Source: Gloeobacter morelensis MG652769 (GTDB taxonomy: Bacteria > Cyanobacteriota > Cyanobacteriia > Gloeobacterales > Gloeobacteraceae). From it: a stretch of DNA of 64,000 nucleotides. The notes under the pieces were generated by a model that worked only from the letters and a program-made list of their open reading frames with translations, made no database searches and was not told the DNA's origin. Below are positions 1 to 64,000 of the stretch, one piece after another. Each line of letters begins with the position of its first letter. Positions within the stretch are counted from its first letter, which is position 1. The stretch is taken from assembly GCF_021018745.1 (NCBI RefSeq), contig NZ_CP063845.1, positions 1,054,001-1,118,000 on the forward strand, read 5' to 3'. The position numbers were made by a program, and so were the translations under genes.

Positions 1-601
1 CGGTAGAACGCAACTCGGCAGCCAGTTCACTGGGAATCAGCAGCTTTTCGCCCGTGTCGAGCCGGTAAAAATTCACCAAGGCCCCTTCGGCTACCAGCCT
101 CAGCCCCAACACCGCGCTGAGGCCGCCCACAATCGGGGTGTAAACCATCTGGGGCAGATCCGGATCCGCCAGGGTTGGGGTGAGGCGGTAACCGAGCAGC
201 GGTTCGGCCAACCACTCGCCCTTCGGATCGAAAAGCCAGTACTCGCCGACGCCCAGTTGCTCGTACAGCGCCTTTTTGATGCCCTGATCCTGTGCACGGG
301 TGGCAGCAGAGGTGATCTCGAAGACGACCGAGGGCACCCGGCCTTCTTCCCAGATCTTGTAATTGTCCCTGCCGCCGGGCTCTACACCGAAGATGACCAT
401 TACGTCAGGAACTACCCGGGCTGTGGGGATCCCCGGTGCGTAATAAAGAAACTGGTGGGCGAGCACCGTCGCCTGTTGGCCTTCAAGATACTGCCTTAGC
501 ACTTCGAGGATGACCAGGATTGCGTAGAGGTGCGCAAAGGTTTCGGCCACGGGCGTACCGTCCCCGCTCGGGTAGGTGACAGGTTCGAGGGCACGAGTCA
601 T
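1..601 (-). CDS. Uma2 family endonuclease-like protein, 3' end outside the window
   Basis: The minus strand is open from ATG at 601 to the window edge (200 codons, no stop), so the C-terminus is missing. The order of motifs fits the Uma2/DUF820 family, which has a PD-(D/E)XK nuclease fold and is greatly expanded in cyanobacteria: PDVMVIF near residue 70, SVVFEITS near 95, then a KALYEQLGVGEYWLFDP block near 115-135. The Asp of PDV, the Glu of FEI and the downstream segment are the expected nuclease-core positions. Its cellular role is not known for this family. The next gene upstream on the same strand starts 578 bases away, with 104 bp between the two. Confidence 0.8.
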   Translation of the reverse strand, partial: MTRALEPVTYPSGDGTPVAETFAHLYAILVILEVLRQYLEGQQATVLAHQFLYYAPGIPTARVVPDVMVIFGVEPGGRDNYKIWEEGRVPSVVFEITSAATRAQDQGIKKALYEQLGVGEYWLFDPKGEWLAEPLLGYRLTPTLADPDLPQMVYTPIVGGLSAVLGLRLVAEGALVNFYRLDTGEKLLIPSELAAELRST

Positions 602-705
602 GGGCGACTTTAGGCGAGTCTTTGCTGCCATTGTCGCATCGGCTCGGAGACAGGGTGCACCTGCAGCGGGTGCTCAATCCCAATGCCCGACCGGCCTGGC
701 ATCGC

Positions 706-1179
706 CTAGCGCAGTTGGCGAATGAGCGTGTTCAGTTGTTCGCCGTAAAGCTGGTATTTGTCGATCTGGCTTTTGTAGATAAGCAGGTCCGACTCGTAGC
801 GGGTCTTTTTGAACTCTGCACCGTTGATGCGGCGGGTCTCGATGTGTTCGAGCACCCGGCCCATTGTCTGTACGGCGAAGCGCAGCGACTCGACGTAATT
901 GATAAAGACTTTGAACAGGCCCAACAGCGGCGCTTTTTCGGGAATCTCCTCCGGCAGCTCGCCCGCTGCGCTCTGGAGATCTTTGATTTGTTTGCTCACC
1001 GCCAGGAGCCGCTCGATGAGCGGTTGTACCAGCGGTTTGAGGGGGCTCACGTCGTTCCAGCCAAACGTGTTCTTCCACGAAAACATCCGGTCGTCGATGG
1101 CCAGATAGGCGTCGAGCACCGCGGCCGCCTCCACCACCAGTTCTCCTGCCGCCTGTTTGAACCGGTCCACATCGCTCAT
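706..1179 (-). CDS. Conserved-looking hypothetical helical protein
   Basis: A 157-residue protein with no family I recognise. It is predicted to be almost entirely helical, with many Leu/Val/Ala-Glu/Lys/Arg alternations and no signal peptide or membrane segment. It contains a WKNTFGWNDVSPLKPLVQPLIERLL segment in two adjoining pieces around residues 36-60, and a C-terminal acidic/basic helix ending in LIRQLR. Codon use matches the neighbouring housekeeping genes. It lies upstream of the Uma2-like gene on the same strand and is divergent from the ABC-F gene, sharing an 87-bp intergenic region with it. Confidence 0.65.
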   Translation of the reverse strand: MSDVDRFKQAAGELVVEAAAVLDAYLAIDDRMFSWKNTFGWNDVSPLKPLVQPLIERLLAVSKQIKDLQSAAGELPEEIPEKAPLLGLFKVFINYVESLRFAVQTMGRVLEHIETRRINGAEFKKTRYESDLLIYKSQIDKYQLYGEQLNTLIRQLR

Positions 1180-1266
1180 GCTTTATTGTGGCGCGGGTTT
1201 GGACGGCTACCCGGAATGATGTTGCAGATCCGTTACACTGTGTAGGTGTAGTGAGGGCAAGCCGCC

Positions 1267-3000
1267 GTGCTCAGGCTCGAATCGGTCAGCAAGATTTATC
1301 CGACCGGAGAAGTGCTCCGCGACTGTACGTGGGAGGTGCTCCCGGGCGAGCGCATCGGGCTGGTGGGCGCCAACGGTGCGGGCAAGTCGACCCAAATCAA
1401 GATGCTCCTGGGACACGAGGAGCCGACCAGCGGTCAGGTGGTCCGCCCGAGCCACGTCAAAATTGCCTACCTGGCCCAGGAATTCATGGTCACCCCGGGC
1501 CGCACCGTGCGCGAGGAGCTGCTCTCGGTCTTCGAGGAAGCCCAGGCCGTTCAGCATGAGCTCAACGAGGCGAATCTGGCCCTGGCGGAGGCCGGCGGCG
1601 CGTCGGAGGCGGAACTCACCCGGTTGCTCAAAAAAATCGACCGCCTGCAGTCCCACTTCGAGGCCCTCGACGGCTATTTGCTGGTGAGCAAAGTCGAAAA
1701 ATTGCTGCCCGAACTGGGTTTTAGCGACGTCGACGGCGATCGGGCTGTGGAGACGTTTAGCGGCGGCTGGCAGATGCGCATTGGCCTCGGCAAACTGCTG
1801 CTCACCGAACCGGACGTGCTGTTGCTCGATGAACCGACCAACCACCTCGACTTGGAGACGATCGAGTGGCTCGAAGGCTACCTCAAAGATCTCAACCGGG
1901 CGATGGTGATCGTCTCCCACGACCGGCGCTTTCTCGATCGGATCGTCACCAAAATCGTCGAAGTCGAACGGGGAGTGGCGAGCACCTACAGCGGTAACTA
2001 CAGCTTCTACCAGACGGCCAAATCCGAGCGCGCCGACGCGCAGCTTTCAGCCTACGAGCGCCAGCAGCGCGAATTGGGCCGACAGCAAGCCTTTGTGGAT
2101 CGCTTTCGCGCCTCGGCCACCCGCAGCACCCAGGCCAAAAGCCGCGAGAAGCAGCTCGAGAAAATCGAGCGCATCGAGGCGCCGGTGGGTACTGAGCGCA
2201 CACTGCGCTTTCGCTTCGCCCCGGCCCCCGCCAGCGGCAAGCAGGTGATGCTCGTGCGCGATCTGTCGCTGGAGTATGGCGACAAGATTTTGTTTTTAGG
2301 AGCGAATCTGGAGATTCTCAAGGGCGAGCGCATCGCCCTGTTGGGTCCCAACGGTGCCGGCAAATCGACGCTGCTCAGATTGTTCATCGGTGAAGAGCAG
2401 CCCACCACCGGCAAAATCGAGTTCGGCCACAACGTGCTCGCGGGCTACTACGCCCAGCACCAGGCCGAGACCCTCGACATGGGCAAAATCGTTCTCGAAA
2501 CGCTGCACGACGAAGCGCCGCAACTCACCAACGAAGAAGTGCGCACGATGCTCGGGCGGTTTCTCTTTAGCGGCGACACGGTCTTCAAAAAAGTGTCCGC
2601 CCTCTCCGGGGGCGAAAAATCGCGCCTCGCCCTGGCCCGGTTGCTGCTGCGACCCAGCAACTTTCTGCTGCTCGACGAACCGACCAACCACCTCGACATC
2701 CCGAGCAAAGAAATTCTCGAAGCGGCCCTGCGCGAATACACCGGCTCGGCGGTGATCGTCTCCCACGACCGCTACTTCATCCAGCGCGTCGCCACCAAAA
2801 TCGTCGAAATCCGCGAAGGCGAACTGGTGGCCTACGACGGCGACTACGACTACTACCTCGACAAAAAAGCCGAAGAAGCCGAGCGCCAGGCCCTCGAAGC
2901 AAAGTTGGCGCGCGAGCAGGCCAAAGAAAAAGAAAAGCGGGCCAAAGAAAAAGAGAAGCAAAAGCAAAAAGCCGCCCAGGCCAAAGCGGCCAAGCAATAG
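1267..3000 (+). CDS. ABC-F family ATPase (translation-associated, Uup/EttA-like)
   Basis: A soluble 577-residue protein with two nucleotide-binding domains and no membrane domain, which is the ABC-F layout. Domain 1 has Walker A GANGAGKST (about 34-42), the signature FSGGWQMR and Walker B LLLDEPTNHLD (about 185). Domain 2 has GPNGAGKST (about 360), LSGGEKSRL and LLLDEPTNHLD (about 467). Between them is the charged P-site tRNA-interaction linker. The C-terminus is a Lys/Glu/Ala/Gln-rich coiled coil, as in Uup/YdiF-type members. ABC-F proteins act on ribosomes; the exact subtype cannot be decided here. GTG start. An IS256 element inserted 57 bp after the stop. Confidence 0.9.
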   Translation: MLRLESVSKIYPTGEVLRDCTWEVLPGERIGLVGANGAGKSTQIKMLLGHEEPTSGQVVRPSHVKIAYLAQEFMVTPGRTVREELLSVFEEAQAVQHELNEANLALAEAGGASEAELTRLLKKIDRLQSHFEALDGYLLVSKVEKLLPELGFSDVDGDRAVETFSGGWQMRIGLGKLLLTEPDVLLLDEPTNHLDLETIEWLEGYLKDLNRAMVIVSHDRRFLDRIVTKIVEVERGVASTYSGNYSFYQTAKSERADAQLSAYERQQRELGRQQAFVDRFRASATRSTQAKSREKQLEKIERIEAPVGTERTLRFRFAPAPASGKQVMLVRDLSLEYGDKILFLGANLEILKGERIALLGPNGAGKSTLLRLFIGEEQPTTGKIEFGHNVLAGYYAQHQAETLDMGKIVLETLHDEAPQLTNEEVRTMLGRFLFSGDTVFKKVSALSGGEKSRLALARLLLRPSNFLLLDEPTNHLDIPSKEILEAALREYTGSAVIVSHDRYFIQRVATKIVEIREGELVAYDGDYDYYLDKKAEEAERQALEAKLAREQAKEKEKRAKEKEKQKQKAAQAKAAKQ

Positions 3001-4836
3001 GGATGCTACAGGCACGCAGCCCACTGACCAAACATTCGCATTCTGCCTGATCTGCTCGGGTCTGTAAAGTAAATTGTGTAAGTGGTCTCAGCAAAGAAAG
3101 TACAATACTCTCTCAGACAGGAGAAGCTGATGACCATCCGCAAAGAGATCCTCGATGAACTACTCAAAGATTATGACGGCACCCCCCATTCGGGGGGCAG
3201 GTCGACCCGCAAACCATTGTCGGTGAAGGCGGTTTGCTCAAACAATTAACCAAGGCGGTGATTGAACGGGCTCTCGAAGCCGAGATGGAAACCCACCTCG
3301 GTTACAAAAAGCACGAAGCCGCCGGCAAAGGCACTGGCAACTCCAGAAATGGCAAAAGCCAGAAGACGATTCAAGCGGAATGCGGTGCCGTTGAACTGAA
3401 CGTGCCGCGCGACCGCAATGCCGAGTTCGAGCCGGTCGTGGTGCGCAAAGGTCAGACCCGTCTGGCGGGGCTCGATGAGAAGATCCTGGCGCTGTATGCG
3501 CGCGGGATGACCACCCGAGATATCCAGGCGCAGCTGATGGAAATGTATGGGGTCGAGGTCTCGCCGACGTTGATCTCGAATGTCACCGATGCGGTGATGG
3601 ATGTGGTGCGCCAATGGCAAAACCGCCCGCTCGAAGCGGTCTATCCGATCGTCTATTTTGACTGTTTGCAGGTAAAAGTGCGCGACAACGGTCGGGTGGT
3701 GAACAAGGCGGTGTACCTGGCACTGGGTGTAGACATGGAGGGCCAGAAGGAGCTATTGGGTATCTGGCTTTCGGCCCATGAAGGAGCAAAGTTTTGGTTG
3801 GGTTTACTGACGGAGTTGAACAATCGGGGTTTGAGGGATATTTTGATTGCCTGTGTGGATGGTTTGACTGGTTTACCGGAAGCGATTGAATCAGTGTACC
3901 CCGGTTGTTTGGTGCAATTATGCATGGTGCACATGGTCAGGAACTCGTGCAAATATGTGTCATGGAAAGACCGCAAAGCGTTGTGTGCAGACTTGCGAGC
4001 AATCTACAGTGCAGCGACGGAAGACGAAGCAGAATCACATCTAGAACTGTTGAGCGAGAAGTGGGATAAGCTTCAAGGGGTGACAGACAAGGCTACGTGA
4101 CGCTCAGCATCAACCTTGCAGCCCGCAACCCGCGTCGATAGTCCCGGGCTTTGTTCCTACAGGTGTCTATCAAATTGTCGAGCCAGTCACCCAAACCCAG
4201 CACCGCCTGTGCCCAGTGCCAAGCGTACTGGCCAACCCGAAAAGGGCTGTGACGCCGCAAGCGTCGCTGCTTTTCTTGAACCCTGCCGGTGTACTTGTCC
4301 ACCCCTATTCGCTCCAGTTGCAGACCGTTGAGCATCGCTGCACTCCAGGCAATCGATGCTAACAACAGTACCCGCATCATCCGTTCCTGACTGACGCGTA
4401 CTTCTTCAAGATGGTAGCCACAGGATTTGACGTCTTTGTGCCAAACTTCGATTCCCCAACGGTCAGCATACAGCTCAAGTGCTTCGTGTAACTTTGGCCG
4501 GTCTGTCAAAATATACCAGCCTTCACCCGGTTGCATATTCCGGATTTTTCGTTTCCAGATACAAGCAATATTGAACGGCTCGAATCCCTTGTTTTTACGA
4601 TTTTTGGTGACGCGCACTCCGCCAAGAAACATCGACATTCCAGGTTGTAGTTCCAAAGACTTTAGCGAGCGAAAGTCTGCACCTTGTTGTCGAATATATT
4701 CACTGATTTTTAATCTCAAGCAAAAGCCGGCCTTTCGACTGCGCAACCAATTGGCCAGCTTGACACTGCAAAACTCTCTGTGACTTGACCCCGAATAATG
4801 AGCCGCTGAAAAAGTGAGCTTCCAGTCTGGCTGTCA

Positions 4837-5737
4837 TCATCGTACAGGTTGATGCCCGAGGGGCGACAACGGAGCCCCGACGGCAGCGAGCTGTTGCAGG
4901 AACTCCATCGGGCTTGCCCCTCCCAAAGCACTGTGCGGCCGGTAGGTGTTGTAATCTAGCCGCCATGCCTCAATGGTCCGCCGTGCGTCCGGTACGTTCA
5001 GGAAATAGTGCGCGTTGAGGCATTCATCCCGGAATTTGCCGTTGAAACTTTCGATGTGCGGCTTGTCGGTCGGCTTGCCCGGACGGGTGAAGGCGATGCG
5101 CACGCCACGTCGGGCGGCCCACTCGGCCAGCGTTCGGCAGACGAACTCCGGTCCGTTGTCCACCAGCAATTGCTCGGGCAACTGCCGCCGGGTGGCCAGA
5201 CTCTCCAGCACCCGCACGACCCGCGCTGAAGGCAAAGAGGTATCCACTTCTATCTGTGGGCACTCCCGGCTGTAGATATCCACGATTGTCAGGGTCCGCA
5301 GTTTGCGTCCGTCCGCTAAGGCATCCTCGACAAAGTCCAGGCTCCATACCTGATTGGGACGTTCCAAGCCAGGCACCTCCGGCCGCTCGCACGGCCGGGT
5401 GCGGGGCTTACGCTTTTTTGGGCGCACCAGGGTCGTTGGGGCAACGACCCACCAGCAGTCCCTCCCTGGTGCACAGCCGGTAGATTTTTTTGGCGTTGAC
5501 GAGCGTGCCTTCGCGCCTCAGCAGCAGCGTCAGCCGTCGATAGCCGTAACGTGGGCGCTCGGCGGCCAACTGCTTCAATCGCTCGACAAGCACCGGGTCG
5601 TCCTTACGGCGCAGGAGAAGACGGGCGGTGGAACGATGCAAGCCCAGCAGCCGACAGGCCCGCCTCTGGGAGAACTGCAGGTCGGTCTGCAGGAAGGCGA
5701 CGGCCTGACGTTTGGCCGCTGGGCTCAGAATTTTTTT
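4837..5737 (-). CDS. IS3 OrfB (DDE integrase), copy A, with an internal -1 frameshift
   Basis: An rve-type integrase in two frames. The first part begins in the -1 frame relative to OrfA (VKKILSPAAKRQAVAF) and includes RPRYGYRRLTLLL; it stops after GAPKKA. The second part carries WSLDFVEDAL (first Asp), LLVDNGPEF (second Asp) and KPHIESFNGKFRDECL (Glu). The two parts join by a -1 shift at an A6 run (T6 on plus, 5414-5419). The same break is present in the other copy. It is either a fixed inactivating mutation or a second recoding site. Confidence 0.75.
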
Positions 5738-5991
5738 GACAGCACCGCCTTGAGGGCATGGATGTCGAGGGCCTGGTCGGCAACGATTTGTTTGAGCTTG
5801 CGGTTTTCTTCCTCCAGGTCTTTGAGGCGTTGGGCTTCGGAGATTTCCATGCCGCCGTACTTGGCTTTCCAGCGGTAGTAGGTCTGCTCGCTGATACCAT
5901 GCCTGCGGCAAAGTTCTGCCACGTTCGCTCCAGCCAGCCCCTCGTTGAGGATGGCAATCATCTGCTCGGTGGTGAACCGACTTTTCTTCAT
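5725..5991 (-). CDS. IS3 OrfA (helix-turn-helix subunit), copy A
   Basis: An 88-residue OrfA starting at MKKSRFTTEQMIAIL. The start at 5991 is preferred over an upstream in-frame ATG because it matches the family N-terminus. The helix-turn-helix is around AELCRRHGISEQTYYRWKAK, followed by the leucine-zipper-like region EENRKLKQIVADQALDIHALK. It ends over an A7 run (T7 on the plus strand, 5731-5737), where a -1 shift enters OrfB, the usual IS3 recoding arrangement. Confidence 0.85.
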   Translation of the reverse strand: MKKSRFTTEQMIAILNEGLAGANVAELCRRHGISEQTYYRWKAKYGGMEISEAQRLKDLEEENRKLKQIVADQALDIHALKAVLSKKF

Positions 5992-6938
5992 GGTCGTCCT
6001 CGCGGTGTGGTTCGCCGGAAGACTCACATTCTAAGCGGTTCACTTTTGCGGTCGCACGTCATCTGTCCCCCAACACCACGACGCGATAGGCAGAAAGTAG
6101 AGACAGAACCGGTGAGAGTAACAGTTGTTGGTCTTCGAGGTTACTGTTGCCAGGATGGTCGAGCAAGGTCCAATTGAGTGGCAAGGCATGTCTATGCCAC
6201 ACCAGGGCCACTGTCAGCACGTTGTAGTGCCACCAGTCGGTGCGGTCGATCGCCAGTTTGAGTGTGGTTGTCTTGGAAAAGTGGGTCAGTACCAGGTACA
6301 AAACCAATGGGAACCAAGCCTCGAAAATATTGAGTTTGTCGAGGGTGAGAAAGCGTTGGAGAGCGCGCTTGCGACTGTCGGCAGTGATCGGCAGCGGCAG
6401 TGCCTGGGAGAGTTTGCCCAAGGCGAGCTGTTTGTGGGTTTGCAAAGTGGCGACAAGCAAATGCAAAAACAGAGACTGTCGCGCAGTGAGCAGGTGTGCG
6501 AAGAAGGTCTGGTAGAATGCAGGCATCATTGTTTTTTTGGATGGACTTGGGCGACATCCCAAGTCCATTTTCCTATGTAGCGATGCCTGGAATGCTTGTC
6601 CAGTCCGGTTTGTGAGCTACTCTGTCACCCCTTGAAGGGATAAGCAGTATCCGAGTGTCAGTCGCATGTGGCGAGAGAACTGGGTACGGGTGATTCCAAT
6701 TTTTCGATTTGGTGAGGACATTCGCAAGGTAATCTACACGACGAATGCGATAGAATCACTGAACATGACTATCCGCAAAGTCAGTCGCAATCACCGGATT
6801 ATGCCGAATGACGAGTCGGTGATAAAGATGGTGTACTTGGCAGTTCAAAACCAGATGAAGAAGTGGACGATGCCGATTCGGGCCTGGCGTCCTGCCTTGA
6901 ACCGGCTGATGATTGAGTTCGAAGGAAGGCTAAAGGTA

Positions 6939-7901
6939 ACGTCAGTTCGGGTTAAGCATTGAGCTGGTCGGCATCAGACGCCACCGACGGCTTGTTCGGT
7001 TTGTGGCAGTAGGCAATCAACCCACACACCAGGTTCACCAAAAAATTCACTTCGCTGCGATGGCGGGTGTGCTCTATCTGCGAAATGTTCTTCAACTGGT
7101 CATTGATTGCTTCGATGATCCCGCGCTTGCGCAACAGCAGTTTGTCCGTCATCACCATCAGCCGATTGGTCATCTTGCGCCGCAACTTGGTGATCAGCGC
7201 CATGCCCAGCTCCTCGCGCAATTGCCTGCCAAGCTTGCTGCTGATGTAGCCGCGGTCGCCAAACACTTTGCCGTGCAAGTCTTTGAGCAGTTCAGGCACA
7301 GGCTTGCGATCGTCAGTGTTCCCAGCCGTCACGCTCATCGCCAGCAATTCGCCGCGCTCATTGACCACCAAGTGCAGCTTGAAGCCGTAAAACCAGCCCA
7401 CCGAGCTTTTGCCCCAGGCGGCCAGACCGACAAAGACTTTGTGGGCGTGGACGCGGCGCACATGGCAGACGGCAAGTGGAGTCGAATCGATAAAACTGAT
7501 GCCGGTGCAGGGGCCAAAACAGTGGCGCAGGTAGGCACTGAGCGGCATAAGGGTAGAGGGCATCCACTCGACGAAGCGCGCGTAGCTGACCAGTCCAGGA
7601 AAAGCGCTTCGCCAGTAAGCGCAGACCATTTCGGTGTAGAAGGCCTTGAAGTGGCGGTAGGCGGATTGGTGAAAAGCAATCAGAATCGTCAGGATTTCGC
7701 TGAGGCAGAGTCGGCGTGGCCGTCGCCTGTGTCGCAGGCCATCGTCGAGCAATTGTTGCTGCCAGAGCGGTTCGAAGCGTTGGCAGAAGTCATCGACATG
7801 GCAAAAGAGCGCTTCTAGACTGGGCATAGCGAGCGGTCCGTGGCTTGTGATGTGCTAATCCCAGCCTAGGCGGACCGCCTTTCCTTATCCCGAACTGACG
7901 T
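6939..7901 (-). mobile_element. IS982 family element (963 bp)
   Basis: The ends begin ACGTCAGTTCGGG in inverted orientation and match further with small differences. An 8-bp duplication TAAAGGTA lies at 6931-6938 and 7902-7909. It inserted one codon before the stop of the IS256 transposase; rejoining the flanks gives ...LKV-stop. The start with AC, the size and the single transposase gene fit IS982. Confidence 0.9.
6952..7827 (-). CDS. IS982 family transposase
   Basis: An intact 291-residue DDE transposase. [11 protein letters not shown] carries the first Asp (about residue 110), [13 protein letters not shown] carries the second (about 190), and [14 protein letters not shown] carries the Glu region (about 230). 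The N-terminal segment [25 protein letters not shown] is typical of the family. The gene fills almost the whole element and reads opposite to the interrupted IS256 transposase. There is no visible frameshift, so the element may be active. Confidence 0.88.
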
Positions 7902-8043
7902 TAAAGGTATGACAAAATCACTTACACAAAATTCTTGACAGATCCGATCTGCTCCTGAACAATTGGACCAGTTTTTCGGGTCAAGACCATGGTTATGCTC
8001 CTCGCACCGCTTAAGGCCATCCATAAACTTTTCAACTTTCCCG

Positions 8044-9459
8044 TTAGTGTTGCGAGGATTTCGTCCCCTCAGATTTCTGGAGCAATCTAGTCGGGGGACC
8101 GATGGGGGTGTTCTGGAGTGGCGCGGTGACCATGGCTGGCGTCAGCGGCTTCTGTGGAGGAGACAGTTCATTTCCACAGGCATTTAGGGTAGCTGTAGGT
8201 GTCGCTTGCACCTGTACACCTGCGTCGCTCAGTGCTTCTCCAATCATCCCACCGAAATTGAGTCCCTGGACTCCTTGTGTACCGATTTTCCAAGTGGCGA
8301 TAGCGAGAACCTCTCCATACTTGTTCAGCATCGGTCCGCCGCTGTTGCCTGGGTTAATAGCTGCATCGGTCTGCAGAAATGTTTGATTTTCTGCCGAACG
8401 GATGCCGCTTACGATCCCGCGGGTGACCGTGTTGGTCAGGTTTTTCTGCTGGGTGGTGCCGAAGGAACCAGGATTGCCAATCACGACAATTTCCGAACCG
8501 ATCGTTACTTTGTCGAGGTTGCAGACCGCCAACGCCGGATAGGCTCCTTTTTTGATCTCCACTTTCAGCAGAGCGAAATCTTTACTGGAACTACGGTAGA
8601 CTACACGACCGGTTTTGATCGTTTCGTCAAAAAAACGTACCTCAGGAGTTTTAAAATTTGTTACAACGTGCCGATTGGTTACGACATAGCCGTCGTCACT
8701 GATCAAAAAACCTGTTCCGCTGCCTTTTGGAGTCATGATCAATACGACGGAGGGAACTGCTTTGCCTACCAGTTCTTCAATGTCCAGAGCTTCCAAGTTG
8801 ACCACCGCCGCGGGCAAAGTCAGATCCTGCTTGATCGAGACTTCCTGCTGGTAGATATTTCTGAAGGAATCGACTGTCCCAGCTCCGATCCTATACGGGG
8901 TGCCGGCACCCTGGCCGACTGGGCGCATCTCAATTTCTCCGGTTGCATTACGCAGGGCAGCTACCACCGTGTCTGAGATGGGGAAAACCCCGTCGTTGCC
9001 TTGTAAGCGATAGGCAGTACCGTTAATTACTAGATCGCGCACATTTGTAACCGGGCCTGGCACTTTCGCACCGACCGGATTGCAAATCGCGCCGTACATC
9101 ACGCAGGAGAGAGCCTGGACGTAGACTTTGAGCTCCAGCTCATCCCTAGTCCATTTGCTAGCTATAGCGATCTCAAGGCCATTCTGGCGCATGGTGTGGC
9201 GGTCGAAGACCACCGGCTCTTCATCGTCGTTGCCTGGTGTCTTCAGCAACACAAGCTGTGAATAAGGCAAAGCGTCTATTTGGGTTGTCCAGTCCCCTAG
9301 AGTCAGTGAGCGGACACCCTTCATTTTCATCTGCTCGACGGAAAGCTTTGCATCAAGGGGAGTAGAACCACTTGTTTGGGCGAACACCCCAGGAGTAAAG
9401 CTTAGAAACAGACCAAGAATCAGTAGCAGCTGAAAAAATCGAGCATTGAGAATGAACAT
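8044..9459 (-). CDS. Secreted trypsin-like (S1C/HtrA-type) serine protease without PDZ
   Basis: A 471-residue protein with a signal peptide (residues 1-27, LLLILGLFLSFTPGVFAQ), so it is likely periplasmic or outer-surface. An unassigned N-terminal region of about 200 residues precedes the protease domain. The catalytic triad is visible: His264 in TNRHVV, Asp294 in SKDFALL and Ser373 in NPGNSGGP. The chymotrypsin-like core resembles Deg/HtrA, but no PDZ domain follows; the C-terminus is a low-complexity Pro/Thr/Gln tail. A good AGGAGAT ribosome site precedes ATG 9459. The extra N-terminal region suggests a specialised substrate or regulator; this is inference. Confidence 0.85.
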   Translation of the reverse strand: MFILNARFFQLLLILGLFLSFTPGVFAQTSGSTPLDAKLSVEQMKMKGVRSLTLGDWTTQIDALPYSQLVLLKTPGNDDEEPVVFDRHTMRQNGLEIAIASKWTRDELELKVYVQALSCVMYGAICNPVGAKVPGPVTNVRDLVINGTAYRLQGNDGVFPISDTVVAALRNATGEIEMRPVGQGAGTPYRIGAGTVDSFRNIYQQEVSIKQDLTLPAAVVNLEALDIEELVGKAVPSVVLIMTPKGSGTGFLISDDGYVVTNRHVVTNFKTPEVRFFDETIKTGRVVYRSSSKDFALLKVEIKKGAYPALAVCNLDKVTIGSEIVVIGNPGSFGTTQQKNLTNTVTRGIVSGIRSAENQTFLQTDAAINPGNSGGPMLNKYGEVLAIATWKIGTQGVQGLNFGGMIGEALSDAGVQVQATPTATLNACGNELSPPQKPLTPAMVTAPLQNTPIGPPTRLLQKSEGTKSSQH

Positions 9460-9664
9460 AGGTATCTCCTGTTGGGGGAAGTGAACTGTACCTGCAGTGG
9501 CAGAGACATATCAGCACTACTGCCAACCAATCCACTGCAAAAGTTTTACATTTATCAAAAATTTCGCATGATCAGGAATAGCAAATGGATCGCGGGTATA
9601 CTTTTGCGGCGCATTTGCCCTTGGTCTACTCAAATAGCTGGACAAGTTTTAAAGCAACAAACCA

Positions 9665-11221
9665 TTAGTAGCTCCCTGCTGCGGCACTTACCATTGGGGC
9701 TGTATAAATTCGCCGCTTTGCCTCCGACTGACGGTATTGTTCGGCCTCGGCCACTTTCGTCAGTTCCATGCGGGCCTTGAGACTCGGGTTCTGACGGGCA
9801 AAATCGTTCAGGGCCGTTTCAATTTCCTCGATCGCCACTTGGAAAAACTCCTTGCGTTCGTTGACCAGATTCAGGCGCCGCTGGGAAAAGTGCTTGTGCA
9901 ACTGGTTTTCGAGCGTGGGTGCATCGGTCGAGTAAATCATCGCATGGACGTCGAAAGGAAAAGGCACCGAGGCATCCCCCAGTTCGTTGACTCGCTCCAT
10001 CGGCTCCAACCGACGGGTCATGCCGATCTTGAACACCCGATCGCCAAAGGAGCCCACGTTTGAGATCACATAGACGTGACCGGAGCGGGTGAGTTCGGCC
10101 ATCGACTGGGCACGTTGCTTCAGGTTCTCAGTCTCCGCCAGTCGAGCATTCAGGGCTTCAATTTCCCTGAGAAGCTTCTGCTGCTGCCCGGCCGTAGCAC
10201 TTTCCAGTTCCCGGCGGGCTTCATCGAGAGCCTTGAGGTAGCGGCGCTCTTCTTTTTCGGCAGCTTCGCGGGCTTTTTCGGCTTCTTTGAGGGCACGTTC
10301 TTCCTCGCGCATCTGTTCACGGATGCGGCGCTGCTCCTCGGCCTCCTGCTGTTTTTTGACCTGATACTCGTAGCTCAGTTCGAGTTCTTTGAGTTTGGAT
10401 TGCAGGTATTCATCCGCAATCCGGCAGTTCAGGGTCTTGCCGAAGTCGTTGATCGCCTTGCTTGATGCCTCGATGCGGCTGCGCATCGTGTCCACGTTGT
10501 TGTACTTGACTCGCGAGATGCAGGCGTCGCACTCGCCGTTAAAAGCCCTCAACATCATGCGCAACACCCCGTTGACCATTTTTTCGCCTTCGCGCTTGCT
10601 GTCGCCCACAGTCCAGGTAGTGTCGCAAACGGCCGCCCGCTTGTCCTTGAGGGCACGCTTCTGCTGATCTCTGACAGTGTCGAGGGCGACGGCAAACTCG
10701 CCAGCCGTCTCGAAACTGTGGCGAAACTCGTAAAAGCCAAATTCTTCTAGACAGGACACTTCTTCGAGCTTGCGCAGTTTGCCTTGAAGCTCGCCGATCC
10801 GGGTTTCGAGAGTACCAACGGTTGAGCGTGCTTCGTCGGCTTTACGCTCGGCTTCGAGGCGCTGGTTATCGAGCACGGCGCGCCTGCGGTTCAATTGCTC
10901 GGCCAGTTCTGCCTCCGCCTTGCGGGCACGCTGGGTCAGTTCCTGCTCAAGACGGGCAAGGTCTTCTTGTTTAGCCTGAATCTGGGTTTCGACACCCGCC
11001 AGGTAAGCATCCCGATCGGCAAGGACCGAGTACCGAGAAAGCCCAGCGGTGAGATCAGCGACCTGATTCTCGGCCTGTTCCAGGCGAATATTGGTGGTCG
11101 CAGCTCGGGTTGTAGACTCCTCCAGCTGCCTCTCAAGGGTTTGACCACGGGCGAAGGCAACAATAGCCCAGACGACAGCAGCAAGGAGCACGACAGCAAG
11201 CAGGAATTCGAGAATAGTCAT
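9665..11221 (-). CDS. Membrane-anchored DUF4041 / T5orf172 (GIY-YIG-like) protein
   Basis: A 518-residue protein. An N-terminal transmembrane helix (about residues 2-24, ILEFLLAVVLLAAVVWAIVAF) is followed by a long coiled coil (about 25-150). Next comes a DUF4041-like region (about 150-270, including CLEEFGFYEFRHSFET and Cys residues in GECDACISRVKYNN), a second coiled coil, and a C-terminal T5orf172/Mug113-type domain of the GIY-YIG superfamily (about 390-485: GHVYVISNVGSFGDRVFKIGMT split over two short motifs, ending HFSQRRLNLVNERKEFF). DUF4041 plus T5orf172 proteins are common in phages and accessory regions. Nuclease activity is plausible but not proven. Confidence 0.75.
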   Translation of the reverse strand: MTILEFLLAVVLLAAVVWAIVAFARGQTLERQLEESTTRAATTNIRLEQAENQVADLTAGLSRYSVLADRDAYLAGVETQIQAKQEDLARLEQELTQRARKAEAELAEQLNRRRAVLDNQRLEAERKADEARSTVGTLETRIGELQGKLRKLEEVSCLEEFGFYEFRHSFETAGEFAVALDTVRDQQKRALKDKRAAVCDTTWTVGDSKREGEKMVNGVLRMMLRAFNGECDACISRVKYNNVDTMRSRIEASSKAINDFGKTLNCRIADEYLQSKLKELELSYEYQVKKQQEAEEQRRIREQMREEERALKEAEKAREAAEKEERRYLKALDEARRELESATAGQQQKLLREIEALNARLAETENLKQRAQSMAELTRSGHVYVISNVGSFGDRVFKIGMTRRLEPMERVNELGDASVPFPFDVHAMIYSTDAPTLENQLHKHFSQRRLNLVNERKEFFQVAIEEIETALNDFARQNPSLKARMELTKVAEAEQYRQSEAKRRIYTAPMVSAAAGSY

Positions 11222-11256
11222 AGGGGAGATTGGGATGAAGGATGATAAACAAAGAA

Positions 11257-11532
11257 CTAGCGATCGGAACGCTCACGGAGCAGGTGTCGCTTCTGCTCGG
11301 CAGATGCCCTGGAGCGGGGCGCTCCGCAGACATAGACGTTGAACTGTTTTTCACAGGCGTAACAGTCCCCATCCCTATCGAGGTAGGTGGCCCCAGAGAG
11401 GTAGGCATCGAGTACCTGTTCAGACAAACCGAAGTCGGAGCAGCGAACACGAGCAGTCCAAGCGGAATCAGGGGAAAACGCTAACCAGGTAAGAGCCATT
11501 CCTGCGAGGAGGCGGAAGCGGATAAGGGCCAT
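11257..11532 (-). CDS. Small secreted Excalibur-like protein
   Basis: A 91-residue protein starting at MALIRFRLLAGMALTWLAF, which makes a clean signal peptide; an upstream in-frame ATG at 11610 would bury that signal. The mature part has the Excalibur pattern (Cys-Ser-Asp-Phe start, then ATYLDRDGDCYACE), in which the DxDxDG-like loop binds calcium in characterised relatives. Here the last loop position is Cys rather than the usual Gly/Ile, giving extra cysteines that may form disulfides. It lies 35 bp upstream of the DUF4041 gene on the same strand and may be co-transcribed. A 10-bp perfect inverted repeat (CAAGGAATTC, 5-nt spacer) sits at 11596-11620 in its upstream region. Confidence 0.6.
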   Translation of the reverse strand: MALIRFRLLAGMALTWLAFSPDSAWTARVRCSDFGLSEQVLDAYLSGATYLDRDGDCYACEKQFNVYVCGAPRSRASAEQKRHLLRERSDR

Positions 11533-11915
11533 GTTCAAGGGAGATTTTGCTGTTCTAGAATCCATCGGACAATGTGAAGCATTCTCAAATCGAGGCAAGG
11601 AATTCACCATGAATTCCTTGGAGGCGATTCAATAAATGGACTAGCGAGGCTCACCGACCGCTTTAGAGTATCTCCCATATTTGGGGGAAATCATGCAAAG
11701 TTCTTATGAAGTTTTCCAACTTGCAATTCTTAATCCTTCTATGAGGGATTAAGTAGCATATAACCATTCTCTCAAAGCTATTGTTCTAGCCCCTCGGCCT
11801 TGCTCAATGAAATGCGATTGTCAAGGCAACGTTGCAAGAAGCCGGATCCGCTGGTGTAAAAAGAGCCTGCCCGGCAGTACTTCATGAACAAGGGCACATC
11901 CTCTGGCAACTCTCT
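11533..11915. other. Intergenic stretch, AT-richer than its surroundings
   Basis: No credible gene. It contains two inverted repeats: CAAGGAATTC/GAATTCCTTG at 11596-11620 and CTTAATCC/GGATTAAG at 11729-11753. The right part leads into the IS6 remnant. The lower GC suggests a regulatory or acquired segment. Confidence 0.5.
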
Positions 11916-12468
11916 GGTTATGTCGCAAAAACGGTGTGTTTGGATGGAGAGGCTGATCACCTTCGTAATCCATGGGCCAAGCCAAACCCTATCAAGCGGA
12001 AGCATTTTCGCCCCGAGATCATCCCCCTGACCATCCACTGGTACCTGCGCTACTCGCTCAGCTACCGGCAGGTCGAGAAGGTGATGGAAAAGCTCAAGGC
12101 GAGAGGCAGACTGTCCGAAATCCGCACACCGCGTCAGGTGAAGTACCTGAACAACCTGATTGAGCATGACCACTGCTTCATCAAGTGGCTCACAAAGCCT
12201 GGATTATGCTTCATACCAAATCTGCTAAATTTATCCCCCTTTCTGCGGCCCATATTGGGGGGAAAGCAAACCGGATTCGGCATCAAATCCTGGCAGGCTT
12301 TGCGAGGATGCGAGAGCATGAATATGATTTGCAAGGGTCAAATGCAGGGCATCGCGAAGGGCGACATCGTGGCACAGGCGAGGTTTGTGGAATTCTTGTT
12401 TGGATTAGTGGCGTAAGAATACAAATCACGGAGCTACTCGGTCGCTTTTCAGTTTTTGCGACAAAGCC
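11916..12468 (+). mobile_element. IS6 family remnant with degenerate transposase
   Basis: The ends resemble each other in inverted orientation: GGTTATGTCGCAAAAAC on the left, GGCTTTGTCGCAAAAAC on the right read from the other strand. Between them lie pieces of an IS6/IS240 transposase. KRKHFRPEIIPLTIHWYLRY and SLSYRQVEKVM come from the N-terminus. RQVKYLNNLIEHDHCFIKWL and ESMNMICKGQMQGIAKGD come from the C-terminus. The central catalytic region is deleted (553 bp in place of roughly 800). No target duplication is visible. A non-functional relic. Confidence 0.75.
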
Positions 12469-12495
12469 TACTCAAGCGTTCCGGATGAGGCAGCG

Positions 12496-14709
12496 CTAAA
12501 GGGTTGAGCGACAGCTCAAATTGGCCACCGCCGCCACCAACTCGCTCGGTTCGACCGGTTTGCTCAGATGGGTCTGAAAACCGGCCAAAAGTGCCCGGCG
12601 GCGGTCCTCGACGCGGGCGTAAGCAGTCAGGGCCACCGCAGGGATGCGCCAGCCGTGCTCGGCTTCGAGCAGGCGCATCTGGCGCAGCAGGGCGTAGCCG
12701 TCCTCGCCCGGCATGGCAATGTCGCTGACCAGGACCGCCGGCTTGAATCGGCGCACCTCAGCCAGAGCTTCCGCGGCAGAGCCCGCCGTGGCCACCTGCG
12801 CACCGCACAGTTCCAGGGTGGTGCGCACCAGTTCGCGCGCCTGCGGTTCGTCGTCCACCACCAGCACCCGCAGGCCGTCGAGCCGCCCGCAGCAGGCGGT
12901 GGGAGATTCGCGCGTCCAGTCGCCGGGGGAGTGGTCGCCCGCGAGCAATGCCCGTGCTTCGTCAAAGGGCAGCCGCACCGTAAAAGTTGCCCCCTGCCCT
13001 TCGCCGGGGCTCGCGGCCGAAACGGTGCCGCCGTGCAGTTCGACCAGTTGGCGGACAATGGCAAGCCCCAAACCCAGACCGCCGTGGGAGCGGGTGCTGG
13101 AGCTGTCCGCCTGGCGGAAGCGCTCGAAGACGTGGGGCAACAGATGGGGGGCGATGCCCTGGCCGCTGTCGCTGACGGCGACCTCGGCGGCAGTACCGCG
13201 CCGGGCCAGCCGCACCCGCACCCGGCCACCGTTGGGGGTGAATTTAACTGCGTTGGCAAGCAAGTTCCAGACCACCTGCTGCAGACGGGTGGCATCGCCC
13301 ATCAAAGGCGGCACCCCCGGTTCGATCTCGGTGTCAACTTCGATGGCCCTTGCCTGGGCGGCCGGGCGGACGGTGCCGATGGCCGCCTCGATCACCCCGG
13401 CTAGATCCACCGCAGCTGCCTCGATGCGCAGCTTGCCGGCCACGATCCGCGAGATATCGAGCAGATCTTCGATGAGCTGGTTCTGGGCGAGGGCGTTGCG
13501 CTCGATCACCTCCAGGGCGTGGGCGGCGCGCACCGCGCCTAGATCTGTCTGGCGCAGCAGCCTGGTCCATCCCAAAATTGCCGTCAGCGGCGAGCGCAGT
13601 TCGTGGCTGAGGGTGGCCAAAAATTCGTCTTTGAGGCGGTTGGCCTCCTCGGCGTCCACCTTGGCGGCTTGCTCCGCTTCGAATAGCCGCGTATTCTCGA
13701 TGGCCACCGAGGCCAGCTGCGCCAGTTGCACAGCGATCGCTTCGTCCTCCTCGCTAAAATCGCCCTCGTGCTTGTCCGACAGCTGAATGAGGCCGATATT
13801 GCGTCCGTCGCGCCCCACCAGCGGGGCGGCGAGCCAGCCGCGCAGCGCCGGGCGATCGGCGGCCCCGAAGGCGAGCAGCCGCCCCTGCGGATGGGCCTCC
13901 AGTTGGGATTGGGTCAGACGTAAAGGCCGGTTGGTCCGACACACATCGGCGGCGATCCCGACGCCGCCCAGCCGCGCTTCGCTGCGGTGCCAGAAGCCAT
14001 ACTTGTCCGACAGGTACACCGTGTGCACCGCCCGCGCCCAGTCGCGCTCGGGCGTCAGGCTGGTGAGGGCCATATGGGCGCCAATCAGGGCCGCGGCTTG
14101 CTCGGTGATCCCCTGCAGCACCTGCTGGATCGACAGAGCCGAATTAATGGCAAGCGACGCCTCGGCCAGCTTCTGCAGGCGGGTGGTATGCCGCTTCGCC
14201 TGCAGAAGTCGCAACTCGCGCTGCTGCTCGGCCACCTTGCGATCGTGAATGTCGGTGACGGTGCCCACCCACGAGCACAACCGACCCTGGGCATTCAGCA
14301 GCGGCACGCCCCTGGCGACCATGTGGCGGTACTCGCCGTCGCGCCGCCGCAGCCGGTATTCGGCTTCCACCGGGCGCTTGTCTGCGTTGGCCTGCCGCCA
14401 AATTTCGGCGGTGGAAGCGCGGTCCTCGGGATGGAGCATCTCGACCCAACCCCAGCCCTGGTACTGCTCGGGGGACTGGCCGGTGAATTCTTCCCAGGAA
14501 GGCACCTCCTCAATAATCGCCCCATCGCTCCCCGCGGTCCAGACGATGGCGGAGGTGACGGTGATCAGCGAGCGGTAGCGCTCCTCACTTTCGAGCAGGG
14601 CCTGCGCTTTGAGCCGACCTTCGCCCAGCAAAGTCTCCAGCCGGGCATTGTGTTCGCGTAGTGCCGCAATTTCGGCGAGCAGATTTTCCGGGAAGCCGAC
14701 CATTACCAA
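12496..14709 (-). CDS. Hybrid sensor histidine kinase (PAS-GAF-HisKA-HATPase-REC)
   Basis: 737 residues, no membrane segment, so cytoplasmic sensing is likely. Domains in order: short coiled coil (5-45), PAS/PAC (about 45-165, ending VGTVTDIHDRK), GAF (about 185-345), HisKA with His369 in LSHELRSPL, HATPase with N box NLLANAVKF (about 482), G1 DSGQGIA and G2 GLGLGLAI, then a receiver (about 614-735) with acidic DDE, phospho-acceptor Asp663 in VSDIAMP and Lys717 in LSKPVE. All key residues are present, so it should autophosphorylate and pass phosphate internally. No output regulator is adjacent. The signal is unknown. Confidence 0.9.
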   Translation of the reverse strand: MVMVGFPENLLAEIAALREHNARLETLLGEGRLKAQALLESEERYRSLITVTSAIVWTAGSDGAIIEEVPSWEEFTGQSPEQYQGWGWVEMLHPEDRASTAEIWRQANADKRPVEAEYRLRRRDGEYRHMVARGVPLLNAQGRLCSWVGTVTDIHDRKVAEQQRELRLLQAKRHTTRLQKLAEASLAINSALSIQQVLQGITEQAAALIGAHMALTSLTPERDWARAVHTVYLSDKYGFWHRSEARLGGVGIAADVCRTNRPLRLTQSQLEAHPQGRLLAFGAADRPALRGWLAAPLVGRDGRNIGLIQLSDKHEGDFSEEDEAIAVQLAQLASVAIENTRLFEAEQAAKVDAEEANRLKDEFLATLSHELRSPLTAILGWTRLLRQTDLGAVRAAHALEVIERNALAQNQLIEDLLDISRIVAGKLRIEAAAVDLAGVIEAAIGTVRPAAQARAIEVDTEIEPGVPPLMGDATRLQQVVWNLLANAVKFTPNGGRVRVRLARRGTAAEVAVSDSGQGIAPHLLPHVFERFRQADSSSTRSHGGLGLGLAIVRQLVELHGGTVSAASPGEGQGATFTVRLPFDEARALLAGDHSPGDWTRESPTACCGRLDGLRVLVVDDEPQARELVRTTLELCGAQVATAGSAAEALAEVRRFKPAVLVSDIAMPGEDGYALLRQMRLLEAEHGWRIPAVALTAYARVEDRRRALLAGFQTHLSKPVEPSELVAAVANLSCRSTL

Positions 14710-14884
14710 CCCCTCCGAAGCCGCGGGGTCGGTAGGGTCGGCAGCAGAAACCTCTGCCGGTCAAGTTGGGTGTATTGGTCGTTCCGATGGAAGGGCACGC
14801 GCGCCACTGCAAACAAGGCACATCCAACATACATGGCGCAGCCTTTATTGCACGAGATCCTGTCAGCCCCCCCTGACCTCCGGC

Positions 14885-16123
14885 TTACTTGATTGTGACC
14901 ACAAACGAATAGGCCAATTCCTGATCGCTGTCGAGGGGCCGCGCCATCAGGATCACAGGCACCGACTGCCCCGTACTGCCGCTCAGATTTAGCTCAATGG
15001 CCCCCTTACCCTTGTCGATCAGTTCGCGCCACTTGGGGCTGTTGGTGGCGGCGGGGTAGGTCTCGGTGCCGCCGATGCGGGCGCGCAGGGTACCGGGGTC
15101 GATGCCGCTCATCGAGAGGGTTACCCGCAAGGTCTGGCCGCTTGCCACAGTAGAAGCCGCCGGAATGGCCACCAGGGTCGCGGGCTTCGGATATGGGATG
15201 AGATAGCCTGACAACCAATTCACCTCGCGCAGATCGAGCGCCTGCAGACCGATCGGATTGCCGTAGACGCCGGGAGCGGTGTACGTCCCTTTGGTGGTCA
15301 TCCCCTGGACGGTGAGTTTCTGGGCCGAGGCGGGATCGCCATTTTGCAAGTACAGTAGCGGACTTTGATAGAGGCTGTTTTCCGGCAAAAAGAAGCCAAT
15401 CTGGCGGGCACCGAGAGCTGAACTGAGCAGGTTGCCCTTGAGGTAGCCGTTGGTATCAATCGCCGGCTCGTAGCGCTGGTTATCGATATAGACAAAATAC
15501 TTGCCAAAAAATGTCGCTACCGACGGGTAAATCACCAACCCATTAAATGCGGAAGGCGCCAGTTGCACCGGTTGGACGGCCCCGGCGGTTGGTGGTTCGA
15601 GGCTGTAGTAACTCAGGCGCACCGTGCGCAGGGTCACTTTGCTCGCATTCTCGTTGTTGCCGAAGAAGTAGGCAAAGACCGACAGCGACATCGACGTTTG
15701 GCTGTCGTCAATATTCGCCGTTACCGAAGCAAGGGTATAGGTCCGTTCGTCTTTCTGGTTGCCACCGCCATTGACCTGGCAGTCGGTGTTGTCGGTACCG
15801 CCCGCCATGTTATTGGGCACCCCAGTCAGACCGCTGTAGGTGTAGTTGAGCAGCATCTCCAGCTTGACGCAACTGTTGGCGATGCCCATCTGCGCTTCGG
15901 CAGTAGCGGTCACAAAGTCCGGAGACATCGGCAAACCGGTTAAATCCACCGGCCCTAGCTTTAGAACACCGTTGTCGCCAATAGGCCCGAGGTTGTTCAA
16001 CTCCTGGATACCGATCAAGTAGCCGGTGCGCTGGTTGGGGACCGCCCCCAGGCGATTGACCAGCACGAACAGGGCGCTGAGCAGCACGCCGACTGTCAAC
16101 AGCAACTGCACATATTTTTTCAT
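14885..16123 (-). CDS. Secreted protein of unknown function, coupled to a pseudopilin
   Basis: 412 residues starting MKKYVQLLLTVGVLLSALFVLV, an N-terminal membrane or signal segment. This start is chosen because its ATG overlaps the upstream stop (ATGA at 16120-16123), implying translational coupling. The remainder is Ser/Thr/Asn/Gly-rich, mostly beta-like, with two Cys pairs (NSCVKLEM and NTDCQVNGG). I do not recognise the family. Coupling to a prepilin-like gene suggests a surface or pilus-associated role; this is inference. Confidence 0.7.
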   Translation of the reverse strand: MKKYVQLLLTVGVLLSALFVLVNRLGAVPNQRTGYLIGIQELNNLGPIGDNGVLKLGPVDLTGLPMSPDFVTATAEAQMGIANSCVKLEMLLNYTYSGLTGVPNNMAGGTDNTDCQVNGGGNQKDERTYTLASVTANIDDSQTSMSLSVFAYFFGNNENASKVTLRTVRLSYYSLEPPTAGAVQPVQLAPSAFNGLVIYPSVATFFGKYFVYIDNQRYEPAIDTNGYLKGNLLSSALGARQIGFFLPENSLYQSPLLYLQNGDPASAQKLTVQGMTTKGTYTAPGVYGNPIGLQALDLREVNWLSGYLIPYPKPATLVAIPAASTVASGQTLRVTLSMSGIDPGTLRARIGGTETYPAATNSPKWRELIDKGKGAIELNLSGSTGQSVPVILMARPLDSDQELAYSFVVTIK

Positions 16124-16560
16124 GGCGTGATGTTCAAGGTGCATTCGGTGGAACGGTCCGTCGGCTCGCAGCCGGTGCCGGTGAGCCGCACCCGCCCGGC
16201 AGTCTGGCCAAAGGGGATACTCGAAGGCACATAGGTCTGCAGGCGTTCGTAAGCGATGCCCTCCGGTAGCGTGCGGCGGGTGCCGTCCGCAAGGGTGGCC
16301 GAGCCTGGCGGCGTGTAGAGGGCCAACCAGCGATCGGTATCCTCCGCCACGGCCAGATCGGGCAGGCTGCCGTGGGCACGCGCGTACTGACGCATCGCCT
16401 GGGCAATGAGGGGCACCGAGGCCCCCAGGAGCCGCTGCTGCGCTTCACCTCGCCAGTACAGGCCCACGGTCACCGCCGCCAGACCCACGGCCGCCCCGAC
16501 AGCGAGGGCAAGCACCATCTCGATCAACGAAAAACCACGCGACGGGCGCGCGCAGAGCAT
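16120..16560 (-). CDS. Prepilin-type N-terminal cleavage/methylation protein (minor pseudopilin)
   Basis: 146 residues with a class III signal: basic leader ending in RG, then FSLIEMVLALAVGAAVGLAAV, where cleavage by the prepilin peptidase before Phe and the conserved Glu at mature position 5 are expected. The globular part has a Cys pair near the C-terminus (GCEPTDRSTECTL). Its stop overlaps the next gene by four bases, and ispE lies 42 bp upstream on the same strand. Probably a minor pilin or a type II secretion-like pseudopilin. Confidence 0.85.
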   Translation of the reverse strand: MLCARPSRGFSLIEMVLALAVGAAVGLAAVTVGLYWRGEAQQRLLGASVPLIAQAMRQYARAHGSLPDLAVAEDTDRWLALYTPPGSATLADGTRRTLPEGIAYERLQTYVPSSIPFGQTAGRVRLTGTGCEPTDRSTECTLNITP

Positions 16561-16602
16561 ACAGTCCCTCTCCAGCCGGCGACGACGCGCCCTAGTCTAG
16601 AT

Positions 16603-17526
16603 CTATTCGTGGGAAATTTGCAAGCTGGAAGGCTGCGATTCTGCAAACAGAATGCCCGCCTGCTGGGTTTGACAGACGAACAATTCAAGGCTCGGATCCT
16701 CTGCGAGGGCTGCACAAATCGCCTCGGCGTGGGCGCGGTCGCTGGCAAGCCCAAACACTGAAGGGCCGGAACCGGACATCATCGCCCCGAGTGCCCCAGC
16801 AACCGCCAACCGTTCGCGCAGTGCACTCACCTGCGGGTGGGCGGGCAGCACAGCGCGCTCCAGATCGTTGTGCAACAGCGGCGCAATGCGGGCTACCTCC
16901 CGGCTTGCCACCGCCGAGAGCAGAGCACTGGTGCGGGCGCGCGGCGCGGCAACTGCGCCCAGGTGCTCGCGCCGGTAGGTCTGGTAGGCCCAGGCGGTGG
17001 AGACCTGCAAATCGGCGATCTTGGCGAGCACCAGGTAGACCCCCTGCAGAGCAGGTAGAGCAGAGAGCACTTCACCCCGACCCATGGCGAGGGCGGTGCC
17101 GCCTATCACACAAAAAGGAATATCCGAGCCGATTTGAGCCCCCAGAGACTGCAGTTGTCCCTGGGTAAGGCCAAGATCCCAAAGTGCGTTAAGCCCGACC
17201 AACACTGCGGCGGCGTCGGTGGAGCCGCCCGCCAGGCCGCTTGCTACCGGGATGCGCTTCTCGATGACAATTTCGACCCCTTCGTCGATGCCGGTGTGCT
17301 TCTGGAGCACTTCGACCGCTCTGAGTGCCAGATTGGTGCGGTCTGTGGGCACCAGCGGGTGGGAGCAACGCACGCCGGTTGTGGGTGCGGCGCGCAGGGT
17401 AACGGTGTCGGCCAGGTCGATGCTCTGCAGCACCATCACCAACTCGTGGAAGTTGTCGGGGCGCACCCCGAGAATCTCGAGGTAAAGATTGATCTTGGCG
17501 GCGGCCCGCAGGCGAACGGTCTTCAT
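16603..17526 (-). CDS. ispE: 4-diphosphocytidyl-2-C-methyl-D-erythritol kinase
   Basis: 307 residues, the GHMP kinase of the MEP isoprenoid pathway, phosphorylating CDP-methylerythritol. The N-terminal [22 protein letters not shown] matches IspE (substrate Lys in AKINLYL, His in the FHEL turn). The ATP-binding loop is [17 protein letters not shown] (about 93-109). The C-terminal [11 protein letters not shown] is the third GHMP motif. The start overlaps the pdxJ stop (ATGA at 17523-17526), so the two are translationally coupled. The cytoplasmic product feeds carotenoid, phytol and quinone synthesis. Confidence 0.95.
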
Positions 17527-18242
17527 CCGGCGATCATCGCCTGCTTCATTTCGCGTACCGCCCGCTCGATACCCACCAGCACCGCCCGAGCAATAATCGA
17601 GTGTCCGATATTGAGTTCTTCCATACCCGACAGGCGCGCCACCGGCGGGACATTCCAGTACGTCAGGCCATGACCGGCATTGACCCGCAGACCCAGAGCC
17701 TGGGCTTCGTCGCAGGCGGCGGCAAGCTGCGCCAGTGCGCTGCGCTGGGCCTGCTCGCCTCTGGCCTCGGCGTAGCGGCCGGTGTGCAGCTCGACAAACT
17801 TGGCGCCGGTGCGGGCTGAAGCTTGCAGTTGAGCAGTATCCGGATCGACGAACAAACTCACCGGAATGCCCGCGCTTTGTAACTGCTCGACCGCCAGACC
17901 CACCGATGCAATCTGACCGTCCACATCGAGACCGCCCTCGGTAGTCACCTCCTCGCGCCGCTCGGGTACCAGCGTCACATAGTCCGGCCGCACGTCTAGA
18001 GCAAAGTCGACCATCACCCGGGTGGCGGCCATCTCCAGGTTGAGGTGGGTGCGCACCGTGCGCCGCAGCATCTCGACATCGCGATCTTGAATATGGCGGC
18101 GATCTTCGCGCAGGTGGACGGTGATCCCGTCAGCACCCGCCAGTTCTACCAGCACCGCCGCCGCCACCGGATCGGGCTCGACGGTGCGGCGCGCCTGGCG
18201 GATCGTGGCGATGTGATCGATGTTGACCCCAAGGGTGGGCAC
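17523..18242 (-). CDS. pdxJ: Pyridoxine 5'-phosphate synthase
   Basis: 239 residues, full length. It condenses 1-deoxyxylulose 5-phosphate with 3-amino-1-hydroxyacetone phosphate in the DXP-dependent vitamin B6 pathway. The family motifs are present: [15 protein letters not shown] at the N-terminus, [17 protein letters not shown] (substrate and catalytic His), [17 protein letters not shown] with the catalytic Glu, [13 protein letters not shown], and a C-terminal [14 protein letters not shown] phosphate site. It is the first gene of a minus-strand group with ispE; both pathways share deoxyxylulose phosphate as a precursor. Confidence 0.96.
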
Positions 18243-18372
18243 GCTGTTCTCCTGGACAACTGCCCCATTTTATCGTTCGACCCGGGCAAACCTGCACCAG
18301 GCATTTGTGCCTAAGTAGTTATTCTCGTCAGCGCCGTGTACCCTGGGTAACAGAGCGAAATCTTTACGAAAT

Positions 18373-18768
18373 GTGATCGACTTTTTTCTTTACAAATTTG
18401 GGCTGACGCCCGCGGTGGCTGCAGGCGTCAGCCTCTGGTCCCTGGCGCTTTACTTGTGTTTTTCCCGTTTCAATGGCCGTCTGGTGGACGCGCTGTGCGG
18501 ATGGCTCAACGACGCCGATCGGGCCATCTACAGCGCCCAAGCGCTCGATCGGCGTCCAAAGGGTTGGGAGGAGCGCAACCAGCTTTTTGCCTCAATCTTG
18601 AGCATATTGCCTTCGCTGGTTCTGGCGGTGGTCGTGTTCATTATTCTGAGCAATACCCTGGGTGGGAGTTGGGCGCTAGCCGGCGGTCTGATGGTTTCTA
18701 TTGGGGCCGGAGTCTACCAACTGGGCATCAAAGACGCCGAAAATTCCCGCCCGGGCGGCCGACCTTGA
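18373..18768 (+). CDS. Hypothetical membrane protein
   Basis: 131 residues with a GTG start (an ATG two bases upstream is out of frame). There are three hydrophobic segments: LTPAVAAGVSLWSLALYLCF (about 11-30), SILPSLVLAVVVFIILS (about 76-92) and SWALAGGLMVSIGAGVYQL (about 98-117). A charged loop between the first two contains DRRPKGWEERNQ. No family recognised. It is divergent from pdxJ and 124 bp upstream of a GlsB-type gene. Confidence 0.6.
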   Translation: MIDFFLYKFGLTPAVAAGVSLWSLALYLCFSRFNGRLVDALCGWLNDADRAIYSAQALDRRPKGWEERNQLFASILSILPSLVLAVVVFIILSNTLGGSWALAGGLMVSIGAGVYQLGIKDAENSRPGGRP

Positions 18769-18892
18769 GACATCCCTGTATCGCTTTGTCCCCTATCGAA
18801 AGAGACACCTACGGGTTCAATCCTCTGGCGGACGCCCCTCCAGATTGACGCCTCTACAATCGAGGTATTCGGTCCAATGGAGCTCAAAAGCG

Positions 18893-19153
18893 ATGGGAAT
18901 TCTGAGTTTTATTTTGTTTTTGGTAGTAGCTGGCATCTGCGCTGTGATTGCCGAGGCCATCGTACCTGGGCGCATTCCGGGGGGGTTCTTGGTGGCTGCG
19001 GTTTTCGGCGTTATCGGCGCTTGGGTGGGTGCGGCCCTGTTTGGTAACTTCGGACCCGCTCTGGCCAATGTGTCTTTGATCCCGACTATCCTCGGCTCGG
19101 CGATTTTGGTGTTCATCGTCGCGCTCGTCTCCGGCTATGCCGTTCGCCGATAG
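18893..19153 (+). CDS. GlsB/YeaQ/YmgE family small membrane protein
   Basis: 86 residues, starting at MGILSFILFLVVAGIC. A longer in-frame extension back to 18701 overlaps the previous gene and lacks the family character. Three predicted transmembrane helices carry the Gly-rich signature of the transglycosylase-associated/GlsB family (AEAIVPGRIPGG, then FGVIGAWVGAALFG). The family is stress-related in other bacteria; its molecular role is unsettled. A strong hairpin follows 20 bp after the stop. Confidence 0.8.
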   Translation: MGILSFILFLVVAGICAVIAEAIVPGRIPGGFLVAAVFGVIGAWVGAALFGNFGPALANVSLIPTILGSAILVFIVALVSGYAVRR

Positions 19154-19172
19154 ACAAAGCGGCAGTTCATAA

Positions 19173-19213
19173 CATCGAGGCGGCTCACCGTTCTACGGTG
19201 AGCCGCCTCGATG
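19173..19213. terminator. 18-bp perfect hairpin between convergent genes
   Basis: A perfect 18-bp stem with a TTCTA loop (19191-19195), GC-rich, between the end of the GlsB-type gene and the end of the GNAT gene. There is no U tract on either side. It is probably a bidirectional transcription stop or an RNA 3'-end stabiliser, not a classical intrinsic terminator. Confidence 0.6.
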
Positions 19214-19233
19214 GTATGGCCCCAGGTGGCCGC

Positions 19234-19722
19234 TCAGCCCATTTCGGCTGAGCGCATGAGCAGCATCGTGGTCGAAGCGTTGCGCTGGAAGCCTAGTTTT
19301 TCGTAAAAGCCTTGTTGGAAAGTGGTCATCAGATAGACGCGCTCGACATCGCGCATCGCCGGTGCTTCCAGAAGCGCCTCAATCAGGCGGCGTCCGAGAC
19401 CCAGCTTTTGGTAATCCGGGTGGACCACCACATCCCAGATCGTGGCTCGAAAGGCACCATCGCTGGTGGCGCGGGCAAAACCGACCAACCGGCTTTCGGC
19501 GTAAGCGGCGACCACCGGGTTGCTGCAGGCAAGCATGCGCGCGATCTTACCGACTTCCCGGTTGCGTGCCCAGAAGGCACCGGTGTCAAAAAGTTGCTGC
19601 AGCTGGACAGGTTCGACACTTGCAGCATCGAACGACAGAGTAATGGCGGGTGCGGTGGTTTGGCTCACAGACGGGCGACTCGATAGGCACTTTAACCACC
19701 GTAACATTTTCAAGCGCGCCAT
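19234..19722 (-). CDS. GNAT family N-acetyltransferase (Ycf52/NSI-like)
   Basis: 162 residues. The acetyl-CoA-binding motif is seen in IWDVVVHPDYQKLGLGRRLIEALL (Q-x-x-G-x-G at about 110-115, split here as QKLGLG), then VYLMTTFQQGFYEKLGF. The pattern resembles the cyanobacterial and plastid Ycf52/NSI acetyltransferases. The N-terminal 30 residues are weakly conserved and a later start is possible. The substrate is unknown. Convergent with the GlsB-type gene. Confidence 0.8.
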   Translation of the reverse strand: MARLKMLRWLKCLSSRPSVSQTTAPAITLSFDAASVEPVQLQQLFDTGAFWARNREVGKIARMLACSNPVVAAYAESRLVGFARATSDGAFRATIWDVVVHPDYQKLGLGRRLIEALLEAPAMRDVERVYLMTTFQQGFYEKLGFQRNASTTMLLMRSAEMG

Positions 19723-19770
19723 TTCGCCATCAGCTTCTAAGATAAAAAAATCGCAGTCAAGGGCAGGCGC

Positions 19771-20037
19771 GTGGCAAGCGGCCGACTACCCCAAACCGAG
19801 ATCAACCTGCGCGTCAGTGCCCGCTCCCTGTCCGGAGGCTGGCTGGAAGGCGACGCCGAAGGTGGTCAGTACGTCTGGACATTCCGCTGGCATTTCCTGA
19901 GTGGCGGCCGGCTTGAGATTCATCCATCCTTGGGTCGAGCCTTGATCAAAGAACCCCTGCAACGCTTTCTTGAGAAGAATGATTTTCGTCTGGAGACGGG
20001 GGAGACCTACGCCTTCACGGTCAAGGCAAGGATTTGA
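19771..20037 (+). CDS. DUF3146 family protein
   Basis: 88 residues, GTG start. The pattern GWLEGDAEGGQYVWTFRWHF followed by PSLGRALIKEPLQRFLE and a C-terminal LETGETYAFTVKA matches the small, cyanobacteria-restricted DUF3146 family. Soluble, no catalytic motif visible, function unknown. It is divergent from the GNAT gene with 48 bp between starts. Confidence 0.75.
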   Translation: MASGRLPQTEINLRVSARSLSGGWLEGDAEGGQYVWTFRWHFLSGGRLEIHPSLGRALIKEPLQRFLEKNDFRLETGETYAFTVKARI

Positions 20038-20119
20038 TCCTCAGGGCACAAAAATGGAAAATAAAACACCATCAAGTATCGGATACTGGCCGGGTACAAA
20101 CACAAAAAATTATCTGCTG

Positions 20120-21577
20120 CTACTCCAGATAGCGCAGCCGTCTGGCGGGGGTGAGAGCGTCGAGCAGTTGGCCACCGTAACTGCGGTGGTTGATGCGGTT
20201 ATCGAGCAGCGCCACCAGACCCTGGGTCTGGCGTAGGGGACTGATGCCCCGCTGCAGCCGGCCGATGGCGACGGGCAGCAGGTACTCGCGAAACCAGTCG
20301 CGGCGGCCGGCTTTGAGCCACTGCACCCGAGCTGCCACCAGTGGGTCGTCAAGGCGCGGGAAAGGCAGCGCGCAGACGGCGAGGGTCGTGGGAGCCCCCA
20401 GGTGATGGTGGTTAGCCTCCCAAAATTCCCAACTGGCCAGGGTGATGCCGTTGGGGGGCGGCTGCAGGCGATGGATACCCACGCGCGAGCCGAACTGTGC
20501 AGCGAGAAAGGTGCCCAGGTGGGAGCGCAACGGACCTTCGGGCAACAAGATCACCAGCGGCCCCGCGGCGAGGGCCGCCAGTTCCACCAGCACCGGTTCG
20601 ATCTGCTGCCGGTAGTGAGAAGCCGTAGGATCGCTCAGTTGGGTAGGCAGATAGAGCTGCACTTCCTGCTCGCGCAGGTCAGCGGGAAAGCGCAGACAGG
20701 TCACCTCCCCCAGGCCGACCCAGGAGCGAAAAGTGCGCGCTTCGCGCGCCGGGTCGAGGGCTTCACCGATGACGACGGCGGGCTGGCGGGGCCAGAGCGT
20801 GTGCGCCAATGCGTCCGCCACGGCAATCGGGGAACTGACTAAGCTGAACTGGTTGCTCTGGCGGTAGTACTGCACCCAATGGACGCGATCGAGTGCGCTC
20901 AGGGCGCCGCGAAAGCGCCGCCAGGCCGCGCTGGGGAGAGATTCACCCAGCGCGCTTGCCAGTGCAGCCTGCCGGTTGGGACCCAGTGCCGTGCGGTTGT
21001 GGGGCTGGCTCGAAAGCGCGCGGCTGAGTCCCACCTGCCAGTCGAGCCAGAATTCGGCCCGCCCAAAGTCACCCTCGCGCAAGTCGTCCCAGTCGGCCGG
21101 CTCGATGCGCTCGGAGAGTGCCTGGATGGCCCATTGCTCCAGGCAATGGGCGCCGTCAAAGATCACAGCGACGCCCTCAGGAAAGTGAGAGCCCCCCCGT
21201 AGACGGTCGCGCAAAAAAGTAAGCGGCTCGGTGATGAGCACCCCTCGCCACCCGGTGCCGGGCCAGCGGTCGCCGAGGCCGATCGGTTTTTCGGTAGCCA
21301 GGTTGCGGCGCAGTAGCGGCAAGTCGACATCGAGCAATTGCTGCTGGATAGATTCATTCGCGCAGAGGATCACCGGTTCCGGCGCGCTCAGGGCCGGCAA
21401 CAGGTAACTGAGGCGGTGCTCTCCCGAGCCGCTCACCTGCACCAGGGTCGATCGGCCCTGATAAAGGGCGCGGGCCACCAGCCGCCCCATCGTCAACTGG
21501 TGGGGCCAGGCGGTGGGCAGTTGCTCCGAGCGCAGCAACTGCAACAGCTGGCGATGGACCTGAACCTCGATGCCCAT
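20120..21577 (-). CDS. DinG/XPD-like superfamily 2 helicase homologue
   Basis: 485 residues from MGIEVQVHRQLLQLLRS. This ATG at 21577 is preferred over 21670, which adds 31 residues with no family character and overlaps the divergent promoter region. It resembles the cyanobacterial DinG-type helicases: QLTMGRLVARALYQGRSTLVQVSGSGEHRLSYLLPAL occupies the Q motif/Walker A region (in two short motifs), AVIFDGAHCLEQW replaces the usual DEAH box, and the C-terminus is helicase-like. The GKT Walker Lys and DEAH are not intact (SGSGEHR, DGAH), so ATPase activity is doubtful. Confidence 0.6.
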   Translation of the reverse strand: MGIEVQVHRQLLQLLRSEQLPTAWPHQLTMGRLVARALYQGRSTLVQVSGSGEHRLSYLLPALSAPEPVILCANESIQQQLLDVDLPLLRRNLATEKPIGLGDRWPGTGWRGVLITEPLTFLRDRLRGGSHFPEGVAVIFDGAHCLEQWAIQALSERIEPADWDDLREGDFGRAEFWLDWQVGLSRALSSQPHNRTALGPNRQAALASALGESLPSAAWRRFRGALSALDRVHWVQYYRQSNQFSLVSSPIAVADALAHTLWPRQPAVVIGEALDPAREARTFRSWVGLGEVTCLRFPADLREQEVQLYLPTQLSDPTASHYRQQIEPVLVELAALAAGPLVILLPEGPLRSHLGTFLAAQFGSRVGIHRLQPPPNGITLASWEFWEANHHHLGAPTTLAVCALPFPRLDDPLVAARVQWLKAGRRDWFREYLLPVAIGRLQRGISPLRQTQGLVALLDNRINHRSYGGQLLDALTPARRLRYLE

Positions 21578-21688
21578 GGCACCCAGTGTAAGGGAGCCAT
21601 AGGACTTGCCGTGCGAACAGCAGGGCCCAAACGTTACCATGAACGCTAATCGGGCAAGCTCACTAAACAAGATCTATGGAAGCGGGGT

Positions 21689-23797
21689 ATGGGCATGCAA
21701 TTTTCTGTACACGACTTGCTGGGTCTACTCTCACCGGAACGCTCGGTGGCGCCGAAGGTGCTTCAGCAAAAGCTTTCTCTCGATGACAGCGCGGCGCTTG
21801 CGCAGCTGCAGCTGGTGCTCGACGCCCTCGAGAAAGTCGGCCTGATCGAGAAAATGCAGGGCCGCTACCGCCTGGTTGTCGACGAAGAAATCGTCGGCGG
21901 ACGCCTGCGCTGCAGCTCGAAAGGCTTCTGCTTTGTCACCCCCGAACAGCCGGAGGCAGAAGAAATTTTTGTGGTCGAAGGCAGCCTCAAAAATGCCTGG
22001 AATGGCGATCGGGTGCTGGTGCGTCTGCTCAAAAAAGCCTCGCGCCGCCGCAAGCCCGAAGGAGAAGTGGTGCTGGTGACCGAGCGGGCGCACACCGCCC
22101 TGGTGGGCCGCCTCGCCGAAGCAGACGCAGGCGAAGACAAGCCCAAAATCCTGCAGGTCGCTCCCCTGGACGATCGGCTGGGAAGCGTTCTGGAGTTGGT
22201 CGATACCGAAAATCTGGACGTAGCGGCCGAGTTGATTGTCGAAGTAGAAATCACCCGCTACCCCCTGGGGCGGCGGCCGGCCAAATGCCGCTTGCTGCGC
22301 GTGCTCGGCCATGCCAACGATCCGCTGGTGGATTTAGATCTGGTCGCCAGCCGCTATCAGTTACCGCTCGAATTTCCCCGGACGGTGCTCGATGCGGCCG
22401 CACAGCTTGCCGAATCCGCCGCGCCGGAGGGGCGCGAGGATCTGCGGGCGCTCGAAGTGTGGGTGCTGCCGGGGGAATTGCCCCAGATGGCCCTCTCGTT
22501 GGTACCGGCGGAGGGTGGTTGGGAGCTGGGGCTGCACGTGAGCGATGTGGCGGTGCTGGTGGAGGCGGGTTCGGCCCTCGACGCCGAGGCCTACCGGCGC
22601 GGCCTGGCGGCACGCCTGCGCGATCGAAGCCTCGGGCTGTGGCCCGACGCGCTGCTGGAGCGTTGCGCTCTGCTGCCCGACACCAGCCGTTCGGCCTGGT
22701 CGGTGCTGGTGAACCTCGATACCACGGGCCAGGTGCGCGCCTTTCGCTGGACGCCCTCGCTGGTGCGCGCCCGCGGCCGCCTGGAGAGCCTGGGTGAACC
22801 CTACGCCGCTGTCGCCGCCGCCCTGGCCGCACAGGGGACGGGCCCCCTGCTCGGCGCTGCGGATCCGCGCATTTTTATCGAACTGCTCGAATCGCTCATC
22901 GGGCAGCATCTGGCCCACCTGCACCTGGGGGCACCCTTTTTATGCGAGCCGGGGCCGCAGGGCGGCGAGGTGGTCGACTGGCTGCGCCTGGCACGCGCCT
23001 GCGGTCTGGAGGTGCCCGAGGCGGACGCTGCAGTCGAACTCACCGTGCGGCAGTACCGCACCTGGCTTCTGGAGCAGCCCGCGGGGACCAACCGCGCCCT
23101 GCGCGAGCTGCTGCTGGCCACCTTACCGGTCGAACAGTTCGCAGCGGCACCCCAGCACCACTTCGGGCGCGACAGCATGGCGGTCGCCCCTTTTAGCTGT
23201 CCGCTCGAACACTACGGCGACCTGCTGGTACAGCGGTTACTCCAGCAGGTGCACACCGACGGCCGCGATCGCAAGACGCCGCGCAGCAAGGTGAGTGTCG
23301 ATCTGCACTCTTCGAACTGTCATGGGCTCATCGACTGGCCGGTGCTCAAACCCAAAGTCCAAAAAGACTGGGAGGAGGCTCTTCCGGGTTTGGTCAGCCA
23401 CCTCAGTGCGCGGCTGCAGCAGGTGCACCAGGCCCAGGCGGACCTGGAGGGCTTCGAGCGCATCGGCCGGCTCGGCACCCAGGCTGAACCGCTCAGGGGA
23501 CTGATCACCGGCGTGCAATCCTACGGATTTTTCGTCGCCGTCGAAGAACCCTTCGTCGAGGGCCTGGTGCACGTCAGCGGCCTCAAAGACGACTGGTACA
23601 CCTTCCAGGCGCGCGAACCCGCCCTAATCGGCAGACGCAGCCGCCGCCGCTTCCAAATCGGCGATACGGTCACCGTCAAAGTCAAGGGGATAGACTACTA
23701 CCGTCAACAAGTGGACTTGACGGTGGTGCGCGACGAGTCGGAACCGCCCACGGAGGAGGGCGCCGAAGCGCCGCTGCTTGCCGCACCGGAAGCGTGA
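21689..23797 (+). CDS. RNase II/R (RNB) family protein lacking catalytic aspartates
   Basis: 702 residues in RNase II/R order: an N-terminal winged-helix-like region, cold-shock-type RNA-binding segments (GGRLRCSSKGFCFVTPE), an RNB domain (about 225-560) and a C-terminal S1 domain (GLITGVQSYGFFVAVEEPFVEGLVHVS in short blocks). The RNB active site normally has a TID..D..DFDDA acidic cluster. Here that place reads LEVWVLPGELPQMALSL, with no aspartate. The downstream SPIRRY-like motif reads SCPLEHY. RNA binding is plausible; hydrolytic activity is not expected from these residues. It is divergent from the helicase-like gene and convergent with the NYN gene. Confidence 0.8.
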   Translation: MGMQFSVHDLLGLLSPERSVAPKVLQQKLSLDDSAALAQLQLVLDALEKVGLIEKMQGRYRLVVDEEIVGGRLRCSSKGFCFVTPEQPEAEEIFVVEGSLKNAWNGDRVLVRLLKKASRRRKPEGEVVLVTERAHTALVGRLAEADAGEDKPKILQVAPLDDRLGSVLELVDTENLDVAAELIVEVEITRYPLGRRPAKCRLLRVLGHANDPLVDLDLVASRYQLPLEFPRTVLDAAAQLAESAAPEGREDLRALEVWVLPGELPQMALSLVPAEGGWELGLHVSDVAVLVEAGSALDAEAYRRGLAARLRDRSLGLWPDALLERCALLPDTSRSAWSVLVNLDTTGQVRAFRWTPSLVRARGRLESLGEPYAAVAAALAAQGTGPLLGAADPRIFIELLESLIGQHLAHLHLGAPFLCEPGPQGGEVVDWLRLARACGLEVPEADAAVELTVRQYRTWLLEQPAGTNRALRELLLATLPVEQFAAAPQHHFGRDSMAVAPFSCPLEHYGDLLVQRLLQQVHTDGRDRKTPRSKVSVDLHSSNCHGLIDWPVLKPKVQKDWEEALPGLVSHLSARLQQVHQAQADLEGFERIGRLGTQAEPLRGLITGVQSYGFFVAVEEPFVEGLVHVSGLKDDWYTFQAREPALIGRRSRRRFQIGDTVTVKVKGIDYYRQQVDLTVVRDESEPPTEEGAEAPLLAAPEA

Positions 23798-23813
23798 ACA
23801 GCAGCGGCGCGCC

Positions 23814-24386
23814 TTAGCCGCCGTTGGGCAGCGAGGCGGCGCTAATCGAACTCGAAGAAAGCACCCGGCTTTCGATCGTCTTTTCGATGAAGGGTCTGAG
23901 GTCGTTGAGGTCGATGTAGCGATCGGCGGCGTTGCGCAACTCGCGGGCAATCATGCCCTCGGTAGAAACCACGGTGATGCGCGTATCCTTGGAGCGCAAG
24001 AGTTCGACCGCCCGCTCAAAGTCGCCGTCGCCGCTGAAGAGCACCGCATGGTTGTACTGGGCGACGGTGTTGAACATGTCGACGACAATTTCGATGTCGA
24101 GATTGGCCTTCTGGGTCATCTCCCCGGAGAGGCGATCGTAGTACTCTTTGAGAAACTTTTCGCGCACGGTAAAACCCATCGCGATCAGCGCGTCGCGAAA
24201 GCCCCGCTGGTCCTGGGGATCGCGGATGCCCGTGTACCAAAAAGCGTTCACGAGCGCTTCGTGGCGATTAAAATATTCGAGCACCTTGCGCGGATCGAAA
24301 AACCAGCCATTCGACCGCTGAGCGTAGAACATGTTGTTGCCATCGATGAAAATCGACACGCGATCTTGCCGGTATTGAGCGACCAT
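23814..24386 (-). CDS. NYN domain (LabA/DUF88 family) protein
   Basis: 190 residues. The PIN-like NYN core is clear: SIFIDGNNMFYAQ with the first Asp (about residue 15), then NLDIEIVVDMF and HAVLFSGDGDFERAVELL with the conserved Asp pair, then KDTRITVVSTEG. Relatives include cyanobacterial LabA, which affects circadian output, and bacterial NYN RNases. Likely a soluble RNA-processing nuclease or regulator. It lies 25 bp downstream of glyQ on the same strand. Confidence 0.85.
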   Translation of the reverse strand: MVAQYRQDRVSIFIDGNNMFYAQRSNGWFFDPRKVLEYFNRHEALVNAFWYTGIRDPQDQRGFRDALIAMGFTVREKFLKEYYDRLSGEMTQKANLDIEIVVDMFNTVAQYNHAVLFSGDGDFERAVELLRSKDTRITVVSTEGMIARELRNAADRYIDLNDLRPFIEKTIESRVLSSSSISAASLPNGG

Positions 24387-24411
24387 GGAAACTCCTAAAA
24401 GCAGGTATAAG

Positions 24412-25284
24412 TCAGGTTTTGCTTAGCAGAGGAAACCCCAAAGATTCTCTTTGCTTTGCGTAGGTTTGCGCAATTCGCCTGGCCAGGTGGCGTATCCGGC
24501 CGATATAGCCGGTCCGCTCGGTGACGGCGATCACACCGCGCGCATCCAACAAGTTGAATGTGTGGGAACACTTGAGAACGTAATCGAGCGCCGGAAGCAC
24601 CAGTTGACGCTCGCTGAGCGCCGCAGCCTCCTGCTCGTAGAGCTTGAAAAGGGTCAACAACAATTCTGGATTCGCTTGCTCAAAATTATAGATGCAATTT
24701 TCGATCTCTCCTTCGCGATGGACCTGCCCGTAGGTGAGGCCGGCTCCCCATTCGATGTCGAAGATCGAATCCACGCCCTGCAGATACATGGCCAGTCGCT
24801 CGATGCCGTAGGTGATTTCGATGGAAACCGGACGGCAGTCGATGCCTCCACACTGCTGGAAATAGGTAAATTGCGTCACCTCCATACCGTCGAGCCAGAC
24901 TTCCCAACCCACCCCCCAGGCCCCAAGGGTTGGCGATTCCCAGTTGTCTTCGACAAACCGGACGTCGTGTTTTTCGGGGTGAATCCCCAGCACCTCCAGC
25001 GAGCGCAGGTAACGCTCTTGAATGTCGCCGGGGGAAGGCTTCATCAGCACCTGATACTGGTAGTAATGCTGAAGACGATTGGGATTTTGTGCGTAGCGGC
25101 CATCGGTGGGTCGCCGGCACGGCTCGATATAAGCAACCTTCCAGGGCTCAGGTCCGATCGCCCGCAAAAAAGTATGCGGATTCATCGTGCCTGCGCCTTT
25201 TTCTACGTCGTACGGTTGAACAATCAGACATCCCTGCTCTTCCCAAAACCGATGAAGCGACAAGGTCATGTCCTGAAAGTTCAT
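24412..25284 (-). CDS. glyQ: Glycine--tRNA ligase alpha subunit
   Basis: 290 residues, the full length of the alpha subunit of the heterotetrameric bacterial glycyl-tRNA synthetase. Class II motifs are visible: [30 protein letters not shown] near the N-terminus (in two blocks), [21 protein letters not shown], and [24 protein letters not shown]. The catalytic subunit needs the separate beta subunit (glyS), which is not in this window. The labA-type gene follows on the same strand. Confidence 0.97.
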
Positions 25285-25656
25285 ATTGCAAGGCGTAGCC
25301 CGAAACGTTCTTTAGTACAGGTTAGCGCATGGATGTATCGCATTACACCATCGTGGGGATCGCTTCTAGAAAATTAACAAGCCGGTGAGGGGCTTGCCGG
25401 AAGGCTCTCAGGCAGGCTAGCGCGATCGGGTTGCGGGTTGCCTCGCCATCCTCGGCTTGCACAGCTGCGCCTTTGTCGGGTATACGCCTTGCCATTAGGA
25501 TAAACGCAAGTATCCGTTCCTCCCCCACCTGGATCGCGCCGCCCTTCGCGCTTTTTTGAGTGATGATGATAAGGATTCTCCCATCAGCTACATGCCGGGG
25601 CCCAGCGGCGGGGAGGGAGGTTGGGCACAGCTACCGGCAGCCGATCGCAGAGGACG
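25285..25656. other. Intergenic stretch without a supported gene
   Basis: The divergent region between glyQ and the SLH-like secreted protein. A 61-codon minus-strand frame (25343-25528) is open, but nothing about it is recognisable and I do not call it. Promoters for both neighbours must lie here; I see no clear consensus sites. Confidence 0.5.
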
Positions 25657-26859
25657 ATGGTGCGTTTAATAAGGCCAGAAAACTGGCTGCTTGCCATCTT
25701 CACTTTTCTAATCGGGGTGAGGGCGGCTGCCGCCCTCACCCCCGAGCAGGTTGTGCAATCGCTCAACGAAGACAGGGATCTGGCAGGCTATGGCCCCTAC
25801 ACGCTGCTTGCCGGTGATAAGAGCCCGTGGCGCTTGATTGCCAAGGGACCACCTCCCAGAGACAAAGCTCTTTTTGAGAAGGCGGCGCTGCAGAGCGCGC
25901 TGCTGCTGGTGCGCTATCGCCCGCGTTGGGGAGGCCCGATTCTGGTCGAATCGGGCTCCTGGCGGGCAAGCATCTCCGCCCCGCAACTGATCGATGCCGC
26001 ACGCGGCCAGAATTCCCCTGTTCTGCCCGTTCGCGAACTGCAGGCGAGCAACCGCGCCCCGCTGCTGCTGTACCCCGAGTTGCGCTTCGAGCGGCTGAAG
26101 GCTTTGCGGGTGCCAAGTTTCTTCAACCGCCAGGCTATCCCCCAACTGCAGCGCGCCACCCTGTCGCGGGCGCAGGAGGTGGGTTCGCGCAGTTGGGCGT
26201 ATCGTTCGCTGCGCTTTATCGAGGAGCGCTACGGCCTGGAGGGCGAACAGCCCCTCAGCATCGAGCGCTCCTTCAGCCGCGGGGCCTTCGCCGAACGGCT
26301 GAACGCGGCTTTGTTGAAACTGCTCGACCCACAGCCGGGCGATCTGGCGGTGGATCGCTCGGATCTGGCGGCTTTGCGGCAGCTGCAGGTCGATTTTGAA
26401 TCGGAACTAGCTATCCTTACCCGCGAGCGCGAGCGGCAGGAACTGCCGGGGCAGACGCCTTCAACCAAAGCGACGTTGCCGATGGCTGGAGTAACCTACC
26501 GCTGCAGCGTGCTGTTGCCGGTGGGAGCCGGGCGGGGGATCGCCCAGTTGCTGGTGGACTTTCCAGCCAACCTGCCGCCTTTCGGCCGCGAAAGTGTGCG
26601 GCTGCTGGTCGCCGATAGACCGGTGGTAGCCCGCAAAATCGAACTTATCGGCCGACAGTACAGCGTCTCGATGCGCTCGGCGGTGCCGCCCGGCTCCGAG
26701 TTGACCCTTGAAATTCAGGGTGTGAGCGAACCTCCCAAACCAGGTCTCTACGCCTTTGGTTTGACGGTCTTGCCGGAAGGGACGCTGCCCGCATACTACG
26801 AACTGCCCGGGGCCAAGGTCACCTTCGTGCAGTCGGGGTCGGGCCGTCCAAGCAATTAG
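25657..26859 (+). CDS. Secreted protein with SLH/porin-type N-terminal module and DUF2808-like C-terminus
   Basis: 400 residues from MVRLIRPENWLLAIFTFLIG, a signal peptide ending at RAAAA; the in-frame start at 25621 adds 12 residues ahead of the signal. A middle segment (about 195-265: SWAYRSLRFIEERYG, SIERSFSRGAFAERLNAAL, then DLAALRQLQVDFESELAIL) follows the pattern of the SLH region at the N-terminus of cyanobacterial outer-membrane porins. The C-terminal segment (VTYRCSVLLPVGAGRGIAQL to the end) resembles DUF2808. No porin barrel follows. It may link peptidoglycan or outer membrane to another factor. Its end lies 4 bp from the tldD end. Confidence 0.6.
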   Translation: MVRLIRPENWLLAIFTFLIGVRAAAALTPEQVVQSLNEDRDLAGYGPYTLLAGDKSPWRLIAKGPPPRDKALFEKAALQSALLLVRYRPRWGGPILVESGSWRASISAPQLIDAARGQNSPVLPVRELQASNRAPLLLYPELRFERLKALRVPSFFNRQAIPQLQRATLSRAQEVGSRSWAYRSLRFIEERYGLEGEQPLSIERSFSRGAFAERLNAALLKLLDPQPGDLAVDRSDLAALRQLQVDFESELAILTRERERQELPGQTPSTKATLPMAGVTYRCSVLLPVGAGRGIAQLLVDFPANLPPFGRESVRLLVADRPVVARKIELIGRQYSVSMRSAVPPGSELTLEIQGVSEPPKPGLYAFGLTVLPEGTLPAYYELPGAKVTFVQSGSGRPSN

Positions 26860-26863
26860 GCAA

Positions 26864-28252
26864 TTAGCGGCCGCCCACCACGACCTTGCCGATGCGCAGG
26901 TGCGGTCCGCCCACCGCCACCGCCAGGGGCGATTGCCCGCCCTTGCCGCAGCCGCCACTCAGCCAGACTTGATCGGAGCCGATCGCCTCGATGTCCTTGA
27001 GCGTCTCAAAGACGTTGCCGGTGAGGGTGATGTCGCTCACCGGTTCGGCGATTTGGCCGCTGCGGATCATGAAGCCCTCGGCGGCAGCGAAGGTAAACAT
27101 CTCCCCGTTGGTCTGGCCGCCCAGCATGCGTACGGCGTAGACCCCTTCGTCGATGCCCGCGAGCATTGCTTCAAAGGGCGTGTCGCCCGCCAGGATGCCC
27201 GTATTGGTCATCCGCACGATGGGAGGATAGGTGCCCCCCAGGGCGCGGGCGTTGCCGGTGGGCGCCTCCCCCAATTTGCCGGCAGTCTCGCGGTTGTGCA
27301 GCCGTTCGGTGAGCACCCCGTCCTTGATCAAGTACTTGCGCCGCGTCGGTACCCCCTCGTCGTCGTAGGCGAGGGTACCCGGCTGACCGGCGACGGTGCC
27401 GTCGTCGACGACGTTGAGCTGGGGGGTGGCGATCGGTTTACCCAGCTGCAGCAACTGCTGCATGCGCGGGTTCTCGTAGATAAAATCGGCCTCCGAAAGG
27501 TGGCCGAAGGCTTCATGGATGAACACCCCGGCCAGGTACGGATCGAGTACGGCGGTATAGCGGCCCGCCTTGATGGGCGCGGCTTCAAGCTGTCGCAGGG
27601 TGCGCTCGACGGCGGAAAGCACCCGCGCTTCGATACCCACCAGCGCGCCAAAGTCGCTGCGCGAATGGACCGCTTCGAAGCCCTGACGGATCGTGCCGCC
27701 GTCGCGGGCAACCACCCCGAAGCGGCCGGTCACATCGAGGCGCTCCTGCTCCAGGACCGTACCGGTAGTATTGACGAACCAGACCGTTCGAAAACGGTCG
27801 GTGAGCCCGGCGGTGGTCGTCTGGATGCGGGGGTCGGCTTCTAGGAGCAATTGGTTGTAATGGGCCAGTAAATCGCGCTTCTCCCCCAAAGACACCCCGC
27901 GCGGGTCGCGCCCCAGCTCGGCGCGCACGGTGGCTGCTACCGGTTCGACCGCCGCCAGTTGGGTCGTCTCGCAGCCCACCAGCTTCGCCTGGCTCACCGC
28001 CTCGGCCACCCGGCTTTCCAGTTCGCCCAGGTCGCTGAAGGTCACAAAGCTCCAGCCGCCGCGGTGGCAGGCGCGGATGCCGCCCGCCAGCTCGAGGCTG
28101 CGGTCGATCGCCTCCAGGCGCGGCCCGCGAAAGGACACCGAACTCGATTCGCCGCGCTCCAGGCGAATCTCCAGATAATCAACCGCCGAGCGATAGGGAG
28201 CCAGGGCTGCGAGGAGTCTGTCTTGCATCGATGATGTGGCCGGCAACGTCAA
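26864..28252 (-). CDS. tldD: TldD/PmbA family metalloprotease (TldD-like)
   Basis: 462 residues. The zinc-site motif HEAFGHLSEAD, of the HEXXXH type, lies at about residues 247-257 (FIHEAFGH). TldD family blocks include LDPYLAGVF, TLAYDDEGVPTRRKYLIKDG and a C-terminal GGQTNGEMFTFAAAEGFMI region. TldD and its partner TldE form a cytoplasmic protease that degrades unfolded peptides and matures some natural products. No tldE/pmbA is adjacent. Confidence 0.93.
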   Translation of the reverse strand: MTLPATSSMQDRLLAALAPYRSAVDYLEIRLERGESSSVSFRGPRLEAIDRSLELAGGIRACHRGGWSFVTFSDLGELESRVAEAVSQAKLVGCETTQLAAVEPVAATVRAELGRDPRGVSLGEKRDLLAHYNQLLLEADPRIQTTTAGLTDRFRTVWFVNTTGTVLEQERLDVTGRFGVVARDGGTIRQGFEAVHSRSDFGALVGIEARVLSAVERTLRQLEAAPIKAGRYTAVLDPYLAGVFIHEAFGHLSEADFIYENPRMQQLLQLGKPIATPQLNVVDDGTVAGQPGTLAYDDEGVPTRRKYLIKDGVLTERLHNRETAGKLGEAPTGNARALGGTYPPIVRMTNTGILAGDTPFEAMLAGIDEGVYAVRMLGGQTNGEMFTFAAAEGFMIRSGQIAEPVSDITLTGNVFETLKDIEAIGSDQVWLSGGCGKGGQSPLAVAVGGPHLRIGKVVVGGR

Positions 28253-28309
28253 ATCTCATTGTACGGCGCTGGGGCGCCGACCCCTCCTCATTCATGAATT
28301 TTTGTGTAC

Positions 28310-28315
28310 TATAAT
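28310..28315 (+). promoter_or_regulatory. TATAAT, candidate -10 element of the hlip gene
   Basis: A perfect TATAAT hexamer 50 bp upstream of the hlip ATG in a locally AT-rich stretch. No good -35 hexamer is present at 16-18 bp, so if it is used the promoter may depend on an activator. Confidence 0.4.
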
Positions 28316-28365
28316 AAAACTGCTCGCAATATTTCTTTATACGCTGTATAGCACGGGAGTCCACC

Positions 28366-28524
28366 ATGAACAACACCAACTCCACTGCCTCTGAACCCAA
28401 GTTCGGCTTCACCCCCTATGCCGAGTTATTGAACGGCCGCCTGGCGATGATCGGCTTTGCGGCTGCGCTCGTCGTTGAGCTGGCCACCGGCAAGGGTGTG
28501 CTGAACTTTCTGGGTCTGGTGTAA
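28366..28524 (+). CDS. High-light-inducible protein (one-helix Hlip/SCP)
   Basis: 52 residues, MNNTNSTASEPKFGF start. The chlorophyll-binding helix is ELLNGRLAMIGFAAALVVEL, with the E-x-x-N-G-R-x-A-M-I-G-F signature shared with plant light-harvesting proteins. Hlips bind chlorophyll and carotenoid at photosystem assembly sites and dissipate excess energy. A lone short gene with its own probable -10 element and a strong terminator right after it. This gene is diagnostic of a cyanobacterial host. Confidence 0.95.
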   Translation: MNNTNSTASEPKFGFTPYAELLNGRLAMIGFAAALVVELATGKGVLNFLGLV

Positions 28525-28553
28525 GCCTCAGGCCAGCCATGACCTACATGCTG

Positions 28554-28587
28554 CGCGGGAGCCCTATTGGGGCTCCCGCGTTTTTTT
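28554..28587 (+). terminator. Intrinsic terminator of the hlip gene
   Basis: An 11-bp GC-rich perfect stem (CGCGGGAGCCC with its complement, loop TATTG) followed directly by T7. It lies 30 bp after the hlip stop. A textbook Rho-independent terminator; the IS4 copy inserted 15 bp downstream. Confidence 0.92.
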
Positions 28588-28602
28588 GGCAGACTGTGCT
28601 AC

Positions 28603-29882
28603 TTCAAGGGGTGACAGACAAGGCTACGTGACGCTCAGCATCAACCTTGCAGCCCGCAACCCGCGTCGATAGTCCCGGGCTTTGTTCCTACAGGTGTCTA
28701 TCAAATTGTCGAGCCAGTCACCCAAACCCAGCACCGCCTGTGCCCAGTGCCAAGCGTACTGGCCAACCCGAAAAGGGCTGTGACGCCGCAAGCGTCGCTG
28801 CTTTTCTTGAACCCTGCCGGTGTACTTGTCCACCCCTATTCGCTCCAGTTGCAGACCGTTGAGCATCGCTGCACTCCAGGCAATCGATGCTAACAACAGT
28901 ACCCGCATCATCCGTTCCTGACTGACGCGTACTTCTTCAAGATGGTAGCCACAGGATTTGACGTCTTTGTGCCAAACTTCGATTCCCCAACGGTCAGCAT
29001 ACAGCTCAAGTGCTTCGTGTAACTTTGGCCGGTCTGTCAAAATATACCAGCCTTCACCCGGTTGCATATTCCGGATTTTTCGTTTCCAGATACAAGCAAT
29101 ATTGAACGGCTCGAATCCCTTGTTTTTACGATTTTTGGTGACGCGCACTCCGCCAAGAAACATCGACATTCCAGGTTGTAGTTCCAAAGACTTTAGCGAG
29201 CGAAAGTCTGCACCTTGTTGTCGAATATATTCACTGATTTTTAATCTCAAGCAAAAGCCGGCCTTTCGACTGCGCAACCAATTGGCCAGCTTGACACTGC
29301 AAAACTCTCTGTCCCCCAACACCACGACGCGATAGGCAGAAAGTAGAGACAGAACCGGTGAGAGTAACAGTTGTTGGTCTTCGAGGTTACTGTTGCCAGG
29401 ATGGTCGAGCAAGGTCCAATTGAGTGGCAAGGCATGTCTATGCCACACCAGGGCCACTGTCAGCACGTTGTAGTGCCACCAGTCGGTGCGGTCGATCGCC
29501 AGTTTGAGTGTGGTTGTCTTGGAAAAGTGGGTCAGTACCAGGTACAAAACCAATGGGAACCAAGCCTCGAAAATATTGAGTTTGTCGAGGGTGAGAAAGC
29601 GTTGGAGAGCGCGCTTGCGACTGTCGGCAGTGATCGGCAGCGGCAGTGCCTGGGAGAGTTTGCCCAAGGCGAGCTGTTTGTGGGTTTGCAAAGTGGCGAC
29701 AAGCAAATGCAAAAACAGAGACTGTCGCGCAGTGAGCAGGTGTGCGAAGAAGGTCTGGTAGAATGCAGGCATCATTGTTTTTTTGGATGGACTTGGGCGA
29801 CATCCCAAGTCCATTTTCCTATGTAGCGATGCCTGGAATGCTTGTCCAGTCCGGTTTGTGAGCTACTCTGTCACCCCTTGAA
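28603..29882 (-). mobile_element. IS4 family element copy B (1280 bp, intact)
   Basis: Perfect 16-bp terminal repeats TTCAAGGGGTGACAGA, with a 9-bp duplication CTGTGCTAC at 28594-28602 and 29883-29891. It inserted between the hlip terminator and the Cho-like gene. Protein segments are identical to the interrupted copy at 4072-6636. Confidence 0.95.
28624..29814 (-). CDS. IS4 family transposase (intact)
   Basis: 396 residues; the functional start may be MMPAFYQTFFAHLL, 12 residues in. The DDE residues lie in LAIDRTDWWHYN (first Asp, about 117), VVLGDREFCSVKLANWL (second Asp, about 170) and RWGIEVWHKDVKSCGYHLE (Glu, about 283), where the R...E...K spacing corresponds to the IS4 YREK motif. No frameshift, so probably active. 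It transcribes away from the Cho-like gene. Confidence 0.92.
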   Translation of the reverse strand: MDLGCRPSPSKKTMMPAFYQTFFAHLLTARQSLFLHLLVATLQTHKQLALGKLSQALPLPITADSRKRALQRFLTLDKLNIFEAWFPLVLYLVLTHFSKTTTLKLAIDRTDWWHYNVLTVALVWHRHALPLNWTLLDHPGNSNLEDQQLLLSPVLSLLSAYRVVVLGDREFCSVKLANWLRSRKAGFCLRLKISEYIRQQGADFRSLKSLELQPGMSMFLGGVRVTKNRKNKGFEPFNIACIWKRKIRNMQPGEGWYILTDRPKLHEALELYADRWGIEVWHKDVKSCGYHLEEVRVSQERMMRVLLLASIAWSAAMLNGLQLERIGVDKYTGRVQEKQRRLRRHSPFRVGQYAWHWAQAVLGLGDWLDNLIDTCRNKARDYRRGLRAARLMLSVT

Positions 29883-29900
29883 CTGTGCTACATCAAACAC

Positions 29901-31013
29901 ATGCAACCGTGGTTTCGCGTTTCGCTCGACCGTCTGGAGGATCTGCCCGACGCGCCGGGGGTTTATCGGTTTGTCGACTGCGACGGCCGTCTGCTCTATA
30001 TCGGCAAGTCCGTGCACCTGCGCACACGGGTGCGCTCCTATCTGCGGCGCGACGGCGGGCACTCCCGCCAGACGGAGCGGCTCAAGTTTGAGGCGAAGGC
30101 GGTAGAGGTGCTGTGCACCGGCTCGGAGTTGGCGGCGCTTTTGCTGGAGGGTCGGCTCATCCGCGAGTATCTACCCCCGTTTAACCAGGCCCAAAAGCGC
30201 TACCGCCAGTACCCGTTTTTGCGTTTATCGGTGCAGGAGGACTATCCGCGTCTGCATCTGACCCGGGTGCTTGCGGGCGACGGCGCCGAGTACTACGGCC
30301 CCTATAGCCAGGCGCGCTTTGTGAGCTGGATGGCAGAATTGCTCTCGGCGAGTCTGGGTCTGCGCACCTGCCGCGACTTTTCAGCCATCCACCACGGTTG
30401 CCTGCTCGATCAGCTCGGCAAATGCCTGGGGCCATGCCGCACCGGGGCGCTGGGCGGCGAGTACCGCGCGCGCGTCGAGCGGCTTCGCGCGCTTTTGCGC
30501 GGCGAAGATACCGGTGCTGCGGTGCTTGCGGACTTCGAGCGGCAGATGCTGAATGCCGCCCAGCGCGAGGATTTTGAGCAGGCGGCGCGCTGGCGGGATC
30601 GTTGGCAGGCGCTCGGGAATTTCGTGGCCCACCAGGGCTATTTGCGCGAGCGGGTCAGCTTGGATGCGGTGGCGGTCTACCCGGGGCCGCCCGACGCCCC
30701 AAGCGGCGTGCAGCTATTTTGGATTCGCCGGGGCAAGCTCGCTCTGCAGCAAAGTTTCACAAGGGATCTGCCGCGGGAGCAGCTGCGCGCCGAACTGGTC
30801 AATACCCTCGCCGGCCACTACGGCGAGGCGTTGCCGCCCCCCCCAATATTCAACCTGCCCCAGCAGGATCTCGACGAAGTGCAAATGGTGAGCGGCTGGC
30901 TCTATCGTCACCGCACCGACGATACGCTTTTGTGGTTGGCGGGAATCGAACCTGCACAGGCTGAGGAGTTGTTGCTTACGTTGATCGACCAGGCACATCG
31001 ACGGTCGTCGTGA
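29901..31013 (+). CDS. UvrC-like GIY-YIG endonuclease (Cho-like, short form)
   Basis: 370 residues. An N-terminal GIY-YIG domain (GVYRFVDCDGRLLYIGKSVHLRTRV in short blocks, about residues 19-43; TGSELAALLLEGRLIREYLPPFN) is followed by the central UvrC region with the Cys cluster (CLLDQLGKCLGPC) and a UVR-like helix pair (EDFEQAARWRDRW). The RNase H-like and helix-hairpin-helix domains of full UvrC are absent, as in E. coli Cho, which makes a 3' incision in nucleotide excision repair. The start is 10 bp after the IS4 target duplication. The 3' end overlaps the DUF1232 gene by 38 bp, tail to tail. Confidence 0.85.
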   Translation: MQPWFRVSLDRLEDLPDAPGVYRFVDCDGRLLYIGKSVHLRTRVRSYLRRDGGHSRQTERLKFEAKAVEVLCTGSELAALLLEGRLIREYLPPFNQAQKRYRQYPFLRLSVQEDYPRLHLTRVLAGDGAEYYGPYSQARFVSWMAELLSASLGLRTCRDFSAIHHGCLLDQLGKCLGPCRTGALGGEYRARVERLRALLRGEDTGAAVLADFERQMLNAAQREDFEQAARWRDRWQALGNFVAHQGYLRERVSLDAVAVYPGPPDAPSGVQLFWIRRGKLALQQSFTRDLPREQLRAELVNTLAGHYGEALPPPPIFNLPQQDLDEVQMVSGWLYRHRTDDTLLWLAGIEPAQAEELLLTLIDQAHRRSS

Positions 31014-31308
31014 CCGCCGGGTCCTCCTGCAGCGAAGCGGTGGGCCGCTCCGGCTCGTCGAGACGGTACTGGCGCTGCGCCCAGACCACCGCGCCGAAGT
31101 GGATAAGCGCGATGGCCGTCAGGTCATCGAGGCGGCCCACCAGCGGAAACAAATCCAACAGCAAATCGGCCGGCAGCAAAAAGTAGACGGCGCACAGCGT
31201 CACAACGGCGATCTTGAGCCCCCGCGGCACCCGGGCGCTACTGTAAAAGCGCGCCACGCGGCGGGCAAGTTGCCACCATTCGCCGGGGGCTTTGGGCAGA
31301 AATTTCAC
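30976..31308 (-). CDS. DUF1232/YkvA family membrane protein
   Basis: 110 residues. The DUF1232 core is RGLKIAVVTLCAVYFLLPADLLLDL then FPLVGRLDDLTAIAL, including the LLPxDLLxDxxPxxGxxDD signature. One or two membrane-associated helices are likely. Function unknown. Its C-terminal tail overlaps the end of the Cho-like gene on the other strand. Confidence 0.82.
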   Translation of the reverse strand: MKFLPKAPGEWWQLARRVARFYSSARVPRGLKIAVVTLCAVYFLLPADLLLDLFPLVGRLDDLTAIALIHFGAVVWAQRQYRLDEPERPTASLQEDPAVTTTVDVPGRST

Positions 31309-31399
31309 CGGTTGGCTCCTCGTGCCGACGCCCTCTACTGTAGCTTTCTGGGCGCGCGGCGCGGCGTTCTATTGCTGATAGATTGGGAGGGGCGCAGCA

Positions 31400-31987
31400 G
31401 TGGGGAAACGCATGATTCGCATCGGTCGCAAGCAGTTGGTCCAAGTCGGCATCGCCGCCGTACTCAGCGCCGTACTCGTCGGCTGCAGCCGCTCGGGGAT
31501 CGACGCGCCCAAAGGATTTCAGCGTTTTTCGGAGCCCAATTCCACCTTTACGCTGGTCTACCCCGACACCTGGACTTTTAACCCGGATCCGAAGGGGGCG
31601 GTGCGGCTGTCGGACCCGGCGGATCCCACCTACCAGGTGTCGGTGGTGGTCAGCGACGCCCCGCGCAAGGACATCAAAGACATCCGCGCCTTCGGCACCC
31701 CCCAGCAGGTGGCCGACCGCTTCGCGAACGATGTGCTCAAGAAAAAATCGCCCCCCGGCGCGGTGATCGAAGTCTCCAACGCCACCCAGCGCACCGACAG
31801 CAAGGGTGTGCCCTACTACTCCTTCGAGGTGGTGATCGCCTCGGGGGGCCGGGCTGTCCACCAGGTCTACTGCGTGGCGGTCAGCGGCGGCAAAGTCTAC
31901 ACTTTAGTCACCGGTTCCGCCGCCATCGCCTGGGGCGAGCGGCGCGAAAAAATTAACCAGATCATCAACTCCTTTATGATCAGTTGA
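31400..31987 (+). CDS. PsbP-like lipoprotein (CyanoP-type)
   Basis: 195 residues with a lipobox LVGC (Cys at about residue 28), so a lipid-anchored exported protein. The mature part follows the PsbP fold pattern: GFQRFSEPNSTFTLVYPDTW, then a C-terminal YTLVTGSAAIAWGERREKINQIINSF. CyanoP associates with photosystem II assembly. A GTG at 31400 or the ATG at 31412 could start it; the latter gives MIRIGRKQLVQVG. If this host lacks thylakoids, it would act at the cytoplasmic membrane; this is inference. Confidence 0.85.
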   Translation: MGKRMIRIGRKQLVQVGIAAVLSAVLVGCSRSGIDAPKGFQRFSEPNSTFTLVYPDTWTFNPDPKGAVRLSDPADPTYQVSVVVSDAPRKDIKDIRAFGTPQQVADRFANDVLKKKSPPGAVIEVSNATQRTDSKGVPYYSFEVVIASGGRAVHQVYCVAVSGGKVYTLVTGSAAIAWGERREKINQIINSFMIS

Positions 31988-32024
31988 GGGCCGCACAAGC
32001 CCTGTGATAGCCTGGGTAGGCTCT

Positions 32025-32111
32025 GGAGAGGTGACAGAGTGGTTGATTGTGACGGTCTCGAAAACCGTTGTGGCGGCAACGTCACCGGGAGTTCGAATCT
32101 CCCCCTCTCCG
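32025..32111 (+). tRNA. tRNA-Ser (anticodon CGA)
   Basis: 87 nt. The acceptor stem GGAGAGG/CCTCTCC pairs perfectly. The anticodon stem is ACGGT/ACCGT with loop CTCGAAA, giving anticodon CGA (reads UCG). A long variable arm (class II tRNA) and a T-arm with GTTCGAATC are present. CCA is not encoded. It lies 38 bp after the PsbP-like gene. Confidence 0.95.
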
Positions 32112-32205
32112 CTTCAAGCAGCCTGTACAGCTGGGTTAGAGGCATTCGGGAGATTGACCCGAATTGTGTACAATTGATGCAAAGCTGTCCCCAGCGCAAG
32201 CGCCA

Positions 32206-32799
32206 ATGACCACCAGCAACGGACAACCCCCGGATTTTTCCGCCAGACTCGATCGCGTTGAAGCCCTGGTGGCAACAAACAGCGAGCAGATTGCCGCGAA
32301 CGCCACGGCAATTACCCGCTTGGAAGGAGTGGCCGCCGTGAACACCACGGCGATTACCCATCTGGAAGGAGTGGCCGCCGTGAACACCACGGCAATTACC
32401 CATCTGGAAGGAGTGGTCGCTGCAAACGCCACGGCAATTACCCGCCTGGAAGGAGTGGTCGCTGCAAACGCCACGGCAATTACCCGCCTGGAAGGAGTGG
32501 TCGCTGCGAACGCCACGGCAATTACCCGCCTGGAAGGAGTGGTCGCTGCGAACGCCACGGCAATCCCTCGGCTCGAAGCCAACCAGGCGGCGCTGAGCGA
32601 GCGGGTCAACATTATGGCTGAGCGGGTGGATACTCTGTCAGAATCTGTAAATCAGATCTCACGGATTGCCCTGGCTACCCTGCAGCGCATCGACGCGATG
32701 CAGACGGAAATCCGCGAAGTTCAAACGGATGTGCGTGGCCTGCAACTGGAGAACCGGCGCATCCTCGACATCCTCCAGCAGCGTGGGGACAACGGGTGA
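32206..32799 (+). CDS. Tandem-repeat coiled-coil protein
   Basis: 197 residues from MTTSNGQPPDFSARLDRVEAL (ATG 32206; an upstream GTG adds unsupported residues over the intergenic region). The centre consists of six full 14-residue repeats of the type AITRLEGVVAANAT plus a partial seventh, i.e. two heptads each, with Ile/Leu and Val/Ala at core positions. The flanks continue as a heptad coiled coil (QAALSERVNIMAERVDTLSE; TEIREVQTDVRGLQLENRRIL). No signal peptide or membrane segment. It resembles structural fibre or scaffold coiled coils; no family name can be assigned. Confidence 0.7.
   Translation: MTTSNGQPPDFSARLDRVEALVATNSEQIAANATAITRLEGVAAVNTTAITHLEGVAAVNTTAITHLEGVVAANATAITRLEGVVAANATAITRLEGVVAANATAITRLEGVVAANATAIPRLEANQAALSERVNIMAERVDTLSESVNQISRIALATLQRIDAMQTEIREVQTDVRGLQLENRRILDILQQRGDNG
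32299..32592 (+). repeat. 42-bp tandem repeat array inside the coiled-coil gene
   Basis: The period is exactly 42 bp: AAC(G/A)CCACGGC recurs at 32299, 32341, 32383, 32425, 32467, 32509 and 32551. Units 4 to 7 are almost identical, units 1 to 3 diverge slightly. The period is a multiple of three, so copy-number change keeps the frame. Confidence 0.92.
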
Positions 32800-32891
32800 A
32801 GTGATGTTCGATCACCCCTGCCTGGTATCCGGGTGGCGTCTACCCACACCCAGAAGGAGCGCGCTAGGATTTGCAGGTTGCCTCCGCCCGG

Positions 32892-33845
32892 ATGTTCATG
32901 CGCGAACTGTTCCCAGCTATCGAGCCCTACGAGCAAGGATTTCTCGCCGTCTCGGCATTGCACACGATTCACTACCAGCAGGTGGGCAATCCCCAGGGCA
33001 AACCGGCGGTCTTCCTGCACGGCGGGCCGGGTGGGGGAATCGACCCGACCTACCGCCAGTACTTCGACCCCAAGCAATGGCGGCTGGTACTGTTTGACCA
33101 GCGCGGCTGCGGCCGGAGCACACCCAACGCCGAACTGGCCGAAAATACCACCTGGGATCTGGTGGAAGACATCGAAAAATTGCGCGTCCATCTGGGCATT
33201 GACCGCTGGGTCGTCTTCGGCGGCAGTTGGGGCAGCACCCTCTCGCTCGCCTACGCCCAGACCCACCCCGAAGCTTGCAAGGGGCTGATTTTGCGGGGCA
33301 TCTTTCTGTTGCGGCGCAAGGAATTGCTCTGGTTTTATCAAGAAGGGGCAAGCCGCATCTTCCCAGATGCCTGGGAGCGTTTTGTGGCAGTGATCCCGAC
33401 CGAAGAGCGCGGCGATCTGATGGCCGCCTACTACCGGCGGCTGACCGGCGACAACCCGGAGGTGCGCTCCGCCGCCGCCCGCGCCTGGTCGATCTGGGAA
33501 GCGTCCACCAGCAAATTGATCGCCGACCCGCGTCTGGTGGAGCGCTTCGGCGAAGTCAAATTCTCGACCGCTTTTGCCCGCATCGAGTGCCACTACTTCG
33601 TCAACAAAGGGTTTCTCGACCGCGAGGAGCAATTGATCGAAAACGTCGGCAGCATTCGTCACCTGCCGGCGGTGATCGTCCAGGGGCGTTACGACGTGGT
33701 CTGCCCGATGGAGTCGGCCTGGGAACTGCACCGCGCCTGGCCGGAGGCGGAACTTGTCGTGGTGGCCGAGGCGGGTCACTCGATGAGCGAGCCGGGTATC
33801 CGTTCTGCCCTCATCGAAGCCACCGACCGCTTCGCCCATCTATGA
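32892..33845 (+). CDS. pip: Proline iminopeptidase (alpha/beta hydrolase, S33)
   Basis: 317 residues from MFMRELFPAIEPYEQGFL. The S33 signature is present: FLHGGPGGGIDPTYRQYFDP oxyanion region, LFDQRGCGRSTP, nucleophile Ser in GGSWGSTLSLAYAQ (about residue 113), Asp in VQGRYDVVCP and His in AEAGHSMSE. It cleaves N-terminal proline from peptides; cytoplasmic. The stop overlaps the holB start (ATGA at 33842-33845). A TTG 21 bp upstream is a less likely start. Confidence 0.9.
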   Translation: MFMRELFPAIEPYEQGFLAVSALHTIHYQQVGNPQGKPAVFLHGGPGGGIDPTYRQYFDPKQWRLVLFDQRGCGRSTPNAELAENTTWDLVEDIEKLRVHLGIDRWVVFGGSWGSTLSLAYAQTHPEACKGLILRGIFLLRRKELLWFYQEGASRIFPDAWERFVAVIPTEERGDLMAAYYRRLTGDNPEVRSAAARAWSIWEASTSKLIADPRLVERFGEVKFSTAFARIECHYFVNKGFLDREEQLIENVGSIRHLPAVIVQGRYDVVCPMESAWELHRAWPEAELVVVAEAGHSMSEPGIRSALIEATDRFAHL

Positions 33846-34765
33846 ACGGCACTGCAACCGGAGCGGTTCAGGGTCAACCCCTGGCGATGGCCTTGCTCGA
33901 ACGGGCAGTCGTCACCGGACGCATCGCCCCGGCATACTTGTTTTGCGGACCGCAGGGGGTGGGTAAGGCGATGGCCGCCCGCCACTTCGCGGCCCGGCTG
34001 CTCAAAAACACCCTTGGCCGCATCGAGCGGGGCAACCACCCGGATCTGCTCTGGGTCGAGCCGACTTACAAAAAAAGCGACAAGCTGCTCAGCCGCGCCG
34101 AGGCTTTGGCAGAAGGGGGCAATCTGCCCCGGGCGCTTCCGCAGGTGCGCCTTGAGCAGGTGCGGGGGGTCACCCAGTTTTTGAGCCGCCCGCCGCTGGA
34201 AGCCGCTTGTCAGGTGATTGTGATCGAAGGTGCCGAGGCGATGGGCGACGGGGCGGCCAACGCCCTGCTCAAGATCCTCGAAGAACCGGGGGGAGCGGTC
34301 TTTGTGCTGACGGCTCCCTGCGCAGACAGCTTGCTTGCCACTGTCCGCTCGCGCTGCCAGAAGGTGCCTTTTTACTGCTTACCCTGCGAACTGGTAGCTG
34401 AAATTTTAGCGGCACTGGGCAAGTCGGTAGACGAACGGCTGCTCGCCATGGCCCAGGGCAGCCCCGGCCGCGCCCTCGAATTGCAGGCGTGGCTTACCGC
34501 CATCCCACCCGAACTGCTGGCGGCGGCCGAAAAGTGGGCTTGCCGGTCCCTCGACCTGCGCGGTGCCCTCACCCTCGCCCGCCGCATCGACGCCGAACTG
34601 AGCCTCGAACAACAAATCCCCCTGGTCGATTATCTACAGCAACGCGCCTGGGCGGCGGGCCGGGTGGAGCCACTGGCGCCATTGGAGGCATTGCGCGGCC
34701 AACTGCTGGGCTATATCTCGCCCCGGCTTGCCTGGGAGGGAGCTATCGGTTCTACCGGCGGGTAG
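33842..34765 (+). CDS. holB: DNA polymerase III delta' subunit (clamp loader)
   Basis: 307 residues. The AAA+ clamp-loader features are AYLFCGPQGVGKAMAARHFA (P-loop), CQVIVIEGAEAMGDGAANALLKILEEP (sensor/Walker B region) and TVRSRCQKVPF (SRC arginine-finger motif). DnaX and delta partner with it to load the sliding clamp. The start is fixed by the four-base overlap with pip; a longer frame upstream is only the antisense-free shadow of pip. Confidence 0.88.
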   Translation: MNGTATGAVQGQPLAMALLERAVVTGRIAPAYLFCGPQGVGKAMAARHFAARLLKNTLGRIERGNHPDLLWVEPTYKKSDKLLSRAEALAEGGNLPRALPQVRLEQVRGVTQFLSRPPLEAACQVIVIEGAEAMGDGAANALLKILEEPGGAVFVLTAPCADSLLATVRSRCQKVPFYCLPCELVAEILAALGKSVDERLLAMAQGSPGRALELQAWLTAIPPELLAAAEKWACRSLDLRGALTLARRIDAELSLEQQIPLVDYLQQRAWAAGRVEPLAPLEALRGQLLGYISPRLAWEGAIGSTGG

Positions 34766-34847
34766 ATACCGGAAATTTGGCGCCGTCCTACATTGCATAT
34801 AGCAGAAACCGGCCTTGGAAATGTCATCGGTCTGCAACAGGGAGATT

Positions 34848-36554
34848 ATGACGACGACCAAAGATCCGTCCGAGAGCATGGTGCAGCAGCAGTCCGAATC
34901 AAAAGCCGAAGCCAGGACCGGCCAGATTCGCTTTCAATTGCTTGCACCCTACAACGAAACAGCGGCACTCGTAGGCTCATTCTCAAATTGGGAAGAAATC
35001 CCGATGGAGAAGGACGACAAGGGCTGCTTCTTCGTTGAGGTCGACCTGCCGGATGGCGAACATCAGTACAAGTTCAAACTTGTCTCCAAGAGTTTCTTCT
35101 GCGAGGGCAAGACGGTGGCGATCGCCGACCCGTACGCCCGCCAGGTCGATGAGAAAAACCGCGAAAATGCCGTCATCCGCATCAAGGACGGCAAGCAGAT
35201 CACCGACGAGTACGTCTGGGAGCACGACGATGTGCCCCTTTCTCCGGATGACCATTTGATTATCTATGAACTGCACGTGAGCGCCTTTGGCGGCGACACG
35301 TTCATCGACGCGATCGAGCAGCTCGACTACCTGGTGGATCTGGGGGTCAATTGCGTGCAGCTGATGCCTGTCACCGAGTACCCGGGTGAGCACTACTGGG
35401 GCTACAATCCGCGCCACCCCTTTGCTCCCGAATCCTCCTACGGCAAGCCCGAAGATCTCAAAGCCTTCGTGGACGCCTGTCACGAGCGCGGTTTGCGGGT
35501 CATCCTCGATATCGTCCTCAACCACTCCGAATCGGAAAGCCCCCTCACGCGCATCGACTTTACCTACTGGTTCTATGCGCCGGGCACCGAGCCGGACGAA
35601 CCGGGCAACGTCTGGGGACCCAAGTTCAACCTCGAATTTTACGACGAGCACTACAAGCGCAACCCGGCCCGCGAATACCTCTACGACCTGGTCGATTACT
35701 GGGTGCGCGAGTACCACATCGACGGCTACCGCATCGACGCCGCCGCCCAGATTAAATACTTCGATTTTCTAGGCGAAGTGGCCAGGCGTTCGAAGGCCAA
35801 TGCGGGGGGCAAACCCTTCTACCTCGTCGGCGAGCACATCCCCGAAAATCCGGCCATTACCGGTGCGGACGGCCCGATGGACGGCGCCTACCACGAGACT
35901 TACTACTGGATGATCGACGATCTGATGGTGCGCAACATGTTCGACACCGACCAGATTGTCGATTCGATCAACCCCCTGCACCACGGCTATCCGGGACCGA
36001 GCAACGCCGTCAACTTCTACGAAAACCACGACAAACCCCGCCTGCTGCAGCGGCTGCGCGACGCGGGCATCAACGAAGAGGGCAGCTTTAAGCGCCTGGA
36101 GTGCGCGGCGGCCTTGCTGATGACCTCGGTGGGCCTGCCGATGCTCTACCAGGGCCAGGCGATGGGCCAGGCCTATCCCCAGGACGAGCAAGTGCACGCG
36201 GTGGAGTGGACACTGCTCGATCACGACCGGCACGTGGCGCTTCTGGAGCGCTACAAAGGTCTCATCTCCCTGCGGCGCGAGACCCAGGCGCTCTGGACCA
36301 ACGAGATCGAATTTTTCCACATCGACGAAGAAGCGCGGGTGATCGGCTACGTGCGCTTCAACGACGAGGGCTCGCGGGTGGCCGTCGTCGCCCACCTGGG
36401 CGACGGCAACCTGGGCGATTACCAGGTGCCCTGCTTCCCCGAGGACGGCCACTGGTTCGAGAAGACCCGCCTCTACGAAGTCGACGTCGAAGGCGGCATC
36501 CTCAACGTGCACTTGAGCGACTGGGACGTGCATGTCTTTCGCAACGGCGGCTGA
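34848..36554 (+). CDS. GH13 alpha-glucan enzyme with CBM48 (branching-enzyme-like)
   Basis: 568 residues from MTTTKDPSES, preceded by GGAGATT. An N-terminal CBM48/E-set domain (ALVGSFSNWEEIPMEKDDKG, about residues 38-57) precedes a GH13 barrel: region I DIVLNHSES, region II DGYRIDAAAQ (nucleophile Asp, about 295), region III YLVGEHIPE (acid/base Glu, about 328), region IV FYENHDKPR (Asp, about 393). The C-terminal beta domain is present. It is shorter than typical GlgB. Branching, debranching or maltooligosyl-hydrolysing activity cannot be told apart by eye. Ends 20 bp from the convergent glycosyltransferase gene. Confidence 0.85.
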   Translation: MTTTKDPSESMVQQQSESKAEARTGQIRFQLLAPYNETAALVGSFSNWEEIPMEKDDKGCFFVEVDLPDGEHQYKFKLVSKSFFCEGKTVAIADPYARQVDEKNRENAVIRIKDGKQITDEYVWEHDDVPLSPDDHLIIYELHVSAFGGDTFIDAIEQLDYLVDLGVNCVQLMPVTEYPGEHYWGYNPRHPFAPESSYGKPEDLKAFVDACHERGLRVILDIVLNHSESESPLTRIDFTYWFYAPGTEPDEPGNVWGPKFNLEFYDEHYKRNPAREYLYDLVDYWVREYHIDGYRIDAAAQIKYFDFLGEVARRSKANAGGKPFYLVGEHIPENPAITGADGPMDGAYHETYYWMIDDLMVRNMFDTDQIVDSINPLHHGYPGPSNAVNFYENHDKPRLLQRLRDAGINEEGSFKRLECAAALLMTSVGLPMLYQGQAMGQAYPQDEQVHAVEWTLLDHDRHVALLERYKGLISLRRETQALWTNEIEFFHIDEEARVIGYVRFNDEGSRVAVVAHLGDGNLGDYQVPCFPEDGHWFEKTRLYEVDVEGGILNVHLSDWDVHVFRNGG

Positions 36555-36574
36555 CCCCACCAATTCCCGGTGCC

Positions 36575-37669
36575 TCACTGGGGGGATCTCACCCCCTCAA
36601 TCACCCGCCAGGTCGCCTCGGCGGTGCGCTCCCAGCTAAATTCGGCGGCCCGCTGCAGGGCAAGGACGCGGTACTGCGCCCGTACCCTCGGCTCAAACAA
36701 CCGCTCTAACCCGGCGGCGATCCCCTGGGCGGATTGCGGCTCAACCAGAACCGCCGCCTGCCCCGCCACCTCCGCGAGCGCTCCGCGGGCGGAGGTGATC
36801 ACCGCCGCGCCGCAGGCCATCGCCTCCAGTACCGGCAGGCCGAATCCTTCGTACAGACTGGGAAAGGCGAACAGGTGTGCGCCACTGTAGAGCAACGGCA
36901 AATCCGCATCGGCCGGATAATCGAGCCAGCGCACCCGGGCAGCAATCCCCCGCTGCTCTGCAAGACGCATCAGGGGGGGAGTGTAGCGGGGGTCGCAGGC
37001 TCCGGCGATGGCGAGCTGGCCCGGCCAGTTGCCGGCCACCCGGGCGAAGGCCTCGAGGAGCCGGGCCAAGTTTTTGTGGGGCTCGTGGGAGCCGACGTAG
37101 AGCACGTACCGGTCGGCGTCTAATCCGTAGGAGGCCAGTTGCCTGGGATCGGCCGGGCGCGGAAAAAAACGCTCCCGGTCGCAGGCGAGGGGGATCACGG
37201 TCATCCTGGCCGGGTCGAGGCCATAGAAGTGCACCAGATCGGTGCGGGTCTGCTCGGAATTGCAAAGAATCCGGGTCGCCCGGCGCAGACAGGCGGGCAC
37301 CAGATAGCGAAAGTAAGCCTGCTTGCGCGGGAAAAGTTCCGGGAAGACGAGCGGGATGGTGTCGTGGGCGGCGGTGACCTGGGGCAATCCGCCTACCAGC
37401 GGCCCCTCCGGTACCGGATTGAACAGCACCTCACCCGGCCGCAGCCGGGTGGGCAGGACGGTCTGATTCCAGATGAGACGGGCCAGGTGGCCGGGTGTTT
37501 TGACCGTGCGGTGGCCTGTGAGCGGTTCTTGCAGGTACTCCGCCGGCATAAAGGCGCGCAAGGGCTTCTGCGCGTGCCGCCAGCAGCGCCAGAGGTTGAG
37601 GACGTACTGGCCGATGCCGGTAGGCCGCAGCGACAGATAATTTCCGTTGAAGACGACCGTCAGGGCCAT
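36575..37669 (-). CDS. Glycosyltransferase family 4-type enzyme
   Basis: 364 residues from MALTVVFNGNYLSLRPTGIGQY (ATG 37669; the upstream extension is Arg/Pro-rich and unsupported). GT-B fold: an N-terminal GTGIGxY-type loop, a central YVLYVGSHEPHKNLARLLEAF sugar-nucleotide site, and a C-terminal LFAFPSLYEGFGLPVLEAMACGAAVI with the family EX7E motif. It uses an NDP-sugar donor; the acceptor is unknown. It lies 40 bp downstream of padR on the same strand and divergent from devBCA, which suggests it makes a glycolipid for that exporter. Confidence 0.85.
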   Translation of the reverse strand: MALTVVFNGNYLSLRPTGIGQYVLNLWRCWRHAQKPLRAFMPAEYLQEPLTGHRTVKTPGHLARLIWNQTVLPTRLRPGEVLFNPVPEGPLVGGLPQVTAAHDTIPLVFPELFPRKQAYFRYLVPACLRRATRILCNSEQTRTDLVHFYGLDPARMTVIPLACDRERFFPRPADPRQLASYGLDADRYVLYVGSHEPHKNLARLLEAFARVAGNWPGQLAIAGACDPRYTPPLMRLAEQRGIAARVRWLDYPADADLPLLYSGAHLFAFPSLYEGFGLPVLEAMACGAAVITSARGALAEVAGQAAVLVEPQSAQGIAAGLERLFEPRVRAQYRVLALQRAAEFSWERTAEATWRVIEGVRSPQ

Positions 37670-37709
37670 AGGGCAGGACAGCGAGCACCGGACCCGATTG
37701 TATCGGGGT

Positions 37710-38264
37710 TTACCCGGGCGATGCGAAGCTGGGGGAGCGCAACAGGGCCGCCGCCTCGTCGCACCACGCCACCCAGTCCGCTTCATAGCGCAGCCCGCGC
37801 TTGAGCGAAAGGTAGCCGAAGCGCTTCTCGATCGGTATGGCGCTCAGATCGCTGAAGTGCTCCCGCTCAATCTGCCGGTAGTATGCGAGCTTCTCGGCGT
37901 GCAGGGCCTTGCGCCTTTCGATATCGGCGATGAGCACCTCCGGGGAGGTGAGATAACCCGCGAAGGTTTTGACCAGCATGTCTTCGCGCACTGCGCACGG
38001 CTCGCTCGGCTCGGCCATCCACTCAGAAAGCCAGCGCTTGCCCGCCTCCGTCAGTTCGTAGAGCTTTTTGTTGGGCCGTCCTTCCTGGGCCACCAGATCC
38101 GCGTGCACGAAGCGGCGCTCCTCAAGCGCCGCCAGTTCCCGGTAAATCTGCTGGTGGGTCGCTTTCCAGAAACACCCCACCGAGCCTTCGAATTCTTTTG
38201 TCAACTCGTAACCGCTGAAGGAGCGGTCCGCCAGCAGTGCCAGTATCGCGTGCGCCAGTGCCAT
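37710..38264 (-). CDS. PadR family transcriptional regulator
   Basis: 184 residues. The winged helix is ILALLADRSFSGYELTKEFEGSVGCFWKATHQQIYRELAALEERRFV (about 7-54, in short blocks), followed by KKLYELTEAGKRWLSEWM and a C-terminal Vir/AphA-type helical dimerisation domain of about 90 residues. The length fits the two-domain PadR-s1 type. It is followed by the glycosyltransferase gene and faces devBCA across 123 bp that contain three matching inverted repeats, its probable operators. Confidence 0.92.
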   Translation of the reverse strand: MALAHAILALLADRSFSGYELTKEFEGSVGCFWKATHQQIYRELAALEERRFVHADLVAQEGRPNKKLYELTEAGKRWLSEWMAEPSEPCAVREDMLVKTFAGYLTSPEVLIADIERRKALHAEKLAYYRQIEREHFSDLSAIPIEKRFGYLSLKRGLRYEADWVAWCDEAAALLRSPSFASPG

Positions 38265-38283
38265 GAGATTTCGATCCAGGGGC

Positions 38284-38350
38284 TTGACTTATGCAAATTG
38301 TTGCATTTAAACTGCCAATATGCAACGAGTTGCACTGCAGCAAATTGCAG
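38284..38350. promoter_or_regulatory. Promoter with three matching inverted repeats (probable PadR operators)
   Basis: Site 1 (38291-38306) is ATGCAA-N4-TTGCAT. Site 2 (38320-38335) is ATGCAA-N4-TTGCAC. Site 3 (38335-38350) is CTGCAG-N4-TTGCAG. All have the same 6-4-6 design. A TTGACT hexamer (38284-38289) lies directly before site 1 and TTTAAA (38306-38311) directly after, so site 1 would fill the spacer of a devB promoter and binding there would block RNA polymerase. Confidence 0.7.
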
Positions 38351-38387
38351 TTGACGAATTTCATTCTAGCGCGGCGGAGCGGAGTTT

Positions 38388-39485
38388 ATGGCAACTCTCA
38401 GTCGGTTTCCAGGCCAGGTAGCGAGCCGGTGGCGGGTGTTCTTGGCGATCGCTGCCGCAGTAGGCGGCGGGACGCTGCTGTTCTATGGTCTTTCGGCGCG
38501 GCAGCCGGAGGCGGCGCCGGTCGTCATGGCGCCGTCCGCACCACTGTCGCGGACGGTGGTCGCGTCGGGGCGGCTCGAACCGGAGGGCGAGGTGGTCCGC
38601 CTGGCAGCACCCACGGCCTTCGAGGCGACGCGGCTGGAGAAGCTGTTGGTGCGCGAAGGAGACCGGGTCAAAGCCGGGCAGGTGGTGGCGGTGCTCGATC
38701 GGCGGGGCCGCTACGCGGCGGCGGTCGCCGAGGCCCGCTCCCGGCTGAGGGTGGCCCAGGCGCGGCTGGCGCAGGTGCGCGCCGGGGCAAAAGGCGGCGA
38801 GCTTGCGGCGCAGCGCGCCGGGGTCGAGCGGCTGGCGGGTGAACTGGAGATTGCCCGCGCCGAGTGGGAGCGCTACGCAGCGCTGGAGCGCGCTGGGGCG
38901 GTTTCTGCCTCCGCCCTCGACAGCAAGCGCCTGGCGGTGCGCACCCTCGAAGGGCAGCTGGCCCAGGCCCGCCACGCCCTGGTCGCCACCGCCGAGGTGC
39001 GTCCCACCGATGTGCTCGAAGCCCAGGCACAGATCGAGCAGGCGCGCTCGGCGCAGGCGCGGGCCGAGGCGGATCTCGAAGTGGCCTACGTGCGTGCCCT
39101 GGCGGACGGCCAGGTGCTCAAGATCCACGCCTGGCCGGGCGAAGTGATTGGTCCTGAGGGCATCGCCGAGGTGGGCCGCACCGACCGGATGTTCGCGGTG
39201 GCCGAGGTGTACGAGACAGAGATAGGCCGGGTGCGCCCGGGGCAGCGGGCGCGGATCACCAGTGCCAACGGTGCTTTCGCTGGTCCCCTGGGCGGCACGG
39301 TGGATCAGGTGGGCCGGATCATCGCCAAAAAGGACGTGCTCAACACCGACCCCGCCGCCGACATCGACGCGCGCGTAGTCGAGGTCAAAATTCGTCTGGA
39401 CCCGGCGGACGGTCGCCGGGTGAGCGGTCTGACCAACCTGCAGGTGGATGTGACCATCGAGCCGAATCGGAGAGGACAACCATGA
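38388..39485 (+). CDS. devB: DevB-type membrane fusion protein of an ABC exporter
   Basis: 365 residues. An N-terminal transmembrane anchor (about 16-37, VFLAIAAAVGGGTLLFYGL) and the HlyD/DevB layout: a barrel segment (TVVASGRLEPEGEVVRLAAP), lipoyl half-motif (VREGDRVKAGQVVAVLD), a long Ala/Arg/Glu coiled-coil hairpin (about 105-225), a second lipoyl half (ALADGQVLKIHAWPGEVIG) and a beta-barrel. It bridges the inner-membrane transporter to a TolC-type channel. The stop overlaps devC by four bases. Confidence 0.9.
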   Translation: MATLSRFPGQVASRWRVFLAIAAAVGGGTLLFYGLSARQPEAAPVVMAPSAPLSRTVVASGRLEPEGEVVRLAAPTAFEATRLEKLLVREGDRVKAGQVVAVLDRRGRYAAAVAEARSRLRVAQARLAQVRAGAKGGELAAQRAGVERLAGELEIARAEWERYAALERAGAVSASALDSKRLAVRTLEGQLAQARHALVATAEVRPTDVLEAQAQIEQARSAQARAEADLEVAYVRALADGQVLKIHAWPGEVIGPEGIAEVGRTDRMFAVAEVYETEIGRVRPGQRARITSANGAFAGPLGGTVDQVGRIIAKKDVLNTDPAADIDARVVEVKIRLDPADGRRVSGLTNLQVDVTIEPNRRGQP

Positions 39486-40633
39486 AGCTGCCCCTCGCCT
39501 GGTTGCAACTGACCCGCGAGCGGGTGCGGCTGCTGGTCGCCGTGGCCGGCATCGGCTTCGCGGTGATCTTGATGTTTTTGCAGCTCGGTTTTCGTGCCGC
39601 CCTGTTCGACGGTGCGGTGCGATTGCACGCAAGTTTCGAAGCGGACATCTTTTTGATCGGTCCCAAATCGAGTGCGCTGGTGAGTATGCAAAGTTTCTCG
39701 CAGCGGCGGCTCTATCAGGCGATGGCCGTACCGGGGGTGGCGGGGGCCAGTCCCGTCTATCTGGGCTTCGGCCGCTTTCGCAACCCCGAGACCAACGAGA
39801 CGCGCGGCATTTTTGCAGTGGGCTTCAATCCGGGCGAGCCGGTCTTTCGCCTGGGCGAGGTGAACCGCCAACTGGCTTCGATCCGCAAACCCGACACGGT
39901 GCTCTTTGATCGGGCCTCGCGCAGCGAGTACGGACCGATTGCCGCGCGCTACACCGGCGGCAAGTCCATCGTCACCGAGGTCAACGACCGGCGGGTGCGG
40001 GTGGGGGGCCTCTTTCAGATGGGTACTTCCTTTGCCATTAACGGCACCCTGATTACCAGCGACCTTAATTTCTTGCGCCTGTTTGGCGAGCGCAGCAAGG
40101 GCCTGGTGGATCTGGGACTGGTGCGCCTCGCCCCCGGTGCCGACCCGCAGCAGGTCCAAGCCGATTTGCGCGCTGCGCTGCCCGCCGATGTGCGCGTGCT
40201 GTCGCGCCAGGAATATATGAACTTCGAAAAAGATTACTGGAACCGTAGTACGCCCATCGGCTACATCTTTGCCCTCGGTGCGGCAATGGGTTTCATCGTG
40301 GGTACCATCATCGTCTACCAGATTCTCTATACCGACGTGAGCGATCACCTGGCCGAGTACGCGACGCTCAAGGCGATCGGCTACACCAACGGCTACCTGC
40401 TCGGTGTGGTCTTCCAGGAAGCCTTCTTACTGTCGCTTTTGGGCTTTATTCCCGGCTTTGCCATCTCTCTGGGTCTGTACGATTTGACGCGGGGGGCGAC
40501 GCTGTTGCCGCTGGCGATGGACCCGCTGCGCGCAGCGATTATCTTCGCGCTCACGGTGCTGATGTGCGCCCTTTCCGGTGCCATCGCCGTGCGCCGCTTG
40601 CGCTCCGCCGATCCGGCCGAAATCTTCGCCTAA
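39482..40633 (+). CDS. devC: DevC-type ABC exporter permease
   Basis: 383 residues of the FtsX/MacB fold. TM1 (about 17-38, LVAVAGIGFAVILMFLQLGF) is followed by a large periplasmic domain and three C-terminal helices (about 258-280, 305-330, 345-370). The DevC-specific N-terminus is PLAWLQLTRERVRLLVAVAG. It is translationally coupled to devB and followed 22 bp later by the ATPase, completing a DevBCA tripartite exporter. Confidence 0.9.
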   Translation: MKLPLAWLQLTRERVRLLVAVAGIGFAVILMFLQLGFRAALFDGAVRLHASFEADIFLIGPKSSALVSMQSFSQRRLYQAMAVPGVAGASPVYLGFGRFRNPETNETRGIFAVGFNPGEPVFRLGEVNRQLASIRKPDTVLFDRASRSEYGPIAARYTGGKSIVTEVNDRRVRVGGLFQMGTSFAINGTLITSDLNFLRLFGERSKGLVDLGLVRLAPGADPQQVQADLRAALPADVRVLSRQEYMNFEKDYWNRSTPIGYIFALGAAMGFIVGTIIVYQILYTDVSDHLAEYATLKAIGYTNGYLLGVVFQEAFLLSLLGFIPGFAISLGLYDLTRGATLLPLAMDPLRAAIIFALTVLMCALSGAIAVRRLRSADPAEIFA

Positions 40634-40655
40634 ACCTACCTCGGAGCACCGAACC

Positions 40656-41354
40656 ATGTCTCAGACGCCCGTGATTGCCATCCGCCGGCTCGACCACACC
40701 TTCGGCCAAGGCGCCCTCGAGCGCCGGGTACTCTCGGACATCGATCTCACCATCGCCGCGGGGGAGCTGGTGATCCTCACCGGCCCTTCCGGTTCCGGCA
40801 AGACGACGCTGCTCACGCTGATTGGCGCGCTGCGCTCCCCCCAGACGGGCAGTCTGCGGGTGCTCGGCCAGGAGTTGTGCGGAGCGAGCGAAGCGGATCT
40901 GGTGGCCATCCGCCGCAACATCGGCTATATCTTCCAGTCCCACAATTTGCTCGGTTTTCTGACCGCGCGCCAGAACGTGCAGATGGCGGCGGAGCTGAGC
41001 GCCGGCAGCCCTGCCGAGGCCCGCGCCCTCTCAGAAGCAATCCTGGTAGCGGTGGGTCTAAGCGAGCGGCTCGATTACTATCCGGAGAACCTTTCCGGTG
41101 GCCAGAAGCAGCGCGTCGCTATCGCCCGCGCCCTGGTAAACCGGCCCTTCCTGGTCTTGGCCGACGAACCGACCGCCGCCCTCGACAGCAAGTCCGGCCG
41201 CGAGGTGGTGGAATTGATGCAGCGGCTGGCCGCCGATCAAGGCTGCGCCATCTTGATGGTCACCCACGACAGCCGCATCCTCGATGTCGCCACCCGCACC
41301 GTGCACATGGAAGACGGCCGGCTGGTGCAGAGCGAAACCGCAGTGCGCATTTGA
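40656..41354 (+). CDS. devA: DevA-type ABC exporter ATPase
   Basis: 232 residues from MSQTPVIAIRRLDHTFGQG. Walker A is GPSGSGKTTLL (about 46), the Q-loop is YIFQSHNLL, the signature is LSGGQKQRVAIARAL (about 142) and Walker B is LVLADEPTAALD, followed by VTHDSRIL with the switch His. It belongs to the MacB/LolD/DevA group. In heterocyst-forming relatives DevBCA exports heterocyst glycolipids. Here the substrate is unknown. Its last 100 bp are duplicated at 42274-42378. Confidence 0.93.
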   Translation: MSQTPVIAIRRLDHTFGQGALERRVLSDIDLTIAAGELVILTGPSGSGKTTLLTLIGALRSPQTGSLRVLGQELCGASEADLVAIRRNIGYIFQSHNLLGFLTARQNVQMAAELSAGSPAEARALSEAILVAVGLSERLDYYPENLSGGQKQRVAIARALVNRPFLVLADEPTAALDSKSGREVVELMQRLAADQGCAILMVTHDSRILDVATRTVHMEDGRLVQSETAVRI

Positions 41355-41365
41355 GGGTGTACGGT

Positions 41366-41725
41366 CTACCAGTTGTAGTGGTTCAGAGCGTAGAACTGCT
41401 GTTGTAGGTCTATCCCAAGCTCTTCGAGATTGGCGATGGCTCTGACAATTGCAGGACGGCTCATCTGCTTTTGCGGATCCGCATCCCGATAAATTGCCAG
41501 GATGCCCAAATGCGACGGGTTGGCTTGGTGCAGCCTGAAGAAGTCGGAGCAGTTGTGCGTCAGTAGTGTGCGTCGCGTCGTTATTGCGTATTCGAATACG
41601 ATTGCATCCGGCTTACCGATCAATCCTGCCTCCTGCGGGGTCAAGACGTCGTGGCCGGCAGCCCTTAACAACTCAACCAGACGCCATGCCTGGGTGTCTT
41701 CATCGATGAGCAGGCGCAGGCTCAA
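41366..41725 (-). CDS. DUF5615 family PIN-like protein (probable toxin)
   Basis: 119 residues. The PIN-like start LRLLIDEDTQAW carries the first acidic pair. LLRAAGHDVLTPQEAGLIGKPDAIVFEYA and RRTLLTHNCSDFFRLH contain the other conserved acidic and Asn/Asp positions of the DUF5615 family. A nuclease toxin role is inferred from pairing: the upstream DUF433-type gene overlaps it by 26 bp. It lies tail to tail with devA, 11 bp apart. Confidence 0.78.
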   Translation of the reverse strand: MSLRLLIDEDTQAWRLVELLRAAGHDVLTPQEAGLIGKPDAIVFEYAITTRRTLLTHNCSDFFRLHQANPSHLGILAIYRDADPQKQMSRPAIVRAIANLEELGIDLQQQFYALNHYNW

Positions 41726-42212
41726 GGGCGATTCCTTCCTGTTCCAGCAAGCGGCGTTCCTCGTCCGCTTCCATTTTCAGAAGCTCCCTATGGCTCTCGC
41801 AGTAGAGGACGATTTCCTGAACGGTAGCTATGGGCAGATCAAAATCCTGTGCCGCTTCCTCGATGGACAGCCCATTAGCGTGCATGTCGTACCAGACGGT
41901 CGAAGCAAGCAAGCGCCGCCCTTTGACATACAGCTGTTTTCGCCAGGCATGGGGGCGGCCGACAAGATACTGCCATTGCAAACCCGCAGGCGGCTCCAGT
42001 TCAGCAATGATCACCCGGATCGCTTCCGCTTCTCCCGTCAGGCTCAGCCTGTAACCTTTCTGGAGGTAATCTTGAAGCACGGCTACCACTGCGACGGATC
42101 GCAGGATGGCCTCTTTGGCCGTCCCGGCACCCAGAGCTATGCGCACAAACTCGATCTGCGCGGCCTGCTCCGGCGTTACGTCGAAGTTTTGCCTTTTGGT
42201 GTCCGGTTTCAT
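41700..42212 (-). CDS. DUF433-type protein (probable antitoxin) with N-terminal extension
   Basis: 170 residues. The C-terminal two thirds show the DUF433 helix-turn-helix: KGRRLLASTVWYDMHANGLSIEEAAQDFDLPIATVQEIVLYCE (about 95-140, in short blocks). The first 80 residues (VTPEQAAQIEFVRIALGAGTAKEAILRSVAVVAVL) are an extra, possibly DNA-binding, module not present in the shortest DUF433 proteins. It overlaps the DUF5615 gene, the typical gene order of this pair. Probably DNA-binding and autoregulatory. Confidence 0.72.
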   Translation of the reverse strand: MKPDTKRQNFDVTPEQAAQIEFVRIALGAGTAKEAILRSVAVVAVLQDYLQKGYRLSLTGEAEAIRVIIAELEPPAGLQWQYLVGRPHAWRKQLYVKGRRLLASTVWYDMHANGLSIEEAAQDFDLPIATVQEIVLYCESHRELLKMEADEERRLLEQEGIALEPAPAHR

Positions 42213-42273
42213 CGCTATTGCTTACCGAATCGCGCTACTGAATGAGTAGATGTTAAGTCTAACTCACTCACAC

Positions 42274-42378
42274 CGACTCAAGGTTGCGCCATCTTGATGG
42301 TCACCCACGGCAGCCGCGTCCTCGATGTCGCCACCCGCACTGTGCCCATGGAAGACGGACGGCTGGTGCAGAGCGAAA
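42274..42378 (+). repeat. Diverged duplicate of the devA 3' end
   Basis: About 100 bp match devA 41247-41336 with roughly five mismatches (for example GGCAGC for GACAGC, GTCCTC for ATCCTC). The match ends exactly at the IS1 left terminus after GAGCGAAA. The rest of the gene copy is absent. Confidence 0.85.
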
Positions 42379-42950
42379 GGCATTGCATAATGGAATAATG
42401 AGATGCTCAGACTGCCACTCGGACCAGCTGCGCAAAAACGGCCACATCAACAGTAAGCAGCGCTACTTTTGTAAAGATTGTCACAAGCAGTTTCCTGAAT
42501 ACTATACTCCCCAGGGTTATCCAGACGAAGTCAAGCGCCACTGCCTGACCATGTACCTGGGCGGCCTCGGCTTCCGTGCCATTGAACGTGCCTCTGGCGT
42601 TCATCATACTACTGTCATTCACTGGGTCAAACAGGCCGCATCCGCTCTGCCAGATGCCCCGGAAGTTCAGAAAATACCTGTCGTTGCTCAGCTCGATGAG
42701 CTGCAGACTTATGTGGGGAGAAAAAAACAAGCTCTGGGTCTGGACGGCAGTCGATAGCGCCGTCTCAGGTATCTTAGCCTGGGTGATTGGCGAGCGGAGC
42801 AAACAAACTTTTGTGCCCTTATGACGTATTGTTGAAAGCTGGCAATGCGCCTGGCATGTAACCGATGGCTATGTCGTATACAAGTCGTTCATCATGACTT
42901 GACCCCGAATAATGAGCCGCTGAAAAAGTGAGCTTCCAGTCTGGCTGTCA

Positions 42951-43851
42951 TCATCGTACAGGTTGATGCCCGAGGGGCGACAACGGAGCCCCGACGGCAG
43001 CGAGCTGTTGCAGGAACTCCATCGGGCTTGCCCCTCCCAAAGCACTGTGCGGCCGGTAGGTGTTGTAATCTAGCCGCCATGCCTCAATGGTCCGCCGTGC
43101 GTCCGGTACGTTCAGGAAATAGTGCGCGTTGAGGCATTCATCCCGGAATTTGCCGTTGAAACTTTCGATGTGCGGCTTGTCGGTCGGCTTGCCCGGACGG
43201 GTGAAGGCGATGCGCACGCCACGTCGGGCGGCCCACTCGGCCAGCGTTCGGCAGACGAACTCCGGTCCGTTGTCCACCAGCAATTGCTCGGGCAACTGCC
43301 GCCGGGTGGCCAGACTCTCCAGCACCCGCACGACCCGCGCTGAAGGCAAAGAGGTATCCACTTCTATCTGTGGGCACTCCCGGCTGTAGATATCCACGAT
43401 TGTCAGGGTCCGCAGTTTGCGTCCGTCCGCTAAGGCATCCTCGACAAAGTCCAGGCTCCATACCTGATTGGGACGTTCCAAGCCAGGCACCTCCGGCCGC
43501 TCGCACGGCCGGGTGCGGGGCTTACGCTTTTTTGGGCGCACCAGGGTCGTTGGGGCAACGACCCACCAGCAGTCCCTCCCTGGTGCACAGCCGGTAGATT
43601 TTTTTGGCGTTGACGAGCGTGCCTTCGCGCCTCAGCAGCAGCGTCAGCCGTCGATAGCCGTAACGTGGGCGCTCGGCGGCCAACTGCTTCAATCGCTCGA
43701 CAAGCACCGGGTCGTCCTTACGGCGCAGGAGAAGACGGGCGGTGGAACGATGCAAGCCCAGCAGCCGACAGGCCCGCCTCTGGGAGAACTGCAGGTCGGT
43801 CTGCAGGAAGGCGACGGCCTGACGTTTGGCCGCTGGGCTCAGAATTTTTTT
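42951..43851 (-). CDS. IS3 OrfB, copy B, with the same internal -1 frameshift
   Basis: The same integrase as copy A, again split at the A6 run (T6 on plus at 43528-43533). The catalytic segments WSLDFVEDAL, LLVDNGPEF and KPHIESFNGKFRDECL are all intact in the second frame. Confidence 0.75.
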
Positions 43852-44105
43852 GACAGCACCGCCTTGAGGGCATGGATGTCGAGGGCCTGGTCGGCAACGA
43901 TTTGTTTGAGCTTGCGGTTTTCTTCCTCCAGGTCTTTGAGGCGTTGGGCTTCGGAGATTTCCATGCCGCCGTACTTGGCTTTCCAGCGGTAGTAGGTCTG
44001 CTCGCTGATACCATGCCTGCGGCAAAGTTCTGCCACGTTCGCTCCAGCCAGCCCCTCGTTGAGGATGGCAATCATCTGCTCGGTGGTGAACCGACTTTTC
44101 TTCAT
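43839..44105 (-). CDS. IS3 OrfA, copy B
   Basis: Same 88-residue helix-turn-helix protein as at 5725-5991 (MKKSRFTTEQMIAIL start). It runs into the A7 recoding run (T7 on plus at 43845-43851) shared with OrfB. Confidence 0.85.
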   Translation of the reverse strand: MKKSRFTTEQMIAILNEGLAGANVAELCRRHGISEQTYYRWKAKYGGMEISEAQRLKDLEEENRKLKQIVADQALDIHALKAVLSKKF

Positions 44106-44269
44106 GGTCGTCCTCGCGGTGTGGTTCGCCGGAAGACTCACATTCTAAGCGGTTCACTTTTGCGGTCGCACGTCAGTGCTACTCAAAGACGAGAGAGATG
44201 TTAAAACTGTCAGTGCGACTACTGGTACATTATCTGCGGACGGAAATCGTCCCAAGCCCACCTTGACCA

Positions 44270-45157
44270 TTAGCCCATTATGCAACGCCCAGATTGGCGA
44301 GCCGGATCGCCCGCAAAGGACCAGACATTGTTGACCAGAAGGCCCACCACCCAACGGCCGGGTGTCCAAACGACGGCTGCGCTCCCGCCGGCGCTATACT
44401 TGCCCGAGCCCAGGTTTTGACTGGTGGCTGTCGGAAAAACGAAAGCCGGTCCAAAGCCGAAGGTCACGTTACTCTTGCTCGTCGGGGAGAAAAAAAGCTG
44501 GGGGTTTAAATCCCCCAGACCAAACGTATCGCCGGCCGACCCGGAAAAATCGGGCTGGTTGATAAATGGAGTGATGATTCGGGCGATAAACAGCCAGTCT
44601 TTATTCAATTCCACCGGAATCACCGGCTGGACATTGAGCAGGAACTGAGTGCCGTTATTGGGACCGGTATTAAAGTTCCAGTTGCTTTGAAGCGGAAAAC
44701 TGATGAGATTGGCGAGCGGGTTCTGGGACGCCTGCGCTAACGAGTCCGTCTGTTCCTCCTCGGTACTGGCTGACTCTAGTGGCTTGATTTCCTGAGCCGT
44801 TGATCCGGGAGTCTGAGCAATCACTGCAATGTCATCGCTCTCGGCACCGGCTGACTCGGCTGCTTTATCCTGGTAATTTTGAGCCGTCAGTGCCGTTGCT
44901 GATAGCGGCGGGGCAAGATCGTCTGCACGGACAATCTCTGCTGATTTGCTCATTTCGATTTCCGGCCTATCCTGGGCAGGCTGCGCCGCAATCGTGGTAC
45001 TGGAGAGTGTAGTCTCAGCCGGGAATTGGGGCTGTGCCGCCGCTGAAGTCGCGCAGACCAGGGGTAATCCGACAAGGAGGCTGCTCATAAAGTTGAGCGC
45101 ATTGATCTTCAAGGATGTACGAATGGACGCACTGTATTGAGCTCGTATGCTTTGCAT
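44270..45157 (-). pseudogene. Outer-membrane/transporter-like protein, C-terminus lost at IS1
   Basis: From MQSIRAQYSASIRTSLK with a signal peptide ending at TSAAAQ. A low-complexity Ala/Glu/Ser linker (about 45-125) precedes a beta-rich domain (NLISFPLQSNWNFNTGPNNG, LNVQPVIPVEL, DTFGLGDLNPQLFFSP) of the kind found in outer-membrane transporter-like proteins. After FAGDPARQS the frame enters the IS1 terminus and adds GRCIMG, then stops. Relatives usually continue with further strands, so the C-terminus is missing. An ATG at 45262 is open but overlaps the hydrolase. Confidence 0.65.
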
Positions 45158-45202
45158 TCTCAACTCCTCACAAACACTACTCCTGAGCAACGCACTTGGA
45201 AC

Positions 45203-46267
45203 ATGCAGTCCCTCAGCTTCGCAAACCCACGCCGCAGCCAGTACGCCTTTTTCGAGGGTCAAAACTGGGCAACGGTGAACGCCGATATCTACCTACCCCA
45301 GGGACTGACAGGACCCGCACCGCTTGTGATCATCTGCCCGGAACTTGGCTCCAACCGCAGGACGTTTGCCTACGTGGCCCAACACCTGGCTTCCCGGGGC
45401 TTTGCCGTGGCAGCCATCGAGCAGCCGGGTGCCAATACTGAGGCCGTGGAGCGTGCCTTTGCCGGAGATTATACGATACAGGGATCCGTGCAGTTTGTTG
45501 CCCGACCGATGTACGTCTCGATGCTGCTCGACGAGTTGCAGCGTCTTTCCGACTTCGATCCGCTCTGGAAGGGACGACTCGATATGACCCGCATCGGTGC
45601 CTTGGGCCATTCCTGGGGAGGCTACACGGTCCTCGCCCTAGCCGGGGCGAACATCGACTACAACTTTGTACGGCGTATCTGCAACATCAAAAATCAGTTA
45701 GTGGTGCTCGTCAATCCGTCGGTACTGCTGCAGTGTGTCCTCGATAGCAATCCCCTTCCGGAAATCGACCTCAAGGATACGCGCATCAAGGCGGTATTCG
45801 GTGTCAATCCCCTGGCGACAGCCGTCTCAGGCCCGACCGGGATTGCCCAAATCCAGATTCCGACGATGATTCTGACTGCCAGTGAAGACATCTTTTCTCG
45901 CCCGGTCAGCGAGCAGATCAACCCGTTTCGCTGGTTGACGACCAAGAACAAGTATCTGGTACTTGCCAGAAATGCCACCCACTTCACGCCCACCCTAAGC
46001 CAAAAGGCGACCGACTCGGCCTTCAATCTGCCTGAGTGGATGCTCGGTCCGCCGCCCGAGCAGATGTTCGGGGCGCTCAATGCTTTGAGCACAGCGTTTT
46101 TCAAGACCTACCTGGAGGGTGCAGAGCGCTACGCTGCGTATCTGAGTGAGGATTACGTGCGCACGCTTGGTCAAGAGCCGATGAAATTCAGCCTGGTCAC
46201 CGCCTTGGACGAGGGTATAAAACAGCGGCTTGAGGCGCAATTCCTGAAGTACGTCGGGGAGCCATAG
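45203..46267 (+). CDS. Alpha/beta hydrolase (dienelactone hydrolase-like), probably N-terminally shortened
   Basis: 354 residues from MQSLSFANPRRSQYAFF. Features: PLVIICPELGSNRRTFAYVAQHLASRGFAVAAIEQPG, nucleophile Ser in GALGHSWGGYTVLAL, Asp in LTASEDIFS and His in ARNATHFTPT. Cyanobacterial relatives usually have a signal peptide and a DUF1400 domain ahead of this core. Here neither is present, and only 45 bp separate its start from the divergent outer-membrane gene. I infer loss of the 5' part in the regional rearrangement; activity is uncertain. A TTG at 45137 extends the frame without adding known sequence. Confidence 0.7.
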   Translation: MQSLSFANPRRSQYAFFEGQNWATVNADIYLPQGLTGPAPLVIICPELGSNRRTFAYVAQHLASRGFAVAAIEQPGANTEAVERAFAGDYTIQGSVQFVARPMYVSMLLDELQRLSDFDPLWKGRLDMTRIGALGHSWGGYTVLALAGANIDYNFVRRICNIKNQLVVLVNPSVLLQCVLDSNPLPEIDLKDTRIKAVFGVNPLATAVSGPTGIAQIQIPTMILTASEDIFSRPVSEQINPFRWLTTKNKYLVLARNATHFTPTLSQKATDSAFNLPEWMLGPPPEQMFGALNALSTAFFKTYLEGAERYAAYLSEDYVRTLGQEPMKFSLVTALDEGIKQRLEAQFLKYVGEP

Positions 46268-46442
46268 CCGTCGCCTTGTGGGGTTGGCAGCCGAATAATG
46301 GTCGCAGTTCCGTAGCGCAGTAAAACATCGCGTAGTACGAGCGCGAGGCGCTGTCGTTGAACAAACCGGCCTCCAGCAGCAGACGCGCAGCGGCGACTGC
46401 CTCGCCCGCCCGCGCCAGCAGCCGGATTTGCTCGGGGCTCAA
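46197..46442 (-). pseudogene. HEPN domain protein (HepT-like), truncated
   Basis: TTG start overlapping the nucleotidyltransferase stop (TTGA at 46439-46442). SPEQIRLLARAGEAVAAARLLLEAG and then DSASRSYYAMFYCAT are the first HEPN helices. After about residue 44 the sequence turns into the antisense of the hydrolase 3' region, so the second helix pair with the R-X4-6-H nuclease motif is gone. No RNase activity expected. Confidence 0.7.
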
Positions 46443-46801
46443 AATTCGAGCCCCTCCTCGCGCACGTTCTCGACAAGGCTCCACCCGCCCGCGTCGTATA
46501 CCGATTTCCCGACGGCCAACAGCCCGACGAGCTTACCATGCTCGCTTAGTAGCCGCCCCACCAGCGCACCGGTGCGCTCGATCTCCAACATCGGATCGAC
46601 CGGATCTGTCAGCACTGTGAGCACGTCCACATCCGATTCGGAACCAGCGGCACCTCGCGCGTAGGAGCCGAACAGGACCGACCGCACCAGACGCGGACCG
46701 TACAGCGTTTCGAGTTCCGAACGCAAATCGGCGAGTAGCCGTCCGAGCTGCTTGCTACTCAAAGGTTCGACCGCAAAATCCGCTGTGAAGGAATCTGCCA
46801 T
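46439..46801 (-). CDS. MNT-type nucleotidyltransferase (MntA-like antitoxin)
   Basis: 120 residues from MADSFTADFAVEPLSSKQLG (ATG 46801, preferred over 46828). The catalytic motif is VLFGSYARGAAGSESDVDVLTVL, with the GSxxRG and SDxD residues of the minimal nucleotidyltransferase family (about 46-66). Its normal partner is a HEPN toxin, which it neutralises by adding AMP residues in characterised systems. The partner here is truncated, so this is an orphaned half of a module. Confidence 0.82.
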   Translation of the reverse strand: MADSFTADFAVEPLSSKQLGRLLADLRSELETLYGPRLVRSVLFGSYARGAAGSESDVDVLTVLTDPVDPMLEIERTGALVGRLLSEHGKLVGLLAVGKSVYDAGGWSLVENVREEGLEF

Positions 46802-46892
46802 GCTCAAGATCCTACCCTGTAGCAACAAACGCGAACACCGGTACCGTGGCCAAACAGCAGTTGGGTCGAGCCGACGGCCGGATTGCGGCGCT

Positions 46893-49532
46893 TTACTCGT
46901 AGCGTAAAGCGATCATCGGATCGACGCGGGTGGCGCGGCGGGCGGGCACGTAGCTGGCGAGTAACGCTACCGAGGCGAGCAGGGCAGCCACCGCACCGAA
47001 GGTGAGCGGGTCGATGGCCTCGACGCCGAAGAGCAAACCCGACAGCAGCCGGGCGAGGGCGAAGGTGACAGCAAGGCCGAGGCCGACGCCCAACAGGGCC
47101 AGCCCCATGCCCTGGCCCACGACCATCTGCAGGATGTCGCGGGGCCGAGCGCCCAGGGCCAGCCGCACGCCGATTTCGTGGGTGCGCTGGGTGACCGAGT
47201 AGGCCATCACCCCGTAGAGGCCCACGGCGGCGAGCACCAGGGCAGCCGCAGCGAAGGCGCCCAGAAGCACCGTGTTGAAGCGCGGTTGGGCGGTGGAATC
47301 GCTCAGGTATTGTTCGGCGGTCCGGATGGTCCCGACTGGTTGGGCCGGGTCGACCTCGGCCACCGCCCGGCGCAGCGCGTCGCCTAGGGCGGCCGGATTG
47401 CCCGCCGTGCGCGCTACCACGGTCATGAAGGGCAAAGGCGCCTGCTGGTAGGGCGCGTAGATGTCGGCGCGCGATTCGCTGGCAAGATCGTCGTGGTGCA
47501 CATCGCCCACGATGCCGACGATTTCGCGGTCGCCTGCGCCGCTGGAAGAATCAAGACGCAGGTGCTTGCCGATCGGATCTGCGTTTTTGAAGAAGCGCCG
47601 GGCAGTGGCCTGGCTAATCAGGGCGACTTTTGGCGCTTTTTCGTTGTCGGCGTCGGTGAAGGCCCGGCCCCGGATCAGCGGGATGCCCATCGTCCGAAAA
47701 TAGGCCGGATCGACGCTGTTGTAACCCGCCGCATCGCCCTGGCCGGCGGGCTTGGGGGGCTGCTCGCGCACGGTGAAGCCGATCACCATGCTGGAGCCGC
47801 TCATCGGCAGGGTACTCACCGCACTGGCACCGCTCACCCCCGGCAGGGCGCGCAGCCGCCCCACGAGGCGCTCGAAGAAGGCCGCCTGGGCCTGGGGTTT
47901 GGCGTAATCGGCCTCCGGGAGCATGACGGGGGCGGAGATCAGGTTTTTGGGGTTAAAGCCCGGATCGACTCCCTGCAACAGCAGATAGCTCTTAGCCAAT
48001 AGCCCCGCGCAACTGAGCAGCACCAGCGCCAGGGCTACCTCGGAAACGACCAGGCCGCTGCGCACCCGGTTGCGGGCCACCCCGGCGGTGGAACCCCGGC
48101 CACCGTCTTTGAGGTTGTCGGCAAGGTCGATCTGGGAGATCTGCAGGGCGGGGGCAACGCTGAAGACCGCTCCGGTGACCAGCACGATGGCCGCGGTAAA
48201 GGCGAGCACCGCCCCGTCCAGGCGGATTTCACCCACGCGCGGCAGCGAGCCGGGGTTGAGAGCCACCAGCAGCTGCACCGCCCCCCAGGCAAACCCGAGA
48301 CCCAGAGCGCCTCCCAACACCGTGAGCAAAATGTTCTCAGTGAGCAGCTGGCGAAACAATCGGGAGCGGCTCGCCCCCAGGGCCGTGCGAATGGCAATCT
48401 CGCGCTGGCGGACTGCCGCGCGCACCAGCAGCAAATTGGCAACGTTCGCGCAGCAAATCAGCAGCACGCAGATGACCGCCCCGAGCAGCACCAGCAGCGC
48501 CGGGCGGATCTCGCCCACCAGTTGCTCGTAGTAAGACACCACCCGGATGCCGAAGCCGGTGTTCTCGTCCGGGTGCTGCCGGGCCAGTTGCGCGGCGATG
48601 GCGTCCATCTCCGATTGGGCTTGTGCTACGGATACGCCCGGCTTCAGGCGGCCGAGGACAGTATGGGCAAAGCCGCCGCGATTTTCCTCGCGATCCGGCG
48701 GGTTGATCGCTGCGGGAATCCAGATGTCCGTCGTCCGATTGAGCAGCACCGCAAACTCGAAGCGATCGGGCATGACGCCCACAATGGTGTGATTTCTGCC
48801 GTCGAGCTTCATCGGCTTGCCCAGTACTGCCGGGCTGGCGTCGAAGCGGCGCCGCCAGTAGCTCTCGCTCAAGACGACCACCTGGTTTTTGCCTTCGATC
48901 TCCTCTTCTTGGCTGAAGGGTCGGCCGATGATTGGCCGGATTCGCGCCAGTTCCATCAGGGCGGGCGAGACCAGCCCCGCGCGCAGCCGCTCCGGCGCCC
49001 GCTCGCTCACGTAATTGCGCGGGTAGCCGCGCAACAGCGACAGGTGCGAAAAGACCCGGTTGCGCTCGCGCCAGTCGACAAAGTTGGCCACCGAGGTGCG
49101 CATTTGCTCGTCGTTCTCGCGCCGGTTGGTCTGCCAGACGGCCACCAGCTGTTCGGCCCGCGCAAAGGGCAGGGGCCTGAGGAGTACGCCGTTGAGGACG
49201 CTGAACATGGCGCCGGTGGCACCGATGCCGAGGGCGAGCACGAAGATCGCCACCAGCGAAAAACCGGCGCTTTTGAGAAGCATGCGAGCTCCGTAGCGCA
49301 GATCCTGCCAGAAGATGGCCAGGTGTTCGGCGAAGGCTGTGCTCGAAAGATCCGTCATTGTTTCCCACCAGAGTCGAAGGACACCTCGACGGCCGTCGGC
49401 CTGCCGCTCTTCGTGCAGGTTGTCAAGGAAAACCTGCACCAGCTCCTCGCCGTACTCAGCACGAAACTCCGCCGGGTAGAGCAGCAGCAGCCACCGGTAG
49501 AGACGCTCAGATAAGGTGTCAGGCTGTGGCAT
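46893..49532 (-). CDS. MacB/FtsX-like permease of the ADOP type (large, duplicated)
   Basis: 879 residues. An N-terminal soluble extension ([25 protein letters not shown]) is typical of ADOP permeases. It is followed by two MacB-type halves, each with a core periplasmic domain and FtsX helices: [22 protein letters not shown] (TM1), [23 protein letters not shown] (about 345), then [19 protein letters not shown] and the C-terminal [10 protein letters not shown]...[26 protein letters not shown] region. Such permeases usually pair with a LolD-like ATPase or stand alone; no ATPase is adjacent. The substrate is unknown. Confidence 0.85.
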
Positions 49533-49642
49533 CGTCAGTTTCCGGCGAAGAACGTCGCGGCACAGGCACTAAGCCCGCCGCACCGCCTGCCCCCATCCAA
49601 GGCACAGAGCCAGAGCGCAAATCGCCTCGGCACAACATTGAC

Positions 49643-49674
49643 TTATCCATCGTGGATGTATCCGATGTGGATAA
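49643..49674. promoter_or_regulatory. Inverted repeat TTATCCA-N18-TGGATAA upstream of the permease gene
   Basis: The outer arms TTATCCA/TGGATAA are perfect. Inside lie a smaller ATCCA-TCG-TGGAT palindrome and a direct repeat of GAT-GTATCC-type sequence. It lies 110 bp upstream of the permease start. A regulator binding site is likely; no regulator gene is adjacent. Confidence 0.45.
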
Positions 49675-49802
49675 ACTAGCGTTGTCCCGCCGCGCTGTCA
49701 AGGGCGATAACCAGGCGCTAAGCCGGGCCAAAAAGACGCACCAGCCACCCTTCGCCACTCGGCGAGCGCTGCTTTGGGTCCGACGCGCCGCTCAAGGGTC
49801 AT

Positions 49803-50597
49803 TCATCCAGGAAAAGCGATCTGGTAGACGTGGCTTTTGTACCAGTAGGCGAGAATGTCGTGATAGTTCCAGCCAGCCTGGGCCATCATCTGGGATACCT
49901 TCTGGCTCAGCATGCGGCCCTTGGGCACCGGGAGCGAATATTCGCCGTAGCGCACCCATCCGGCGATGCCCTCGGCGCGGTAGAAGCCCTGGGCCTTCGA
50001 GTAGTCGAGAAACTGATCGCGCGTGGCGGCTACGGCCCGGTCGGTGCGCGGGTGGGTGAGCAGGGTACTTTTGCCGGTGCGGGGGTTGTAGCGGGCAAAA
50101 CCGCCATAAACCTGGTCGACGACCGTGTCCACCAGGTCGTAGTGGGGACCGTGCTTGCGGCGCACCCAACTGGTGAGCGCGTACGTGCGCGCCGCCACCG
50201 CCTGGGCCATCAGGGCGTGGTCGCCGTAACTTGAGGGCATTTCCCGCGGCACCACCCCGCGCAGGTAGGTCTCCGAATCGACAAAGTTGACGGCGAGCAG
50301 CCCCCCACGCAGCCAGCGAAACTGCACGCTCTCGGGATACCAGCGATCCCCCACCAGCACCAATCCTTCGGGGGGCAACTGCACGACGCCGCTATTTTCG
50401 CGCCGGACAGTAAACCATTGGCCAGGGAGGAGGTCGACTGTGCCGCCGTTGTCCTGGCGCAGTTGGGCTGGAGCGGAGACGGCGATTTTGAGCGTGGACT
50501 TTGGGCCTTCCACCAGCACCCGAAGCGGAAAGGCCGACAATGGAGCAGCAGAGGCGAGCAACAACACACCCAGCAGCAGGGCGGGTCCGGGCTTCAT
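49803..50597 (-). CDS. SpoIID/LytB domain protein (secreted)
   Basis: 264 residues from MKPGPALLLGVLLLASAAPLSA, a signal peptide; a start at 50660 would place 21 extra residues before it. The SpoIID core is GLLAVNFVDSETYLRGVVPREMPSSYGDHALMAQAVAARTYAL in short blocks (about 110-150), with the E-x-Y-L-x-G-V-V-x-x-E-M-P and A-x-A-R-T-Y motifs. SpoIID proteins cut peptidoglycan glycan strands or stimulate amidases. It is divergent from trpF, 74 bp apart. Confidence 0.88.
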   Translation of the reverse strand: MKPGPALLLGVLLLASAAPLSAFPLRVLVEGPKSTLKIAVSAPAQLRQDNGGTVDLLPGQWFTVRRENSGVVQLPPEGLVLVGDRWYPESVQFRWLRGGLLAVNFVDSETYLRGVVPREMPSSYGDHALMAQAVAARTYALTSWVRRKHGPHYDLVDTVVDQVYGGFARYNPRTGKSTLLTHPRTDRAVAATRDQFLDYSKAQGFYRAEGIAGWVRYGEYSLPVPKGRMLSQKVSQMMAQAGWNYHDILAYWYKSHVYQIAFPG

Positions 50598-50671
50598 CGG
50601 GTGGAGCCGTCCAAATCTACGCAGCAACCCTAGCCCACGGCTAGCATCGTAGGCAAGCAAACCCGTCTGCT

Positions 50672-51331
50672 ATGCGCGTAAAAATCTGCGGCTTCACCGA
50701 CCCGGGCCAGGCCCGGGCCGCCGCCCGGCTGGGAGTGCACGCCCTGGGCTTCGTCTGTGTCCCCGGCACCCCCCGCTACGTGGATGCGGCCCGTCTGCGC
50801 GAAATCGCTGCCGCCCTGCCGCCGTTCACTTTCAAAGTCGGCGTCTTCGTGAACGCTTCTATAAAAACGCTGCGCGCCGCTATCGAAGCGGGCGGTCTGC
50901 AGGCGGTCCAACTCCACGGCGAGGAAAGCCCCGAAAGCTGCGCGCGTCTGGCGCGGACGCTGCCTGGGATTTTGCGGATCAAGGCTCTGCGCGTCCGGGG
51001 AGCGGCGGATCTCACAAAAATCGCACCGTACACGGACGCCGTCGAAGCGGTCCTGCTCGATGCCTGGCACCCTACCCAGGCGGGCGGGACGGGGCAAACC
51101 CTCGACTGGCAGGCGCTGCAGGGGTTTCGCCCGGCGCTGCCGTGGCTGCTTTCGGGTGGTTTGAGGCCCGCCAATCTGGCCAAAGCCCTCGAAATCCTGG
51201 CGCCCGATGCGGTTGACCTGTCGAGCGGCGTCGAGAACGGGGTACCTGGACAAAAAGATCTGAGCAAAATCACCCAGATCCTGCGCATCGCCAGCAGCCC
51301 CTTTGCGATAGAACGTGACTGCGGCGAATAG
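50672..51331 (+). CDS. trpF: Phosphoribosylanthranilate isomerase
   Basis: 219 residues, an (alpha/beta)8 barrel that isomerises N-(5-phosphoribosyl)anthranilate in tryptophan synthesis. VKICGFTDPGQARAAARLG holds the catalytic Cys; LGFVCVPGTPRYV, AVQLHGEESPESC, AVLLDAW with the catalytic Asp, and the phosphate-binding LLSGGLRPANL and VDLSSGVENGVPGQKD segments are all present. It stands alone, not in a trp operon, as is common in cyanobacteria. Confidence 0.95.
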   Translation: MRVKICGFTDPGQARAAARLGVHALGFVCVPGTPRYVDAARLREIAAALPPFTFKVGVFVNASIKTLRAAIEAGGLQAVQLHGEESPESCARLARTLPGILRIKALRVRGAADLTKIAPYTDAVEAVLLDAWHPTQAGGTGQTLDWQALQGFRPALPWLLSGGLRPANLAKALEILAPDAVDLSSGVENGVPGQKDLSKITQILRIASSPFAIERDCGE

Positions 51332-51400
51332 ACGCGGGCGGTTTATGATTAATGATGAAGGCACTGTTACCTTTCTTAATTTCAGTGCGCAGCTGGAGAA

Positions 51401-52378
51401 ATGAGCGTGGTGTCCGCAGCGAACTGGTCGGCCCTAGTCGAAGACGACTTAAGCCAGATGACGCGCAATTTGAAGAATCTGCTGGGGACGAAGCATCCGG
51501 TTCTGTATGCAGCGGCTGAGCACCTGTTCAACGCGGGCGGCAAGCGCATCCGCCCGGCGCTGGTGCTTTTGGTCTCGCGGGCGACGGCAGCCCACGGCGA
51601 GCCGACTGAGCGGCACCGCCGTCTCGCTGAAATTACCGAGATGATCCACACTGCGTCGCTGGTGCACGACGACGTCATCGACACCAGCGCCGTGCGTCGC
51701 GGCATCGACACGGTCAATTCCCGCTTCGGCAACCGGGTGGCGGTGCTGGCGGGCGATTATTTATTCGGAATGGCCTCAGCGTATCTGGCCCGTCTGGGCA
51801 GCCTCGAAGTGGTCGAGCTGTTGGGAATCGTCATCTCGCACTTCGGCGAGGGCGAACTGTTGCAGAGCACGCTGCAGTTTGCCCCGGACCTGACCTTTGA
51901 GCAGTACATTGACAAGAGCTTTTATAAGACCGCTTCGTTGATGGCAGGCACTTCGAGGGCGGCGGCGGTGCTCTCCGACAGCCCGACGGCCGTCTGCGAA
52001 GCGCTCTACGAGTACGGTCGCCACCTGGGCATCGCCTTTCAGGTAATCGACGACCTGCTGGATTTTACCGGCTCGACCGCCAAACTGGGCAAACCCGCCG
52101 GTTCGGATCTGCGCGACGGCAATCTCACCGCCCCGGTGCTCTACGCCCTCGAAGAGTCGCCCCACCTGAGCGGCCTCATCGAGCGCCAGTTCGAACAGAA
52201 GGGCGACCTTGAAAAGGCCCTTTCGCTGATTCACGCCAGCCGCGCGCTGGAGCGCACCCGCGAGCTTGCGGAGACCCATGCCCGCCGGGCGGTGGCCTCT
52301 CTTGAGATCTTGTCCCCCTCCCCGGCGCGCGAAGCGCTCAAGGATTTGGTCGGACACACCGTCAGCCGGCTGTACTAA
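51401..52378 (+). CDS. Long-chain polyprenyl diphosphate synthase (solanesyl type)
   Basis: 325 residues. The first aspartate-rich motif is LVHDDVIDTSAVRRG (DDxxD-type, about 87-91) and the second is QVIDDLLDFTGS (about 215-219); also GGKRIRPALVLL and GDYLFGMASAYLARLG. Small residues before the first motif fit a long-chain enzyme that makes the plastoquinone side chain. A GGAG ribosome site precedes ATG 51401. Confidence 0.9.
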   Translation: MSVVSAANWSALVEDDLSQMTRNLKNLLGTKHPVLYAAAEHLFNAGGKRIRPALVLLVSRATAAHGEPTERHRRLAEITEMIHTASLVHDDVIDTSAVRRGIDTVNSRFGNRVAVLAGDYLFGMASAYLARLGSLEVVELLGIVISHFGEGELLQSTLQFAPDLTFEQYIDKSFYKTASLMAGTSRAAAVLSDSPTAVCEALYEYGRHLGIAFQVIDDLLDFTGSTAKLGKPAGSDLRDGNLTAPVLYALEESPHLSGLIERQFEQKGDLEKALSLIHASRALERTRELAETHARRAVASLEILSPSPAREALKDLVGHTVSRLY

Positions 52379-52496
52379 ATCGGCTGCGTTTGTAATGCCC
52401 TCGCCAGAATCTGAAATCTATCTTAAAATTGGGGCCAGTACGGACGGTCACGCAGCGGTTCTGGTTGGAACCGGAAGGCACATCTAGGAGGAAATT

Positions 52497-53567
52497 ATGG
52501 CGCTTGTACCGTTGAGGGTTTTGCTGGACCACGCCGCCGAAAACAACTATGGCATTCCGGCGTTCAACGTCAACAACCTCGAACAAATCAAGGCGATCAT
52601 GGACGCCGCCCGCGAAGTGAACAGCCCCGTCATTTTGCAGGCGTCGCGCGGCGCCCGCAAGTACGCGGGTGAAGCGTTCCTGCGCCACATGGTGCTTGCG
52701 GCGGTCGAAGAATACCCCGAGATTCCGATCGTCATGCACCAGGACCACGGCAACAGCCCGGCCACCTGCTACTCGGCCATCAAGAACGGCTTTACGAGCG
52801 TGATGATGGACGGTTCGCTGATGGAGGACGCCAAGACCCCGGCGAGCTACGAATACAACGTCGAGGTGACCGCCAAGGTGACCGAGGTGGCCCACGCCCT
52901 GGGCGTGAGCGTCGAAGGTGAACTCGGCTGCCTGGGTTCGCTGGAGACCGGTGCCGGCGACAAAGAGGACGGCCACGGCTTCGAGGGCACCCTCTCCCAC
53001 GACCAGCTTTTGACCGACCCGGATGAGGCGGCCGATTTTGTCGAGCGCACCGGCGTCGATGCCCTCGCCATCGCCATCGGCACCAGCCACGGCGCCTACA
53101 AGTTCAGCCGCAAACCCGACGGCGCCATCCTCGCCATCGACCGCATCCGCGAAATCCACCGCAAGCTCCCCAACACCCACCTGGTCATGCACGGTTCTTC
53201 GAGCGTGCCCCAGGATCTTCAAGATCTGATCAACTCCTACGGCGGCGCCATTCCCCAGACCTGGGGAGTGCCGGTGGCCGAGATTCAAGAAGGCATCCGC
53301 AACGGCGTGCGCAAGGTGAACGTCGATACCGACAACCGCCTGGCGATTACCGCTGCGGTGCGCGAAGCCCTCGCCAAAGAACCCGCCGAGTTCGACCCGC
53401 GCAAGTTCTTGATTCCTTCGATGAAGTACATGCTGAAAGTCTGCCGCGACCGCTACGTCGAATTCGGCTCCGCCGATCAGGCAAGCAAAATCAAGCAGGT
53501 CTCCCTCGATGAGATGGCCAAGCGCTACATCGCCGCAAGCAGCATGAAGAAGGCCGTCACGGTCTAA
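52497..53567 (+). CDS. fba: Class II fructose-bisphosphate aldolase (Calvin cycle type)
   Basis: 356 residues; a strong ribosome site TAGGAGGA lies just ahead of ATG 52497. Zinc ligands and class II motifs: [69 protein letters not shown] (in short blocks), [30 protein letters not shown], and [11 protein letters not shown]. It forms fructose and sedoheptulose bisphosphates in carbon fixation and acts in glycolysis. A very strong terminator follows. Confidence 0.97.
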
Positions 53568-53579
53568 GGGCAACACCAC

Positions 53580-53624
53580 GCAAGACAAAAAAAGGGCTGA
53601 TTTTCAGCCCTTTTTTTGTCTTGC
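53580..53624. terminator. Bidirectional intrinsic terminator after fba
   Basis: A perfect 21-bp stem (arms 53580-53600 and 53604-53624) with a TTT loop. The GC core GGGCTGA is followed by T7 on the plus strand, and the mirrored A7/T7 serves the minus strand, so it can stop both fba and transcripts coming from the TIGR03032 gene. Confidence 0.95.
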
Positions 53625-53661
53625 GGTACTGCTGCCGAACAGGGTTATCGGGCGAAACCGC

Positions 53662-54723
53662 TCACAGCGATTGTGGCTCGCCCACCGAAAGCAGCCGCCG
53701 GATCTCATCGCTGACAAAACCGATCGCCATTGGCTGCCTCACCCCAGGCAACACCGCCACGTCGTACAGCTCTTCGATCATCTCCCCCTCGATGCGCAGC
53801 CAGTGCACCGCATCCCCGCGCTTCAGGTCGATGACCACCAGTCCGCAACGCGCCCCTACCCCTTCTTTGTCCAGGCGCTCCTGCAACTGCAGGCCCGAAA
53901 ACGCCCGGTCCCGCCGCGGCTTCGAGAGCCCCGCCACCGCAAAGTCACCCCAGAAGGCCAACCCCCGCAAATACCCCGGGCAAAACGCCACCGACACAAA
54001 CTTGCCAGATTCGGTGTCCACATAGCCGAATTCGCCGCTGCCCGAGTTGTGCAACCAGAGCTTTCCCCGGTACCACCGCGGCGAGTGGGGCATCGACAGG
54101 CCCACCGCCACCACTTCGCCGCTTGCGACGTCCACCGCGCAACCGCCCGTCCTGCGGTGTTCGCGCCAGCCTTCGCCCACGTCCGTGCGCGAGACCGCCG
54201 TCACCCAACCCGGCTTGCCGTCGCGCATCGCGAGGCCGTTGAGGTGGCAGCGGTCCTCGGCGGCCAGGCGGCTGATGAAAGGTGGTTGCCAGAGGGGGGC
54301 GAAGCTGTGGGTGGGGCTGACGGTGGCCAGGCAGGAGAAGAGCGTGTTGACGAAGACCGGGCGGCCGGTGGCGTCGATGGCCAGGTCGTGGGCGTCGATG
54401 TCGCCTGTGACCCAGCCGACGCGGGGCACGAAGCAGCGGTCGTAGCCCTGGTGGGTCTCGCCGTCGCCCAGGACATTCTCGAAGCGCCAGATCTGGTAGA
54501 GGGTGCCGAGGCAGAGGCTCTGGGCGTCGGTCCACAGCCCGAGGCAGCGGTTGAGGGTGCGCTCGAACAGCGACAGTCGGCCGTCGGGCTGGAGTCCGAT
54601 GAGGAAGAGTTTGCCGGCCTGGTAAGTGGTGAAGGCGAGGGCTATGTGTTGTTCTGCGAGCCAGTTGGGGAACTGGCGGGAGGGGGCAAATTCCAGGCGG
54701 GCGGGGGTATCTGGCTGGCTCAT
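53662..54723 (-). CDS. TIGR03032 family protein
   Basis: 353 residues from MSQPDTPARLEFAPSRQFPNWL (ATG 54723). Conserved segments include ALAFTTYQAGKLFLIGL, RCLGLWTDAQSLCLGTLYQIWRFEN, DAHDLAIDATGRPVFVNTLFSCLA, CHLNGLAMRDGKPGWVTAVSRTD and HSPRWYRGKLWLHNSGSGEFGYVD, the pattern of the beta-propeller-like TIGR03032/DUF4915 family. Function not established. A frameshifted copy of its 5' end is at 55876-56052. Confidence 0.88.
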   Translation of the reverse strand: MSQPDTPARLEFAPSRQFPNWLAEQHIALAFTTYQAGKLFLIGLQPDGRLSLFERTLNRCLGLWTDAQSLCLGTLYQIWRFENVLGDGETHQGYDRCFVPRVGWVTGDIDAHDLAIDATGRPVFVNTLFSCLATVSPTHSFAPLWQPPFISRLAAEDRCHLNGLAMRDGKPGWVTAVSRTDVGEGWREHRRTGGCAVDVASGEVVAVGLSMPHSPRWYRGKLWLHNSGSGEFGYVDTESGKFVSVAFCPGYLRGLAFWGDFAVAGLSKPRRDRAFSGLQLQERLDKEGVGARCGLVVIDLKRGDAVHWLRIEGEMIEELYDVAVLPGVRQPMAIGFVSDEIRRLLSVGEPQSL

Positions 54724-54969
54724 GCGGTCCTGATGGCACCGGGAGGGTTGGCGGGGTACCGGTGGCAGAATGGCACCGGCCGGGATCACTCGTCAAGGGT
54801 GAGGCTGGGTGGGAAACGCAGGCGGCGTTGCCCCCCACCCCTACCGCAGCTAAGGGGTGGGCGCCGCGATTTTCCTCCTGGGTTGCGGGCGGCGCCCACA
54901 GACATTTGCCGGTGGCCGAGCGGGTAGCGTAGGTACCCGCGCACGCACAGACGGAGTCGCCTCCAGGGC

Positions 54970-55383
54970 TCAACTACCGAGCAGCACAAGGCCGAGGGCG
55001 CTGCCTGCGGTACGCAATTCCTGATCAAGCGTGGCCAACGGCACATTCAGCCGTTGCGCCAGTTCGAGATAGGCCGCGTCGTAAAGAGTCAACTGGTAGC
55101 GTTCGGCCAGCCGCAACGTGGCCGACCAGGCAAACGTGTCGGTTTCCGGGTCCACCGCGATAGCCAGCAAAGCCAGATCAATCAGCGATGCGTCGCGAAA
55201 CTCCGCGCTGATGCGCCCGCGCCTGACCCCCATCTGCAGAGCGTTGGCGATTTCAAGCCGCCACAATGACGGCACCCAGGCCCGATCGGCAAGGACAGTA
55301 TCAAAGACATTTTGCGTAGCCGGGGTCACTTCGTCGCTGAAAAGCCAGGCGAGCGCAACGGAGCTGTCGAGCACCAGGCTCAC
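54970..55383 (-). CDS. VapC-type PIN domain toxin
   Basis: 137 residues from a GTG overlapping the antitoxin stop (GTGA at 55380-55383). The PIN motifs are LVLDSSVALAWLF (first Asp), WRLEIANALQMG (Glu), LRLAERYQLTLYDAAYLELAQ (third acidic residue) and PLATLDQEL (fourth). It is expected to be a Mg-dependent RNase toxin, neutralised by the upstream gene. All four acidic positions are present. Confidence 0.88.
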   Translation of the reverse strand: MSLVLDSSVALAWLFSDEVTPATQNVFDTVLADRAWVPSLWRLEIANALQMGVRRGRISAEFRDASLIDLALLAIAVDPETDTFAWSATLRLAERYQLTLYDAAYLELAQRLNVPLATLDQELRTAGSALGLVLLGS

Positions 55384-55631
55384 GGACGGCCTGCATCGCG
55401 ATCGGTTTTCCACTCCGGCCAATCGAACGGACCGGCTTTGAGCGCCGCGGCGCGCTCACGGATGCGCCGGGCGGCGGCCACCGCTTTGGTGCGATCCGGC
55501 CCAACGCTATTTGGAATGAGCCGTGCCACGGCTTTGCCGTGCCGGGTGATCACGACTTCCTCACCGTTTTCCACCCAGTCAAGCAAAGTGCCAAGTTTGT
55601 TTTTGGCTTCAAAAGCTCCGATCTCGCGCAT
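55380..55631 (-). CDS. Phd/YefM family antitoxin
   Basis: 83 residues from MREIGAFEAKNKLGTLLDWV (ATG 55631; an earlier in-frame ATG at 55685 would run through the operator). The N-terminal DNA-binding fold EAKNKLGTLLDWVENGEEVVITRHGKAVARL is typical of Phd/YefM, followed by an Arg/Ala helix and a C-terminal FDWPEWKTDRDAGRP that would bind the toxin. It is translationally coupled to the PIN toxin. A perfect palindrome lies 16 bp upstream. Confidence 0.88.
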   Translation of the reverse strand: MREIGAFEAKNKLGTLLDWVENGEEVVITRHGKAVARLIPNSVGPDRTKAVAAARRIRERAAALKAGPFDWPEWKTDRDAGRP

Positions 55632-55646
55632 GGCGATCCCCTCAGT

Positions 55647-55671
55647 TAAGCTAGATGCGCAATCTAGCTTA
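55647..55671. promoter_or_regulatory. Palindromic operator of the Phd/VapC module
   Basis: Perfect 10-bp arms, TAAGCTAGAT and ATCTAGCTTA, with a GCGCA spacer, 16 bp upstream of the antitoxin ATG. On the minus strand TATAAG overlaps the upstream edge and can serve as a -10. Position and symmetry fit autorepression by the toxin-antitoxin complex. Confidence 0.7.
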
Positions 55672-55744
55672 TATTCTAAGTGCATCAGCCAATCTCTGGC
55701 AAAGTGCCCGTTCTTTTTGTGATTAACGTGGACAAGAATCCGGC

Positions 55745-55876
55745 TTATCCTGAGCGGTCGTGGTCAATCATGGAGCGATTCTGGATTGAAACGCTTGCAC
55801 CTGCACCGCTGAGGATCCTGTAGTCGGGCAGGTCGGTTTTGTCCGGGTAGCCGGCCAGTTCCCGATCGACCCAGTT
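55745..55876 (-). pseudogene. AbiTii-like fragment
   Basis: A 43-residue frame reading NWVDRELAGYPDKTDLPDYRIL then a degenerate tail. The W-V-x-x-E-L-x-G-Y-x(n)-L-P-x-Y-R pattern is that of the AbiTii domain. There is no start codon and no remainder of the domain. It directly abuts a fragment of the TIGR03032 gene, so two unrelated pieces were joined here. Confidence 0.5.
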
Positions 55877-56052
55877 TAGGTGGTAAAAGCAAGGGCGAGA
55901 TGTTGTTCCGACAGCCAGTTGGGGAACTGGCGGGAGGTGGCGAATTCCAGGCGGGCGGGGTGTCGGGCTGGGTCATGCGGTCCTGGTGGCGCCGGGAGGG
56001 TTGGCGGGGTGCCGGTGGCAAGATGGCACCGCCGGGGACCGCCCGTCAAGGG
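55876..56052 (-). pseudogene. Duplicate 5' end of the TIGR03032 gene, frameshifted
   Basis: Closely similar to 54628-54800, including the upstream leader. The ATG at 55976 starts MTQPDTP; one C is missing in the CCCCGCCC run, so the frame shifts before RLEFATSRQFPNWLSEQHLALAFTT, and it stops at 55876. Only about 33 codons are left. Confidence 0.8.
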
Positions 56053-56993
56053 TGCGGGGGCAACGGAGGCGGCGCCGTCCTCTGCGTCGCCCGCCGCGCG
56101 CTCAGGGGTTCTGCCCGGCGGCTTCCAGGTCCGCCAGTTCGACCGGTTGGGTGTTGCGCTTGCCGAAGACCACGTAGCTGCGACCGGCATCGTACCGACC
56201 GGCCGGGTCGGCATCGGGAGCCCCAACAAGCACATCGTCGAGTCCGTCGCCATTGACATCACCCGCCCCACTGACAGACTCGCCGGAGAAATCGCCTTCC
56301 TTGCTTCCATTGATGACAAAACCGTCCCGGCTACTGCCGCTTTCAAAGTCTGCCACTTCGACCGGTTGGGTGTTGCGCTTGCCGAAGACCACGTAACTGC
56401 GACCAGCTCTATTCCGGCCGTCCAAGTAGGCGTAACGAGACCCAACGATTACATCGTCCAGTCCGTCGCCGTTGACGTCCCTGGCACCACTGACAGAACG
56501 GCCAATTTGATCCGGGTCTCCTGAAACGAGTGTGTAGAATGTGTGCAGCTATACATTCTGCCAATGGGCCTCGAAATCACCGAACTCCTCGAACTACCGA
56601 ACATCTACGTCGAATCCTACTCCAAGACCGACAAGGGGTGGCTGTTGCAGTTGCGCCCTCTCAGTGACGGCATGCGTTGCCCTGGTTGTGGACGGTTCAT
56701 TGACCGTGTCCATCAAGCACCAAAAGTAATCATTCGCGACTTGGCTATTCTCAAACGACCCGTCCATCTACAAATCCCCCGCCGTCAATTTCACTGTCCA
56801 GATTGCCAACGCTACGCCACCGAGCAATTGGAGTTTGTCGATTGGCGGCGGCGACATACTCGACGTTTTGAGCAGGATGTTTATGAACGGGTACAACACT
56901 CAAGCCTCGAACAGATTGCCCGCGAAGAAGGGATCAGCCCGGAGGAAGTGCGCGGCATATTTGAGCATGTGGCGGCACAGTCAAAAAAAAGAC

Positions 56994-58224
56994 GGCTCTC
57001 CTGACTTCAGTGTGAAGGGGAGCCTTTTCCCGTAAAGCAGGCCAGCAGACGCAGACGCAGGTTCTCAAAGTTTGTAAAGCCGTAACCTTGACGCTTAATC
57101 AACTTGATTCGATTGTTGATTCCCTCCATTACACCGCTACTCGAACGACTGATAAAATAGTTGCAGATCCCCTCGAAATGCTCACTAATCGTCTGCACCA
57201 CCTTCCCATAGACCTTGCGAACTTTCAGCAGCCATGCTTCCAAGTTCCGCTGTCCTTCTTCCACTGTCTGACTCTCTTCATAAATTAACCGAAATTCTTC
57301 TTTGTATTCGTAGGCCTGACGCAAACGCTTGTCCCGCTGCAGAGCGGCCTCCAACTTCTCACTCTCCTCGACACTCAAGTCCTTGCCATTCTTCAGCAAA
57401 CAGCACTGCTCCTTGCGTTTGCCAATGCCACACTGACGGGCAATCTTTTTGACCTCGGACACAACCATCCGCATCACGTGAAATCGGTCGTAGACAATCA
57501 CGGCATTCGGAAACACTTGCTGCACAACCTTCGTAAATCCTCCCCACATGTCTATGCTCACTTCCTCGACCGCTTCACGCACCGAGGATGCTTGCCTTGA
57601 CAGGTTTTCGATGATCTCCTTCTGTTTATGGCTGTCCACCACTTCCAGCAGTTCGCCCGTCTCAATATTGCTGACGACCGTCTTGAAATCGTGACCTCGC
57701 CGCATGCCGAACTCATCGATGCTTATGCGTACCACTGCGTCCCAGTCTTTTTTTTGACTGTGCCGCCACATGCTCAAATATGCCGCGCACTTCCTCCGGG
57801 CTGATCCCTTCTTCGCGGGCAATCTGTTCGAGGCTTGAGTGTTGTACCCGTTCATAAACATCCTGCTCAAAACGTCGAGTATGTCGCCGCCGCCAATCGA
57901 CAAACTCCAATTGCTCGGTGGCGTAGCGTTGGCAATCTGGACAGTGAAATTGACGGCGGGGGATTTGTAGATGGACGGGTCGTTTGAGAATAGCCAAGTC
58001 GCGAATGATTACTTTTGGTGCTTGATGGACACGGTCAATGAACCGTCCACAACCAGGGCAACGCATGCCGTCACTGAGAGGGCGCAACTGCAACAGCCAC
58101 CCCTTGTCGGTCTTGGAGTAGGATTCGACGTAGATGTTCGGTAGTTCGAGGAGTTCGGTGATTTCGAGGCCCATTGGCAGAATGTATAGCTGCACACATT
58201 CTACACACTCGTTTCAGGAGACCC
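56994..58224 (-). mobile_element. ISL3 family element, inner complete copy (1231 bp)
   Basis: Both terminal repeats are present (GGCTCTCCTGAC at 56994; GGGTCTCCTGAAACG read from 58224). No 8-bp duplication flanks it (AAAAAGAC against GGTTAATT), as expected if the adjacent 454 bp were deleted at or after insertion. Confidence 0.88.
57007..58195 (-). CDS. ISL3 family transposase, in two frames joined at an A8 run
   Basis: About 396 codons. The N-terminal frame (MQLYILPMGLEITELL; zinc-finger CPGCGRFIDRV and FHCPDCQRY) ends shortly after QSKK. The second frame carries the DDE core: RISIDEFGMRRGHDFKTVV, AVIVYDRFHVMRMV and the C-terminal SSSGVMEGINNRIKLIKRQGYGF with the catalytic Glu. The join is at eight As (T8 on plus, 57748-57755); dropping one A restores QSKKDWDAVVRISIDEFG. 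The outer copy has the same A8, so slippage at this run may be the normal way the full protein is made. Confidence 0.78.
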
Positions 58225-59082
58225 GGTTAATTTATGAAGAGAGTCAGACAGTGGAAGAAGGACAGCGGAACTTGGAAGCATGGCTGCTGAAAGTTCGCAA
58301 GGTCTATGGGAAGGTGGTGCAGACGATTAGTGAGCATTTCGAGGGGATCTGCAACTATTTTATCAGTCGTTCGAGTAGCGGTGTAATGGAGGGAATCAAC
58401 AATCGAATCAAGTTGATTAAGCGTCAAGGTTACGGCTTTACAAACTTTGAGAACCTGCGTCTGCGTCTGCTGGCCTGCTTTACGGGAAAAGGCTCCCCTT
58501 CACACTGAAGTCAGGAGAGCCTTTGATCCAACTCTTTGGCGCCGTTGATCGCGAAGCCCCTGCGCCCAATGCCACTCTCGATATCCGCCAAATCGATTGG
58601 CTGGTTGTCGCGTTTACCAAACACCACGTAGCCGCGACCGGCTCTAGCTCGATCAGCCAGAGAGGCTGTATCATCCCCAAGGATTACATCATCCAGTCCG
58701 TCGCCGTTGACGTCCCCGGCCCGACTTACCGGACCGGAGCGCTCGTAGCTGTAATTATTGCTGTTATCGATCAAGAAGCCTTGGTGGCCAGTGCCATTTC
58801 TGATGTCTGCTAATTCAACTGGTTTTCCGTTGCGCTTGCCGAAGACCACGTAGGAAGAAAAATCCGCCACAATGACATCGTCGAGACCATCGCCGTTGAC
58901 ATCGCCTGCCCCACTGACAGATTCGCCGGATTTAGCGTCTTCCAAACTGCCGTTGATGACAAAACCGTAGGGGCTCGTGCCGCTTTCTAAGTCCTCCACT
59001 TCGACCGGTTGGCCGTCGCGCTTGCCGAAGACTACATAGCTGCGACCGGCGGCGTATTCCTCACTTCCCGTGTAAGCATTCA

Positions 59083-60357
59083 TTGACGGGGTGACAGAAA
59101 GGCTGGAACGCCTGCAGCGTCTTGCTTTGATGCCTGTAACCTAAAGAAGAAGGGCTTGCCACTGTGGGCAAACCCCCATATCCAAATTATGTTGCCTCTA
59201 TTCTACCAACACTTGCTCAAAGAGCGACTTGCCTACGACCAGGTCATCTTCCTTCAGCTGCTTGTCCATACTCTACAACGTCAACAGCACCTCTGCATCC
59301 AACGACTGGCCGAGGCGCTTCCCCTGACGATCAAGACCGACAGCAGGCGCAAAGCCATCCAACGCTTTCTGCTGCTTCCCAAACTCAACATCTGGCACCT
59401 CTGGCTGCCCTTGCTTGCCCTGATTATCCAACGCTTTGCCGATAATCCTCATCGCCTTATCCTTGCTATCGACCGCACCAACTGGTACAAGTACAATCTG
59501 CTGATGGTTGCTCTTATCTGGCAAAAACGCGCCATCCCCATTTACTGGAGGCTACTGAACCATGACGGCAATTCCAGTTTGGCTGAGCGCAGAAGTGTGC
59601 TTCGGCCTGTTTTCCGATTTTTCTGCTCCAAATCGATTGTGGTCCTCGGGGACCGCGAGTTCGGTTCTGTCGATTTCGCCCGGTGGCTCCAGGCGGAAAA
59701 CGTCGCTTACTGTCTGCGGTTGAAGCAAAGCGAGTGGTTGCGGTACTCCGAGGAAGCACCCTGGCGATGCCTGGCGAATATCCATCTTGAACCTGGACAA
59801 ACTCTTTGGTACAAAGGGGTGACTCTGGTCAAGAAGAAGCGATTCGGGCCGGTGAACATCGTTGGTAAACTCGGATTCCAACCTGGCAGTAGAAAGCCGT
59901 ACCACGAACCGTGGTGGCTGTTGACTAACCTGGCAACACCGCAAGAGGCTATTGCCTGGTACCGTTGTCGCTGGGGCATCGAGGAGATGTTTCGAGATTG
60001 CAAAAGCGGCGGTTACAATCTGGAGAAGTTGCGGGTGGAGCCACGGCGCTTCAAGCGACTGTTATTGGTGCTTGCCGTGGCGATGAGTGTGTCGGTGTTG
60101 CGTGGACAACGCCTGAAGGCTCAAGGAGTAGAAAAGTACGTGTCGCGGGTGTCGGAGCGAGGTAGAAGTATTAGACGTCGCAGCACGTTTGCAGCCGGGT
60201 TGCACAGTGAAGTGTGGCTCGAAGGGATGGCGAGCTGCCAGTCACTGGTAGAGCAATTGATGGACATGCGTAAGAAATGGCGGCAACGATATCGCGAGGG
60301 TCAGCGGGCTGTGATGCTCTTGCAGTCCACTTCTTAGGCTATCTGTCACCCCGTCAA
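59083..60357 (+). mobile_element. IS4 family element, second type (1275 bp)
   Basis: Perfect 15-bp ends TTGACGGGGTGACAG, related to but distinct from the TTCAAGGGGTGACAGA ends of the 1280-bp element. A 9-bp duplication AAGCATTCA lies at 59074-59082 and 60358-60366. It is inserted in the FG-GAP gene, in the opposite orientation to it. Confidence 0.95.
59189..60337 (+). CDS. IS4 family transposase, second type
   Basis: 382 residues from MLPLFYQHLLKERLAYDQ; an earlier in-frame start at 59156 adds 11 residues. Catalytic segments: LAIDRTNWYKYNLLMVAL (Asp), IVVLGDREFGSVDFARWL (Asp) and RWGIEEMFRDCKSGGYNLEKLRV with the R-x-x-E-x(6)-K pattern and Glu. Intact, so probably active. It aligns along its length with the 396-residue transposase at 28624-29814. 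Confidence 0.92.
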   Translation: MLPLFYQHLLKERLAYDQVIFLQLLVHTLQRQQHLCIQRLAEALPLTIKTDSRRKAIQRFLLLPKLNIWHLWLPLLALIIQRFADNPHRLILAIDRTNWYKYNLLMVALIWQKRAIPIYWRLLNHDGNSSLAERRSVLRPVFRFFCSKSIVVLGDREFGSVDFARWLQAENVAYCLRLKQSEWLRYSEEAPWRCLANIHLEPGQTLWYKGVTLVKKKRFGPVNIVGKLGFQPGSRKPYHEPWWLLTNLATPQEAIAWYRCRWGIEEMFRDCKSGGYNLEKLRVEPRRFKRLLLVLAVAMSVSVLRGQRLKAQGVEKYVSRVSERGRSIRRRSTFAAGLHSEVWLEGMASCQSLVEQLMDMRKKWRQRYREGQRAVMLLQSTS

Positions 60358-61194
60358 AAGCATTCACTGCCCCAACGATCACATCGTCGAGACCGTCGCC
60401 GTTGACATCGCCTGCCCCACTGACAGATTCGCCGGAGTTATCGTTGGCAGTGCTGCCGTTGATGACAAAGCCGTGGGGGCTTGTGCCGCTCTCGATGTCC
60501 GCCAGTTCGACCGGTTGGGTGTTGCGCTTGCCGAAGACCACGTAACTGCGACCGGCATCGTACCGACCGGCCGGGTCGGCACCGGAAGCCCCGACGATCA
60601 CATCATCGAGTCCGTCGCCGTTGACATCGCCTGCTCCGCTGACAGATCTGCCGGAGTTATCGTTGGCAGTGCTGCCGTTGATGACAAAGCCGCGGGGGCT
60701 TGTGCCGCTCTCAATGTCCGCCAGTTCGACCGGTCGGTTGTTGCGCTTGCCAAAGACCACGTAGCTGCGGCCGGCAATATTCAGGCCGTCCGGGGAGGCA
60801 CTATCAGCCCCAACAATGACATCGTCGAGTCCGTCGCCGTTGACATCTCCTGCCCCGCTGACAGATTTGCCGGAAAAATCGTTCGTACTGCTGCCGTTGA
60901 GGATAAAACCCTGACTTCTGCTTGAGACGGACGGCACTGCCCCGCTCGGCACCTGCGCCCCCACCGGTGATAGGGCAAGAGCGCACCACCACACCCCCAG
61001 CGACACGCTCAACCACCCCCGCCACCGGCGCAGCTCGTGCGGGCGAACCTTCCGAGCGCAGGTCCACAGCGCCAGTACCGATGTTCTCATTGCTGATTTC
61101 TCGCTTTCGTTGGCAAGGTCACGCCTTACAGTAGCCGACGCCGGGAGAAAAAGCTGTGAAGAACCCGACATCGTCCGAGCCGTGCGGGTTCACC

Positions 61195-61225
61195 ACAGCA
61201 GGGCAGCGGCGAAAGGCCCTGCTGT
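61195..61225 (-). terminator. Hairpin downstream of the zinc-ribbon binding-protein gene
   Basis: A 10-bp perfect stem ACAGCAGGGC/GCCCTGCTGT with an 11-nt loop, 31 bp after the stop of the minus-strand gene. There is no clear U tract on the minus strand, so termination strength is uncertain. Confidence 0.45.
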
Positions 61226-61255
61226 CGCCCCAAGTATTGCGCAGCTCGATCAGCT

Positions 61256-62410
61256 CTAACGGATAGCCACGAATCCGGACTTCTCCACCAATTGCTGGCC
61301 CTCACCGGAAAGCAGCAGGTTGGCGTAGGCGGCTCCGGCCTGCTCATCGAGCCTGCCGTCGCGGCGGATGACCACGAACAGCCGCCGGGTGACCGGGTAG
61401 GTGCCGTCGCGGAAGGTGTTGCGGTTGACCTGGCCGTCCTCGCCGAAGGGCGCCACATAGTCGCGGGAGTTGGAGCGCGCCAGGGGCACCGGCCGCACCG
61501 AGCGCTGGCCGATCACCTCGGAGGCGGTGGCGTAGCCGATGCCGCCGGGGGTGGCGGCGACTTTGCGCAGTGCGTCGGTGGTGTCGCGCGTCTCGCGCAC
61601 GACCTTGCCGAGCCCGGCACCGCCCAGGACTTCTTCGTTGAAATAGTCGACCGTGCCCCCCGCCTGCAAATTGCGGCTAAAGGGAACTACCGGCCGGTCG
61701 GGGCCACCCACCTGCTTCCAGTTGGTGATCTTGCCGGTAAAAAGGCCCACGATCTGATCGACAGAAAGACCGGCTACCGGGTTATTCGGATGGACGAAGA
61801 AAGCCAGCCCGTCGATGGCCACCGGCACCTGCTCCAGGGCAAAGCCCCGCTCTTTGGCCGCGGCGTACTCTTTGGCCTTGACCGCCCGCGAAGACTGGGC
61901 GAAGCTCATCTCGCCCGCGATCAACATGGCGATACCGGTGCCGGAGCCGGGTTTGCCGCTCACGGGCTCCGCGTAGCGCAATTTGAATTCGGGATGGGCC
62001 TGAGCGATCGCACCCAGCACCGTGCGGGAGCGCAAAGGAGCAAAAGTGGTCGAGCCGCCGTAGTTGAATAGACCGCTCGGAACGTTCTCGACTTCGGCCA
62101 TCGTGGCGAAAAGCTTCACAAAAGGCGATTTGACCTGCTCCAGGCCGGGGGTGGTGGCCGGTTGGGCAGGCACAGTGGAAGCGGGCGGTGTGGAAGTGGA
62201 AGCCACTGGGACCGGGGCTTCGCCGGGGCGGTTTTGCCAGAAGTAATAGCCGGCACCGCCCAACAGCAGTACTGCCAGGGCGATCCAGGCGATGGGGGGG
62301 ATGCCGCCGCCTTTGAGGCGCTGGCCGCAAATTTCGCAGTTGGTGGCGGTGTTGGGGTTGCGGTCGTGGCCGCACTTGGGGCAGGTGACGTAGGTGAGGT
62401 CGCGAACCAT
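61256..62410 (-). CDS. Zinc-ribbon, membrane-anchored PstS-like substrate-binding protein
   Basis: 384 residues. An N-terminal zinc ribbon (CPKCGHDRNPNTATNCEICG, residues 10-29) is followed by one transmembrane helix (about 39-58, PIAWIALAVLLLGGAGYYFW), a Pro/Thr/Ala linker and a type II periplasmic binding fold: FNYGGSTTFAPLRS (phosphate-type loop), EPVSGKPGSGTGIAMLIAGEMSFAQSSRAVK, GLAFFVHPNNPVAGLSVDQIVGLFTG, ITNWKQVGGPDRPVV, GGIGYATAS. The ribbon would face the cytoplasm and the binding domain the periplasm. It lies 12 bp after the next gene on the same strand. Confidence 0.85.
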   Translation of the reverse strand: MVRDLTYVTCPKCGHDRNPNTATNCEICGQRLKGGGIPPIAWIALAVLLLGGAGYYFWQNRPGEAPVPVASTSTPPASTVPAQPATTPGLEQVKSPFVKLFATMAEVENVPSGLFNYGGSTTFAPLRSRTVLGAIAQAHPEFKLRYAEPVSGKPGSGTGIAMLIAGEMSFAQSSRAVKAKEYAAAKERGFALEQVPVAIDGLAFFVHPNNPVAGLSVDQIVGLFTGKITNWKQVGGPDRPVVPFSRNLQAGGTVDYFNEEVLGGAGLGKVVRETRDTTDALRKVAATPGGIGYATASEVIGQRSVRPVPLARSNSRDYVAPFGEDGQVNRNTFRDGTYPVTRRLFVVIRRDGRLDEQAGAAYANLLLSGEGQQLVEKSGFVAIR

Positions 62411-62422
62411 GGCAGGAGCCTC

Positions 62423-64000
62423 CTAGCTGTGACCCAGCTCTTCTTTGACGTTGGCTTCGATGATGTAGACCTGATCGTTGGTGAGCCCCAATTCTTCTTG
62501 CAATTCCAACAGTTGCGCCTGCTCCTCCGGGTCGATGGCCGCGTCGTTTTCGAGAAACGCCCGAAACATCAGGCCGTATTCGAGCACCGCTTCTTTATTT
62601 TGGGGCTTGGGAGTCAACAGATCGATAAGTTGCTGCGACTGCTCGGGGCTGACGCCGTAGCGCACCCGGAAGCGCTCTAACAGCATCTTCTCGGTGGTGC
62701 TCAGCTCGCCGTCTTTGACGCAGCTTTCGACCAGCTTGCGGTATTTGTCGAGGTTGCTCTCGCGGGCGGGATCGCCCGGCTGTAGAACTTCCGGGATGGG
62801 GGCGGGGATGGCTCTGGCGGGGCCGTTTGCCGCCGTGCCGGGGCGGGCTGTCCCTTCGATGTAGAGATTGTGGGTCTTGATAAAGTCTTCGACCGCCTCG
62901 GCGGCCTCCCGGTAGGCGGGGTTGTCCTCGCCCCCTTCGACCTCGGCGCGGTGAACAGCCAGCCACTGCATCAGACGGGTATAAAATTCCTGCTTCGCCG
63001 GGCGAGTGGTAGGCGCGCCGCCCTGGCGGGCCAACTCGTCGGCCAGGATGTCTTTGAAGCGGCGGTTGGTGTCGCCCAGCAGAAATTCGGTCGCACTCTG
63101 CCAGTCGCTGCCCAGCACCTCGGTTTTTTCGAGCCCCGACTGGCGGTCAAAAAAGCGCAGACGGGCTTCCTGGTAACCGGTGAGCTTGTTTTCGACCAAA
63201 TCGATCAGGCCCAGGGCGCGGCCGAGGATGGCGTTGCGGCGCACCTGCACTTCGTCCTCAGTCGAAGGCATCAGATCGCCGAAGCGGTCCTCGTCGCTGT
63301 CGGTATGCAATGGGTTGCGCTCGACGGCTTTGACCGCCCGGTAGACGCTGCGCATGCGGGCCATGCCCTCGATAAGCCTGAGCGGAAAGGCCCCCGCCTC
63401 CTGCACAAAGAAGATCCGGTGCGACTCGCCCAAAGGCCGGATGTCTTTATCGGTGATCGTGCTCGTTTTGCGGATGAAGGGCAAGATCGTCGCCGCCGCC
63501 GGATCGTCGGGTTTGTTGCCCCCCTGGATGCCCACCAGGGTCTGGCGCTTCTCGGGTTTGTCGTCCCAACCGAGGCGGGCCTGCTCCTGGGAAAAGCGCA
63601 AAAAGGGCTCCGATTTTTCGAAAGTCGTCTTGATCTGCGCCTCCTGCTGCTCGACGGTCGGGTAAGTCTCCAGAAACTTGCGCGCGGCGGAGACGCGGGC
63701 GCGCGAGCGGCCCACGAATTCGTCGAGGCTCGCATCGAGCAGACGGCCAAACAGATCCCGGGCGCGAAACGTGTCGAAGGTGTGCAGCTCGAACAGCGAC
63801 ACGTCGCTTGCTGAGAGCACCTTCTCGGAGATCAGCCCGCAGACGGCTTGCTCGCGTTCTCCCAGGGTGTTCTGGTAAATCATGCCGACGTCTTTTTCGT
63901 CGTAGAGCAGGATGCCGTTGACCGTGAGCGTGCGCGTCTCGCGCAGATAAGTATTCTCTTTGTCGGCAAACTGGGCTTCGAGGCTCTCCATCAACCGGTC
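62423..64000 (-). CDS. Probable C-terminal part of a tubulin-like (Tubulin_2-type) protein, 5' end outside the window
   Basis: Open to the window edge (526 codons and no defined start), so the N-terminus is missing. Visible features: a helical region (VEQQEAQIKTTFEKSEPFLRF), a FPLRLIEGMARMRSVYRAV segment about 215 residues into the frame, NPLHTDSDEDRFGDLMPS, then a long helical tail ending in two TerB-like helices (DPEEQAQLLELQEELGLT). The FPLRLI and LHxD blocks resemble cyanobacterial tubulin-like proteins; this assignment is tentative. It is adjacent to and probably co-transcribed with the zinc-ribbon binding protein. Confidence 0.5.
   Translation of the reverse strand, partial: DRLMESLEAQFADKENTYLRETRTLTVNGILLYDEKDVGMIYQNTLGEREQAVCGLISEKVLSASDVSLFELHTFDTFRARDLFGRLLDASLDEFVGRSRARVSAARKFLETYPTVEQQEAQIKTTFEKSEPFLRFSQEQARLGWDDKPEKRQTLVGIQGGNKPDDPAAATILPFIRKTSTITDKDIRPLGESHRIFFVQEAGAFPLRLIEGMARMRSVYRAVKAVERNPLHTDSDEDRFGDLMPSTEDEVQVRRNAILGRALGLIDLVENKLTGYQEARLRFFDRQSGLEKTEVLGSDWQSATEFLLGDTNRRFKDILADELARQGGAPTTRPAKQEFYTRLMQWLAVHRAEVEGGEDNPAYREAAEAVEDFIKTHNLYIEGTARPGTAANGPARAIPAPIPEVLQPGDPARESNLDKYRKLVESCVKDGELSTTEKMLLERFRVRYGVSPEQSQQLIDLLTPKPQNKEAVLEYGLMFRAFLENDAAIDPEEQAQLLELQEELGLTNDQVYIIEANVKEELGHS

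Follow-up and report, generated by a model that had tools for sequence, protein, structure and literature searches.

The window (the whole 64-kb stretch of DNA analysed here) contains a gene for a PadR-family regulator and, facing away from it, a devBCA exporter operon; the gap of 123 bp between padR and devB holds three 16-bp inverted-repeat sites (S1–S3), each of 6-4-6 layout. The features are as follows.

37710..38264, minus strand: padR, PadR-family regulator of 184 aa
38284..38289, plus strand: TTGACT, −35 hexamer of the predicted devBCA promoter, invariant across 3 genomes
38291..38306, no strand assigned: S1, ATGCAAATTGTTGCAT (ATGCAA-ATTG-TTGCAT), candidate operator in the −35/−10 spacer, 12/12 against the AphA motif
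38308..38313, plus strand: TAAACT, −10 hexamer with an 18-bp spacer from the −35 hexamer, conserved
38320..38335, no strand assigned: S2, ATGCAACGAGTTGCAC (ATGCAA-CGAG-TTGCAC), candidate operator, 11/12
38335..38350, no strand assigned: S3, CTGCAGCAAATTGCAG (CTGCAG-CAAA-TTGCAG), operator-like, 9/12 to ATGCAA-N4-TTGCAT
38388..39485, plus strand: devB, DevB-family membrane fusion protein (TIGR02971)
39482..40633, plus strand: devC, ABC permease (TIGR01185)
40578..41354, plus strand: devA, ABC ATPase (TIGR02982)

The regulator combines an N-terminal winged helix (PF03551, 54.1 bits against a cut-off of 27) with a C-terminal long helical domain (PF10400, Vir_act_alpha_C; 85.1 bits against a cut-off of 22.4), and thus carries both domains, winged helix-turn-helix and Vir_act_alpha_C, of PadR subfamily 1 (AphA/PadR type). 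Its structure model (pLDDT 92) has fold matches to PadR structures and places His37 at the start of the predicted recognition helix (residues 37–49). The devB, devC and devA assignments come from NCBIfam equivalog or subfamily models, with scores of 364 bits (TIGR02971), 534 bits (TIGR01185) and 356 bits (TIGR02982), all above cut-off; since the TIGR02982 domain begins at residue 32, the true start of devA is probably inside the listed ORF. A 101-nt direct repeat of the 3′ part of devA (41237–41337 and 42278–42378, 94% identical) flanks a DUF5615 gene (41366–41725, minus strand) and its upstream partner ORF (41700–42212, minus strand), a toxin–antitoxin-like small pair that may have arrived with the devA-end duplication. 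Pieces of an IS3-type transposase (rve integrase, HTH_Tnp_1) lie downstream of devBCA at 42951–44141 on the minus strand.

The original prediction placed three 6-4-6 inverted repeats with TGCA(A/G)-N4-TTGCA cores between padR and devB, and this is confirmed: all three plus-strand occurrences of the core TGCA[AG]N4TTGCA in the window fall in the intergenic region, and dinucleotide shuffling of this region, repeated 20,000 times, yielded one core in 108 cases and two in none. The spacing is 29 bp for S1–S2 and 15 bp for S2–S3. The equal design ascribed to the three sites holds for their shared layout but not for their strength, S3 matching the full motif least well (9/12) and being conserved in a 14-bp core only. 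Considering that inverted repeats are common and that S1 and S2 are able to pair with each other, the repeats might be structural elements of DNA or RNA, or palindromes that arose by chance, and serve no regulator; we give this scarcely any credence, given the shuffle test, the location of the S1 palindrome within the promoter, before the expected transcript begins, its match to a known operator motif (that of AphA, see below) and the recurrence of such palindromes upstream of diverse genes.

For devBCA the promoter scanner chose TTGACT-18-TAAACT, which is the likely promoter of the operon. It had been claimed that S1 exactly fills the spacer between TTGACT and TTTAAA; S1 does sit inside the −35/−10 spacer, but the better −10 hexamer is TAAACT, and TTTAAA was rejected as a −10 box, since the sister genomes read CTAAACT and so keep TAAACT but not TTTAAA. 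For padR itself, no promoter could be assigned with confidence.

Absence of the sites from relatives with the same genes had been set down as a mark against the operators; the padR–devB loci of two sister genomes keep them, with S1 unchanged, the spacing identical, differences in S2 confined to its spacer and final base, and S3 invariant in its 14-bp core across the 3 genomes. Same-genus relatives include a genome whose PadR is 95% identical, and the same locus is present in an Aphanocapsa lilacina record. The similarity between these relatives extends over the entire intergenic region, so that conservation among them is, taken alone, modest evidence that the sites serve as operators.

Related palindromes and promoter embedding across padR homologues

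In a de novo search that prescribed no sequence, we looked upstream of 107 padR homologues for perfect inverted repeats with arms 0–12 bases apart, the PadR group being present in about half of the cyanobacterial genomes sampled (144/291). The top repeats were ATGCA-N6-TGCAT (30 loci) and TGCAA-N4-TTGCA (28), followed by the variants ATTCA-N6-TGAAT (16), TTCAA-N4-TTGAA (11) and ACTCA-N6-TGAGT (9), as compared with at most 3 loci in the shuffled controls shown for this search. A site scoring at least 10/12 to the degenerate half-site A[TC][GT]CAA was found at 97 of the 107 loci, some 10–15% of the homologues being without a recognizable site, and the commonest inter-site distances among the padR loci were 32, 16 and 29 bp. 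S1 is identical to the motif established by ChIP-seq for AphA, 5′-ATGCAA-N4-TTGCAT-3′ (PMC6855506), and AphA is a relative of the window PadR by both sequence profile and fold.

In 64 loci the operator lies within a core promoter directed away from padR and in 2 within one directed towards it, while flank shuffling leads one to expect 2.2 embedded loci; in a second set of 103 further loci, previously unused, the numbers were 73 and 0. The operator begins about one base past a TTGACA-like −35 hexamer and extends into a TATAAT-like −10 hexamer, giving the layout TTGACA-T-[operator]-ATAAT, as exemplified by TTGACATATGCAAACAGTTGCATATAATTT (L030) and TTGACATACTCAACTAATTGAGTATAACCT (L082). Since the operator is situated inside the core promoter of the divergent gene, this geometry argues, at the level of sequence, for repression of that gene.

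At tcpPH, AphA, which shares its motif and domain architecture with the window PadR, is an activator, and PadR might accordingly bind its sites and act mainly as an activator, or both ways, like AphA at some promoters. We regard this as unlikely: a protein bound where S1 lies, inside the −35/−10 spacer, as in the 64 and 73 homologous loci, would normally block polymerase, and many of the embedded promoters are near-consensus and would not need an activator.

Residue 37 and the third base of the half-site

We show that residue 37 (window PadR numbering) accounts for 77% of the G/T variance at half-site position 3 over 94 loci, the runner-up among the 184 PadR columns accounting for 45%. His pairs with G, and Gln or Phe with T: the first set comprised 45 loci with His and G, 3 with His and T, 46 with a non-His residue and T and none with a non-His residue and G (91/94 concordant), and in the second set, made up of new loci from the same clade, the counts in this order were 41, 4, 42 and 0 (83/87 concordant). 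All four exceptions in the second set combine His with T, and the rule is therefore asymmetric. On a tree built without the residue-37 column, the minimum number of changes is 7 for residue 37 and 10 for the site class; only 2 of the independent contrasts are well supported, both of them concordant, which leaves some room for shared ancestry of residue and site class. As an outside check, AphA has His at the equivalent position and a G motif.

We suggest, with somewhat better than even confidence, that residue 37 is a one-residue specificity switch, such that His reads G (ATGCAA) and Gln or Phe accepts T (A(T/C)TCAA), which cyanobacteria would use on a hard-wired TTGACA-T-operator-ATAAT element controlling export and an af470-like monooxygenase.

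The genome encodes eight PadR-domain proteins, one of which is 42% identical to the window PadR and also has His37, and it is conceivable that a different regulator, such as one of the seven other PadR-family proteins, recognizes the sites and that the adjacency of padR is incidental. This appears very improbable to us, given that the motif goes with the padR orthologue at 97 loci, that it covaries with residue 37 of that adjacent protein, and that the nearest paralogue has no motif site upstream of its gene; regulation of this paralogue through the same motif was accordingly rejected.

Outside the cyanobacteria, padR homologues L077, L121 (Spirochaetes MAG records), L129, L132 (Kribbella), L134 (Aquabacterium) and L135 (Cellvibrionales MAG) all have His37 and upstream sites of ATGCAA type; the enzyme genes beside them include an FMN oxidoreductase-like gene in L134 and a FabK/nitronate monooxygenase-like gene in L135.

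Candidate targets and a proposed repressor switch

With one mismatch at most, the full motif occurs at 7 places in the genome (1 for the reversed control), and three promoters only carry conserved site pairs, that of padR–devBCA included. The two further promoters belong to a Monooxy_af470-like gene (PF13826; G000:C1:1018242) and to a gene for a 67-aa predicted membrane protein (G000:C1:4203063/4203092); in three Gloeobacter-group genomes both have sites paired at a distance of 28–29 bp. The promoter of the 67-aa gene (TTGACATATGCAACAATTTGCCTATAAA) has the same operator embedding; the PF13826 promoter of this genome combines a degenerate embedded site (ATGCAATTTGTTGCGC) with a perfect second one. 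Two other proposals were rejected: a large genome-wide regulon, because most of the approximately 40 loose-core strand matches are intragenic or without the outer bases, and cobA/BtuR as a target (L014), because the embedded promoter faces the opposite way, to the 67-aa ORF.

In a fourth genome of the genus, G003, padR has been reduced to a 3′ remnant, both of these target genes are absent, no close devB orthologue is present (best 40% identity), and the motif has only two matches, unpaired and with one mismatch each. The short remnant (L182, G003:C1:2126360-2126461) lies in a repeated stretch and adjoins a glycosyltransferase gene that also comes after padR in the window.

Among 56 loci scanned for divergent neighbours of padR, 14 have a PF13826 gene and 21 a gene for a HlyD-type fusion protein; motif matches and gene neighbourhoods thus converge on one enzyme family (PF13826). 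In G007, of the same order, the af470-like monooxygenase gene is inside the devBCA operon itself, in the order devA-PF13826-devB-devC (about 2690–6310 in L187, G007:C1:3790500-3799500); no operator was found in this operon, and the genome is without a close padR orthologue. RPE65-type carotenoid/stilbene dioxygenases face padR in 4 loci (L067 and three others) and Coq4-like proteins in six, which hints at an isoprenoid, a quinone or a stilbene-like compound as a possible ligand.

Considering the sister-genome conservation, the related palindromes at 97/107 loci, the identity with the AphA motif and the promoter embedding, the proposal that S1–S3 are PadR operators of a repressor switch is supported as far as sequence evidence goes. 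We consider it highly probable that S1–S3 are operators of the adjacent PadR and that this protein represses devBCA, probably together with the two trans targets and until a ligand releases it. We envisage that a PadR dimer binds ATGCAA-N4-TTGCAT and, at S1, would occupy the devBCA −35/−10 spacer and exclude RNA polymerase; S2 and S3 would provide additional, probably co-operative, PadR binding, and S1 is near enough to padR for autoregulation to be possible. In trans, PadR probably represses the Monooxy_af470-like gene and the gene for the 67-aa predicted membrane protein. A small hydrophobic or aromatic compound would probably loosen PadR, so that export and modification are switched on together, and a detoxification/export module under ligand-released repression is our best reading of the locus.

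In the part of the literature searched here, we found no operators of this cyanobacterial PadR group, no residue-37 rule and no link between PadR and DevBCA. Known already are the AphA-type operator and the LmrR-like logic; the specificity rule and the embedded promoter are new. What results for a PadR group found so widely among the sampled cyanobacteria is a testable operator, a promoter architecture and a small regulon, together with a proposed simple rule of protein–DNA recognition that agrees with the AphA motif and from which operators of uncharacterized members can be predicted. Moreover, the link of a DevBCA-type exporter with an af470-like monooxygenase is suggestive of a common detoxification or secondary-metabolite pathway in these early-branching cyanobacteria.

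Comparison with known systems

The closest solved fold is that of Rv1176c from Mycobacterium tuberculosis (8IOI; TM-score 0.89, 37% identity), a protein with another host and other targets. The DevBCA exporters of heterocyst-forming cyanobacteria correspond to the window operon, which matches the DevB, DevC and DevA models, but the window copy is padR-linked and Gloeobacter is not known to form heterocysts. The target of PadR in Bacillus subtilis is the phenolic acid decarboxylase gene. That protein (5X11 operator complex, p-coumarate ligand) shares with the window PadR the family, the architecture, the equivalent His and the outer operator bases ATG...CAT, and differs in the inner bases of its operator (ATGT-N8-ACAT).

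LmrR is not known to carry the long C-terminal domain. This regulator of Lactococcus lactis (PadR-s2), which represses lmrCD, is likewise a PadR-family protein in control of an ABC exporter; however, its operator is of ATGT/ACAT type with an 8–10 bp spacer, and lmrCD encodes a multidrug ABC pump rather than DevBCA. LmrR controls the exporter and its own gene, binding its own operator and the −10/−35 region of its target (PMC5428041), and S1 similarly lies within the −35/−10 spacer of the pump promoter predicted from sequence. AphA of Vibrio cholerae has in common with the window PadR the operator ATGCAA-N4-TTGCAT (PMC6855506), the overall protein architecture (including Vir_act_alpha_C), a recognition-helix His and the use of adjacent paired sites; whereas AphA is a quorum-sensing global regulator, the window PadR adjoins, and probably represses, an export operon, and has its operator inside the core promoter.
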